IMG/VR virus record: IMGVR_UViG_3300020121_000089
Coordinates: 1 to 41,635 of that record
Origin: a virus
Reading direction: 5' to 3' (one strand)
DNA: 41,635 nucleotides
Position numbers and translations under genes: made by a program. Of this stretch, positions 1 through 41,635 are shown one piece after another. The notes below the pieces were generated by a model that saw only the letters and a list, made by a program, of their open reading frames with translations, did no database searches and was not told the DNA's origin. The first letter of the stretch is position 1. The number at the start of each line of letters is the position of its first letter.

Positions 1-23
1 CTGAGGCCGAGCCGTCGGGAAAC
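1..23. repeat. Terminal direct repeat, left copy (circular closure)
   Basis: These 23 bases are identical to the last 23 of the window. Such a short exact overlap is the usual sign of a circular assembly cut at an arbitrary point. It is too short for a terminally redundant virion end. The methyltransferase reading frame stays open across the joined ends. Confidence 0.9.
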
Positions 24-62
24 TCCGCCGGGAGTCAAGTTCGTATCGCCGCGAAATTCGCT

Positions 63-1319
63 GTGGGGGGGCTACCAGGGCCCCCCCCAAGCGCCGTAGC
101 AGGGGCCGAGGGGGCCGCCCTGACGCTCGCCGGGCTGGTGCCCGATCCCGCGAACCGCCGGCAGCACACGCCGCGCAACCTCGGGATGATCGCCGACAGT
201 TTGCAGGCCGTCGGCGTCGCGCGCTCGATCGTGATCGACGAGCACAACGAGATCCTGGCCGGGAACGGTTTGGTGGAAGCCGCCACGGCCGCGGGCCTCA
301 CGAAACTGCAAGTCGTCGAGGCCGACGGCGACACCGTGATCGCGGTGCGCCGCCGCGGGCTGAGTGCCGAACAAAAACGCTCGCTCGCGCTGTTCGACAA
401 CCGGAGCGCCGAGCTTGCGGCGTGGAATGTCGAGCGCCTGAAGATCGATTCCGTCGAGGGCCTCGAGCTGAAACCGTTTTTCTTTGACACCGAAGTCGCG
501 ACGCTGTTCGGCAACACGCCGCCGGCTCGAGGGAGAACGGATCCCGACGCGGTGCCGCGGGAACGATCGAAAACGACAATCGCGCCGGGCGATTTATTCG
601 CGCTCGGGCCCCACCGGATCTTGTGCGGCGACTGCACGAAACCCACTGATATCGCGCGGCTGCTCGAGGGCGACAAGGTGCAGCTCGTCGTCACCGATCC
701 GCCGTATGCGATCTACGGCTCGAGCACCGGGATCGGTTCCGATATCGCCGACGACAAGATGGTGCGCGCGTTCTTTCTCGACATTCTCAAACTGGCCGAC
801 GTGCTCGAGGTGTTCGGGCACTTCTACGTGTGTTGCGACTGGCGATCCTGGCCGAGCTGGTGGGAAATGGCGAAGCGCGCCGAGCTGACGCCGAAAAATC
901 TGATCATTTGGGACAAACACAACTCGGGGCTCGGCTCGAGCTACGCGAACACGTACGAGGCGATCGGGTTCTTTGCGAAACTGCCGCGGCAAACCGTCAT
1001 GCGCAGCGGACAACGATCGGGGCAGCGCCAGGTACACAAGCCGAATCTGTGGCGCGGCAACCGCGTCACCGGCGACGAGCGCGAGCACAACGCGCAAAAG
1101 CCGGTGGAGCTGATGCAGTTTTTGATCGACAACTCGAGCGACGCCGGCGATCTGGTGCTCGAGCCGTTCGCCGGTTCGGGCACGACGCTGATCGCGGCAC
1201 ATGCGCTCGGCCGCCGGTGTTACGCCCTCGAGATTGAGCCGCGCTATTGTCAACTCGTGATCGATCGGTGGGAAGCGTTCACCGGCGACAAGGCCGCGAG
1301 GATCGACGGCCATGTATGA
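63..1319 (+). CDS. ParB-like domain fused to N4/N6 DNA methyltransferase
   Basis: Site-specific DNA methyltransferase of the beta type, where the catalytic motif precedes the cofactor motif. Residues 20-110 form a ParB/Srx-like domain (PDPANRRQHTPRN, then EILAGNG). DPPY lies at residues 212-215, and the S-adenosylmethionine motif FAGSGTT at 369-375. The same two-domain layout is common in phages and sits beside terminase genes, where it may protect phage DNA from restriction. The start is uncertain. GTG 63 is given, but the frame is open to position 3 and, across the circular junction, back to an in-frame GTG at 41564. It ends in an ATGA overlap with the small terminase. Confidence 0.85.
   Translation: MGGLPGPPPSAVAGAEGAALTLAGLVPDPANRRQHTPRNLGMIADSLQAVGVARSIVIDEHNEILAGNGLVEAATAAGLTKLQVVEADGDTVIAVRRRGLSAEQKRSLALFDNRSAELAAWNVERLKIDSVEGLELKPFFFDTEVATLFGNTPPARGRTDPDAVPRERSKTTIAPGDLFALGPHRILCGDCTKPTDIARLLEGDKVQLVVTDPPYAIYGSSTGIGSDIADDKMVRAFFLDILKLADVLEVFGHFYVCCDWRSWPSWWEMAKRAELTPKNLIIWDKHNSGLGSSYANTYEAIGFFAKLPRQTVMRSGQRSGQRQVHKPNLWRGNRVTGDEREHNAQKPVELMQFLIDNSSDAGDLVLEPFAGSGTTLIAAHALGRRCYALEIEPRYCQLVIDRWEAFTGDKAARIDGHV
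65..87. repeat. Perfect 8-bp G/C inverted repeat at the methyltransferase start
   Basis: GGGGGGGC (65-72) and GCCCCCCC (80-87) are exact reverse complements around a 7-base loop. An RNA hairpin here would cover the GTG 63 start region. There is no following T run, so it is not a standard terminator. Confidence 0.7.
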
Positions 1320-1837
1320 GAGGCCGAAAGCCGAAACCGACGGCACAACGGCGGCTCGAGGGGAACCCCGGTAAGCGACGCATCAACGAGGATGAGCCGA
1401 AACCGCCCGCCCCGTCGGAGGAATTCGACGTGCCGCCGCCCGAGCTGGCAGAGCACGCGATCGCCTCGGCCGAGTGGAGCCGGCTCGCGCCCATGCTGCG
1501 GGCGGTGCGCGTGATTACGGAAGCCGATCGGAGCGCGCTGATCGCCTTGTGCCTCGAGTGGGGCCGCTACATGGACGCCACCGCGCACACGAAGCGATCC
1601 GGCATGGTGATCCAAACCCCGAGCGGCTACCCGATCACGAACCCGTACCTGGCGATCGCCGTGCGGGCCCTGGCCGGCTGCCAGAAACTCTGGACGGAAC
1701 TGGGCCTGACGCCCTCGAGCCGTTCGCGCGTGCACACCGTCGGGCCGCTGCCGGCGGCCGGCGAGCAGGAAACGACGGTCGCGCGGCTACAGCGCCAGGC
1801 GCTCGCGCTGCGGCGGCCGGTGGCGGTGAAACGGTGA
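1316..1837 (+). CDS. terS: Terminase small subunit, P27 family
   Basis: Small terminase that recognises phage DNA for packaging, 173 residues. The N-terminus MRGRKPKPTAQRRLEGNPGKR (1-21) followed by an acidic/proline stretch is the signature of the phage P27-type family. A helical core follows, with the ADRSALIALCLEWGRY and QTPSGYPITNPYLAIA segments typical of it. ATG 1316 is chosen because it begins the family signature and overlaps the methyltransferase stop (ATGA). An upstream in-frame start at 1247 would only add residues read in the wrong frame of the methyltransferase. The large subunit lies 1 kb downstream, separated by four small genes. Confidence 0.92.
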   Translation: MRGRKPKPTAQRRLEGNPGKRRINEDEPKPPAPSEEFDVPPPELAEHAIASAEWSRLAPMLRAVRVITEADRSALIALCLEWGRYMDATAHTKRSGMVIQTPSGYPITNPYLAIAVRALAGCQKLWTELGLTPSSRSRVHTVGPLPAAGEQETTVARLQRQALALRRPVAVKR

Positions 1838-1846
1838 GCGGCTGTG

Positions 1847-2284
1847 ATGCTCCGGCCGATTAGTCTGCGCGCCGCTCGTGTCTACGTGGCGCAAGTGCAC
1901 CGGCACCACGAAACGCCGCAGGGCGGCAAGTTCGCCCTGGCCGCCTGGCACGAGGACAAGCACGTCGGCGTCGCGATCGTCGGCCGGCCGGTGTCGCGCG
2001 TGCTGGATGACGGCTGGACGGCAGAAGTAATCCGCGTGGCGACGGACGGCACGCGCAACGCCGGCTCGTTCCTGTATGGCGCGGCGAAGCGGGCGGCGCA
2101 AGCGATGGGCTATCGCAAGGTGATTACGTACACGCTGATCGAGGAAAGCGGGGCCAGTTTGCGCGCTGTCGGCTGGACGCGCGTGGGGCTGCCAGGTGCC
2201 CGCGGCTCGTGGCGCTGCACGGCTCGGCCGGCGGCGAAAGCCTCGCCGACGCAAATGAAAATCCGATGGGAAACGCACGCCTGA
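1847..2284 (+). CDS. XF1762-family protein, GNAT-like fold
   Basis: A 145-residue protein of the XF1762 family found in many prophages. Visible family features are the opening LRPISLRAARVYV, the paired histidines at HRHHETPQGGKF, GVAIVGRPVSR, and RVATDGTRNAGSFLYGAA. The fold is thought to resemble GNAT acetyltransferases, but the substrate is not known. GTG 1844 lies just before ATG 1847; the ATG is preferred because homologues start with one methionine before LRPI. It sits between the two terminase genes, a frequent place for accessory genes. Confidence 0.8.
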   Translation: MLRPISLRAARVYVAQVHRHHETPQGGKFALAAWHEDKHVGVAIVGRPVSRVLDDGWTAEVIRVATDGTRNAGSFLYGAAKRAAQAMGYRKVITYTLIEESGASLRAVGWTRVGLPGARGSWRCTARPAAKASPTQMKIRWETHA

Positions 2285-2305
2285 ACGCCGGGAGGGTGAA
2301 CGGAA

Positions 2306-2464
2306 ATGTTCAAGCTACAACCGCACCATTTCACGAGCCGCGAGGCATACGACCGAGCGACGACGAAGCGCAAACCGGCCGCCACAACGGGCGATCACGA
2401 CGGCCGCCGGCAAGAGACACGACGGCGGCCTGGCGCGGTGCGCCGGCTGGCGGTGAAGCGATGA
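2306..2464 (+). CDS. Small basic hypothetical protein (52 aa)
   Basis: A 52-residue frame opening MFKLQPHHFTSREAYDRAT and ending in an arginine-rich tail (RRRPGAVRRLAVKR). A G-rich ribosome-binding sequence (GGGAGGG, 2290-2296) lies about nine bases upstream, and the stop overlaps the next start as ATGA at 2461. That coupling matches nearly every gene border here and is the main support. No family recognised. The basic tail suggests nucleic-acid binding, by inference only. Confidence 0.55.
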   Translation: MFKLQPHHFTSREAYDRATTKRKPAATTGDHDGRRQETRRRPGAVRRLAVKR

Positions 2465-2664
2465 ACGACGACGAGCGGCCGCCCGAGATCTGCGAGTTCT
2501 GCGGCGACGCGCCGCCCGAGCTGTTCCTGCTCGCGCGCTGCCATCCAACAGCGCCGCTGCGCGTGCGCAAGGAAGGGCCCCTGCTGATCCTCACGTGCTA
2601 TTTGCCCGACTGCGGGCGCGAGCTGGCGCGGTTCCAGATCTACGAACCGCCGGTGGCGGGATGA
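2461..2664 (+). CDS. Small zinc-binding hypothetical protein (67 aa)
   Basis: A 67-residue protein with CEFCGD near the N-terminus and CYLPDC near the C-terminus, a spacing that suggests one bound zinc. ATG 2461 is chosen because it overlaps the upstream stop and begins the cysteine-bearing sequence; a longer in-frame reading from 2209 would be antagonistic to the XF1762 gene. Function unknown. It is followed by another ATGA overlap. Confidence 0.65.
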   Translation: MNDDERPPEICEFCGDAPPELFLLARCHPTAPLRVRKEGPLLILTCYLPDCGRELARFQIYEPPVAG

Positions 2665-2855
2665 ACGAGATCTACCTGTGCCGCGCGTGCTCGCGATCGA
2701 CGCGCACGATCGAGGGCCCGTGCCGGATGTGCGGCGCGTGCAGCTGGAACATTGTGAAAGAGAAACTGACCGAGATGCCGTGGTATCCGATGGCCGCGAA
2801 GCTTCGCATTATGGCGCGTATGACGCGCGAGCAAGCGGCGCGGGGGCAACGGTGA
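2661..2855 (+). CDS. Small zinc-ribbon protein (64 aa)
   Basis: A 64-residue protein with CRAC (8-11 region) and CRMCGAC, five cysteines in the first 30 residues, fitting a zinc ribbon, followed by a helical basic tail. Start and stop overlap the neighbours (ATGA at 2661, GTGA at 2852), so it is probably translationally coupled to the large terminase. Its function is unknown. Confidence 0.65.
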   Translation: MNEIYLCRACSRSTRTIEGPCRMCGACSWNIVKEKLTEMPWYPMAAKLRIMARMTREQAARGQR

Positions 2856-4537
2856 TCCGGTTCCGGCATCGCGTCGATCGGTACGCCCACGCTGTCGACG
2901 ACGGCCGGATCGTCGCGGGCCCGCTCGTGCGCCTGGCGTGCGATCGGCATTTACGCGATCGACACCTCGCCGCCCGCAAAAGCGGCCATCCACGCGGCTT
3001 TTATTTCCACGTCGCGGCCGCGGATCATGTGATCGAGTTTTTCGAGCGCGTGCTGCGGCTGCCCGACACGCTCGATCCGAACGGCGACGCGGTGCCGTTC
3101 CTGCTGACGCCCGCGAATACGTTCATCGTGGGATCGATATTCGGCTGGAAAATGCCCGACGGCTACCGCCGGATCCTCGACGCGTATGTCGAGGAAGGCA
3201 AGGGCAACGCCAAAACGCCCGTCGGCGCGGGGATCGGACTCTACGGCCTGACGATGGACGGCGAACAGGCCGCCGAGGTGTATTCCGTCGCGACGGGGAT
3301 CGAGCAAGCGCGGATCTGCTGGCTGGACGCCGATCGCATGGTGGAGGCCTCGCCCGAGCTGCTCGAGCTGGTGCGCCGCGGCAAGGATAACCTCTCGTGC
3401 CCGGCGACGTATTCGTGGTTCCGGCCGCTCTCGAAAGAAAAGCGCGGCAAGTCGGGCCCGCGGCCGCACTTCGTGATCCTCGACGAGATGCACGAGTACG
3501 CCGACGCCGTTGTCGTGAACAAAATGCGCGCCGGCATGAAGCGCCGCCGGCAACCGCTCTCGCTCGGGATCACGAACGCCGGATTCGACCGCACCTCGAT
3601 CTGCTGGCAACACCACGAACACGCGCGCCAGGTGCTCGAGGGCACCGTCGAGGACGATCGCCTGTTCGCGTACGTGTGCGCGCTCGACAAGGACGACGAT
3701 CCGCTGACGGATAAGAGCTGCCACATAAAGGCGAACCCGAACTTGGGGATCGTCATTCAACAGGAATACCTCGATCGCCAGGTGGCGAACGCGCGCCATA
3801 TCGCGAGCGAAACGAACACGGTCTTGCGGTTGAACTTTTGCGTGTGGAACCAATCACACGAGGCCGCGTGGAACATGGCGCAGTGGCGCGCGTGCGAGGC
3901 CCTGCCGGTGCCGACGGCCGACGAGCTGCTCGGCGCGTCCTGTTGGGGCGGCCTCGACTTGGGGCAAACCGACGACTTCGCCGCGTGGGCGCGCTTGTGG
4001 GAACTGGCCGACGGCCGGTGCTTCGCCAAGATGCGGTTCTGGCTGCCGCGGGCCGCGGTGCAAACGTATCCCGATCGGCCGTATCTCGAGTGGGAACGGG
4101 CCGGCCTGCTGACGCTCACCGAAGGCGACACCACGGATATCGACTTGATCGAGGATACGGTGCTCGAGGACGCGCGCGAGGATGGCGTGCTCGAGATCGC
4201 CTACGACAAACGGTTCGCGCAGCAGCTCGCGCTCCACTTGCAGGGCGCGGGCCTGACGATGGTGGACACACCGCAAGGCTACGCGTTGAACGAGGCGATC
4301 AAGTCGCTCGCCAAACTGATCGTCGACGTGGGGATCACGCCCGGCCGCGATCTGATCCTCGGCTGGATGATGGATAACAGCGTGCTCCGGCACGGGCGGA
4401 ACAAGGAAGTTCGGCTCGACAAGGACGCCGCCAAGGACAAAATCGACGGGCCCGTCGCGCTTGTCATGGCGAACGCGCGCCGGATCGTGCGCGTGCCCGA
4501 GGTGCCGGCCGAAGATCCCGATTTGGTGACCGCATGA
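2852..4537 (+). CDS. terL: Terminase large subunit
   Basis: ATP-driven packaging motor and nuclease of the HK97/P27-type family, 561 residues. The ATPase part has a Walker A-like GKGNAKT at 116-122 and Walker B VILDE at 208-212. The nuclease part begins at GGLDLGQTDDF (about 367-376), with later acidic residues at DIDLIED and IAYDKRF. FHVA..VIEFFERVLRLPD and VGSIFGWKMPDGYRR are typical of this terminase group. GTG 2852 is chosen because homology begins there and it overlaps the upstream stop. In the P-loop the usual GKGNGKS reads GKGNAKT, keeping the lysine. With P27 TerS and HNH it suggests cos-type packaging. Confidence 0.95.
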   Translation: MIRFRHRVDRYAHAVDDGRIVAGPLVRLACDRHLRDRHLAARKSGHPRGFYFHVAAADHVIEFFERVLRLPDTLDPNGDAVPFLLTPANTFIVGSIFGWKMPDGYRRILDAYVEEGKGNAKTPVGAGIGLYGLTMDGEQAAEVYSVATGIEQARICWLDADRMVEASPELLELVRRGKDNLSCPATYSWFRPLSKEKRGKSGPRPHFVILDEMHEYADAVVVNKMRAGMKRRRQPLSLGITNAGFDRTSICWQHHEHARQVLEGTVEDDRLFAYVCALDKDDDPLTDKSCHIKANPNLGIVIQQEYLDRQVANARHIASETNTVLRLNFCVWNQSHEAAWNMAQWRACEALPVPTADELLGASCWGGLDLGQTDDFAAWARLWELADGRCFAKMRFWLPRAAVQTYPDRPYLEWERAGLLTLTEGDTTDIDLIEDTVLEDAREDGVLEIAYDKRFAQQLALHLQGAGLTMVDTPQGYALNEAIKSLAKLIVDVGITPGRDLILGWMMDNSVLRHGRNKEVRLDKDAAKDKIDGPVALVMANARRIVRVPEVPAEDPDLVTA

Positions 4538-4734
4538 AACACGAACGCGATCACCCTGGCCGCGGCCGCCGGCCCCTCGACGACGAGGATCCATCCGTGC
4601 CGGTGAGTTTCCGATTGCCGTCGCGCCAGCTCGACGACTTGATCGAGCGCGCCAGGCTCGAGCGCGTCACCGTCGGCGAGCTGATTCGCCGCTCGATCGA
4701 GGCCGGCCGGCCGCCAAAAAGTATTTTAAAATAG
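4534..4734 (+). CDS. Ribbon-helix-helix-like small protein (66 aa)
   Basis: A 66-residue protein with a likely ribbon-helix-helix domain at 20-60: a strand VPVSFRLPSRQLDDLIERA followed by a helix ending in VGELIRRSIEAG. Such domains bind DNA as dimers. It overlaps the large terminase stop (ATGA). Its target is unknown; it could regulate late genes or assist packaging. Confidence 0.7.
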   Translation: MKHERDHPGRGRRPLDDEDPSVPVSFRLPSRQLDDLIERARLERVTVGELIRRSIEAGRPPKSILK

Positions 4735-4817
4735 GCCCCCCACCTACCTGGGCCGCACACTGCCGAACGGTGCTCTCGTCGCTGTTCTGGTGGCGGCCGC
4801 CTTGTCTCCTGCGATCG

Positions 4818-5000
4818 GTGCTCGTCAATTTGATCTCGGAACCGGATACGGCGCTCCGCGGCGTGCTGTGGAGTAGTCGCGGGCCCTGGCTCACGTTGCG
4901 CGACGCCGCCGTGATCAAGGCCGCGGCCGCCGCGGTGCCGCTCGACGGGGAAGTCGTGATCCATCGGGCGAACGTCGCGTTTGTGCAGGTGTTCTTCTGA
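4818..5000 (+). CDS. Conserved small phage protein before the portal gene (60 aa)
   Basis: The core VNLISEPDTALRGVLW, WLTLRDAAVIKA and DGEVVIHRANVAFVQV resembles short proteins I recall just upstream of portal genes in other phages. Function unknown. GTG 4818 is chosen because such proteins begin around VNLI. An in-frame GTG at 4770 would add 16 residues. Neither start has a good ribosome-binding site. The last base is shared with the portal ATG. Positions 4735-4817 otherwise hold nothing recognisable. Confidence 0.6.
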   Translation: MLVNLISEPDTALRGVLWSSRGPWLTLRDAAVIKAAAAAVPLDGEVVIHRANVAFVQVFF

Positions 5001-6538
5001 TGATCGTGCAGAGTTTCGGGGCCCTGCAACAGTTTGGTGGCGGCCCGCCGCCGCCGCTCAATGCGTACGGCTCGCTGAACATGGGCGGCCCGTCGCGCTG
5101 GTGGCACCGCGCAAGCGCCGCGCTCTACGCGAACCTGTACGCGACGCAGCCGAACGTGCGGATCGTGATCGACTTTCTCGCGCGGAATATCGCGCAGCTC
5201 GGAATTCACGCGTTCCGCCGCGTGTCCGACAACGATCGCGAGCGCCTCGTCGATCACGACGTGGTGCGCTGGCTCGCGAAACCGAATCCAGGGACAACCC
5301 AATACCGGCTGATCGAAGCGTTGATGATCGATATCGGGATCTACTTCGCCGCGTATTGGTTCAAGATGCGCGACGAGAACGGCGATCTCGTCGGCCTGGT
5401 GCGACTGCCGCCCGAAACCGTCGCGGTCGAGGGCTGGCTGATCCCGTCGGGTTTTGTGTGGACGTGGCCCGACGGCACCGCGTACCGCCTCAGTCCCCGC
5501 GACGTGTGTTATTTCGGCAACTACGATCCGCACGATCCCGTCGCCGGCCTCTCGCCGCTCGAAACGCTGCGCCAGCTGCTCGCCGAGGAAGCCGCGGCGA
5601 CGGACTATCGCGAATCGTTTTGGAACAATGCCGCCCGCCTCGAGGGCGTGATCGAGCGCCCGCTGAACGCGCCCCGGTGGACGAAGGAACAGAAGGCGGA
5701 ATTCCGATCGCAGTGGCAGCAGCGATTCGCCGGGGCCGCGAACGCCGGCCAAACCGCCGTACTCGACGACGGGATGACGTTCAAAGAGGCGTCCTACTCC
5801 GCGCGTGACTCCGAGTTCACCGCGTCGCGCAAGCTCTCGCGCGAGGAATGCGCGCGTGCCTATCACTTGCCGCTGCCGATGGTCGGGATCCTCGATCACG
5901 CGACGTTCTCGAACATCAAAGAACAGCACAAGCAGCTCTATCAGGACGCGCTCGGGCCGTGGAATACGTACCTCGTCGACGAGTTCGAGCGGCAACTGCT
6001 GACCGAAAGCACCGATCAAGAGGGCGTCTACCTCGAGTTCAACATCGCCGAAAAACTGAAGGGCAGTTTCGAGGAACAGGCCGGCGCGCTGCAAACGCTC
6101 TGCGGCCGGCCGGTGATGACGGCCAACGAGGGCCGGGCCCGGCTGAACCTGCCGTCGATGAAAGACGATCCGAGCGCCGATCAACTGTCGGCCCCCCTGA
6201 ACACCTCGAGCGCGTACGCGGGCAAGGCCGAGCCGACGCCGGCCGACGTGCCGCCGGCCGCAACGGCCGCGGTGATTCGGGCCTCGTGGGATCGGCAGCG
6301 GAAAAGCCTCGAGCGGCACGACGCCGCGGAACATGCGGCCGCGTATGACGTGGGCCGATGGGATCGCGAACTGGCCGCCGATCTCGAGCCGCTCTACCTC
6401 ACCGCCGGCTGCGCGCCCGAGGTGGCGGCGCGCGAGGCCTCGAGCCGGGCCGCCCGCGTCAATGCCGACACGTTGACACTGCTCGTCGCGCGGGAAAACG
6501 CGTTCAGCACGGCCAGGGAGGCCGCCCTGTATGGCTAA
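5000..6538 (+). CDS. Portal protein, HK97 family
   Basis: Forms the ring at the head vertex through which DNA enters, 512 residues. Recognisable parts are the proline-rich opening, NVRIVIDFLARNIAQLGIHA, DHDVVRWLAKPNP, the WNNAARLEGVIERP segment, DDGMTFKEASYSARD, ARAYHLPLPMVGI and QLYQDALGPWNTYLVDEFE, all typical of HK97-type portals. The C-terminal 130 residues are less conserved and rich in Ala and Arg. It starts on the last base of the upstream gene and overlaps the protease gene by eight bases. Confidence 0.95.
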   Translation: MIVQSFGALQQFGGGPPPPLNAYGSLNMGGPSRWWHRASAALYANLYATQPNVRIVIDFLARNIAQLGIHAFRRVSDNDRERLVDHDVVRWLAKPNPGTTQYRLIEALMIDIGIYFAAYWFKMRDENGDLVGLVRLPPETVAVEGWLIPSGFVWTWPDGTAYRLSPRDVCYFGNYDPHDPVAGLSPLETLRQLLAEEAAATDYRESFWNNAARLEGVIERPLNAPRWTKEQKAEFRSQWQQRFAGAANAGQTAVLDDGMTFKEASYSARDSEFTASRKLSREECARAYHLPLPMVGILDHATFSNIKEQHKQLYQDALGPWNTYLVDEFERQLLTESTDQEGVYLEFNIAEKLKGSFEEQAGALQTLCGRPVMTANEGRARLNLPSMKDDPSADQLSAPLNTSSAYAGKAEPTPADVPPAATAAVIRASWDRQRKSLERHDAAEHAAAYDVGRWDRELAADLEPLYLTAGCAPEVAAREASSRAARVNADTLTLLVARENAFSTAREAALYG

Positions 6539-7514
6539 GCGGAATCACTTCGATCACCTGATCGGCTTTGCCGTTTCGAACCCGTGGGCGATCACGCCCG
6601 AGATGCTCAGTGTGATCGAAGGGATCCTCACACGTCGGCTCGCCGGCGAGGACACAACCGTCGACGTGCAGGCCCTCGGCCGGCGCGAGGTGCCGACGGT
6701 GCAGAAGGGCGCGGGCGTCGCGCTGATCCCGATGCACGGTGTGCTCGCGCCGCGGATGAACTTGTTCACCGAGATCAGCGGCGGCACGACGTTCGAACAG
6801 GCCACACAGAATCTCCGCGAGGCCGTCGACGCGAAAGACATCGGAACGATCGTGCTCGATTGGGATTCGCCAGGCGGCAACGCGTTCGGCGCGAGCGACT
6901 TCGCGCGCGAGATCCTGAAAGCGCGCGCGGTGAAGCCGGTGATCTCGCAAGTGAACCACATGATGTGCTCGGCGGCGTACTGGACCGGCAGTTGCGCAAC
7001 GGAAATTGTCGCGACGTGTGACGCGATGGTGGGATCGATCGGCGTCTACACGATGCACGACGATCTGTCGGCCAATCGCGAACAACGCGGCGTCAAGCGC
7101 GAGCTGCTCGGCGTCGGTAAATACAAGCTCGAGGGCAACGACAACGCGCCGTTGACGGACGAAGGCCGCGCGCACGTGAACGCCCTGCTCGAGAAAACGA
7201 TGGCGCGCATGTGCGCGGATATCGCGAAGGGCCGCGGCACAACCGCGGCGGCCGTGCGCGCCGGCTACGGCGAAGGCCGCGTCGTCACCGCCGACGATGC
7301 CCTGGCCGCCGGGATGATCGATCGGATCGCGACACTCGACGACACGCTCTCGCGTGCGCTCGCCCCGGCGTCGGGAACGTCCCTGACGGCGCGGGCCGAG
7401 GCGGCGGCGGCCGACGGATCGCAGACGCCTCTTGAGGCGGCCGATACGCAGCGGCTACCAGACCGCACTTGGAAAACCGACATTGAGCGCCAGTTGCTCG
7501 CGCTGACGTTGTAG
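6531..7514 (+). CDS. Prohead protease, S49 (SppA-like) family
   Basis: Head-maturation serine protease, 327 residues. The S49 fold shows as GVALIPMHGVLAP (62-74), the oxyanion region DWDSPGGNAFG (110-120), the serine motif MMCSAAYWTGS with predicted nucleophile Ser147, GSIGVYTMHDD, and a lysine of GVGKYKLEGN (Lys197 or Lys199) as partner. S49-type proteases often process capsid and scaffold in phages. No separate scaffold gene is seen; the weakly conserved C-terminus (about 275-327) may act as one, as in other phages where protease and scaffold are fused (inference). Confidence 0.9.
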   Translation: MAKRNHFDHLIGFAVSNPWAITPEMLSVIEGILTRRLAGEDTTVDVQALGRREVPTVQKGAGVALIPMHGVLAPRMNLFTEISGGTTFEQATQNLREAVDAKDIGTIVLDWDSPGGNAFGASDFAREILKARAVKPVISQVNHMMCSAAYWTGSCATEIVATCDAMVGSIGVYTMHDDLSANREQRGVKRELLGVGKYKLEGNDNAPLTDEGRAHVNALLEKTMARMCADIAKGRGTTAAAVRAGYGEGRVVTADDALAAGMIDRIATLDDTLSRALAPASGTSLTARAEAAAADGSQTPLEAADTQRLPDRTWKTDIERQLLALTL

Positions 7515-7537
7515 CGGCGAGCGAACGAAGGAACGTC

Positions 7538-8806
7538 ATGCACAACGCGAATATCGCCGTACTGGAAGCCGATCTCAAAAAGAAACAGGCGGCCGCGCTC
7601 GCGCTGTTCGAATCGAACGCCAGAACGGCGCACGAGGAAAACCGCGAAACGACCGACGAGGAACGGGCCGCCGTGCAGGCGCTCGTCACCGAGGCCGAAA
7701 CGATCAAGGGCAAGATCGCGCGCGCCAAGGGCGACGACGATCAGCGCGCCGCGATCGAGCGGCTCTCGCAGGGGATCGGCCTCGTGCCGGCCGGGCCGGC
7801 CGGCGGCAATGCCGCGCTGCGGCTCTCGATGGGGCAGCAGTTCGTGCGCTCGCCCGAATATGAGTTTTTCCGCAAAGGCGGGCACCGCGCGCAGTCGGCC
7901 TGGCGCTCGCCGAGTATCGAACTGCACGGGCACAGCCTGTACGATCAGCGCGCGGCGACGATCACGAGCGATCCCGCGAGCGGCGGGGCGCTCTTGATCC
8001 CGCAGTACCTGCCGGGCATTTTGCCCTTGCCCACACGCCCGCTCGTCGTGGCGGATCTGTTCGCGCCCGGCACGGCGACGTCGAACGCGGTGACGTTCAT
8101 GCGGGAAAAGACGTTCACGAACGCGGCCGCGGCCGTGGCGGAAGGGGCGGCCAAACCCGAAAGCGCGATCACGTTCGAGGCGGTGACCGATCCCGTGCGC
8201 AAGCTCGCGCACTGGCTGCCCGTCACCGAGGAAATGCTCGAGGATGAAGCGCAGATCGCGAGCTACATCGACGCGCGGCTGCGGATCGGCGTGCAGCTCA
8301 CCGAGGACGATCAACTGCTGAACGGATCGGGCGTCGCGCCGAACCTGCTCGGCGTGCTCGCAACACCGGGCCTCGGGGCCCCGATCCCCGTCGGCGTCGC
8401 CCCCGCGACGGCTGCCGACGCGATCTTTCAGCAAATGATGGCCCTCGCGTGGTCGTCGTTCCTCATGCCCGACGGGATCGTGATGAATCCGGCCGATTGG
8501 GGCCAGATCGCGCTCACGAAGTCGACAACGGGCGAATACCTCGGCGGCGGGCCGTTCGTCGCGTCGCCGACGCCGACGTTGTGGGGACTGCCCGTGGCGG
8601 TGACACCGGCGATGGTGGCGAACACGGTGCTCGTCGGCGCGTTCAAAACGGGCGCGCAGATCTTTCGGCGCGGCGGGATCCGCGTCGAGGCGAGCAACTC
8701 ACACCAGGATTTCTTCATCAAAAACCTCGTCGCGATTCGCGCCGAGGAACGGCTCGCCCTGGCGATCTATCGGCCGTCGGCGTTCGGCACGGTGACCGGC
8801 GCGTAA
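7538..8806 (+). CDS. Major capsid protein, HK97 fold
   Basis: Main shell protein, 422 residues. Residues 1-85 are a predicted charged coiled coil (delta domain, normally removed by the protease). The capsid domain follows with SGGALLIPQYLPGI, the E-loop region, WLPVTEEMLEDEAQIASYIDARL, QLLNGSGVAPNLLGVL, IVMNPADWGQIAL, and LWGLPVAVTPAM, all classic HK97-fold segments. The ATG has a purine-rich upstream sequence (GAACGAAGGAAC). The gene directly follows portal and protease in the usual head-gene order. Confidence 0.95.
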   Translation: MHNANIAVLEADLKKKQAAALALFESNARTAHEENRETTDEERAAVQALVTEAETIKGKIARAKGDDDQRAAIERLSQGIGLVPAGPAGGNAALRLSMGQQFVRSPEYEFFRKGGHRAQSAWRSPSIELHGHSLYDQRAATITSDPASGGALLIPQYLPGILPLPTRPLVVADLFAPGTATSNAVTFMREKTFTNAAAAVAEGAAKPESAITFEAVTDPVRKLAHWLPVTEEMLEDEAQIASYIDARLRIGVQLTEDDQLLNGSGVAPNLLGVLATPGLGAPIPVGVAPATAADAIFQQMMALAWSSFLMPDGIVMNPADWGQIALTKSTTGEYLGGGPFVASPTPTLWGLPVAVTPAMVANTVLVGAFKTGAQIFRRGGIRVEASNSHQDFFIKNLVAIRAEERLALAIYRPSAFGTVTGA

Positions 8807-8876
8807 CTCCGATCAACCTGGCCGCCTCGAGCGATCCATCGTGGGGGCGCTCGAGGCGGATCGGGCAGGAGCGTCC

Positions 8877-9152
8877 ATGTGGTACGACTGGCGACGCCGT
8901 GATCCGGGGCCCTGTCCGGTGGACGATACGCCCCACACGGCCTGCACGGCTCCGGAGGCCGTCGCGGCCCCGCTGATCAGCCGAACGCAGCAAGAGCAAA
9001 GCGTCCGTGTGCCCTTTCCGCGGCCGGGCTGGCTGCGCGCGGCCGAGCCGCCGGGGCCCGCGGCGCAACTGGTGTCGGAACCGTTCTCCACGAAGGAATA
9101 CACACGCGCGAAACACGGGCCGCTCATCGGCAAAGGCAAGCGGCGGCGATGA
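8877..9152 (+). CDS. Conserved small head-region protein (91 aa)
   Basis: Begins MWYDWRRRDPGPCPVDDTPH, a sequence type I recall in a short protein placed after the capsid gene in related phages. The rest is Pro/Ala/Arg-rich and ends GKGKRRR. ATG 8877 is chosen over the in-frame 8841 start because CAGGAG lies about five bases before it and the recognisable sequence begins there. Role in the virion unknown. It overlaps the connector gene by four bases. Positions 8807-8876 hold no gene. Confidence 0.65.
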   Translation: MWYDWRRRDPGPCPVDDTPHTACTAPEAVAAPLISRTQQEQSVRVPFPRPGWLRAAEPPGPAAQLVSEPFSTKEYTRAKHGPLIGKGKRRR

Positions 9153-9826
9153 CGTACCCGACGTACCCGACATTTCCGTTTCCGACGACGTATCCGTACT
9201 ACCGGACGACGTACCCGACGGGCGGCCGGTGTTCGTGGCGCGTCGTGGATCCGGCGACGGCCGAGCCGCTCACCGTCGACGAGCTGTACAAGCGCGCGCG
9301 CATCGTGCCCGGCGACGAGGAAGATCAGACGCTCGTCGCGTCGTTCATCAAAGCCGCCCGCGAACAAGTCGAGCGCGACACCGGCTGCGCGCTGCCGACG
9401 CAAACGATCGCGATCGGCTATGACCGGATCGAGGCGGCGTCGGGGCCGTACACGCTGCCGATGCCGCCGTGCCAGGACGTGACGAGCGTGACTTACATGG
9501 ACATCAACGGCGGATCGACGGCACTCGATCTGGCGACGACGATCGCGCAACTCGATCGCGTGTCCATGCCGGCGCGGCTGGTGTTCAAGCCGGGCGCGTT
9601 CGCCGGCCTGGCCGGGCCGGCCGCGATTCAGCCACTTGGGCTCGTGGCGACCGTCGGATGGGATCCGGCCGAGCTGCCCGAGCTACTGAAGCAGGCCGTC
9701 GGCCTGCTCGCCGCGCACTATCTCACCGCCGGCCGCGATCGGACGGTGATCGGGACAACCGTGGCCGTGATGCCGGCCGGGTACGAGGACGCGATCGCGC
9801 CGTTCGTACAGGTGGCGCTGATCTAA
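9149..9826 (+). CDS. Head-tail connector protein (gp6-like) with Tyr-Pro-rich N-terminus
   Basis: Adaptor that sits under the portal, 225 residues. From about residue 30 it matches gp6/phiE125 gp8-type connectors: CSWRVVDPATAEPLTVDELYKRARI, SFIKAAREQVERDTGCALPTQT, and a C-terminal helix LPELLKQAVGLLAAHYL. The first 27 residues are an extension almost wholly of Thr, Tyr, Pro, Phe and Gly with repeats of TYP, coded by near-repeated ACGTACCCG units. The ATG overlaps the upstream stop, so the extension is likely translated. Confidence 0.85.
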   Translation: MTYPTYPTFPFPTTYPYYRTTYPTGGRCSWRVVDPATAEPLTVDELYKRARIVPGDEEDQTLVASFIKAAREQVERDTGCALPTQTIAIGYDRIEAASGPYTLPMPPCQDVTSVTYMDINGGSTALDLATTIAQLDRVSMPARLVFKPGAFAGLAGPAAIQPLGLVATVGWDPAELPELLKQAVGLLAAHYLTAGRDRTVIGTTVAVMPAGYEDAIAPFVQVALI

Positions 9827-10257
9827 TGGCGACGAGCACCGCGCGCACCGTGCACAGCATCGAAGTCGCACCCGGCGAGCGGCCGCACAAGCTGACGATC
9901 GAGAACCCTGGCGGCCAGGTGCCCGACGGCGAGGGCGGCTACACCGAGGGATGGGACGTACTCGTCGACGACGTGCGGGGCCGTCTCGCGCCGGCCTCGA
10001 AAACCGATCTCGAGAAAGTGATCGCCGGCACGGTGACCGCGATCATGCCGTATCTCGCCGTCGTGCCGTATGTAGCCGGCGTCACCACGCGATCCCGGCT
10101 GCTGTACCACGGCCGCGAGTTTGCGGTGCTCGGCTGGCGCAACGTCGACGAACGGAACATCCGGCTCGAGATCGTGTGCGAGGAACGCAGCAGCGATTCC
10201 GCGAGCAAGTCGACTACCTCGAGCGCGCCGGCCAGGGCCGCTGCAGGGGGCGCGTGA
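9826..10257 (+). CDS. Head completion / head-closure protein (SPP1 gp16-like)
   Basis: A 143-residue protein with the short beta-barrel pattern of head-closure proteins: RPHKLTIENPG, GGYTEGWDVLVDDVRGRLAPAS, the repeat of hydrophobic strands, then VTTRSRLLYHGREFAVLGWRNVDERNIRLEIVCEE. It would seal the connector after packaging. ATG 9826 shares a base with the upstream stop and the stop shares a base with the next start, as in a tightly packed structural operon. Confidence 0.8.
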   Translation: MATSTARTVHSIEVAPGERPHKLTIENPGGQVPDGEGGYTEGWDVLVDDVRGRLAPASKTDLEKVIAGTVTAIMPYLAVVPYVAGVTTRSRLLYHGREFAVLGWRNVDERNIRLEIVCEERSSDSASKSTTSSAPARAAAGGA

Positions 10258-10688
10258 TGGGGCAGTCGATGCGCATCGTGTTCGAAGGCCTCGACGAGCT
10301 GCGGAAGGCGCTGCGCGATCTGCCGGCGGCCCTGCAAGCCGAAGCCGCCACGATCGTCGAGAACACCGCGTACGCGGCCGCGCGCGATCTGCTCGCCGCC
10401 TATCCGCCGGAATCGGGCCCGCTGCGCAACGGCGTCGTCGTGGTGGATCGCAGCTCGAGATGGCAGGCGCGGTGGGACGTTAAGAGCAAATCGAAGCAAG
10501 CAAGCTGGTGGGAATTCGGTACGCAGAACCGGCACACGCAGAAACTCTGGAACCGCGGGGCCGCGCCGGCACACCGCGATCAAGGCCTTGTGCCGATCGC
10601 GATCCGTCACCGCCGCACGATGACCGATCAACTGATCGAAGTCGTGAAACGGAACGGCCCGTTCGAGATCACCGAGGAGGTTGACTGA
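10257..10688 (+). CDS. HK97 gp10-like tail-completion protein
   Basis: A 143-residue protein matching the HK97 gp10 type: an N-terminal MRIVFEGLDELRKALRDLP, a long helix with AEAATIVENTAYAAARDLLAAYP, then GPLRNGVVV and a WWEFGTQNRHTQKL segment, where W-E-F-G-T is the family hallmark. It is thought to act at the head-tail joint or tail completion. Start ATG 10257 overlaps the upstream stop; GTG 10254 is also possible. Confidence 0.85.
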   Translation: MGQSMRIVFEGLDELRKALRDLPAALQAEAATIVENTAYAAARDLLAAYPPESGPLRNGVVVVDRSSRWQARWDVKSKSKQASWWEFGTQNRHTQKLWNRGAAPAHRDQGLVPIAIRHRRTMTDQLIEVVKRNGPFEITEEVD

Positions 10689-11119
10689 TGGACACCGGCG
10701 ACAGCGGCGCAGTCGATGCCGCCCTCGTGGCGTGCCTGACGAACGACGCGACGCTGAAAAGCCTGCTGCCCGACGGCGTGTTCTTTGACGAAGCGCCGCA
10801 GGGCGCGCAGCGGTTCGCGCTGCTGAAAGTCACCGATCACAAGGTCGATCACATGCTCGAGGACAAAACGGCGTTCGAGCATTTCCTATATCTCGTGAAG
10901 GCCGTCGTGTTCGGCACGAGCAGCAGCGACGCGCGCCAGGCGGCCAAGCAGATCTACGCGCTGCTGCACGCGGGACCGCGCCTCGCGCCCGTCGGCTACA
11001 AAGTCGTTCGACAGAAACGCGAATCGTATGTGCGCTACGCCGAGCCCGATGTGAACCCCGACGCCAGGTGGCAACACCAAGGCGGCGAATACGTGATCGA
11101 CGTTGTTCCGGCCGGCTGA
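10688..11119 (+). CDS. Tail terminator-like protein, DUF3168
   Basis: A 143-residue protein of the DUF3168 type: VDAALVACLTNDATLKSLLPDGVF near the start, GAQRFALLKVT, and a C-terminal strand GEYVIDVVPAG. Such proteins cap the tail tube at its head end. It shares one base with the preceding stop. Position between the gp10-like and tube genes agrees with this role. Confidence 0.85.
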   Translation: MDTGDSGAVDAALVACLTNDATLKSLLPDGVFFDEAPQGAQRFALLKVTDHKVDHMLEDKTAFEHFLYLVKAVVFGTSSSDARQAAKQIYALLHAGPRLAPVGYKVVRQKRESYVRYAEPDVNPDARWQHQGGEYVIDVVPAG

Positions 11120-11150
11120 TCTCAACACGCTTTGAAAAGGTAGGTGCCCC

Positions 11151-11564
11151 GTGAATCGCATGTATGGATCGGAAGGCCAGATCAAGATGGATCCGGCGGG
11201 CGGAACCGGCGCGGCCGCGGTGGCGATTGCGTCGATGAACGCGTGGACACTCAACATGGCGCGCGACAAAGCCGACGTCACCGCGTTCGGCGATCCGAAC
11301 AAGGTGTACGTGCAGGGCAGGCCTGATCTCAAGGGCACGCTCGGCGGCTGGTACGACTCCGACGATCTCGCGCTGTTCGATGCCGCGATGGGGAACGTTT
11401 CGGTGTGGCTCGAGCTGATCCCGTCGTCGCTGATGCCGACGTACCTGTGGAGCGGCCTGGCGTGGCTCGACACCGCGATCGACGTGAAGTCGAGCGGCGC
11501 GATCTCCACGAGCGGCAACTACGTCGCGGCCGGGCCGTGGACGCGCACGCCGCCGGCCCCGTAG
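11151..11564 (+). CDS. Major tail tube protein (putative)
   Basis: A 137-residue protein, GTG start with AAAAGGTAGG upstream. The pattern MYGSEGQIKMDP, SMNAWTLNMARDKADVTAFGDPNKVYVQGRPDLKGTLGGWYD is characteristic of short phage tail tube proteins, with the V-T-A-F-G-D segment most telling. It lies between the tail terminator and the chaperone pair, as expected. Not separately checked against structure. Confidence 0.75.
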   Translation: MNRMYGSEGQIKMDPAGGTGAAAVAIASMNAWTLNMARDKADVTAFGDPNKVYVQGRPDLKGTLGGWYDSDDLALFDAAMGNVSVWLELIPSSLMPTYLWSGLAWLDTAIDVKSSGAISTSGNYVAAGPWTRTPPAP

Positions 11565-11574
11565 GGGGATCGCC

Positions 11575-11919
11575 GTGGTGCTCGAGCCGGGCGCGAGGCC
11601 GCCGGCCGCGCCGATCTATCGCAAGCCGACACCGCGCGTCGGCGTCATGGCGACGGGCGTGCACGGGCGGATCGCCTGGCACTACGCGCCCGCCGCCGAT
11701 ATCTGCGGGTTCGTGGTGGAGCGCGACGAGCACGGCGTGCTCACGCTCCGCGCCCACGTCGCGAACGCCGACGACTACAAGATGACGCAGCCGGGGCTGT
11801 CGTTCATCGTCACCTTACTGCGCGGATCGTGGAAGTGGCCGATCGTCGAGGTGTTCAGCTACCGCGATCACGCGCTGTTTGCCCGCCTCGGGCCGCCCGA
11901 GGCAAAGGAGCGCAAGTAA
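11575..11919 (+). CDS. Hypothetical tail-region protein (114 aa)
   Basis: A 114-residue protein with no motif I recognise. The second half, GLSFIVTLLRGSWKWPIVEVFSYR, reads like a small beta domain. It starts at GTG 11575 (GTG 11578 also possible) after a short GGGGGATC stretch and shares a base with the chaperone start. Position between tube and chaperone suggests a virion or assembly role, which is inference. Confidence 0.55.
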   Translation: MVLEPGARPPAAPIYRKPTPRVGVMATGVHGRIAWHYAPAADICGFVVERDEHGVLTLRAHVANADDYKMTQPGLSFIVTLLRGSWKWPIVEVFSYRDHALFARLGPPEAKERK

Positions 11920-12317
11920 TGGATTCGCCGTTCGTACAACCGGCGATCGTCCGGTTGAAACTCAAGCGCGATCGCTGGATCGACGTGCGCCGCGAGCTGA
12001 CGTACGGCGAGCATCAAATGATGTTCGCGAAAATGCGCAAGCAGTTCGGGATCGGCGAGCCGCCCGTGCTCGATGTGACGATGATCGGCCGCGCCAGGAT
12101 GGACGCGTACATCGTCGCGTGGAGTTTCACGGATCCGCAGGGCCGGCCGGTGGCGCTCACGCCCGCGGCGCTCGAGAACTTGAAAACCGACGTCGCGAAC
12201 GAGATCCGCGACGCCCTCGAGCTGCACGAGGAAACGGTCAAGGCCGAAAACGAGCTGGAAAAAAACGCCCCGGATGGCTCGATCGGCTCCAGTCCGACTT
12301 CGCCATCTGTCAGTTAA
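11919..12317 (+). CDS. Tail assembly chaperone (G-type frame)
   Basis: A 132-residue protein placed between the tube and tape measure genes. Segments VRLKLKRDRWIDVRRELTYGEHQMMFAKM and YIVAWSFTDPQGRPV are typical of chaperones that coat the tape measure during tail assembly. Near its end, at 12260-12266, lies a canonical -1 slippery heptamer in the correct register (A-AAA-AAC). Ribosomes that do not slip end at 12317; those that slip continue into the frame ending at 12439. Confidence 0.85.
   Translation: MDSPFVQPAIVRLKLKRDRWIDVRRELTYGEHQMMFAKMRKQFGIGEPPVLDVTMIGRARMDAYIVAWSFTDPQGRPVALTPAALENLKTDVANEIRDALELHEETVKAENELEKNAPDGSIGSSPTSPSVS
12260..12266 (+). promoter_or_regulatory. -1 ribosomal frameshift slippery heptamer
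   Basis: A AAA AAC in the zero frame of the 11919 gene. Slipping back one base lets both tRNAs re-pair with AAA. This is one of the classic slippery sites used by tail chaperone genes. The sequence just downstream is GC-rich; a pseudoknot or stem was not worked out by hand. Confidence 0.85.
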
Positions 12318-12439
12318 TGCACTGGACGCTCCCGCAGCTGCGCGCGCTGCGGCGGATCGAGTACGACGCGCTCCGAACGTGGCTGGACACGCAACAACCG
12401 AAAGCGGCGGCTGAACCGCAGGAGCACGAGTGGGCGTAA
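12266..12439 (+). CDS. Tail assembly chaperone frameshift extension (GT-type)
   Basis: The T-type domain, reached by the -1 shift at 12260-12266. The fused product would have 116 residues of the first frame plus 57 from here, about 173 in all. The extension reads RPGWLDRLQSDFAICQLMHW, then LPQLRALRRIEYDALRTWLD and an acidic end. The Gln-Leu-Met-His-Trp and Leu-Arg-Arg-Ile pattern is typical of such T domains. It ends ten bases inside the tape measure gene. An ATG at 12317, overlapping the first-frame stop, could also start a 40-residue protein by itself. Confidence 0.8.
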   Translation, partial: RPGWLDRLQSDFAICQLMHWTLPQLRALRRIEYDALRTWLDTQQPKAAAEPQEHEWA

Positions 12440-15141
12440 ACGCCGATTTCCGCGCCGATTTCTCGACGTTCATCGACGCGATCAACCAGGCCGATCTGAA
12501 GCTTGCCGACATGGGCAAGGGGGCCGAAAAGGTTGAGGGCCAACTGAACGCGATGGTGGACAAGTTCAGCGGCCGCGCGTTGATTCAACAGGCCTCGGAG
12601 CTGACGATCGCGATCGACAAGCTCGGCGGCGTCAGCACGCTCACCGCTCGAGAGATCGAGATCGTCGGCAACAAGGCGAACGAGGCCGTCGAGAAACTGC
12701 ACAAGCTCGGCTACGAGGTACCGCAGGGCCTTCAGGCGCTCGCCGACGCCACGAAGCAGGCGAGCACCGCGAACACCGAATACGCGGCCTCCTGGGTCGA
12801 CGTGGGTACCAAGTGGGTTACGTCGATCGCCGCCGGCCAGGTGCTCGCGGATATGTTCTGGAAGCTCGTCGACGTGGCGAAACAGGCCGCGCTCGAGCTG
12901 CCCAAGATCGCCCTGGCCGGCTCGGCGTTCGCATCCGTCGAGGATAACTTCCGACACCTGACGGAACAGGCCGGCCTGCTGAGCGACGCCCTGCTCGGCG
13001 ATCTCAATACCGCCACACACGGCACGGTGAGCAATCTCGAGCTGATGCAAACCGTGAATCAGGATCTCGCCGCCGGCATGAAACTCACGCGCGGCGAATT
13101 TGCCGCGATGGGCCAGGCGGCGTTCGCGCTCTCGCAGGCAGAGGGGATCGGCGTCACCGAGGCGCTTCAGAAAGTCAACAACGCGCTACTCACGGGCCGC
13201 GAAGCGTCGCTCGGCCGAATCGTCGATCTCGGCAAGATCAAACAGGCCGAGGAAGATCTGGCCGCCGCGCAGGGGCACAAGCTTGCCGATATGTCGCAGG
13301 AGGATCAGCTCTGGATTAAGCGCGAGGCCATGCTGCAACAGGTGGTCGCGGCGACACAGCGGCTCGGCGATCAAACCGACAGCCTCGGCGAGCACGTCGC
13401 GCAGGCAGAAAAACAATGGGCGGATTTCCAACTCGAGCTCGGCAAGGCGATCGCCAAATCGCCCGTGCTCGAGGCGGGATTCACCGCGATCAAGAACGCG
13501 CTCGAGGCCGCGTTTGGCGGTTCGCAAAAGACGCTCATCGAATCCATTGCGCACGCGATCGACGACGGCGCGATCGTGCTGCTGCGCTTCGCCGACGCGT
13601 CCGTCGATACCTTCACGATGGCGGGCAAGATGGCGATCGGGTTCGTGCGCGTCGTACAGGACGCCGCGCAAGTGATCGACGGCGTGCGCCTGGCGTGGCT
13701 GCTCGCCGACGAGGCGGCCGCGAAGGCCCTCGCGCTCACCGGCCTCGAGAAATACAAGGCGCGCGCGAACGAGCTGACGAACGACGTGAACGATCTCATG
13801 CTCAGCATGCAGAAGCGAAAGCAGGCCCTCGACGACGAGGCCACCTCGCAGGACAAGCTCGACGCCGCGGCGCTCAAAGCGCACGACATTCTGCAAAAAA
13901 CCGGCGACGCAATGGCCGCGGCCCGCGACAAAACCAAGGATCTCTCGGCCGCCCACTCTGAGCTGGTGCCGGCGATCGACGCCTCGGGCGAGTCGCTCGA
14001 TCGATTCAACAACCAAGGCAAAGAGCACAGTAAAACGGCCGCGCAAATGGAAGCCGACGAGCGGAAGATCCTCGAGGCCTGGCGCGATCTGAACAGCGTC
14101 GGCACCGATTACCACGCGACGCTCGACGCGATGGATCAGGGCACACGGCAAGTCGTCGAGGCGCTGCTCGCGCAGGGCGCGTCGATGAAGTCGCTCGCCG
14201 AGGTGTTCAGCCTGACGACGAGCCAATCGAAGGCGTTCACCGAGCAGCAGGCGATCAACAAGCAGGCGGCGCTCGACGTGACGCAACTGTGGAACGAGTA
14301 CAACACGGTCGTCGGCGACGGCAGCGCGAGCGCGTACGACAAGGCCGGGGCCGCGATCGACAAGTGGTACGCCGACAGTGTGGCGAAGCACCAAGCCGCG
14401 AAAACCGACACCGCGGCCTTCTACGATGCCGTCGCCGCCCTCGACGACGCCAAGTGGGCGAAGCTCAATCAGAACACGCTCGAGGCCGATCGGCACTCGC
14501 GCGAGTATGCGCAGAAGAAAGCCACCGACGACGAGGCCGCGTACCAGTTCGCGCTCGCCCACGCCGACAGCTTCAATCAGCAGTACATCGAAGGGCTCCG
14601 GCTGAACGCCGAGGCCTCGCGGATCGCCGCCGATACGTTCGGCCTGGCGTATGTGGAGAACGCCTCGAAAGCGACCGCGGCTATGCAGATGTTCGACGCG
14701 GCCGTGAACAAAACCGCCGCCGACGCCGCAGCCGCCGATGCCGCGCAGCGCAACTCGTTTCAGTTTACGGGCGCGATGGCCGTGGATCCCAAGTTCGCCA
14801 ACATGTCGACCGAGGCGAAGCAGCTCGCCGGCTATATCGATCTCTACGGGCGTGTGACACCGTTCGGGCAGCAGGCCGGGTTCGGATATTCCGCGGGCGG
14901 CCAGGGGCGCGCCGCGGGCGGGCCGGTGTCGGCCGGCAAACCGTACATCGTCGGCGAGGAAGGGCCCGAGCTGTTCGTGCCCTCGAGCAGCGGCGCGATC
15001 GTGCCGAACGGCGGCGGCGCGGCCGCGGGCGGCGTGGTGATCCACAACACGTTCAACATCGTCGACACCGAGGCCGGCATTACTCGGCGCGTCGCCGACA
15101 ACATCGCGCGCAGCCTGACGCGCGGCACGAAGCTCTCCTGA
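12430..15141 (+). CDS. Tape measure protein
   Basis: Sets tail length and takes part in DNA delivery, 903 residues. It is almost wholly helical, rich in Ala, Lys, Asp and Gln, with long coiled-coil stretches. The C-terminal part shows the common tape-measure ending GGPVSAGKPYIVGEEGPELF followed by VPSSSGAIVPNGG (about residues 838-863). GTG 12430 has AGGAG a few bases upstream and overlaps the chaperone extension. Length would predict a tail of medium length for a siphovirus. It ends sharing one base with the next gene. Confidence 0.93.
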   Translation: MGVNADFRADFSTFIDAINQADLKLADMGKGAEKVEGQLNAMVDKFSGRALIQQASELTIAIDKLGGVSTLTAREIEIVGNKANEAVEKLHKLGYEVPQGLQALADATKQASTANTEYAASWVDVGTKWVTSIAAGQVLADMFWKLVDVAKQAALELPKIALAGSAFASVEDNFRHLTEQAGLLSDALLGDLNTATHGTVSNLELMQTVNQDLAAGMKLTRGEFAAMGQAAFALSQAEGIGVTEALQKVNNALLTGREASLGRIVDLGKIKQAEEDLAAAQGHKLADMSQEDQLWIKREAMLQQVVAATQRLGDQTDSLGEHVAQAEKQWADFQLELGKAIAKSPVLEAGFTAIKNALEAAFGGSQKTLIESIAHAIDDGAIVLLRFADASVDTFTMAGKMAIGFVRVVQDAAQVIDGVRLAWLLADEAAAKALALTGLEKYKARANELTNDVNDLMLSMQKRKQALDDEATSQDKLDAAALKAHDILQKTGDAMAAARDKTKDLSAAHSELVPAIDASGESLDRFNNQGKEHSKTAAQMEADERKILEAWRDLNSVGTDYHATLDAMDQGTRQVVEALLAQGASMKSLAEVFSLTTSQSKAFTEQQAINKQAALDVTQLWNEYNTVVGDGSASAYDKAGAAIDKWYADSVAKHQAAKTDTAAFYDAVAALDDAKWAKLNQNTLEADRHSREYAQKKATDDEAAYQFALAHADSFNQQYIEGLRLNAEASRIAADTFGLAYVENASKATAAMQMFDAAVNKTAADAAAADAAQRNSFQFTGAMAVDPKFANMSTEAKQLAGYIDLYGRVTPFGQQAGFGYSAGGQGRAAGGPVSAGKPYIVGEEGPELFVPSSSGAIVPNGGGAAAGGVVIHNTFNIVDTEAGITRRVADNIARSLTRGTKLS

Positions 15142-17786
15142 TGGCGGGCCCCCCGAATACGCAGTACGGGATCGTCGGGGCGCGCCTCGGGTTCCGTTTG
15201 GGCTATCTCCCGGCCGATCTGTACGCCGATCGTGAAACGCACGCGATCTTCCGGCTCGATGACGTGCCCGTGAAAGTGCGCGTCGGTTCCACGACGATCC
15301 GCGACGTAATCAACGACACGCCGAATACGTGCGCGCTCACGATCGACGCCGCGACGCCCCCGAAGGCCGCGCAGCGGCTCACCGTGCGGATCAACAGCAA
15401 CAAGCCGCGCTCGTTGTTCGCCGGACCGCTGCAAACTGTCGGCCTGAGTTACGACCTGCTGCCCGCGCAGAACGTCTACCCGTGCCAGGCGATCGACGAC
15501 ACGCCGCTCGCGAATCGCAAATTGCCGTACGGGGCGTTTGTTGATACCTCGGCGACGATTGTGGGGCAGTGGCTCGTCGCGACGTTCGCGCCAGGCTGCC
15601 GGGCCGACTATGTGCAGGCGAATCTGCCGCCGATCTCCGTCAACTTTGACGGCTCCGAAGGCATGGACGGCTGTCTGCGGCAAGTCGCGAAACTGATCGG
15701 CGGCTACTTCTATTGGGAAGATCGCGCGCTGCACCTGTTCACCGAGGAACCGGGCGACGCGCCCGATCCGATCGATGACTCTCACCCGTTCCTCGACGAT
15801 CCGCGGATCGCGCTGTCGGTGGATACCTCGCAAGTGCGCACGCGCGTCTATGGGAAAGGCTACGCCGAACAGGTGATCGCCGACGTGGCGGCCGGCGATG
15901 CGATCGTGCCGATCTCGAACGCGGTGATGTTCAACCCGGCCGGCGGCCAGGCCGTGAGCGAAACACAACGGCTCCGCTACACCGGCACCGCGCCTGGTGG
16001 CGGCGGATCGCTCGTCGGGCCTGGCATCGGGCCGGCCGCCGGGCCGGCGCTCGCACTGCTGGACGGTGCCGGCGTTACACCCGGCCTGCACTACTACGCC
16101 ATCACGTTTCAAACCGCCGCCGGGGAATCGCTGATCAGTCCGTACCCGAGTATTACTGTCGGCTTTCGCGCCGCCCCGAACGTCGCGCCCGCGATCGGCA
16201 CGCCCACGTTCGCCGCGTCCGGAGGCCTCGACGCCGGCACGCATCAATACGCGTACAGCGAAGTCACCGCGAGCGGCGAAACACTGCCGTCACCGCTCGC
16301 GCCCTACACCGTACGCAGCCTCACGGATCCAACCGTCGCGCCCGTCTGGAACGGGACGCAGCAATCGGCCGGCGCAAGTCCGTACGGCCCCTGGCAAGCC
16401 GGCGCGCAAGTCCAATTCCAGTACTCGTATACGAGCGATCCGAACACGTTCGCGCACGAAACGAACCTCTCGCCCGCCTCGGCCGCCGTCACGCTGAAAC
16501 AGTACGCCGGCCTGCCGGCCGGCTGGTACATGCCGCCCAACATCGTCGTTCCGCCCTCGGCCGATCCGGCCGCCAAGTGGATCAACCTGTGGGGATTCGT
16601 ACCCGGCCAACAGTTTGTCGCCGTCTGGTGCGGCTCCGCGCAGAACATCTATCCCGGCAACTCGCCGACGATCGGCGCGTCCGCGGCCGGGAATCCGTTT
16701 ATCAACTATCCCGGCCCCGGCCCGGCGCTCAAATCCGTTCCCGTCACTGTGCCGGCGACGGCCGATCCCGTTGTCACCGGCCGCCGGCTCTATCGCACGG
16801 CCGCGGGCGGTTCGCAACTGAAGCTCGTGCAAGCCGTCGGCGTGGGCGCGGTGACTGTGAACGACACGATGGCCGACGCCGCCCTCGGCGCGAACGCCCC
16901 CGCAGCGCCAACCGCAGCTGCGGCCCGTGTCGCACTCGCCGGTATTCCGATCGGAGCCTCGACGGTCACCGGCCGCAAGATTTACCGCACGGCCGCAGGC
17001 GGTTCACAACTGAAACTCCTGGCGACGCTCGCCGACAACGTGACGACGACGTACACCGATGCGGCCGCCGACGCGGCCCTCGGGGCGAACGCGCCAGCTA
17101 ACGATACGTCGGGCCTTAAACAACCGGACGGCGTGGTGCTGGCCGGCGCGACCTCGCTTGTTGTCGCCGGGGCCGGTTGGGCGACGTTCCTTGGCGGTTG
17201 GGCGATCATCGGCAACGGCCAGCAAACGATCCGGTACACCGGCATCTCGGGCAACAGTCTCGTCGGGATCCCGGCGTCGGGCCCTGGCGCAATTACCGCC
17301 ACCGTGTCGTATGGCTCGACGATCACGGCCGCGGCCGCGCTGCTCGGCGTCACGGGCCTGCTGCGCGCGCTGATCAAAGGCGCGCCGATCAATCTGTGGG
17401 TACAGCGCGACAACCTCGACGCGCAAGCCGCGATCACCGCCGTCGATCACTCTGACGGCGTGATCGAACATCTGATCACCGATGAGCGCCGCGGCGAGGC
17501 CTCGCTCTCGCAACTCTGCGACGCCGATCTCGATCAGTACGCGTACCCGATTCAAACGGTGCCGTACGCGACACGCGACACCAAAACGAAAAGCGGCAAG
17601 CCGGTGGTGTTCAACCTCGCGACGCCCGCGATCCACGCCACGCTGACGATCCAAGAGGTGACGATCACCGAGATCGATGTGATGCCGCGGCTACCGCCGA
17701 AGTTCACCGCGTCGGCCTCATCGGTGCGCTATTCGCTCGACGACATTTTGCGCCGGCTCGGCGCGGCCCTCGACGTGACGACCTGA
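15141..17786 (+). CDS. Large tail hub/tip protein with repeated beta modules
   Basis: An 881-residue virion protein. The first 300 residues (LGYLPADLYADRETHAIFRLDD, ANLPPISVNFDGSEGMDGCL, LIGGYFYWEDRALHLFTEE) resemble a baseplate hub-type domain. The middle is made of beta-sandwich-like modules rich in Gly, Thr and Pro (YYAITFQTAAGESLISPYPS, HQYAYSEVTASGETLPSPLAP). A module at about 547-590 recurs at about 611-655. The end (LDQYAYPIQTVPYATRDTK, IQEVTITEID) returns to hub-like sequence. By position directly after the tape measure it is the distal tail or central fibre protein. The long in-frame sequence upstream of 15141 is only a shadow of the tape measure gene. Confidence 0.8.
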   Translation: MAGPPNTQYGIVGARLGFRLGYLPADLYADRETHAIFRLDDVPVKVRVGSTTIRDVINDTPNTCALTIDAATPPKAAQRLTVRINSNKPRSLFAGPLQTVGLSYDLLPAQNVYPCQAIDDTPLANRKLPYGAFVDTSATIVGQWLVATFAPGCRADYVQANLPPISVNFDGSEGMDGCLRQVAKLIGGYFYWEDRALHLFTEEPGDAPDPIDDSHPFLDDPRIALSVDTSQVRTRVYGKGYAEQVIADVAAGDAIVPISNAVMFNPAGGQAVSETQRLRYTGTAPGGGGSLVGPGIGPAAGPALALLDGAGVTPGLHYYAITFQTAAGESLISPYPSITVGFRAAPNVAPAIGTPTFAASGGLDAGTHQYAYSEVTASGETLPSPLAPYTVRSLTDPTVAPVWNGTQQSAGASPYGPWQAGAQVQFQYSYTSDPNTFAHETNLSPASAAVTLKQYAGLPAGWYMPPNIVVPPSADPAAKWINLWGFVPGQQFVAVWCGSAQNIYPGNSPTIGASAAGNPFINYPGPGPALKSVPVTVPATADPVVTGRRLYRTAAGGSQLKLVQAVGVGAVTVNDTMADAALGANAPAAPTAAAARVALAGIPIGASTVTGRKIYRTAAGGSQLKLLATLADNVTTTYTDAAADAALGANAPANDTSGLKQPDGVVLAGATSLVVAGAGWATFLGGWAIIGNGQQTIRYTGISGNSLVGIPASGPGAITATVSYGSTITAAAALLGVTGLLRALIKGAPINLWVQRDNLDAQAAITAVDHSDGVIEHLITDERRGEASLSQLCDADLDQYAYPIQTVPYATRDTKTKSGKPVVFNLATPAIHATLTIQEVTITEIDVMPRLPPKFTASASSVRYSLDDILRRLGAALDVTT
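16775..17102 (+). repeat. Intragenic tandem-type duplication in the tail hub gene
   Basis: About 130 bases at 16775-16906 recur at 16967-17098, offset 192-195 bases. Both copies encode VTGR-[RK]-[LI]-YRTAAGGSQLKL followed further on by ADAALGANAPA. Differences are mainly at third codon positions, so the duplication is old and under protein-level selection. Confidence 0.85.
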
Positions 17787-17792
17787 GGATCT

Positions 17793-18698
17793 ATGGCCCC
17801 CATAACGATCAACCGCGGCCCGTGGAACGCCCTGATCGACGATTCCGGCGGAAACCTCGACGGGACACCGTGGACGAAGGATCAGATCAAACAAGTTCTG
17901 CTCGATCCGATCGACGCCGCTCTCGCCGCCGCCGCCGGCCTGGCGCTGCCCAACGTGTTCACCGCGAATCAGCGCATCGCCAAGGCGCGGCCCATGCTCG
18001 AGGCGCTGAATACTGGCGGGAGTGGGCTCGCGCGATTCGGCCAGATCGTGAACGCAAACCTAATCGCGGCGTCCAATCTCAGTCACGATGGGACAAATTG
18101 GAACGCTGATGATCCGACGCTACCGGCCGCGTTGTATTACCAAAGCGGCGGCGCGCATCAATTTTACGGATCGGCGGCCGCGCCGAATCCCCGTACGAAC
18201 CTCGTGACGATGCTCGCGATCAACCCTGCGAACAACGTTGTACTCCCGCAAGGGCAGATCACGTTTCCGGCGGTGCAGAATCCCAGTACGGATCCGAACA
18301 CGTTCGACGACTACGAAGAGGGCCTCTGGACGCCCGCTGTTCTATTCGGCGGTGCCGCCGTCGGGATGGTTTACAACGAGCAGAAAGGCTGGTACGTGAA
18401 GATCGGCGGCTGGATTTGGGCCGGCCTGCGGATCATCCTCGGCAACAAAGGATCATCAGTTGGATCCGCCACGATCACGGGCCTGCCCTTCGCCGATCGC
18501 GACGGCGGCAACGTCGGCGGCAATTTCAATTATTTCGGCGCGATGAACGCCGGCGTGGCGAACATGCCCTCGATGTACATCACCAACGCCACGATCACGC
18601 CGGCACTTGGCGCGGCCGGCGGGATCATCATCATGGACAACACGAGTTTTAATCCCGGCTCGTTGATCGGGGCCCTGATGTACCGCACGCCCACGTAG
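17793..18698 (+). CDS. Tail fibre protein
   Basis: A 301-residue adhesin candidate. Residues about 60-160 look like a shaft or attachment part. From FDDYEEGLWTPAVLFGGAAVG (about 170) onward it carries the widespread fibre C-terminal pattern: G-x-YVKIGGWIWAGLRI, NKGSSVGSATITGLPF, then a glycine-rich end. Such domains form trimeric tips that bind host surface. Base composition is a little less GC-rich around 18000-18130 than in its neighbours, consistent with exchange of fibre modules. Confidence 0.82.
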   Translation: MAPITINRGPWNALIDDSGGNLDGTPWTKDQIKQVLLDPIDAALAAAAGLALPNVFTANQRIAKARPMLEALNTGGSGLARFGQIVNANLIAASNLSHDGTNWNADDPTLPAALYYQSGGAHQFYGSAAAPNPRTNLVTMLAINPANNVVLPQGQITFPAVQNPSTDPNTFDDYEEGLWTPAVLFGGAAVGMVYNEQKGWYVKIGGWIWAGLRIILGNKGSSVGSATITGLPFADRDGGNVGGNFNYFGAMNAGVANMPSMYITNATITPALGAAGGIIIMDNTSFNPGSLIGALMYRTPT

Positions 18699-18715
18699 AG
18701 AAAAAGGATCGCCCA

Positions 18716-19003
18716 ATGCTCACCGAAGAAACCGTTATCGACCGGATTGAGATCGACGAACGCGGCAACGTGGCCGTGCGGCGCGCGTCGTTCATTTTGC
18801 GCGACGGCGTTCGACTGTCGCCGATGTATCACCGCACCGTGTATGAGCCGGGCGCGGATCTCAATGCCGAAGCCTCGATCGTAAAGGCGATCGCCGCGCT
18901 CGTGTGGACGCCGGACGTTATCGACACCGCCATCAGACACCGCGAGGCCGCCCTGGCCGCGCTCGTGACGCCACCGGAAGCACAAGGGGGAACAGCACCA
19001 TGA
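18716..19003 (+). CDS. Conserved small tail-region protein (95 aa)
   Basis: A 95-residue protein of a type common next to tail fibre genes: EETVIDRIEIDERGNVAVRRA, ILRDGVRLSPMYHRTVYEPG, then AAIAALVWTPDVIDTAIRHRE-like helix. Function unknown, possibly a fibre accessory. AAAAAGGATC upstream serves as ribosome-binding site. Its stop overlaps the next start by four bases. Confidence 0.65.
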   Translation: MLTEETVIDRIEIDERGNVAVRRASFILRDGVRLSPMYHRTVYEPGADLNAEASIVKAIAALVWTPDVIDTAIRHREAALAALVTPPEAQGGTAP

Positions 19004-20421
19004 CCGTTCACAAACAGAAACCGTACGGCGATCCCGATCGCCCCACGTCGCACCGCGGCGAACCGCCGCCGAATATCGAATTCAACGTGACGGCAGTCGA
19101 CGAGGCCGGCGCACTGATCACGAAGCCGCTCGTGATCCGCATCGATGCCGGCCTGAGCGGCACGGTACGAAACACCAATCCGGCGAACTTCTACAACGGG
19201 CCGCCGTTGACGCCGCCGTGGGCGGGAAGCATCGAGGTAAGTGCCGACGGCTACGCGCCCTTCAGTACCGGCGCTGAGCCCGGCTTGACGGGCAGCGGGG
19301 GGCCGTTCGTGGAGCTGAGCGACAAAACGATCAACTTCACGGCCGTCCTGAAACCCTCAAGTTTTAAGCGGGCCCCCGACGTGCCCGTCATCGTACGGGG
19401 GCCGCTGCTGCCGTTTCCTGAGCCCGTCAACTATTACACGACGCTCCCGTGGACGCCGCCGCAGGATCGGAACTATCTGCGCGGCGACTATTGGGGCGTC
19501 GAGATGCCAGGCGCGCCGCAGGTGCCGGGCGTGGGCCGGAAGTACGAACGGATCTTTGCGTGGTTCCTCGATCGCTATCCGATGGACTTTCAGAAGGAAT
19601 ACCTGACGAAGTACGGCGGCTACGGCTACACGCATTTCCTGCTCTCGTACGCCGACAGCACCGGCCCGACGAACAACCCCGGCAAAACGCCGGGCAACGG
19701 GCACACGCTCGATCAGTTTCTCGAGTCCTGCGCGCTTGTGAAGCGGTACGTGAAATACCTGCACGTCCGGTTCGGCTCGAAAGATTTTCAGCCGGCGAAT
19801 ATGACGCCGCAGCAGTGGGCCGACTTCGTGGATCCCGTGTTCGAGGCGCTCGTCGCCGCCAAGCTCGTCGATGAGGTGAGCCTCGGATGGGAACTCAATC
19901 TGTGGAACACGCCAGGCCAACCGCTGATCGATTCGTTGCGCCACCTCGGGCAGAAAGCGCACGCCGCCGGCCTCACGAGCTGGCAGCATTTCTCGCCGCA
20001 CTACACCTCGTGGTTTGCCGACGGCGACGATCGCGGCCGGTTCGGCTGGTACGACGATCTCGCCAACGACGTCGACGGCCTCAACTATCAAACGATGGGC
20101 CCGCACTGGTCGCCGCAAATGTTGCAGGCCCGCATGGTGGATACGCTCTACCAGTTCGGGCAGCGCGGCAACGATTACCTGTTCCGCATGGAAGAAGATC
20201 TGGCGTTCTGGATGTGGGATACCGACACCGTGCAGGTACAAGTCGACGACGCGGTGGACGCCGCCGGCAATCCGATCCTGTCGACCGTGAGCGTGACGCC
20301 GGAAGATTCGAACGTGCGCGGCTACGTGTCGTGCTGCACGATCGATGACGTGAAACACACCGACGCGAAGGTGTGGGGCTACGGCAACGGCGGCCGCATG
20401 CCCGACGGCTCGAGGCTTTGA
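19000..20421 (+). CDS. Tail-associated protein, possible barrel-fold glycosidase
   Basis: A 473-residue protein. Residues 1-110 look like a beta-sandwich adaptor (IEFNVTAVDEAGALITKPLV, SIEVSADGYAPF). From about 150 it has alternating helices and strands like a TIM barrel: RIFAWFLDRYPMDF, YTHFLLSYADS, VKYLHVRFGS, EVSLGWELNLWNTPGQPL, SWQHFSPHYTSW, DVDGLNYQTMGPHW, YLFRMEEDLAFWMWDTD. Acidic residues at strand ends (the E of GWELN, the E-E-D of RMEED) could be catalytic, as in glycoside hydrolases. That role is inference. It may cut capsule, lipopolysaccharide or peptidoglycan. Starts by overlap with the upstream stop. Confidence 0.6.
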   Translation: MTVHKQKPYGDPDRPTSHRGEPPPNIEFNVTAVDEAGALITKPLVIRIDAGLSGTVRNTNPANFYNGPPLTPPWAGSIEVSADGYAPFSTGAEPGLTGSGGPFVELSDKTINFTAVLKPSSFKRAPDVPVIVRGPLLPFPEPVNYYTTLPWTPPQDRNYLRGDYWGVEMPGAPQVPGVGRKYERIFAWFLDRYPMDFQKEYLTKYGGYGYTHFLLSYADSTGPTNNPGKTPGNGHTLDQFLESCALVKRYVKYLHVRFGSKDFQPANMTPQQWADFVDPVFEALVAAKLVDEVSLGWELNLWNTPGQPLIDSLRHLGQKAHAAGLTSWQHFSPHYTSWFADGDDRGRFGWYDDLANDVDGLNYQTMGPHWSPQMLQARMVDTLYQFGQRGNDYLFRMEEDLAFWMWDTDTVQVQVDDAVDAAGNPILSTVSVTPEDSNVRGYVSCCTIDDVKHTDAKVWGYGNGGRMPDGSRL

Positions 20422-20434
20422 AAAGGAAACGAAC

Positions 20435-20869
20435 ATGCCAACACAGATCGCAGACAACCTGTACACGTGGACGATCACGCTAGCCGATGGCTCGACACGT
20501 ACCGTGCTCGCCTCGTCGATGCAGAGCGCGATCGGCGGGATCTTTCCGTCGCCCGTCACAAACGCGGTACGGGGCCCGGCTTTTAACACTGACGGGCCGC
20601 CGCCGACGGTCGCGGCGCTCGCACCGGCAACCGCCGTAATCGGCGGGGCGAATTTCACGCTGCACGTGACGGGTACCGGATTCAAGCCGGGCGCGGTGAT
20701 CGTGTTCGCCGGCGTGGACGAGCCGACAACGTTCGTCTCGGCGACCGAAGTAACGACGCTGGTAAATATGGCGGTGTGGCACGGCCCCGATGCGCTGCCG
20801 GTCAGCGTGCGCTCGCTCGCAGGCCAGGAAAGCAACGCGCTCACGTTCACATTCACCGCCACCGAATGA
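20435..20869 (+). CDS. IPT/TIG-domain tail protein
   Basis: A 144-residue protein. Residues about 55-142 match an immunoglobulin-like IPT/TIG domain: PTVAALAPATAVIGGANFTLHVTG, TGFKPGAVIVFAG, ATEVTTLVNMAVW, LPVSVRSLAGQESNALTFTF. Such domains are common in phage tails and bind carbohydrate or extend fibres. Preceded by AAAAGGAAACGAAC, a usable ribosome-binding sequence. Confidence 0.8.
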   Translation: MPTQIADNLYTWTITLADGSTRTVLASSMQSAIGGIFPSPVTNAVRGPAFNTDGPPPTVAALAPATAVIGGANFTLHVTGTGFKPGAVIVFAGVDEPTTFVSATEVTTLVNMAVWHGPDALPVSVRSLAGQESNALTFTFTATE

Positions 20870-20884
20870 TGAGGGCCGAACACC

Positions 20885-22240
20885 ATGAAACAACCGCGAC
20901 GACCTACGCGCCCGCGACATGCGTCGGATATACCGGCGGCCGTTGATTACATCAACCAAGCGAAAGCAACGCTCGATCTCGCGCTCGAGGCTTTGCAAGG
21001 CAGTACACCGGAGCCGCCTGAGCCGCCGCCTGACGGCGACACCATTCCGGTGGCGGCGGGCACGCCGCTCCAGCCGGTGATCGACGCGGCGGCCGCGGGG
21101 AGTGTCCTGGCGCTTGCGCCTGGCAGCTATCAGGGCAGCCTCGTGCTTCGTCAGCCGGTGACGCTGCAACCGCAGGCCGTCGTCCCCAACGGGCGCGCCA
21201 CCGCGGCCGGGAACGGCGTCGAGATCATCGGCACGGCCGATGAGGACGCGATCACCGTCGAGGGCAGCGACGTCACGCTGTGCGGGCTGACGGTGCGCAC
21301 GTCGCACCAAAACCGGCAGCTCGTCGCGGTCACCGGGCCGAACGTTGTGATTGATCGGTGCAGCCTGCTCGGCGATCCGAGTTTCGGCGCGCACCGGGGC
21401 GTCATGTTGAACGGGGCCGGCGCACTGGTGACGCAGTGCCACGTGGACAACATCTTCGATATCGGCCGCGACACGCAGGCGATCTCCGGATGGGATGGTA
21501 CGCGCGACGTGGTGATCGACGACTGCTACCTCGAGGCGGCGGGCGAGGTGGTGATGTTCGGCGGGGCCGATTCGACCGCGCCCGATCGCATGCCGACGCA
21601 TATCCGCGTCACCAACTGCACGCTGACGAAAAACCCCGACTGGTACGCGAAGGGCGCGCAGATCAAGAACGCGCTCGAGCTGAAGTGCGCGGTCGATTTC
21701 GAGATGGAGAACTGTATCCTCGAATACGGCGGCACCTCAGAGGGGCAGGGCGCGTACCTGATTCTTCTGAGCACACGCAATCAGGACGGCACCGCGCCGT
21801 GGACGACGATCCAGCACGTACGGATCGCGCGCTGTCACGCGAGGCACGGCGGGGCCGGCATCAAGATCCTCGGCCGCGACGACGGGCAGCCATCGGTGAC
21901 GATGACCGATGTCGTGCTCGACGAGGTGATGTTCTCCGACATCAACCCCGATCAGTACGGCGGCGACGCGCGCGGCGTGACGATCATGGGCGCGCCCGAT
22001 GCGCTCACGTTGCAGAACGTCACGATCGAGGCGGTGCGCCTGGGCACGACGCTCTACTTGATCCCCGAGCCGTTGTATCCGACGAACCTCGTGCTCACGA
22101 ACATCAAACTGCCGCCCTCGGACTACGGGATGAAGATCGACGGCGGCGGCGCGGGCGTCGAGGCCTGGCAGGCCGCCATGCCCGACGCGGTGATCGAGCT
22201 GACGCCGGCCGATACCGGCGCGACCGACTATCCGCAGTAA
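20885..22240 (+). CDS. Right-handed beta-helix tailspike-like protein
   Basis: A 451-residue protein. After a helical and proline-rich N-terminus (about 1-55) the rest shows successive beta-helix coils: VIDAAAAGSVLALAPGSYQG, EGSDVTLCGLTVRTS, GPNVVIDRCSLLG, GAGALVTQCHVDNIFDIG, TRDVVIDDCYLEA, PTHIRVTNCTLTKN, VDFEMENCILEYGG, IQHVRIARCHARHGGAGI. These are the pectate-lyase-like repeats of tailspikes that bind or cut polysaccharide. No catalytic residues were pinned down. The C-terminus ends in an acidic Asp/Thr tail. Confidence 0.82.
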   Translation: MKQPRRPTRPRHASDIPAAVDYINQAKATLDLALEALQGSTPEPPEPPPDGDTIPVAAGTPLQPVIDAAAAGSVLALAPGSYQGSLVLRQPVTLQPQAVVPNGRATAAGNGVEIIGTADEDAITVEGSDVTLCGLTVRTSHQNRQLVAVTGPNVVIDRCSLLGDPSFGAHRGVMLNGAGALVTQCHVDNIFDIGRDTQAISGWDGTRDVVIDDCYLEAAGEVVMFGGADSTAPDRMPTHIRVTNCTLTKNPDWYAKGAQIKNALELKCAVDFEMENCILEYGGTSEGQGAYLILLSTRNQDGTAPWTTIQHVRIARCHARHGGAGIKILGRDDGQPSVTMTDVVLDEVMFSDINPDQYGGDARGVTIMGAPDALTLQNVTIEAVRLGTTLYLIPEPLYPTNLVLTNIKLPPSDYGMKIDGGGAGVEAWQAAMPDAVIELTPADTGATDYPQ

Positions 22241-22255
22241 GAAAAGGGAGACGCC

Positions 22256-22420
22256 ATGACGCTGCTCAATGTCTCGATCGTGCTGGCGATCGCCGCGTTC
22301 GTTCTGACGATCTGCGCGGCCGCGGGGATCGGCCGCGTGCCGTTATGGGTAGCCGTGCTGTTGCTCTCCCTGCTCGCGATCCTGCGGGCCTGGCCGGCCG
22401 GCTGGCCGCCGGGGCGGTGA
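22256..22420 (+). CDS. Small two-helix membrane protein, holin candidate (54 aa)
   Basis: A 54-residue frame with GGGAG six bases before its ATG. Two hydrophobic segments, about residues 3-27 (LLNVSIVLAIAAFVLTICAA) and 32-46 (PLWVAVLLLSLLAIL), are joined by a short polar turn GIGR. A tiny two-span protein after the fibre genes fits a holin-like role, but there is no recognised family and no endolysin beside it. Confidence 0.6.
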   Translation: MTLLNVSIVLAIAAFVLTICAAAGIGRVPLWVAVLLLSLLAILRAWPAGWPPGR

Positions 22421-22423
22421 ACG

Positions 22424-22699
22424 GTGTGCGCGGCCGCCCGCCGGGGCCCTGGTGGTTCCTTTGGAGGAACATTCACGGTCCTGGCGCTCGTCGTGCTGCT
22501 CGAGCTGTCGGCCGGCGGCTGCGCCCGCCTGGCGCAAAACGTCGTCGCTCAAGGCCAGGCGGCGCGCATGCTGCCGCGGTTCGCGACGTGCCCCGACGGC
22601 GAGGCGATCCGGCTGTTGATCGATCGGCGGTGCCCCGGCGGCGTGTGCGGCTACTCGTGCCTGCCGGGCCGATGGGATCCGCCGAACGGGGAGTGGTGA
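22424..22699 (+). CDS. Small secreted or lipoprotein candidate (91 aa)
   Basis: After a short basic start there is a hydrophobic segment TVLALVVLLELSAGGC, which may be a signal peptide. The lipobox-like S-A-G-G-C is imperfect. The rest has five cysteines (FATCPDGEAIRLLIDRRCPGGVC, YSC) and ends GRWDPPNGEW. It could be a spanin-type outer membrane lipoprotein; this is inference from size and position. The start is uncertain: GTG 22424 is given. A strong GGAGGA at 22463-22468 lies inside the frame, where only non-standard codons follow at proper spacing. Confidence 0.55.
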   Translation: MCAAARRGPGGSFGGTFTVLALVVLLELSAGGCARLAQNVVAQGQAARMLPRFATCPDGEAIRLLIDRRCPGGVCGYSCLPGRWDPPNGEW

Positions 22700-22703
22700 C
22701 GTT

Positions 22704-22787
22704 GTGAGCCTCGATCTGCTGGTGTCGATCGGCGCGCTCGTGGTCGTGCTGATCGTGCTCGGCGCGCTGCTGCTGAAAAAAGAATAG
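22704..22787 (+). CDS. Single-span membrane peptide (27 aa)
   Basis: A 27-residue frame of 20 mainly hydrophobic residues (LLVSIGALVVVLIVLGALLL) ending in KKE. GGGGAG lies about ten bases before GTG 22704, and the gene begins right after the preceding stop. Hydrophobic span plus positive end and the tight spacing support translation. It may help lysis or be an anchor; unknown. Confidence 0.5.
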   Translation: MSLDLLVSIGALVVVLIVLGALLLKKE

Positions 22788-22789
22788 GG

Positions 22790-22834
22790 GCGGCCGCCCA
22801 AACTGCATTTCGAAAGTGCAGAACCGGCGGCCGC
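22790..22834. terminator. Nested inverted-repeat hairpin at the end of the late operon
   Basis: Outer arms GCGGCCGCC (22790-22798) and GGCGGCCGC (22826-22834) are exact complements. Between them CTGCATTTCGAAAGTGCAG (22803-22821) is itself a near-perfect palindrome. The spacers are 4 bases on each side. It lies between the convergent late and integrase transcripts. On the minus strand it is followed, after 8 bases, by six T residues (22781-22776), so it may terminate leftward transcripts and possibly both. Confidence 0.65.
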
Positions 22835-22898
22835 GAGGCACCTTGTGCGCGTGCCGCTCGAGCACGCGATTCCTTGGGAAATTCGATCGGCCGGTGGC

Positions 22899-22916
22899 GA
22901 GCGGTTCGAGAACCGC
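22899..22916. repeat. Arm-type repeat, family GAGYGGTTCGAGAR, copy 1
   Basis: GAGCGGTTCGAGAA at 22899-22912 matches copies at 23138-23151 and 23297-23310. In this copy GCGGTTC and GAACCGC (22901-22907, 22910-22916) also form a perfect palindrome around two bases. It may be a binding site for the integrase or an excision factor. Confidence 0.5.
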
Positions 22917-22918
22917 CC

Positions 22919-22931
22919 GCAGTGGATCTAT
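22919..22931 (+). repeat. 13-base direct repeat beside attP core, copy 1
   Basis: GCAGTGGATCTAT occurs here and again at 23062-23074, so the two copies lie on either side of the tRNA-like core (22943-22987). That placing is what arm-type integrase sites show. Confidence 0.55.
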
Positions 22932-22942
22932 GTGGCTGTAAG

Positions 22943-22987
22943 TGGTGGGCGCTACACGACTTGAACGTGTGACCTCGTGCGTGTGAA
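22943..22987 (-). other. attP: attP core: 3' half of a tRNA-Val(CAC) gene
   Basis: Read on the minus strand these 45 bases give an anticodon loop TTCACAC (anticodon CAC), the 3' anticodon stem GCACG, variable AGGTC, a T-stem ACACG pairing with CGTGT around the loop TTCAAGT, the acceptor strand AGCGCCC, discriminator A and CCA. The 5' half of a tRNA is absent: the bases before the loop do not pair with GCACG. Phages carry such a half to rebuild the host tRNA on integration. It lies 420 bases from the integrase gene. A full tRNA beginning GGGCGCT is predicted at attB in the host. Confidence 0.88.
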
Positions 22988-23061
22988 AAACGACGCGCCG
23001 GCCCCACGAATCGCGAAAACACTGAGGAAAAACGCCGAAACACGCCCGAAACCGGCCTCGA

Positions 23062-23074
23062 GCAGTGGATCTAT
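23062..23074 (+). repeat. 13-base direct repeat beside attP core, copy 2
   Basis: Second copy of GCAGTGGATCTAT, 143 bases from the first, on the integrase side of the core. Confidence 0.55.
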
Positions 23075-23136
23075 TTGCGCGACAAAATGCGCTGTTTTAC
23101 GCCCAAATCCGATCGGCTGCGATCCCCGCTCCAGTT

Positions 23137-23169
23137 CGAGTGGTTCGAGAAGCACAAGGCGCATCGTGC
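23137..23169 (+). repeat. 33-base direct repeat in attP region, copy 1
   Basis: Begins CGAGTGGTTCGAGAAGCACA and ends GCATCGTGC. It matches 23296-23328 at 30 of 33 positions and contains the GAGTGGTTCGAGA motif seen also at 22899. Probable arm-type site. Confidence 0.6.
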
Positions 23170-23188
23170 CCGCTCGAGGGCCGGCCGG

Positions 23189-23273
23189 CGAACCTATGAC
23201 CTCGTGCATATCAGGCACAAGCTCTATCTCGCTCGAGCGTCCACTTTTCGATCCGCACAAGGCCATAGGTTCG
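23189..23273. repeat. Inverted repeat in attP region
   Basis: CGAACCTATGACC (23189-23201) and GGCCATAGGTTCG (23261-23273) are reverse complements at 12 of 13 positions. Between them the sequence holds a second GACCTCGTGC, also present in the attP core at 22971-22980. No gene is supported in 22835-23404. Confidence 0.5.
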
Positions 23274-23295
23274 AACCCGAACGCCGGAACCGCCG

Positions 23296-23328
23296 CGAGT
23301 GGTTCGAGAGGCACAAGCGGCATCGTGC
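23296..23328 (+). repeat. 33-base direct repeat in attP region, copy 2
   Basis: Second copy of the 23137-23169 element, 159 bases downstream, differing at three positions. Confidence 0.6.
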
Positions 23329-23404
23329 GACGTTCGGGGATCGTATCAGAAAGGCGAGGAAGGGCCGCCGAGCGCCCGTGGGGGCACTCGGCGACGGGGG
23401 CAGG

Positions 23405-24778
23405 CTAACCGGCGGCGTCGGCTTTCGGCACGAGCCTGAGGGCCGCGGGCGCGTTCAGGGGCACCGTAAAGAGGTGATCGAGATAGCGGGCCGTCGTGGC
23501 GTTCACGAGCAGCAGGATCGGGGCGACGGCGGCTTGCGTGTAGAAGCTCGTCGTGCGGCCCCCGCGGCTGCTGGCATGATCGAGCGCCCGCGACACGCCG
23601 GGATCCTGGCGCACCTTACCCGAGCGATCGACGAGGCCGGCCGAGGCGATGCTCGCGGCCGTCGCGAGGCTGTGCTTCAGGTGGTAGAGCGTCATGCCCG
23701 ACAAGTCGACGACGACGCCCTGCTCGGCGAGCGCGGCCTGGGCCCGCCGGCAAGCACGCCGGAAGGCCTTGTTCAACGACGCGACGGAAAACTTGCCCCA
23801 CGCGGCCGGCTCGGCGGCGAACGCGCGCATCGCCTCGACGCCCCACGGGGTAAGCGGGATCGTTTCGGGGGCGGGCACGCGCTTCTGCCGGCCCTTGTGC
23901 CGCGCCGGTTTGGTGAGCGTGATCGCGCCCGCGATCATGTCCTCGCGCGAGGCCTCGGGCAGATCGTGAAACGCGCTCGCGGGCTCGAGCTGCTGCAACT
24001 GTTTCGGCGTGATATGGATCCACGCCAGCACCGCCAGGCGCAACTCGGAGATCAGCGACGAGCGGCCGAACCGCGACGGGAACTGCCGCAGGATCTCGCG
24101 CACGATCCGCATATCCTGCCCGGCGAGCTGCGCGCCTTGCGTGGGCCGCGTTTTGACACGCGCGATCGGATTCACGGCCGTCGGATCGTCCTGATCGAGC
24201 ACGGTGAACAGGTGAAAGAGCGCCATCCGGTAGTGGTTCGACGTGCCGGCGTGTTCCGTCGGATCGAGATCGGCGTCGCTCGGCGCGAACGCGATCGCGA
24301 GGATCTCGCGGATCCGTTTCAGATCGAGTTTCGTGCGCGCCACCTGGCCGAGCGTGCGGCCGTGGTTCGGCACCGGCTGCCCGGCCTTCGCCGCGGCGGC
24401 CTCGGCCTGCACTTGCGCGACGCTCAGCACCGGCGCGCCGAGGGCCGCCGGCTGCGCGCACCAAAAGGCCCCCTGCTGTGTGCGGCGCGTTTTGTTGTCC
24501 TTCGTGAGCCCGCCGATCGCGAGGTACTGCTGCCAGTCGCCCGCGAGCGTGCCGCGGGCCGGGCCCTCGGCGCGTTTTTTCAGAAACGCCGCGCGCGTGG
24601 TGTCCTGCCACCGCAGGATCTTGTCGAGCGGCGTGCCAGGATCCCAACTCGCCTGGGCCTTGTCGGCCGTCGCGCCTGATCCGACTTTCACGCGGGAGTA
24701 GTAGCCGCCGTTCGGTTGTGCGTAAATGCCCGCCGGCAGGCCGCCGGCCTCGAGGTTGTACGGTGTCGTCGGTTTCAT
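23405..24778 (-). CDS. int: Tyrosine recombinase / integrase, atypical catalytic residues
   Basis: A 457-residue protein at the end of the lysogeny operon, next to attP. The catalytic-domain pattern is visible: LRLAVLAWIHITPKQLQQLEP (246-266, box I position), a beta-hairpin KGRQKRV, LYHLKHSLATAAS (364-376, box II position), ALDHASS (398-404) and FYTQA with the likely nucleophile Tyr413. The box I arginine of other integrases appears as His255 and the H-x-x-R of box II as Y-H-L-K (365-368). The N-terminal 210 residues would bind arm and core DNA. Whether it is active is not known, but the intact attP argues for it. ATG 24778 overlaps the upstream stop. Confidence 0.8.
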   Translation of the reverse strand: MKPTTPYNLEAGGLPAGIYAQPNGGYYSRVKVGSGATADKAQASWDPGTPLDKILRWQDTTRAAFLKKRAEGPARGTLAGDWQQYLAIGGLTKDNKTRRTQQGAFWCAQPAALGAPVLSVAQVQAEAAAAKAGQPVPNHGRTLGQVARTKLDLKRIREILAIAFAPSDADLDPTEHAGTSNHYRMALFHLFTVLDQDDPTAVNPIARVKTRPTQGAQLAGQDMRIVREILRQFPSRFGRSSLISELRLAVLAWIHITPKQLQQLEPASAFHDLPEASREDMIAGAITLTKPARHKGRQKRVPAPETIPLTPWGVEAMRAFAAEPAAWGKFSVASLNKAFRRACRRAQAALAEQGVVVDLSGMTLYHLKHSLATAASIASAGLVDRSGKVRQDPGVSRALDHASSRGGRTTSFYTQAAVAPILLLVNATTARYLDHLFTVPLNAPAALRLVPKADAAG

Positions 24779-25227
24779 CGTTGCGATCCTTTCGCGGCGT
24801 CGTACGCGTCACACGCGCCCGCCATTTGATCCATGCTTTTTTCGACATACGAGGCGGGCGCACCGACGGAATACAGCCGGCCGTTGCGTTGTAGGTTGTC
24901 GGCCGCTTTTGCGACGGCCGGCGCGATCGACACGTCGACGCGCTTGCCGATCTGGCCGATGTAGTCGGTACGCTCGACGACGCCGGAGCCGATTACGTCG
25001 CCCGCGCTCACGTCGTGCCCGAGCTGCCGCAGCTCGGCGCACGCCTGGTTCGCGCGCTTGTCGACGAGCGGCCGCGCGGCGGGCGGTGTGGGGGCCGGCG
25101 TCGCGATCGCCGCAACGGCCGGAGCCTCGTGCGCCGGCTCGACGGCTGCCCACGAGTGCACGATGAAGCCGGCCGCGAGGCCGACGCCGAGGATCACGAG
25201 TAGACGCGTTAGGGCGTTGCTTGTCAT
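24775..25227 (-). CDS. Membrane-anchored or secreted hypothetical protein (150 aa)
   Basis: Residues 7-26 (LTRLLVILGVGLAAGFIVHS) form one hydrophobic segment, a signal peptide or anchor. An Ala/Pro-rich linker (27-55) follows, then a mostly helical domain with two cysteines (ANQACAELRQLG and MAGACDAYD). No family recognised. A secreted lysogeny-region protein could modify the lysogen surface or exclude other phages; that is speculation. It overlaps the integrase start by four bases. Confidence 0.6.
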   Translation of the reverse strand: MTSNALTRLLVILGVGLAAGFIVHSWAAVEPAHEAPAVAAIATPAPTPPAARPLVDKRANQACAELRQLGHDVSAGDVIGSGVVERTDYIGQIGKRVDVSIAPAVAKAADNLQRNGRLYSVGAPASYVEKSMDQMAGACDAYDAAKGSQR

Positions 25228-25241
25228 GGTGCTTTTGCTTT

Positions 25242-25445
25242 TCAGTCGACCACGGTGTATTCATGCGGCTCGAGGCGATACCGGCGCATCGCCTCGGCCG
25301 GCTGTTCGGGATACGTTTGCAGCAGCACGTCGATCGCGTGTTCGGATCCGAGGCCCGATCGCGACGGCTCCACGGTGAACACGCAACCCCACACGCGCCA
25401 GGCGGGGATCTCGATGAAATCGCCGGCTTCGATCGTGGCGTTCAT
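25242..25445 (-). CDS. Hypothetical protein (67 aa)
   Basis: A 67-residue protein, MNATIEAGDFIEIPAWRVWG then a beta-rich region and a C-terminal EAMRRYRLEPHEYTVVD. Start ATG 25445 is chosen because it shares a base with the brnA stop; the longer in-frame reading is a shadow of brnA. No family recognised. Confidence 0.55.
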   Translation of the reverse strand: MNATIEAGDFIEIPAWRVWGCVFTVEPSRSGLGSEHAIDVLLQTYPEQPAEAMRRYRLEPHEYTVVD

Positions 25446-25768
25446 TACCGGGCCCCCTGGCGCGTCGTGCGCTTGCGTGTCGACTTCGCGCGGCGGCCGC
25501 GGCGCGGCGCGTGCTTCGCCAGTACCTCGTTGATCCGGCCCTGCCATCCTTTACCCGTTGCGCGGAATTTCTCGAGGATCTCGGCGTCGAGCCGGATACT
25601 GATGATCTGTTTCCTCGGCGACTTCTGCGGCCCGCGGCCGCGCCGCAGTGACGCGGCGAGATCGGGAAACACCTCGGCGAACGGTTTGGCCGTGCGGATT
25701 TGCTCGGCCGTCCATTCGGGGTTTTCGGCGTCGGGCGTGCCGTATTCCTGCTCGTTATCGTTGCTCAT
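25445..25768 (-). CDS. brnA: BrnA-family antitoxin
   Basis: Antitoxin partner of BrnT, 107 residues. The N-terminal part WTAEQIRTAKPFAEVFPDLAA resembles the toxin-contacting region of BrnA. The ribbon-helix-helix part is QIISIRLDAEILEKFRATGKG followed by GRINEVLAKHAP. A basic, lysine/arginine-rich tail follows, longer than usual. BrnA proteins bind their own promoter as dimers. The start overlaps the end of brnT by 14 bases, the usual toxin-first order. Confidence 0.88.
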   Translation of the reverse strand: MSNDNEQEYGTPDAENPEWTAEQIRTAKPFAEVFPDLAASLRRGRGPQKSPRKQIISIRLDAEILEKFRATGKGWQGRINEVLAKHAPRRGRRAKSTRKRTTRQGAR

Positions 25769-26018
25769 ACAGTCGGCGCTCCTTGCGGCTTGCACGCCGC
25801 AAACTGATCGCCCGCACGCCGGTGGCGCGTCGGGTAAAAACCATCGAAACCAACAGGCCGTCGAGCGGCGCGATCATTCGCCACCGTGTCTCGCCCGCGA
25901 CGGTGTGCGCCACGTCCACACGGCCCGCGAACCAATCGAGCCGTGCGGCGTCGGCGAGGCTGAGCCCGTGTTTGGCGCGGTTGCTCGCGTCCTTCGCCGG
26001 ATCAAACGTGATACGCAC
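25755..26018 (-). CDS. brnT: BrnT-family ribonuclease toxin
   Basis: RelE-like ribonuclease toxin, 87 residues. Hallmarks are the opening VRITFDPAKDASNRAKHGLSL, then ARLDWFAG, GETRWRMIAPLDGLLVSMVFT and the C-terminal RAISLRRASRKERRLYEQ. BrnT cuts RNA to arrest growth and is held by BrnA. GTG 26018 is chosen because family proteins begin at this residue. Seven bases upstream lies a promoter-like -10 element, leaving no room for a Shine-Dalgarno site. Upstream TTG 26054 gives a longer version. Confidence 0.88.
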   Translation of the reverse strand: MRITFDPAKDASNRAKHGLSLADAARLDWFAGRVDVAHTVAGETRWRMIAPLDGLLVSMVFTRRATGVRAISLRRASRKERRLYEQR

Positions 26019-26025
26019 GCCGATA

Positions 26026-26075
26026 ATTGTATATACACCGGCCGGGGATAGCAACTTTATCGTATTTACAAAGTT
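26026..26075 (-). promoter_or_regulatory. brnTA promoter and operator candidate
   Basis: On the minus strand -35 TTGCTA (26054-26049) and -10 TACAAT (26031-26026) are 17 bases apart. The -10 ends 7 bases before GTG 26018, so the mRNA may begin at the start codon. AACTTT/AAAGTT arms (26053-26058, 26070-26075) overlap the -35 and could be the BrnA operator. The stretch is clearly AT-richer than its surroundings. Confidence 0.6.
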
Positions 26076-26086
26076 ATCGCCTTGTT

Positions 26087-26395
26087 TCAGGCCTGATTCG
26101 GGGGATCGGCCTCAGCGTCGTCGCCCTCGCCGGCCTCGATCGCGCTGCACAGCACCACGTCGCCGACGATGTAATCGCCGGGCAACTGGCGACGGAACAG
26201 CCACGTCGCCGAGCTGTTGATCGGCAGCTCGAGCCGCTTGCCGTCCTCATTCAGAAACGCGATCCGCCCGTCGGGCGCGCGCAACGCCTCGATATAGCCG
26301 CCGACGAGGGCCTGCAACTCGGCGAGCGTGAACGCGCGGCCGTTTGCCGGCGTGATCTCTCGCAGGTTTCCGCGGGCCGGAATGAGTGTCGCCAT
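26087..26395 (-). CDS. DUF3846-type protein (102 aa)
   Basis: The pattern MATLIPARGNLREITPANGRAF, TLAELQALVGGYIEALR, DGRIAFLNEDGKR and GDYIVGDVVLCSAIE fits the DUF3846 family found on plasmids and phages. Function unknown. ATG 26395 begins the family match; GTG 26404 is possible. It ends with an acidic tail (AEAGEGDDAEADPPNQA-like). Confidence 0.8.
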   Translation of the reverse strand: MATLIPARGNLREITPANGRAFTLAELQALVGGYIEALRAPDGRIAFLNEDGKRLELPINSSATWLFRRQLPGDYIVGDVVLCSAIEAGEGDDAEADPPNQA

Positions 26396-26400
26396 GTGGT

Positions 26401-26940
26401 TCACCTCGTGATCGGCGCGCCGCACAACGCGCACACGCCGCGGGCCGTCGGCCATTCCTGGCACTCGTGCGCGCCGCCGGCCTCGACGAGCTGCCGGCCC
26501 TCGGCGACGGCCTCGTGAAACAAGTGGCAGCGGCCGCAGTAGCGGTTCGCCACGTCGCCGGGAAGTTCGCTGATCCGGTTGCACAGCAGACACCGGATCG
26601 CCTCGACACCGCCGACGACTTCGATCGCAAACGTGCGCGCCAGGGCGGCTTCGGCGCGCTGCGCCCACGCGGCCACGTCAATCTCGAGCGTGAACCGCCG
26701 GCCCTGCGGCAGCGGCGCGAGGATCTCGCGCTTGAACCGCTGATGGAGCGCGACGGCCCGCGCTTTTTTCAGGCCGGCCGCGAGCAGGATCGCGAGCGCG
26801 AGCTGCGCCGGCCCGCTGCCGTCGTATCCCCAATTGAACCCGTCGGGGCTATGGTTCCAGACACGCTGCGAGCGAAACGGCGACAGCGGCCGATCGTCGA
26901 TCCAGACGACGCGCGATCCTGGCTCGCCGCTGATCCTCAT
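26401..26940 (-). CDS. DUF6166-type protein with zinc-binding C-terminus (179 aa)
   Basis: N-terminal 60 residues carry the DUF6166 pattern: VVWIDDRPLSPFRSQRVWNH, SPDGFNWGYDGSGPAQLALA. The C-terminus has CLLCNRISELPGDVANRYCG, RCHLFHE and CALCG, likely two zinc ribbons. Family function unknown. Start ATG 26940 overlaps the upstream stop. An in-frame extension to 27078 reads as a shadow and is not used. Confidence 0.75.
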   Translation of the reverse strand: MRISGEPGSRVVWIDDRPLSPFRSQRVWNHSPDGFNWGYDGSGPAQLALAILLAAGLKKARAVALHQRFKREILAPLPQGRRFTLEIDVAAWAQRAEAALARTFAIEVVGGVEAIRCLLCNRISELPGDVANRYCGRCHLFHEAVAEGRQLVEAGGAHECQEWPTARGVCALCGAPITR

Positions 26941-27200
26941 AGTCGGCCCTTGAACCATTCGCGCACGCGCGTCAAGTGCGCGCGGTCGTCGGGCGGCAGC
27001 TCGAGCCACTCGGCATCCGTCATCACGCGCTGCCGGCCGGCATCGGTGAGCACGAGAAACACGAAGCAGTACGCGCACAACGTGATCGTGCCCGGCACCG
27101 GCACACCGTTACCGCTGATCACTTCCAACAGGCGGCCGCAGCTCGGGCACGGTTCGCCCCCATGCTCGAGCGGTGTGCTCACAACCTCGTCGTCGATCAT
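26937..27200 (-). CDS. Small zinc-ribbon protein (87 aa)
   Basis: CPSCGRLLEV and CAYCFVFLV give the four cysteines of a zinc ribbon; after it VMTDAEWLELPPDDRAHLTRV and WFKGRL form a helical end. Start and stop overlap neighbours by four bases. Function unknown. Confidence 0.65.
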   Translation of the reverse strand: MIDDEVVSTPLEHGGEPCPSCGRLLEVISGNGVPVPGTITLCAYCFVFLVLTDAGRQRVMTDAEWLELPPDDRAHLTRVREWFKGRL

Positions 27201-27496
27201 GGTTCGATCGGCAGCGGCTCGACGTGTGCGCACTGCATGCAGATCATCTTTGTCTGCGTCGTGTCGATCGGCGTGCTGTGCATGCGGCGCGGGTTATACG
27301 CGATCGCCTGACGACATCGGCTGCACACGGTCGTCGCGGCCCCGGCCGGCGGCAGGCCGTTTGGAAAGTCGGCGACGCGACGACAAATCCACGCGTCGGG
27401 CGGCCGCGGCGGCGTGGAGATCTCGCGCATGCGCCCGCCCGGCTCGCGTTCATAGAACCGGCCGCCGAACACGTCGGCCTTCTTGTCGTCGCTCAT
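27197..27496 (-). CDS. Small zinc-ribbon protein (99 aa)
   Basis: Opens MSDDKKADVFGGRFYEREPGG. CSRCRQAIAYNPRR (about 69-82) and a C-terminal CMQCAH form a possible zinc site, and AWICRRVADFPNG adds another cysteine. Start chosen by the ATGA overlap with the preceding gene. No family recognised. Confidence 0.6.
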   Translation of the reverse strand: MSDDKKADVFGGRFYEREPGGRMREISTPPRPPDAWICRRVADFPNGLPPAGAATTVCSRCRQAIAYNPRRMHSTPIDTTQTKMICMQCAHVEPLPIEP

Positions 27497-27678
27497 GGGC
27501 GATCCTCGCGCGGCGCGTTCATCAAGAGCGCGAGCAATTCCTCGGGCGTGGTGTCGACGGACGGCCGGTGCGAACAATCGACGAACACTTCGCTGCGCCG
27601 CGGGCAGAGTAGATGTTCAGCGACGAGACTCCGCAGGGCCATCAATTGCGAGCGTGATAGTTCGATCGTGGGCATCAT
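27493..27678 (-). CDS. Hypothetical protein (61 aa)
   Basis: A 61-residue protein opening MMPTIELSRSQLMALRSLVA with DTTPEELLALLMNA near the end, largely helical. Two adjacent ATG codons (27678, 27675) precede it, the first overlapping the stop of the upstream gene. Unknown function. Confidence 0.55.
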   Translation of the reverse strand: MMPTIELSRSQLMALRSLVAEHLLCPRRSEVFVDCSHRPSVDTTPEELLALLMNAPREDRP

Positions 27679-27938
27679 CGATCCTCGCGCGGATCGTCGC
27701 CGCGCCGCAGCACCTCGAGCACCATTGGACACTCGGCGAAGTACTCGCGCACGCCGGCCAGGAACGCGCCGGCCGTCGTGGCGAGACTGGTGGCGCACGC
27801 CGGATGGCGCGTCGCCAGCTGCACGAGGCCGGCGAGCTGTAACGCCGACGCCGGCTGCAACACCAACTCGAGCGGCGCGCGCTTGTGTTGCAGTTCTTCT
27901 GTCAAGGCCTGCACGATATCGTCGTCGCCGGGGATCAT
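27675..27938 (-). CDS. Hypothetical helical protein (87 aa)
   Basis: Opens MIPGDDDIVQALTEELQ; the rest is mostly helical with many leucines and alanines. Overlaps neighbours at both ends. No motif recognised. Confidence 0.55.
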   Translation of the reverse strand: MIPGDDDIVQALTEELQHKRAPLELVLQPASALQLAGLVQLATRHPACATSLATTAGAFLAGVREYFAECPMVLEVLRRGDDPREDR

Positions 27939-28138
27939 GGTTCCAGCTCGAACGAGCGCAACTGATCGGCCCGTTGTTTGATCGCCGCGGCGGCGATCCC
28001 GAGCGTGTAGGCCTTCTGCGCGCGCTGCGGATCGTCGTGGCGCGGCATAAGGGCGTTACTCATATCGACGGCGATTACGTCGAGGGCCTCGGCGATCTCG
28101 CGCATTGTCATCGGTACCTCATTTGTGAAACGAGCCAT
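27935..28138 (-). CDS. Hypothetical protein with duplicated start region (67 aa)
   Basis: Two starts are equally well placed: ATG 28138 and ATG 28111. Each is preceded by GAGGTAC at usable spacing because the 14-base GTACCTCATTTGTG (plus strand) occurs twice. The first nine residues (MARFTNEVP) appear to come from this duplication. The body reads MREIAEALDVIAVDM, then a helical part to ELEP. Function unknown. Confidence 0.6.
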   Translation of the reverse strand: MARFTNEVPMTMREIAEALDVIAVDMSNALMPRHDDPQRAQKAYTLGIAAAAIKQRADQLRSFELEP

Positions 28139-28156
28139 CGGCGTACCTCATTTGTG
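28114..28156. repeat. 14-base direct repeat duplicating a translation-start region
   Basis: GTACCTCATTTGTG at 28114-28127 and 28143-28156, 29 bases apart. On the minus strand each copy contains AAATGAGG followed by an ATG 5-7 bases on. It holds the stop of one gene and the ribosome-binding site of the next. Confidence 0.75.
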
Positions 28157-28489
28157 GAGCGTCGCCCGCACGCGTGCGCACATTTCTTGATGGCCCTCGA
28201 GCGCCGCGCGAAGCGACGTGTAACGATCCATCTCGCCGTCGAGCACGCCGCCGAACACGAGCGTTTCCCACAACACCGGCGGGCCGTCGCCGAAATAGTT
28301 GTGATCGAGGCCGAGGAACACGGTCGACACGCGCACGCGCGCGCCACTCTCGTCGCCTTCGTCCATATCTTGCGCGACGCGTCGCCGATCGATGTTCGCC
28401 ATGAAGCGGCCCCACTCCATTACGTCGTCGCAGGGTACCGGCTGTCCGGATTCGTCGAGGATGTAGCGGCCGTGCGACGGGTTACGCAT
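28148..28489 (-). CDS. Conserved phage/plasmid hypothetical protein (113 aa)
   Basis: Pattern RYILDESGQPVPCDDVMEWG, then VSTVFLGLDHNYFGDGPPVL, WETLVFGGVLDGEMDRYTSL and AALEGHQEM. I recognise this as a widespread short phage protein: the V-S-T-V-F-L-G-L-D-H and W-E-T segments are its hallmark. Function unknown. The stop contributes to the duplicated TGA-GAGG region. Confidence 0.75.
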   Translation of the reverse strand: MRNPSHGRYILDESGQPVPCDDVMEWGRFMANIDRRRVAQDMDEGDESGARVRVSTVFLGLDHNYFGDGPPVLWETLVFGGVLDGEMDRYTSLRAALEGHQEMCARVRATLHK

Positions 28490-28495
28490 GCCCGC

Positions 28496-29239
28496 TCACG
28501 AGGGCGGGCCCGTCGGCGGCGGCACGCTCACGAAGATCCCGGCATACGGATCGCTGCACACCTCGGCGGCCTTGTCGATATCAGGCGGCGGCGGATCGAC
28601 GAACACCGCCTGGCCGTGCTCGAGCGCGTACGGCCGCACTTTGATAAGCCGGATCTCGCGCGTGCCGACGTGCGCAATGATCGCGTCCTGCTTTGTCGCC
28701 TCGCCGCGCCTGGTGTCGATCCCGTGGATAAACACGTCGCACGCGACGACGAACCCGAACACCGGCTGTGTCCGCGCAAGCGCCTTGATCACCGCGACAC
28801 GATCGCCGCGGCTGACAAACGTCGCGAGCGCGCGGCCATCTGTCAGCACAACCGAGGCGGCGATCCACAACTCGCCCGTGGGGCGGCGCTTGCGCAGATC
28901 GACAAGTGCGTCCAGCATCTCGGTCGCGTACGCGAGCAGGCCGGCCTCGCTCACCTCAGCGATCCCGATCTCGAGCGCCGGCCGCACGGTCACACCGGGC
29001 GGGAGATCCTCGGACGGCCCGTGCCATCCTCGGCGATTGAGGTGCTCGTGGAAGGCCTGCACGTCGGCCTTCGTCCAATCGGCCTGCCGGCGGCCGACGC
29101 GCAGCTCGTGCGCCGCCGCGAAGTCGCGCTGCTCGACGTGCTGCACGAGATCGCCGAGGTACTCGGCCTCGGGCTCGTGCGGCCGGCGCGTGCGGAACTT
29201 ATACGTCACGATCGCGGCGGCGGCGAGCGGCGAGATCAC
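28496..29239 (-). CDS. Hypothetical protein (247 aa)
   Basis: Begins ISPLAAAAIVTYKFRTRRP; GTG 29239 overlaps the preceding stop. The first third has HEPEAEYLGDLVQHVEQRD and a helical WTKADVQAFHEHLNRRGWHG. The later part is alternating beta/alpha (GELWIAASVVLTDGRALATF, PVFGFVVACDVFIHG, DAIIAHVGTREIRLIKVRPY) and ends in Pro/Asp-rich sequence. No family recognised. In-frame sequence upstream of the start is only a shadow of the next gene. Confidence 0.6.
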   Translation of the reverse strand: MISPLAAAAIVTYKFRTRRPHEPEAEYLGDLVQHVEQRDFAAAHELRVGRRQADWTKADVQAFHEHLNRRGWHGPSEDLPPGVTVRPALEIGIAEVSEAGLLAYATEMLDALVDLRKRRPTGELWIAASVVLTDGRALATFVSRGDRVAVIKALARTQPVFGFVVACDVFIHGIDTRRGEATKQDAIIAHVGTREIRLIKVRPYALEHGQAVFVDPPPPDIDKAAEVCSDPYAGIFVSVPPPTGPPS

Positions 29240-29823
29240 AACAGATCGTCCTTGGCGTCGTGCGCCAATGTGATCCGCCCGCCGTGCAGCGCCCGCAAGC
29301 TGCGCGTCCGTTCGGCCGTCGCCTCGATCGCCGCGGCCGACTTTGTGGGCGTGCCGAACCGCAGAAAGCTCTCGCCGTTGACGTGCTCGAGGCCGGCGGG
29401 CCCGGTGCGCAGCACACGGCCGCCCGCGAACGCTTCGATCTGTTGCGCCAGGCGCAGAAACTCGTCGTCTTTCAGCCACCGCTCCGGCAGGCAGCCGTGC
29501 ATACACGACATCATGCGCACCATGCCCCACGCCCGGCAAATCAACGGCCGGATCGCGTAGACGCCGCAGCGATCGGCCGGTGTCAGATACACACACCGCT
29601 CGCGCGGCCGCTCCGTGTGCGGCCCGCCGTCGGCGAGCAGCTTGATCACGGTGCGCGGTTTCTGATGCGTCGCCCGTTGCAGCCGGTGCGCCTCGAGATC
29701 GGAGATCACGATCGGGCCGCAGGCGATCGCGCACTCGCCGCGGCAGGCGAGCGCCGGCAACTGCGCATAGATCGCGTCGAGTTTCGCGAACGCGGCCGCC
29801 AACTTGCGGCCGGCCTTGCTCAT
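29236..29823 (-). CDS. YkgJ-type cysteine-cluster protein (195 aa)
   Basis: A metal-binding protein with the zinc/iron-chelating cluster pattern: CRGECAIACGPIVISDLEAHRL, later RCVYLTPADRCGVYAIRPLI, then CRAWGMVRMM and CMHGC. The sequence C-G-V-Y-x-I-R-P-L-x-C-R is the hallmark of the family. Function unclear; family members bind iron-sulphur or zinc. It overlaps the preceding 53-residue frame by ATGA and the next gene by GTGA. Confidence 0.75.
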   Translation of the reverse strand: MSKAGRKLAAAFAKLDAIYAQLPALACRGECAIACGPIVISDLEAHRLQRATHQKPRTVIKLLADGGPHTERPRERCVYLTPADRCGVYAIRPLICRAWGMVRMMSCMHGCLPERWLKDDEFLRLAQQIEAFAGGRVLRTGPAGLEHVNGESFLRFGTPTKSAAAIEATAERTRSLRALHGGRITLAHDAKDDLL

Positions 29824-29981
29824 TTGTGCCGCGCCTCGACGCGGTGCGTATTCATTTTATGCAGCAGCACCGCGACGGCCTTCCGAGCCGCGCGCGGGGC
29901 GTGCTTCCAATCGGTGAGAAACGACGGCGGTAGAGCGGCGACACCACGAGCGCGACGCGTACGCGTACGACGGCCAGGCAT
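29820..29981 (-). CDS. Small basic hypothetical protein (53 aa)
   Basis: A 53-residue frame, MPGRRTRTRRARGVAALPPS then a helix with HAPRAARKAVAVLLHKMN. Its stop overlaps the next start (ATGA). GGGGGCC lies about five bases upstream. A quarter of the residues are Arg or Lys. Support comes from the overlap only. Confidence 0.5.
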   Translation of the reverse strand: MPGRRTRTRRARGVAALPPSFLTDWKHAPRAARKAVAVLLHKMNTHRVEARHK

Positions 29982-30056
29982 GATCGGCCCCCGACGACCA
30001 AACGTTAGCGTGAATCGGGCAGGCGCGGCCGATGCTCGACGGCCGTGTGCGTGTGG

Positions 30057-30521
30057 TTACGACTTGCGCCGCAGGCGGGCCGGCGTCGTTCGGTTCCGCT
30101 GCGCTTTCGTGGCAGCGGCGCTGCGCTTGGCGAGTACTTCGATCGCTTGCGCTTGTTCGGAGTCGAGTGCGCGAAACGCGGCGATTAACGTGCGCTCGCG
30201 AGGCGTGAGCTTGCGTAAGGCGTGCCGCACTTCCGGCGGGTACAAGATATCGAACAGTTCGATAACGTGATCGAGGCCCGCCGCCCGCAACACGTCGTCG
30301 ATCGGGCGGCCGCACTTGACGGCGACTCGTAAGCACAGCTCGAGGGCTGGCGTACGATAGACGCCGGCCAGGATCTGACTGAGCATGGTGGGCGACACGC
30401 CGATGGCGCGCGCGTAATCTTGTTTTTTGCCGCCGTGCTCGCGGAGACACTCTTCGATTAAACGCACGAATGGCGCGGGCGGTTCGGTCGATTCGAGCCG
30501 ATTCGACGACAGGGGGGACAC
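30057..30521 (-). CDS. XRE-type phage repressor (putative)
   Basis: A 154-residue protein with a helix-turn-helix at about 32-80: KKQDYARAIGVSPTMLSQIL, AGVYRTPALELCLRVAVKCG. The C-terminal half (LTPRERTLIAAFRALDSEQ) is helical and ends in a basic tail. It is the first gene of the leftward operon and is divergent from the early operon, the place of a CI-type repressor. No autocleavage protease domain is visible. GTG 30521 starts 8 bases after a -10-like box, so translation may be leaderless. Confidence 0.78.
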   Translation of the reverse strand: MSPLSSNRLESTEPPAPFVRLIEECLREHGGKKQDYARAIGVSPTMLSQILAGVYRTPALELCLRVAVKCGRPIDDVLRAAGLDHVIELFDILYPPEVRHALRKLTPRERTLIAAFRALDSEQAQAIEVLAKRSAAATKAQRNRTTPARLRRKS

Positions 30522-30529
30522 TCGGGGAG

Positions 30530-30559
30530 ATTATGCGGCTAGGGAAAATAGATATGCAA
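30530..30559 (-). promoter_or_regulatory. Leftward repressor promoter candidate
   Basis: Minus strand -35 TTGCAT (30559-30554), 18-base spacer, -10 CATAAT (30535-30530). The -10 lies 8 bases before GTG 30521. The region is AT-richer than the genome. Confidence 0.6.
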
Positions 30560-30569
30560 GTGCTGCAAT

Positions 30570-30585
30570 TTGTGCAGTAGCACAA
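30570..30585. promoter_or_regulatory. Operator palindrome candidate
   Basis: TTGTGC-AGTA-GCACAA is a perfect 6-base inverted repeat, just upstream of the repressor -35. A related CTTGC-GACG-GCAAG (30612-30625) has the same 4-base spacer, and TTGT-TACC-ACAA (30646-30657) is another. Likely repressor or Cro-type binding sites. Positions 30586-30794 hold no supported gene; an ORF on the minus strand here is rejected. Confidence 0.6.
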
Positions 30586-30794
30586 AGCGGCTAGAACGAT
30601 AATTTGCAGAACTTGCGACGGCAAGATCTCTTCTCCCGCTCGCAGTTGTTACCACAAAGACGACAGTCCGCGACGTAAATATTACAAACCTCAGCAGGGC
30701 TGTCAGAACTAACAGGGTGCCCGCGGCCAGGAAGTTAGCCGGCCGGCCTCGTCGGTTCCTGCTCAGGTTTTGCCAGGCCCCCAAGATCTAGCGG

Positions 30795-30824
30795 TTGACA
30801 GATCGGCACAGGCCCGCCTATCGT
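30795..30824 (+). promoter_or_regulatory. Rightward early promoter candidate
   Basis: -35 TTGACA (30795-30800), 18-base spacer, -10 TATCGT (30819-30824). It lies 58 bases before the first early gene and is the best sigma-70-type match seen in the window. Confidence 0.65.
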
Positions 30825-30826
30825 TC

Positions 30827-30862
30827 CTTGCAGAACGAGCGAGAAATTCTCACGGCTGCAAG
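30827..30862 (+). promoter_or_regulatory. Nested inverted repeat in the early 5' leader
   Basis: CTTGCAG (30827-30833) and CTGCAAG (30856-30862) are exact complements enclosing GAGAA-A-TTCTC (30841-30851). It starts near the expected transcription start, so it could be an operator or a leader RNA hairpin. Confidence 0.5.
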
Positions 30863-30882
30863 TAGTACGAAAGGATCCGCCG

Positions 30883-31182
30883 ATGCCGCCTGTTCCGCAT
30901 GCCGAATCGTTCGCCGAACTCGAGCTGCACCGGCTCGATCGCGACTGGACGTTCGATCAGCTCGCGGCCGCCATGAAGCGCGCCGGGTTCAAGATCCCGA
31001 TGCGCACGTTGCACTACTTGCTCAAGCAAGCGCCGAAGAACGTGCGGCCGCGCGATCGCACGATGCACAAGATCAACCGTTACCTCGAGCACGTGCGCGA
31101 GAACGATCGCCGCCGTCGCGCGCGCGCTGCCCGCCGTTCCGTCACCAATAAAGCCGCCGCCGCCACTCCTGCGAGCGCGTGA
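30883..31182 (+). CDS. Early DNA-binding-like protein (99 aa)
   Basis: First gene of the rightward early operon, with AAAGGATCC before its ATG. DWTFDQLAAAMKRAGFKIPM and RTLHYLLKQAPKN read as a helix-turn-helix with a recognition helix RTLHYLL; RDRTMHKINRYLEHV follows. The tail is Arg/Ala-rich. Position opposite the repressor suggests a Cro-like or early regulator role (inference). Confidence 0.65.
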   Translation: MPPVPHAESFAELELHRLDRDWTFDQLAAAMKRAGFKIPMRTLHYLLKQAPKNVRPRDRTMHKINRYLEHVRENDRRRRARAARRSVTNKAAAATPASA

Positions 31183-31520
31183 TGTTCTGGTCGCCGTTGA
31201 CGGCTGATCGGCTGTGGGCGTGCCCCGATCCAATGCCGGCGAGCGTCGCCGGGATCGACGCCGAGGCCCGCGCCGCCCTGGCTCGAGCCGCCGCGGGCGA
31301 GCTGCTCGAGTCGGCCGACCTCATGGCGATCTTTCACCTGGGATCCTCGCGGTTTCACCAACTCGCGCGCCAGGGCGCGTTCGATCTGTTCAAAGCCAAG
31401 CCGGCGATCGGCCTGCGGGCGTATTCCGGCGTGCTCGTGCACCGCTACGTGAGCGGCGAGCCGGTGTTCGAGCCGTCGTTCGGCCGCGCCACGTTCGGCC
31501 GGAAGCGCCACCGCGAATAG
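31182..31520 (+). CDS. Winged-helix-like small protein (112 aa)
   Basis: Contains ESADLMAIFHLGSSRFHQLA then RQGAFDLFKAKPAIGLRAYS and GVLVHRYVSGEP, a MerR/excisionase-like DNA-binding pattern. ATG 31182 overlaps the upstream stop; GTG 31179 is also possible. It could be the excisionase or a regulator. Downstream, at 31521-31550, CTCGGGATCTACT and CTCGGGATCGACT form a short tandem repeat before the next gene. Confidence 0.6.
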   Translation: MFWSPLTADRLWACPDPMPASVAGIDAEARAALARAAAGELLESADLMAIFHLGSSRFHQLARQGAFDLFKAKPAIGLRAYSGVLVHRYVSGEPVFEPSFGRATFGRKRHRE

Positions 31521-31564
31521 CTCGGGATCTACTGGCTCGGGATCGACTAGCAAAGGAAGCGCAC

Positions 31565-32515
31565 ATGGAAACGCCCACGATCGACGTAGAACCCGACGAC
31601 ACCGAATCCGCGGCGCTCGAGCTGCGCCGGCCCGATATCCCGGTGACGCTCTCCGAATTGGCGGCCCTCAAAGGTGAGGCCGTCGAGATCATCGAGGCGC
31701 GCGTGCAGGTGCTCGCGACGCTGCGCAAGGCCTCGATCCGTGCCACCTCGCCGGAAGATTGGCTGCTGTTCAAAGCGCCCGACGAGCAGGGCGGGCAGAT
31801 CGTCGGCTACCTGCAAGATTGCGGCTGCGATCGCGTGCGGGATCTCTACGGGATCGAGATCTTCAACGTGGCGCGGCCGGAAAAGGTGAGCGGCGTCGAG
31901 CCGGGGAACTTCCACTATCTGATCAGCGCGAGCGGCCGCTGCAAGCTCACACGCCAAGTCGTCGAGGAAATGGAAGGCGGCCGATCGTCCACGGATGATT
32001 TCTGCCGCGGGAAAGCCGGGGCCGAACTCGAGCTGCTCGTACGCAAGGCCGCGCGCGCGAACGTCGACGGCAATATCACGCGCGAACTTGCCGGCATGAA
32101 GTCGGTCCCGATCGCCGATCTCAAAGAGGCCTGGGCCGGCACCGACAAGATCGTCGAGCGGTGCCGCCTCGGCCGCGGATTCGGCACACGCGACGAGCGC
32201 GTCGGCGGGGCCTCGAGCAAAGCGCCCGACGTGGAGCCGCCGGTGTGCCCGCACTGCAACAGTAAGGGCGTGTACCGGCCGGCGAAAGACAACCGCGCCG
32301 CGTTCTACGGCTGCCCGAACTACAACAAACATCCGCAGCAGAAGTTCATCGTGAACGCCGACAAGTGGATCGCCGAGCAAGCGGCGAAACCGGCGGCCGC
32401 GGCCCCGGCCTCGAGCAGCACGCCGCCGGCCGCCTCGAGCAGCTCGGGCCCGCTGACGGCCGACGAGGTGTTCGGCAAGAAAAACGGCGAACGCGAACCC
32501 GGCCAGGACGGATAG
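31565..32515 (+). CDS. Zinc-ribbon protein of recombination-type operon (316 aa)
   Basis: A 316-residue protein. Residues 30-220 form a mixed domain with ARVQVLATLRKASIRATSPE, DWLLFKAPDEQGGQIVGYLQ, GNFHYLISASGRCKLT, KAGAELELLVRKAARANVDG and NITRELAGMKSVP. Residues 228-250 (CPHC...YGC) resemble a topoisomerase-type zinc ribbon. A low-complexity Ala/Ser/Pro tail follows. Placed before two nucleases and a methyltransferase, it may bind ssDNA or aid recombination, as inferred from the neighbours. AAAGGAAGC precedes the ATG. Confidence 0.65.
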   Translation: METPTIDVEPDDTESAALELRRPDIPVTLSELAALKGEAVEIIEARVQVLATLRKASIRATSPEDWLLFKAPDEQGGQIVGYLQDCGCDRVRDLYGIEIFNVARPEKVSGVEPGNFHYLISASGRCKLTRQVVEEMEGGRSSTDDFCRGKAGAELELLVRKAARANVDGNITRELAGMKSVPIADLKEAWAGTDKIVERCRLGRGFGTRDERVGGASSKAPDVEPPVCPHCNSKGVYRPAKDNRAAFYGCPNYNKHPQQKFIVNADKWIAEQAAKPAAAAPASSSTPPAASSSSGPLTADEVFGKKNGEREPGQDG

Positions 32516-32518
32516 GTC

Positions 32519-33349
32519 ATGCCGGCGAGGCCTGCGATCGTGCAGTCGGTATTCGAGGGGGCGATCCGCGAGATCAACGCGCTCGAGCTGCGGATCGTCA
32601 CGTTCGAGGACGACGCCGACGCGACGTTGTGGGAACAGGCCCGGCAGGTTGTCGAGCAGCTCGAGGCCGGGCTCTCGCAGCGGGCCCTGGCCGCGCAGTG
32701 GATCAACGTCCGAACCGGCGAACCGTATTCGCACACGCACGTTCAAGTCGTCGAGCGCGTGTGGCGTGGCAATTTAAATTGCCAACCGCGGCCGCGGTTC
32801 CGCGACGCGTACAACGCCATCACGAACGCCGGCTCGGCCCACGTGTCGCACAACTCGGGCGACAACGAGTGGTACACGCCCCGCGAATACATTGAGGCCG
32901 CGCGCCAGGTGCTCGGCGCGATCGATCTCGATCCGGCCTCGAGCGACGAGGCGCAAGCCGTCGTCCAGGCCGCGCGCTATTTCACCCTGGCCGACGACGG
33001 CCTGCGGAAACGGTGGCAGGGGCGCGTGTGGATGAATCCGCCGTACTCGAGGCCGGAGATCGAGCACTTCGTCGACAAGCTCGCGGCCGCCGTCGCCGAT
33101 CACGACGTGCCGGCGGCGATCGTGCTCGTGAACAACGCCACCGAGACCGAATGGTTCGCGACGCTCGGCGCGCACGCCGCGGCGATCTGCTTTCCGGCCG
33201 GCCGCGTGCGGTTCTGGCAGCCGAACACCGAATCGGCGACGCCGCTCCAAGGGCAGGCCGTGATCTACATCGGCGACGCGCCGCAGGCCTTCGCGCGCAC
33301 GTTCCGGCCGTTCGGGGCCGTGCTGTTCGCCGTACCGGAGGGCGTATGA
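32519..33349 (+). CDS. Phage Dam-like N6-adenine methyltransferase
   Basis: A 276-residue protein with an N-terminal helical part (LEQLEAGLSQRALAAQWINV) and a C-terminal methyltransferase of the phage Dam type (PF05869-like): NEWYTPREYIEAARQVLGAI, DLDPASSDEAQAVV, RYFTLADDGLRKRW, VWMNPPYSRPEIEHFVDKLA and VLVNNATETEWF. NPPY is the catalytic motif. Members often methylate adenine in GATC, and GATC is dense in this genome. Specificity here is not shown by sequence. Confidence 0.88.
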   Translation: MPARPAIVQSVFEGAIREINALELRIVTFEDDADATLWEQARQVVEQLEAGLSQRALAAQWINVRTGEPYSHTHVQVVERVWRGNLNCQPRPRFRDAYNAITNAGSAHVSHNSGDNEWYTPREYIEAARQVLGAIDLDPASSDEAQAVVQAARYFTLADDGLRKRWQGRVWMNPPYSRPEIEHFVDKLAAAVADHDVPAAIVLVNNATETEWFATLGAHAAAICFPAGRVRFWQPNTESATPLQGQAVIYIGDAPQAFARTFRPFGAVLFAVPEGV

Positions 33350-33891
33350 CGGCCGCGCCGTTCCGACAGTCGCGCGCGTTTATCCACGGCCGCGAGGCCG
33401 AGCAGCGCGTCGCCGCATGGTTGCAGGGCCGCGGCTGGTACATCATTCCGTCGTACGACTACAGCGGCGAGCACGGCGACAAGGCACCGAAGATCCAGGG
33501 CGCGCAAGACGGGATCGTGCTGCCGGATCTTGGGATCGCTCGAGCCGGCCAGATGAAGTGGGCCGAGGTGAAAGCGAAAGCCGGCCCGACGTTCACGGTC
33601 ACAACCCAAACCTACGATCACGGGATCGGCTATCGGAAGTGGCAACACTACCGGCGCGTGCAGCAGGAGACCGGCTGCCACGTGTGGCTGTTCATTCTCG
33701 AGGAATGTACGCAGCTGCTACTCGCCGAATCGCTCGACAAGCTCGGCGACGGCCGGCAGTACGACGACAACAAGATGGATCCCGGCGGCATGGTGTTCTG
33801 GCCGCGCCTGGCGTTCGGCTGCCGCGTGCTGTTGCACACGCTGCCAGGTTTCGATCTGTCGGGGCCGCTGCCGTTCGAGGTGCAACCGTGA
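33346..33891 (+). CDS. PD-(D/E)XK nuclease-like protein (181 aa)
   Basis: A short nuclease-like fold: HGREAEQRVAAWLQGRGWYI (Glu17 in the first helix), DGIVLPDLGIARAG (Asp61) and MKWAEVKAKAG with Glu74-x-Lys76, the acidic residues and lysine of a PD-(D/E)XK site. The RGWYIIPSYDYSGEHGDKAP segment resembles that of restriction-like resolvases. It overlaps the methyltransferase (ATGA) and next gene (GTGA). Possible roles are DNA end processing or resolution. Confidence 0.72.
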   Translation: MTAAPFRQSRAFIHGREAEQRVAAWLQGRGWYIIPSYDYSGEHGDKAPKIQGAQDGIVLPDLGIARAGQMKWAEVKAKAGPTFTVTTQTYDHGIGYRKWQHYRRVQQETGCHVWLFILEECTQLLLAESLDKLGDGRQYDDNKMDPGGMVFWPRLAFGCRVLLHTLPGFDLSGPLPFEVQP

Positions 33892-34877
33892 ACACGCCCG
33901 CCGCGATCGCCGAATCGATCGGGGCCTCGTGGGCACGCTTTCTCAGCGCCTCGAGCCGGCCGGCGAATCCGCACGCCCACGTGTACGCGTCAGCCTGGCG
34001 CGCGTGCGAGCGCCGCATGGCGTACGAACTCACACAACCCGAAACGCTGCCGCCCTGGCCGCCCGAGGTGCTCGCGAAGTTTCGCCGCGGCGACGATCGC
34101 GAGCGCGATCTGCTCGCCGATATGAGCCGGATCGGCCGCGACGCCGAGCCACCGTTCAACGTGATCGGCCAACAGGAACGGTTCACCCTGAAGGATCACA
34201 AGGGCCGCGTCGCGATCGCCGGCAAGGTGGACGCCCGGCTGGAAGTCGACGGCGTGCGCGCCCCGATCGAGGTGAAAGCCTGGTCGCCGTACATGGTGGA
34301 CAAGATCGACACGTTCGATCAGGTGTTCGATAACCCGTTCACGCGCTCGGGCGGCTATCAACTGCTCGCGTACCTGTTCGGCGCGGCCGAGCCGTACGGG
34401 TTCCTGCTGCTCGATCGCTCGGGGATCCCGCGGCTGCTGCCGGTGGAACTCGATCGGCACTTCGATCGCGTCGAGGAATTTCTCGCGAAGTCAGAGCGCG
34501 TGCTCGATCACGTGGCCGCCGGCACGCTGCCGACATTCCTCGACGGCGAGCCGCACGAGTGCCGGCGCTGCCCCTGGTACGGGCACACGTGTAATCCGCC
34601 GCTGTCGGCCGTCGGCGCAACGGTGCTCACCGATCCCGAACTCGAGGCCGCGCTCGAGCGCCGGGCCGCCTTGCAGGCCGCGGCCGACGAGTACGACGCG
34701 ATCGATCGCGACGTAAAGCAACGGCTGCGCGGGATCGAGTCGGGGATCGTCGGGCCGTTTCAGGTGATCGGCAAGTGGGGCAAGCAGTCGCGGCTCGAGC
34801 TGCCGCCCGAACTCCGCAAGCAATACACGATCACCGATCCGAAGGGCCGGTTCAGCTTGGAGATCACGCGGCTATGA
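33888..34877 (+). CDS. RecB/Cas4-like nuclease with four-cysteine pattern (329 aa)
   Basis: PD-(D/E)XK nuclease of the Cas4/RecB type. The active site shows in IAGKVDARLEVDGVRAPIEV and EVKAW: Asp115, Glu128-x-Lys130; then RSGGYQLLAYLFGA, the QhxxY motif. One cysteine lies near the N-terminus (Cys40, WRACERR) and three near the C-terminus (Cys225, Cys228, Cys235), the arrangement that binds an iron-sulphur cluster in Cas4 and AddB. After that a coiled region and GKWGKQSRLELPPELRKQY end the protein. A 5'-exonuclease for recombination or DNA repair is likely. GTG 33888 overlaps the upstream gene. Confidence 0.8.
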   Translation: MNTPAAIAESIGASWARFLSASSRPANPHAHVYASAWRACERRMAYELTQPETLPPWPPEVLAKFRRGDDRERDLLADMSRIGRDAEPPFNVIGQQERFTLKDHKGRVAIAGKVDARLEVDGVRAPIEVKAWSPYMVDKIDTFDQVFDNPFTRSGGYQLLAYLFGAAEPYGFLLLDRSGIPRLLPVELDRHFDRVEEFLAKSERVLDHVAAGTLPTFLDGEPHECRRCPWYGHTCNPPLSAVGATVLTDPELEAALERRAALQAAADEYDAIDRDVKQRLRGIESGIVGPFQVIGKWGKQSRLELPPELRKQYTITDPKGRFSLEITRL

Positions 34878-35713
34878 ACGACTCCCGCTACAGCGAGGCT
34901 CTCGAGATGCACGACCGCGCCAAGCGTGGGGATCCGCTCGATTCAGAAGTCGCAACAGGCATGCGGCGTCAGGGAATGGATCGGCAGACCGTGGCGGCCG
35001 GCGTACGAAACTACGACCGGCTGAAGCGCCGCCTCGAGCACGCGGCGACGTTTTTCCTTTCAACGCAGATCGCCGACGCAATTGCGGTGTCGAGTAGCGC
35101 GCTGCCGCTGTCGTTTCAGTGGATGAACACGATCTGCGCAACGTGGCCCGCCGGTTTTATGTGGTGCGAACGGCCGATCTATCGGCTCGACGCGCCGATC
35201 GAGGCGAAGCAGATCGGCGATCTGCCACTCGTGGCGATTGCCTGGTGTGTTGAGGCCGACGCGATCGACGTGTGGGCGTATGCACAATTCGGGAACCACA
35301 TGATGGTGTGCGGATTCGCTCAAATCGCCGAAGGTGCAACAGCCGACGTGCAAGGGGGCGACGAGCACGAGCGGTGGTTGCGCCGTTTCACCATGACCGC
35401 GTTGCTCTGGCTCGAACAACGAATCGTGGTTACGACAGCGGCGCGAGCGGAACGGCACGTCCGCAAACGCGTCAGCTCTCCCGACGCGCCTGTTCTGATC
35501 ATTCGGCTACGGCGAACGGAACCATCGGCACCGGCGCGGCCTGGTGCCGGTGTTGAGTGGTCGTGCCAATGGCAGGTACGCGGACACTGGCGTCGACAGT
35601 TTCATCCGAGCACCGGCGAGCGGCGGCCGCTGTGGATCGATGACTTTTGGAAAGGCCCCGCGGACAAACCGATCCGCGTGCACGACGGCCGGATCGTGGC
35701 CGCGGTGAGATAG
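34874..35713 (+). CDS. Conserved mobile-element-type hypothetical protein (279 aa)
   Basis: Begins MNDSRYSEALEMHDRAKRGD. The C-terminus VEWSCQWQVRGHWRRQFHPS, then RRPLWIDDFWKGPADKPI, recalls a C-terminal segment I know from unrelated hypothetical proteins of actinobacterial genomes (W-x-V-R-G-H-W-R, K-G-P-x-D-K-P). Nothing catalytic is evident. Its codon use is less GC-rich than that of the neighbours, which suggests recent acquisition. Overlaps the nuclease stop by four bases. Confidence 0.6.
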   Translation: MNDSRYSEALEMHDRAKRGDPLDSEVATGMRRQGMDRQTVAAGVRNYDRLKRRLEHAATFFLSTQIADAIAVSSSALPLSFQWMNTICATWPAGFMWCERPIYRLDAPIEAKQIGDLPLVAIAWCVEADAIDVWAYAQFGNHMMVCGFAQIAEGATADVQGGDEHERWLRRFTMTALLWLEQRIVVTTAARAERHVRKRVSSPDAPVLIIRLRRTEPSAPARPGAGVEWSCQWQVRGHWRRQFHPSTGERRPLWIDDFWKGPADKPIRVHDGRIVAAVR

Positions 35714-35718
35714 CCGTT

Positions 35719-35820
35719 ATGAGCAAACGGAAGCCGCCGAAATGGCTCACGACAAAAAAGCCGGTCACCGTGCGGCCCGCGGTGGCGCGTGTGGGGACAA
35801 AGCGAAAGGGCGGTTGGTGA
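35719..35820 (+). CDS. Tiny basic protein (33 aa)
   Basis: MSKRKPPKWLTTKKPVTVRP, then a Lys/Arg-rich end to GGW. The stop overlaps the next GTG start (GTGA) as most genes here do. Nine of the 33 residues are Lys or Arg outside the N-terminus; RNA or DNA binding is conceivable. No clear ribosome-binding site. Confidence 0.4.
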   Translation: MSKRKPPKWLTTKKPVTVRPAVARVGTKRKGGW

Positions 35821-36077
35821 TCGTGCGTACCGTCGACAAGCCGTGGCACATGACCGGCGCGCGCACGTTGTCGTTCCGCGAACGGCTGCGGCTGCTGTTC
35901 GGTACGCCGATCTTTGCGCGGTTCCTGTCGCCCGATGGGCGCTGTCACGCGGCCTGCACGATCGAATTCTTTGTGCAGGACGACTGGCCGCCGCCCGACG
36001 CGCGCGAAACCTGGCAGCACAAAACGAGCGGCAACCCGAGCACGACGGAAGCCGAGCTGATGAGGATGCGCCCATGA
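35817..36077 (+). CDS. Hypothetical protein (86 aa)
   Basis: VIVRTVDKPWHMTGARTLSF, RERLRLLFGTPIFARFLSPD, then GRCHAACTIEFFVQDDW. It resembles short phage proteins of unknown function. GTG 35817 is preferred over the earlier in-frame ATG 35742 because it removes overlap with the 33-residue gene and leaves the GTGA link. Ends by overlap at 36074. Confidence 0.6.
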   Translation: MIVRTVDKPWHMTGARTLSFRERLRLLFGTPIFARFLSPDGRCHAACTIEFFVQDDWPPPDARETWQHKTSGNPSTTEAELMRMRP

Positions 36078-36322
36078 GCCGGCGCGATGAACGACAGCGG
36101 GCGCAGGACGCGTTCGAACGCGATCGCCGACAGAACGAACGGCCAGGCGAGGCCGCGGTGAAGCTCGATCGCGATCCGCGATCGTGGGGTAGCTGGTGCC
36201 CTGGCTGGAAAGGCGGCCATCACGAGCGCGCCCGCGGCGAGGATAGCGTCGACGCGGCCGGCCGGATTCGGTGTCGCTGGTGTTACCGATGGTTCGATCC
36301 GCCGACAAAGGCGGCCCCGTGA
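36074..36322 (+). CDS. Small hypothetical protein with paired cysteines (82 aa)
   Basis: A basic helical first half (MSRRDERQRAQDAFERDRRQ), then SWGSWCPGWKGGHHE and RIRCRWCYRWFDPP. Cysteines and histidines could bind zinc. Overlaps both neighbours. Unknown function. Confidence 0.55.
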   Translation: MSRRDERQRAQDAFERDRRQNERPGEAAVKLDRDPRSWGSWCPGWKGGHHERARGEDSVDAAGRIRCRWCYRWFDPPTKAAP

Positions 36323-36534
36323 TCGCGTTTCTGCTCGGCGTGATCACCGGCTACTGGCTGACGTGGGCGACGCGGCGGCGATCGCCGTGCTGGTGGTACG
36401 GGCACACGTGGCGGTGGCAGTTCTCGCCGACGCGCATGTATCTCCGCTGCGATCTGTGCGGCGACGAGTCGCCAGGCTGGCAATTGTTCGGGCTGCCGCC
36501 GGGCTGCGAGCGGCTCGAGGTGAGGCGGCCATGA
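36319..36534 (+). CDS. Small membrane protein with zinc-ribbon-like end (71 aa)
   Basis: Starts VIAFLLGVITGYWLTWATRR, one hydrophobic span followed by positive residues. The outer or cytoplasmic part has WWYGHTWRWQFSPTRMYLRC, DLCGDESPGW and one more Cys (PPGCERL). GTG 36319 overlaps the upstream gene. Unknown function. Confidence 0.55.
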   Translation: MIAFLLGVITGYWLTWATRRRSPCWWYGHTWRWQFSPTRMYLRCDLCGDESPGWQLFGLPPGCERLEVRRP

Positions 36535-36863
36535 TGAACGCGACGACGCGCCCGACGACAAACCGATCGCGCCCTGAGGTGTGGAAGCACGGCGCGAACT
36601 GCTATGTGAACCACGGCTGCCGGTGTGCGACGTGCACGAAGGGCGCGCGGGAGTATCGCGCCCGCTACGCACGCCGGCCGCGGCTCGGTTCGGCCCCTGG
36701 CCGCGTCGTGCAGCCTGGCGATCCGATGTGGGAGGACGGCTTCAGTACCGGCATTAACTCGGAGATCCTCGACGATGACGACGACGAGGATCTCGAGGAC
36801 GACGACGACGACGACGATCTCGACGATGAGGACGACAACAACGATGACGAAATCGACGACTGA
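36531..36863 (+). CDS. Small protein with cysteine knuckle and poly-acidic tail (110 aa)
   Basis: Residues 16-40 have NCYVNHGCRCATCTKGARE, four cysteines in a possible zinc knuckle. Residues 41-60 are basic. Residues 80-110 are almost only Asp and Glu, coded by GAC/GAT repeats. The acidic tail could mimic DNA or block a DNA-binding protein; inference. Start ATG 36531 (ATG 36534 is also possible). Confidence 0.55.
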   Translation: MMNATTRPTTNRSRPEVWKHGANCYVNHGCRCATCTKGAREYRARYARRPRLGSAPGRVVQPGDPMWEDGFSTGINSEILDDDDDEDLEDDDDDDDLDDEDDNNDDEIDD

Positions 36864-36885
36864 TCCAAGGGAATGAGCAAACACC

Positions 36886-37269
36886 ATGTGGGCACGCCTC
36901 GACGACGAGCTGATCGATCACCGAAAGGTCTTCACGGCCGGCGAGGCGATCGGAAAAAACGGCCCGGCGATCGCGATCGGCTTCTATGCCGTGGGCCTCA
37001 TGTGGAGCAACAAGCATCTGACCGACGGCTATCTCCCGCTCGCGATCGTGAAAAGTTTCCGCCACGTCGACCATCCAGTCTCCGTCGCTGACGCGCTCGT
37101 GAAGGCTGAGTTATGGGAACGAAACGGAAACGGCTTTGTGATTCACGACTACGCGGAATTCGGGAACCCGCTCGCGTCAAAGGTCAAGGCCAAACGGCGA
37201 CGCGACAAGCTGCGCAAGCAGCGCGAACGGGCCGCCGAACGCGAGGCCGAGCACGGGGAGGATCGATGA
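36886..37269 (+). CDS. Replication-type winged-helix protein, apparently truncated (127 aa)
   Basis: Matches the N-terminal part of a phage replication-region family: MWARLDDELIDHRKVFTAGE, GKNGPAIAIGFYAVGLMWSN, KHLTDGYLPLAIVKSFRHVD, VADALVKAELWERNGNGFVI and HDYAEFGNP, followed by a basic helix VKAKRRRDKLRKQRERAAER. I recall members as longer, with a dipeptide-repeat (Asp-Pro or Ile-Pro) linker and a C-terminal domain. Here the frame ends at 37269, while similar linker-like sequence appears out of frame at 37380-37440. It may initiate replication at the repeat region just downstream. Confidence 0.7.
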   Translation: MWARLDDELIDHRKVFTAGEAIGKNGPAIAIGFYAVGLMWSNKHLTDGYLPLAIVKSFRHVDHPVSVADALVKAELWERNGNGFVIHDYAEFGNPLASKVKAKRRRDKLRKQRERAAEREAEHGEDR

Positions 37270-37346
37270 CGCCGATCGTGATCGGCGACACCTTGTGGCG
37301 GTGCGATCTGCCATTCGGGATCGCGTGGATCGTATGCGAGATCTAG
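37266..37346 (+). CDS. Tiny reading frame after the replication gene (26 aa)
   Basis: MTPIVIGDTLWRCDLPFGIA followed by six residues. It overlaps the replication-type gene by ATGA, the only support. It may be a fragment of a once longer protein. Confidence 0.25.
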   Translation: MTPIVIGDTLWRCDLPFGIAWIVCEI

Positions 37347-37543
37347 CCGGTACGGTTTATGCCGTCCGCGATCTGTCCACGGTGGACAAGTCGTGGACTC
37401 GCGCGCGCGCGATCCGGATCCGGATCCATAGATCCCGATCCGTAGGTACTAGCAACGAGCTAGTACCACAACCGGGTACTTCCGGCGTTTCTGTACTTGG
37501 AGATCTAGAACCTCGCGCTGCGAGTGTTGCCCATGCTGTCTGA
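37334..37543 (+). CDS. Low-complexity reading frame, possible remnant of the replication gene (69 aa)
   Basis: MRDLAGTVYAVRDLSTVDKS then WTRARAIRIRIHRSRSVGTS and a Ser/Thr/Pro-rich end. ARA-IRIRI-H resembles the dipeptide linker of longer family members; the +1 frame reads RARDPDPDP and stops. This suggests either a broken C-terminus of the 36886 gene or simply non-coding repeat DNA. Confidence 0.3.
   Translation: MRDLAGTVYAVRDLSTVDKSWTRARAIRIRIHRSRSVGTSNELVPQPGTSGVSVLGDLEPRAASVAHAV
37370..37467. other. Repeat-rich non-coding segment, candidate replication origin
   Basis: In under 100 bases: a palindrome GTCCAC-G-GTGGAC (37375-37387) with GTGGAC repeated at 37393; an alternating (CG) run (37400-37411); five GATC sites in 30 bases (37411, 37417, 37423, 37431, 37437); and a perfect 9-base stem GGTACTAGC/GCTAGTACC (37445-37453, 37459-37467) with loop AACGA. 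It lies right after the replication-type gene. Function as origin is inference. Confidence 0.45.
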
Positions 37544-37877
37544 ACGAACCGAAACCAAAGGCCGCCTGGTGGCAAAGCTCGTGCGCGAGCTGCTCGCGCG
37601 TGACACCTACACCTCGATCGCCGATCTGGCCGACGCGCTCAAAGCGTGGTGCCGGCAATTGGGGATCGTCTACACGAACGAGGACATCAACGAGGCCTTC
37701 CGGCTGATCGAATCGAACCGGCCTCTCCCGTTTGCGGCTCGTCGCGGTGAACTGACATCGCGCGTCACTCCTGGGTCGCCCCGGCCCAACGCGGAACTGG
37801 GAAGCCGCGGGCCGCAATTCTCACAGCGCGACGCCCTCGAGGCCCTCGAGCGGGTACGCCGGGGGCCGTCATGCTGA
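37533..37877 (+). CDS. Hypothetical helical protein (114 aa)
   Basis: LVAKLVRELLARDTYTSIAD, LADALKAWCRQLGIVY and EDINEAFRLIESNRPLPF give a helix-rich first 70 residues, possibly a helix-turn-helix. The rest is basic and low in complexity. ATG 37533 chosen; GTG 37524 is upstream. No good ribosome-binding site. Unknown function. Confidence 0.55.
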   Translation: MLSERTETKGRLVAKLVRELLARDTYTSIADLADALKAWCRQLGIVYTNEDINEAFRLIESNRPLPFAARRGELTSRVTPGSPRPNAELGSRGPQFSQRDALEALERVRRGPSC

Positions 37878-38140
37878 CGTGGGATCGCGTGAAGTATCCC
37901 CGGCGTTGTGGCGGCTGCGGCCGACACCTCGAGGTGGGCGCGCCGCTGTTCGTGATTCAGATCGGCCGGCTCGAGAAAGTGCGCGGGGAGTGCTGCGAGG
38001 GCCAGGCACCGCCCGAGCTGCCGCCGTACGTGCGGCCAGGGCCCGTGGAGATCACACCGTTCCGCCCGATTCAATCGATCGCGCACATGCTGCCGCTCGA
38101 CTGGCGGCGACGCCAGGCCGGCGACGACGGGGGCGACTAA
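37871..38140 (+). CDS. Small zinc-binding hypothetical protein (89 aa)
   Basis: CGGCGRHLEVGAPLFVIQI and GECCEG provide four cysteines of a zinc finger-like site, then a Pro-rich segment and RPIQSIAHMLPLDWRRR. Overlaps the upstream gene by seven bases. It shares its last base with the next start. Confidence 0.6.
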   Translation: MLTWDRVKYPRRCGGCGRHLEVGAPLFVIQIGRLEKVRGECCEGQAPPELPPYVRPGPVEITPFRPIQSIAHMLPLDWRRRQAGDDGGD

Positions 38141-38394
38141 TGGGGATCATGGTGGCGTTTCCTCGCGACGAGACTCTGCGCGAAGTGTTGCGCGAGCTGA
38201 CGCCGCCGTTTGCGGCACTCCCGAAAGCGTCGCACACCGCGCTCGATCGGCCGTGTGCGCGCTGCGGCCTGTTGCTCGCGATCAGTGCGAGCGAAGTCAA
38301 GGCCCTAATCAGGGCCGCGGCGCGGCTGTTGTGCCCGTGGTGTGCGGCGATCGAATTTGGGGATCCCGGCGGCCATCTGTATCGCGTGCATTGA
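38140..38394 (+). CDS. Small zinc-ribbon protein (84 aa)
   Basis: CARCGLLLAISASEVKALIR, AAARLLCPWCAA form two CxxC pairs about 25 residues apart, typical of a zinc ribbon. Shares start and stop bases with its neighbours. Placed directly before the resolvase gene. Function unknown. Confidence 0.6.
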   Translation: MGIMVAFPRDETLREVLRELTPPFAALPKASHTALDRPCARCGLLLAISASEVKALIRAAARLLCPWCAAIEFGDPGGHLYRVH

Positions 38395-38861
38395 TGAAAC
38401 TCGAATTCCGCGTGATCGGTGCGCCGGTTCCGAAAGGCAACATGACCGCGTTCGTGGCGAATGGCCGCGCGATCGTCACCGATGACAACCGCAAGGCGCT
38501 CAAAACCTGGCAACCGATGATCGCCGAGGCGGCAAGCCGGGCCCTGCTCGAGCGGCCGCTCGACGAGCGCCGCATGCTGCTCGACGGCGTGCGGCTGACG
38601 GCCGTGTTCACGTTGTCGCGGCCGAAGTCGGTCAAGCGCCGCCATCCGATCACGCGCCCCGATCTCTCGAAACTAATCCGCGGTGTCGAGGATGCGCTGA
38701 TCCGCGTGCTCTACACCGACGACGCGCAGATCGTCGAGCTGCTCGTCGCGAAACGGTACGGCGGCGTCGACGAACCGCCGTATCTCGATGTGTGCGTCGA
38801 GCCGGCAATGGGCGTGGTGCCCGTCGCGGCCAATCTGCCCCTATTCGGTGTGCCGGCATGA
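38394..38861 (+). CDS. rusA: RusA-family Holliday junction resolvase
   Basis: Endonuclease that cuts four-way junctions, 155 residues. The opening MKLEFRVIGAPVPKGNMTAF, then LTAVFTLSRPKSVKRRHPIT, RPDLSKLIRGVEDALIRVLY and TDDAQIVELLVAKRYG are the RusA pattern. The acidic catalytic positions show as Asp of RPDLSK and the pair in TDDAQI. The second acidic residue of the usual D-x-D-N motif is Ser here, a variant I also recall from other phage RusA proteins. It resolves DNA before packaging. Shares a base with the preceding stop. Confidence 0.88.
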   Translation: MKLEFRVIGAPVPKGNMTAFVANGRAIVTDDNRKALKTWQPMIAEAASRALLERPLDERRMLLDGVRLTAVFTLSRPKSVKRRHPITRPDLSKLIRGVEDALIRVLYTDDAQIVELLVAKRYGGVDEPPYLDVCVEPAMGVVPVAANLPLFGVPA

Positions 38862-39079
38862 ACGAGGATCTCGAACGATTGAAAGTGGAGCGGGCCGAAT
38901 GCAATGCGCGCTTGGCGGCCGCGCTCGTGTCGCGCCTGGCCGGCATGTCGGCCGACGAAGCGGAAACCGTGATCGCGCGGCTGCTGATGCAGGCGTACGA
39001 GCACGGCCGGCTGGATATGTACGTGCAGATCGACGAACAACTCAAACCGCTCTGGCAAGTGGCCGGCCTTGAACCCTGA
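38858..39079 (+). CDS. Hypothetical helical protein (73 aa)
   Basis: MNEDLERLKVERAECNARLA, VSRLAGMSADEAETVIARLL, MQAYEHGRLDMYVQIDEQL: nearly all helix, probably a coiled-coil dimer. Overlaps rusA by four bases. No family recognised. Confidence 0.55.
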   Translation: MNEDLERLKVERAECNARLAAALVSRLAGMSADEAETVIARLLMQAYEHGRLDMYVQIDEQLKPLWQVAGLEP

Positions 39080-39092
39080 AACGGAGGATCGC

Positions 39093-39446
39093 ATGGCAGC
39101 ACGCACGCACACGCGCACGCGCAAACCCCGATCGGCGGATCTCCCTGGCATGGAAGATCACGCGATCAAGCCGCTCGAGGATATCGCCGCGTCGTATGCC
39201 GACGTGCGCGATCGGCGGATGGCGCTGAACACCGAAGAAGCCGAACTGAAGAAAACCGCGCTCGCCCTCATGCACAAGTACGACAAGCAGATCTACAAGC
39301 ACGACGGGATCGAGATCCGCGTCGTGCAGGGCGAGGAAGATGTGAAGGTGCGCATCCACAAAGAATCGGACGACGACGACGACGACGACGAGGACGACGA
39401 CATCCAGATCAGCGCCGCGCCCGACGACAACAGCGTGAAGCACTGA
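39093..39446 (+). CDS. Helical protein with poly-Asp tail (117 aa)
   Basis: A basic N-terminus (MAARTHTRTRKPR), a helix with DVRDRRMALNTEEAELKKTA, a small beta part DGIEIRVVQGEEDVKVRIHK and then an Asp-rich tail at residues 91-103. GGAGG seven bases before ATG 39093 decides this start over TTG 39069. Function unknown. It is the second early protein here with a poly-acidic tail. Confidence 0.6.
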   Translation: MAARTHTRTRKPRSADLPGMEDHAIKPLEDIAASYADVRDRRMALNTEEAELKKTALALMHKYDKQIYKHDGIEIRVVQGEEDVKVRIHKESDDDDDDDEDDDIQISAAPDDNSVKH

Positions 39447-39450
39447 CGCC

Positions 39451-39573
39451 ATGATCCGGTACTGCCCGATGTGCAACCGACGCACCGAAACGCGCGACGA
39501 GCACGTCGGGCCGTTTTGTGTTCGCACGTGCTCGGCGTGCGGGCACGTCCACACGATTCGGGAGATCGAATGA
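39451..39573 (+). CDS. Tiny zinc-ribbon protein (40 aa)
   Basis: MIRYCPMCNRRTETRDEHVG, then CVRTCSACGHVHTIREIE. Two CxxC pairs about 20 residues apart form a compact zinc ribbon. The stop overlaps the next start by ATGA, so it is likely coupled to the ATPase. Only four bases separate it from the preceding stop. Confidence 0.65.
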   Translation: MIRYCPMCNRRTETRDEHVGPFCVRTCSACGHVHTIREIE

Positions 39574-41207
39574 CAACGATCCCGCTCGGGTTCGAGGTGC
39601 ATGCCGGCGGCCCCGTGGCCGTGCCGCTGAAACACCTGGCGATCACCGGGCAGACACAAGAGGCCGGGAAAACGACGGCCCTCGAGGCGTTGATCACGCG
39701 GGCCGGCGTGCGGGCTGTCACGTTCGTCACCAAGCGCGGCGAGGGCGCGTTCGTCAACGCGCGCCGGATCGATCCGTATTTCCGCGAGCAGGCCGACTGG
39801 CAGTTCGTCGCGTCGATCCTCGAGGCCTCGCGCGGCGAGAAACTGAAGTTCGAGCGCGCGTGGATCATTCGGGCAAGCCGCGGCGCGCGCACGCTTGCCG
39901 ACGTGCACCGGAACGTCAAGCGCGCACAAGAAAAGGCGACGGGCCTCAGCGCCGATGTCTATCTCACCCTCGACGCCTATCTCGAGATCGTCGTCCCGCA
40001 GATCGCGCGCGTCACGTGGGCCCCGGCGTTGAGGTTGTCGCCCGGCGTCAACGCGATGGATCTCACCGGGCTCACCGTGGAGTTGCAGCACCTCGTGATC
40101 AAGTCGGCGCTCGATTGGATCCTCGAGCACGCGGCCGACACCGTGGTCGTTGTGCCCGAGGCGTGGAAGTTTATCCCGCAGGGCCGCAACACGCCCGTCA
40201 AGCTCGCGGCCGAGTCGTTCATTCGGCAGGCGGCCGCGCTGCAGAACTATCTGTGGCTCGACAGTCAAGATCTCGGCGGGATCGACAAGACGATTCTGCG
40301 CAGCGTGCCCGTATGGTTGCTCGGCGTGCAGCGCGAGGCCAACGAGATCGCGCGCACGCTCGCGAACATTCCGGCCGGCGTGCACAAACCGAAGGCCGCC
40401 GATCTCGCGCTGCTCGGGCTCGGCGAGTTTTACGCGTGCTACGGCAAGTACGCGATCCGGACGTACGTGCAGCCGGCCTGGCTGTCGGCCGACGAGGCGC
40501 TCGAGGTGGCGCTCGGGACGCGGCCGGCCCTCGGCCGGGCCTGGCGACAGCGGATCGTGACGCTCGATCAACAGGAGGACACCGTGAACAAGGCAGACGC
40601 CGAGGCCTTACAACGTGACAACGACGCGCTACGCCGCGAGAACGCGCAGCTGCGCGAGCGGCTCGAGCAGCTCGAGGAAAGGGGCGCACATGCAGCACGA
40701 GGATCCAGGGATGCGGCGGTTCCTGCGCGACACGCTGATTCTGTGCGCCAGTCTGGTACTCACCGAGCCGGGGACAACGCCGCGGCAGTTGCGCCTCGTG
40801 CGGGGGCTGCTGCGCCAGGCGCGCCAGTTGGGGATGCTGCGCTCGTCGATGAAACGCTCTACCAAGCGATCAAGGCGCGGCTCGTCGCCGACGCGCCCGC
40901 GATCCTCGAGATAGTGCTCGCGCAACCGGAGATCGAGATCACCATTCAACGCCCGCGGCTACAGTTCGAGGAACACTCGCTCAAGTGGCGGATCGTGCGG
41001 CTACTCCGCGATCAACTGTTCAAGGGTGAGCCGCTGTCGTGTGGGCAAATCCGCAGCGCCCTCAAGCGCACGGGGCCCGACGCTAACACCGCGAACATCG
41101 GCCGGGCAATGGCCGACTTGGTACGGGCCGGCATATTCACCGACGAGGGCAGCGGGTACCGTCCGGTGCCAGGGATCCCCGTGCGCACGATCGAAGGCGA
41201 GCAGTAG
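39570..41207 (+). CDS. P-loop ATPase with coiled coil and C-terminal winged helix (545 aa)
   Basis: A predicted FtsK/HerA/VirB4-like ATPase. Walker A GQTQEAGKT at 27-35; Walker B TVVVVPEAWKF at 191-201 (glutamate in P-E); then LWLDSQDLGGID (228-239) and LGVQREANEIARTLANI as further core elements. Residues 344-371 form a leucine-zipper-like coiled coil (ALQRDNDALRRENAQLRERL). Residues 372-424 are an Ala/Arg/Gly/Pro linker. Residues 469-530 form a winged helix (SLKWRIVRLLRDQLF, SCGQIRSALKR, MADLVRAGIF). It could move or handle DNA at replication or packaging. The linker region contains a better-coding alternative frame at 40690. Confidence 0.78.
   Translation: MTTIPLGFEVHAGGPVAVPLKHLAITGQTQEAGKTTALEALITRAGVRAVTFVTKRGEGAFVNARRIDPYFREQADWQFVASILEASRGEKLKFERAWIIRASRGARTLADVHRNVKRAQEKATGLSADVYLTLDAYLEIVVPQIARVTWAPALRLSPGVNAMDLTGLTVELQHLVIKSALDWILEHAADTVVVVPEAWKFIPQGRNTPVKLAAESFIRQAAALQNYLWLDSQDLGGIDKTILRSVPVWLLGVQREANEIARTLANIPAGVHKPKAADLALLGLGEFYACYGKYAIRTYVQPAWLSADEALEVALGTRPALGRAWRQRIVTLDQQEDTVNKADAEALQRDNDALRRENAQLRERLEQLEERGAHAARGSRDAAVPARHADSVRQSGTHRAGDNAAAVAPRAGAAAPGAPVGDAALVDETLYQAIKARLVADAPAILEIVLAQPEIEITIQRPRLQFEEHSLKWRIVRLLRDQLFKGEPLSCGQIRSALKRTGPDANTANIGRAMADLVRAGIFTDEGSGYRPVPGIPVRTIEGEQ
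40690..40914 (+). CDS. Overlapping frame inside the ATPase gene (74 aa)
   Basis: MQHEDPGMRRFLRDTLILCA, SLVLTEPGTTPRQLRLVRGL, LRQARQLGML. It has GAGGAAAGG 8 bases before its ATG. From 40690 to about 40850 nearly all third codon positions in this frame are G or C, as in the other genes, while the ATPase frame there has mostly A/T at third positions and codes for low-complexity sequence. After about 40850 the pattern switches back. Either a real gene overprinted on the linker, or two genes joined by a frameshift or error. Confidence 0.55.
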   Translation: MQHEDPGMRRFLRDTLILCASLVLTEPGTTPRQLRLVRGLLRQARQLGMLRSSMKRSTKRSRRGSSPTRPRSSR

Positions 41208-41220
41208 GGGCGCATGTTCG

Positions 41221-41580
41221 ATGCCCTATGCCCCGCCTCGACCGTGCCCCACGTGCGGGCGTGTGCGGTGCCCCGTGCACGTCGCCGGCCCGCCGAGCCG
41301 ATGGGATCGCCCGACGCCCGAGGCCGCAACACCTCGAGTGCGTGGGCGCGAGCTGCAACGACGACGCGCTCGACTGTTCGCCCGCGAGCCGTTCTGTCGG
41401 CAGTGTGCAAGCGTCGGCGTGCGCCGCGTGGCAACCATTCGCGACCACATAACTCCACTAGCCGAGGGCGGGCTCGACGATGAAACGAACGAACAACCGC
41501 TCTGCCAAGCATGCAGCGACGCCAAAACCGACGACGAAGGGAAACGCGGCCGAATCCGCGCGCGTGCGCGGCGCGACTAA
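41221..41580 (+). CDS. HNH endonuclease
   Basis: A 119-residue nuclease. Zinc-binding CPTCGRVRC and CRQC ... CQAC pairs, and the HNH core RVATIRDHITPLAEGGLDDE followed by NEQPLCQACSDAKT. The first His of the motif is in R-D-H-I and the Asn in T-N-E-Q. Located on the circle just before the methyltransferase and terminase genes, as in cos-type phages, where the HNH protein helps terminase cut DNA. AGGGG lies upstream of the ATG. The in-frame sequence before 41221 is a shadow of the ATPase. Confidence 0.88.
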   Translation: MPYAPPRPCPTCGRVRCPVHVAGPPSRWDRPTPEAATPRVRGRELQRRRARLFAREPFCRQCASVGVRRVATIRDHITPLAEGGLDDETNEQPLCQACSDAKTDDEGKRGRIRARARRD

Positions 41581-41612
41581 TCGATCGGCAGGGGGGAGGG
41601 GGCTGAAAATCG

Positions 41613-41635
41613 CTGAGGCCGAGCCGTCGGGAAAC
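41613..41635. repeat. Terminal direct repeat, right copy (circular closure)
   Basis: Exact copy of positions 1-23. Joining the ends gives a circle of 41612 bases. Confidence 0.9.

Follow-up and report, generated by a model that had tools for sequence, protein, structure and literature searches.

The locus examined here raises the question of why a stretch of DNA within an ATPase gene should be coded more strongly in another frame than in that of the ATPase, and what that other frame might produce. The window, by which we mean the whole 41,635-base viral record that was analysed, comes from a tailed phage as judged by its recognised genes, which include a terminase, a portal, a major head protein, RusA, a replication initiation-like protein and a Cas4-like nuclease. 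A preliminary description of the window had pointed to an ATG at 40690, preceded by GAGGAAAGGGG and opening a frame of 74 residues, coordinates that we confirm with a TAG at 40912-40914. The features needed for the argument are these:

39570..41207, plus strand: gene for a HerA/VirB4-like ATPase of 545 aa (viral relatives, AlphaFold2, Foldseek)
Residues 1 to about 325: ATPase core
Residues 341-378: coiled-coil helix of the ATPase (AlphaFold2)
Residues about 379-427: disordered linker of the ATPase
Residues 428-545: C-terminal helical/winged-helix-like domain of the ATPase
40573..40586, plus strand: AGGAGG (40573-40578) and in-frame GTG (40584), a probable internal start (Shine-Dalgarno, SD, -10.3)
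40674-40684, plus strand: SD-like GAGGAAAGGGG of the putative nested gene, within the codons for the coiled-coil end (E-E-R-G)
40683..40848, plus strand: ATPase-frame linker over the nested gene, predicted disordered (pLDDT) and stop-free (0 stops in 16 loci)
40690..40914, plus strand: predicted nested +1-frame gene of 74 codons (codon-phase LLR 29; tblastn/blastp)
40849..41204, plus strand: C-terminal domain of the ATPase, in frame with the core (most relatives match by tblastn in the ATPase frame)

The gene that contains this segment encodes a HerA-like RecA fold with Walker motifs, which places its product among the HerA/VirB4/FtsK-like ATPases. The AlphaFold2 model, made with 74 aligned relatives, is a confident fold (pLDDT 86.5) with an ordered C-terminal domain from residue 428, and with Foldseek it retrieved HerA (9x1m/4d2i, E about 1e-14) and VirB4 (4ag5, 1e-10); a PDB profile match to 8yho DUF87 (8e-4) was also obtained, and the GxTQxxGKT and PEAW motifs are conserved in the family. 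Residues 382-425, which correspond to the overlap with the nested gene, have a pLDDT below 50, and the ATPase stretch over the nested gene is rich in Ala/Arg/Gly/Pro. Where the coiled coil begins, the AGGAGG and the GTG at 40584 would probably give rise to a short product made up of the coiled coil and the C-terminal domain. In-frame starts at -8 kcal/mol or better follow the core in 40 of 76 relatives vs 7% of control blocks, and the recurrence across the family of a near-perfect AGGAGG with an in-frame GTG or ATG at this point (window 40573-40586, relatives L001-L118) suggests that such an internally started product may be general to it. The domains are also found in other arrangements: in L018 the coiled-coil and C-terminal part and the ATPase core are separate genes; in L080, L084 and L107 the ATPase ends shortly past its core, and the place of the C-terminal domain is taken by a small Cys-rich (zinc-ribbon-like) protein that follows; and at about 4177 in L036 the start of the ATPase is fused directly to the end of the C-terminal domain, through a deletion or an assembly join.

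The coding signal changes phase within the linker. G+C at the three ATPase-frame codon positions is 0.68/0.47/0.89 in the core and 0.68/0.46/0.81 in the C-terminal domain, and becomes 0.89/0.69/0.47 in the nested segment, which is the signature of coding in the +1 frame. A codon model was built from the other genes of the window; under it the +1 frame leads by 29.4 log units in the best stretch of 35 codons, which begins at ATPase codon 384 (about 40722). No alternative-frame signal is stronger in the 41 genes and 9,295 windows compared, the runner-up standing at 10.6. That runner-up, a +1 signal at about codon 280 of 15141-17786 in the window, is maybe another hidden ORF or chance. Both the stronger coding in the 40690 frame and the low complexity of an ATPase frame that is well coded on either flank had been remarked upon in the preliminary description, and both are borne out by these measures. 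The +1 frame is top-scoring of six in all 17 nested segments; reverse-strand coding was rejected, the best reverse frame scoring below +1 in each of the 17, with a small margin in the window (-3.92 vs -3.88 per codon). The predicted product, of which DTLILCASLVLTEPGTTPR is an example peptide, is modelled by AlphaFold2 at moderate confidence (pLDDT 67) as two helices (6-24 and 31-46) and a basic tail, the latter where the gene overlaps the coding sequence of the C-terminal domain.

The same switch of phase is present in relatives of the ATPase. Searches with the core found 36 viral loci and searches by profile 72, many on the same contigs, with nine from MAGs; removal of duplicates left 77 distinct loci, each with at least 100 codons after the core. 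ATPase relatives L113-L118 lie on Bathyarchaeota and Asgard MAG contigs, so that archaeal viruses or elements may also carry members of the family, and neither the ATPase nor the nested proteins were found in 50,697 records of isolated phages. Scanning the 77 loci for +1 minus ATPase-frame log-likelihood in 35-codon windows detected a phase switch in 16, including the window, with LLR values of 19.8-51 against a control maximum of 5.6 over the cores of these genes; L079 scores 11, another four loci score 9-10, and the remainder lie near or below zero. Positional G+C shifts towards the +1 pattern in the nested loci and is unshifted in control linkers. The nested ORFs occupy two sites, between the coiled coil and the C-terminal domain in the window and most other loci, and between the core and the coiled coil in L060, L075, L079 and L081. 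Their products are 52-85 aa long, mostly helical and always in +1, and they fall into at least nine apparently unrelated groups without detectable mutual similarity:

Nested family A: window, L002, L030, L059
Nested family B: L012, L019, L031
Nested family C: L032, L010, L004
Single or paired nested groups: L009, L011, L060, L079, L081a, L075b/L081b
L075 4226-4384: second-site nested +1 gene, right after the ATPase core
L081 4061-4249 and 4286-4444: second-site nested +1 genes, two ORFs in tandem
L079 4085-4312: second-site nested +1 gene

The nested protein of the window matches those at the same site in L002 (3e-7) and L030 (3e-6) by tblastn, and that of L059 (7e-6) by blastp, and the members of family A are only about 40-60% identical. 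The L079 product carries a zinc-finger-like Cys/His pattern. Pfam and PHROGs gave no match above chance for any nested protein, nucleases included, and a search of IMG/VR for standalone copies of families A, B and C and of the single nested proteins returned only the known ATPase loci.

Having two frames open over the same bases, we asked which of them is constrained, a comparison of homologues and of synonymous rates that the preliminary description had also proposed. One frame was randomly recoded with synonymous codons in 1000 simulations and similarity in the other was compared, some within-family pairs (L010-L004) and pairs with L009 being uninformative in this test. The +1 similarity exceeds the level forced by the ATPase frame, the observed value being reached in six pairs by at most 8 of 1000 simulations and in four of these by none. 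Observed against predicted values are 86 vs 41 +/- 10 for L002-L030, 88 vs 45 +/- 9 for L019-L031 and 153 vs 65 +/- 17 for L032-L010 (0/1000 in each case), and for the window 81 vs 46 to L002 (6/1000) and 72 vs 47 to L030 (18/1000). Under the reverse assumption, in which +1 alone is coding, similarity in the ATPase frame is mostly at the expected level, forced by +1. L032 and L010 form the closest pair, with a pN/pS of 0.36 in +1, of 1.60 when the same bases are read in the ATPase frame, and of 0.26 in the core; within family A the +1 values are saturated and uninformative (0.90-0.93) and other pairs are too diverged, so that direct evidence of selection comes mainly from family C and not from the family of the window. 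The ATPase frame holds no stops over 16 nested loci where 13.1 are expected from random +1 recoding (joint P about 7e-7, for loci that are partly dependent on one another and were chosen among relatives in which the frame extends to the C-terminal domain), and no relative with both a nested gene and an ATPase-frame stop was met among the loci inspected. The absence of stops in the face of this expectation indicates that both frames are used and, together with +1 conservation and pN/pS, that selection acts on the protein of the nested frame and on the readability of the ATPase frame. Neither frame is interrupted by a stop over the overlap, and both are selected to be readable.

The nested frame also appears to have its own start. 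At the nested ATGs an SD tetramer lies at the proper distance in 13 of 15 cases, compared with 59 of 388 (15%) out-of-frame ATGs of the core (p=6e-9), a test that leaves out L087, where the strong SD belongs to an in-frame GTG and not to the +1 start, the doubtful starts of L059 and L012, the latter of which would require CTG, and the GTG start of L075. The predicted initiation signals of the nested gene in the window are GAGGAAAGG and ATG 40690, and the duplex energy of the SD-like GAGGAAAGGGG is -7.0, which is better than for 96.6% of control ATGs. Many nested loci have the SD supplied by the codons of the coiled-coil end (E-K-G, GAGAAAGGG), and the second-site ORFs of L081 and L079 have strong SDs of their own (AAGGAG).

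Nested sequences swap independently of their flanks. L030 and L011 are 0.80 identical in the core and 0.81 in the C-terminal domain and only 0.52 in the nested segment, which is the level of chance (0.51, shuffled), and L009 and L032 give 0.85, 0.86 and 0.57 for the same three parts; for L010 and L032 it is the nested segment that is the closer (0.73 vs 0.62 in the C-terminal domain). At the second site, L075 and L081 share a cassette that is 98% identical between flanks that are 74% and 66% identical, and its two changes within the ORF body are synonymous, at +1 third positions, such that only the last codon differs in sense. An HNH endonuclease gene (PF01844, 3.7e-8) adjoins the ATPase gene downstream at 41224-41580 in the window, in the frame of the nested gene, and could aid exchange at the locus.

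We propose a model for this locus that most reasonably fits these observations, in which 40690-40914 is very probably a real gene nested in +1 with its own start, and the open, disordered linker of the ATPase is a site of exchangeable cassettes. Coding phase, conservation of the +1 protein, the SD and ATG, the open host frame and swapping all support it computationally. Ribosomes would start independently at ATG 40690 by way of the SD embedded in the codons of the coiled-coil end, yielding a 74-residue helical protein with a basic tail, while for those translating the ATPase, one frame back, these bases would encode a disordered spacer that joins the coiled coil to the C-terminal domain. As this spacer may tolerate almost any sequence provided it stays open, it could serve as a landing site that different small genes occupy and exchange as cassettes, with the ATPase linker as a by-product. 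Translation of the nested gene is predicted from its sequence, and we infer a history in which the gene was captured and the linker derived from it, since ordinary codon use and order are features of the nested frame that the linker lacks. The preference for +1 over +2 would follow from codon composition, as G+C-rich genes have few stops one base back.

A programmed +1 frameshift at the coiled-coil end, which would give an ATPase-coiled coil-helical tail protein in alternation with the full ATPase, would account for a +1 frame that in the window already runs without stops from GTG 40615, ahead of the ATG, and is likewise open there in several relatives. The SD-like AAAGGGG could also stimulate frameshifting, as an SD-like sequence does in prfB. 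Frameshifting, however, needs neither an ATG nor an SD, and most relatives have both, properly spaced and in the same position; inspection by eye revealed no recurring +1 shift site, and the second-site ORFs with their own strong SDs, two of them in tandem in L081, also speak against it. The preliminary description had the shift leading to a separate winged-helix protein, a view that is disfavoured because a single open frame runs through both the ATPase and the C-terminal domain in nearly all relatives, and we consider a frameshift unlikely.

Less probable still is an account without a second protein, in which the +1 signal arises incidentally from a disordered, Ala/Arg/Gly/Pro-rich linker of a genome rich in G+C. 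The linkers are indeed of low complexity, alternative frames often stay open over long stretches when G+C is high, and an open +1 frame given the ATPase-frame protein is not by itself rare (joint P 0.006), but control linkers of the same G+C in relatives lack the phase switch, the +1 codon use is like that of an ordinary gene of these phages, conservation goes beyond what the linker allows, and the pN/pS contrast and the SD with its ATG also count against such an account. The least probable explanation, and one that we reject, is that a pair of indels at about 40690 and 40850, from sequencing or assembly, created an artificial switch of frame, a possibility also raised in the preliminary description. 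The window is a single metagenomic assembly and its two frames complement each other, yet no fewer than 15 other contigs, assembled from different metagenomes, share this architecture with different nested sequences. L012 and L028, which come from two metagenomes, do not differ across the locus, and if the frames were merged, the middle of the ATPase would contain an unrelated, variable protein as well as an SD and an ATG. Of the explanations that had been offered for the window, the overprinted gene is thus the one that these results uphold.

Returning to the nested gene with its own start, the small size, variability and patchy occurrence of these proteins lead us to propose that they are most likely accessory or counter-host phage factors. 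We also incline, though with some reserve, to a wider reading in which the interdomain linkers of this ATPase are dedicated sockets for captured, interchangeable +1 genes, for example fast-evolving anti-host or accessory factors, and in which wrong-frame reading made the linker, the reverse of classical overprinting; the locus would then give three products, the full ATPase, an internally started coiled-coil and C-terminal protein and the nested protein. Gene callers drop the weaker of two overlapping ORFs, and such genes are therefore likely missing from phage annotation even though the nested frame holds an ordinary codon signal. We suggest disordered linkers as places to search for hidden phage genes, and with nine or more nested genes that are apparently unrelated, the same sites offer a replicated natural experiment on the origin and exchange of overlapping genes.

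Genes nested in this manner are already known in phages, as with gene E within gene D of phiX174 and Rz1 within Rz of lambda. Those pairs resemble the present one in that a small gene with its own ribosome-binding site lies fully, or almost fully, within another in a different frame, but they are single and fixed with both proteins constrained, whereas here the nested gene is exchangeable and its partner a little-constrained disordered spacer (phiX174 gene overlaps are cited in PMC8227390). In viral genes overprinted de novo, two proteins are encoded by one stretch of DNA and disorder in one relieves the constraint (reviewed in PMC8227390), as in our two predicted proteins, one of them disordered. 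There, however, it is usually the new nested protein that is disordered and oddly coded; here the nested protein is ordered and ordinarily coded and the host linker is odd, which suggests that the linker rather than the nested gene is the overprint. We found no prior literature on this ATPase-linker locus, and the closest work is that on the ShiLan domain and related out-of-frame HNH insertions in phage DNA methylase genes, in which a 195-aa HNH homing endonuclease is encoded in the third frame (Arsenault et al. 2025, PMC11855218). Both systems have an insertion in a phage enzyme gene whose host frame stays open and forms a loop, an ordered out-of-frame protein with its own start, and a patchy, disjunct distribution between phages. 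Here, however, the cassette holds no self-homing enzyme, its products of 52-85 aa having no nuclease motif or Pfam or PHROG nuclease match, and what sets the HerA-like ATPase apart is a constant +1 frame, recognisable SDs and the many unrelated occupants of two linkers between folded domains.
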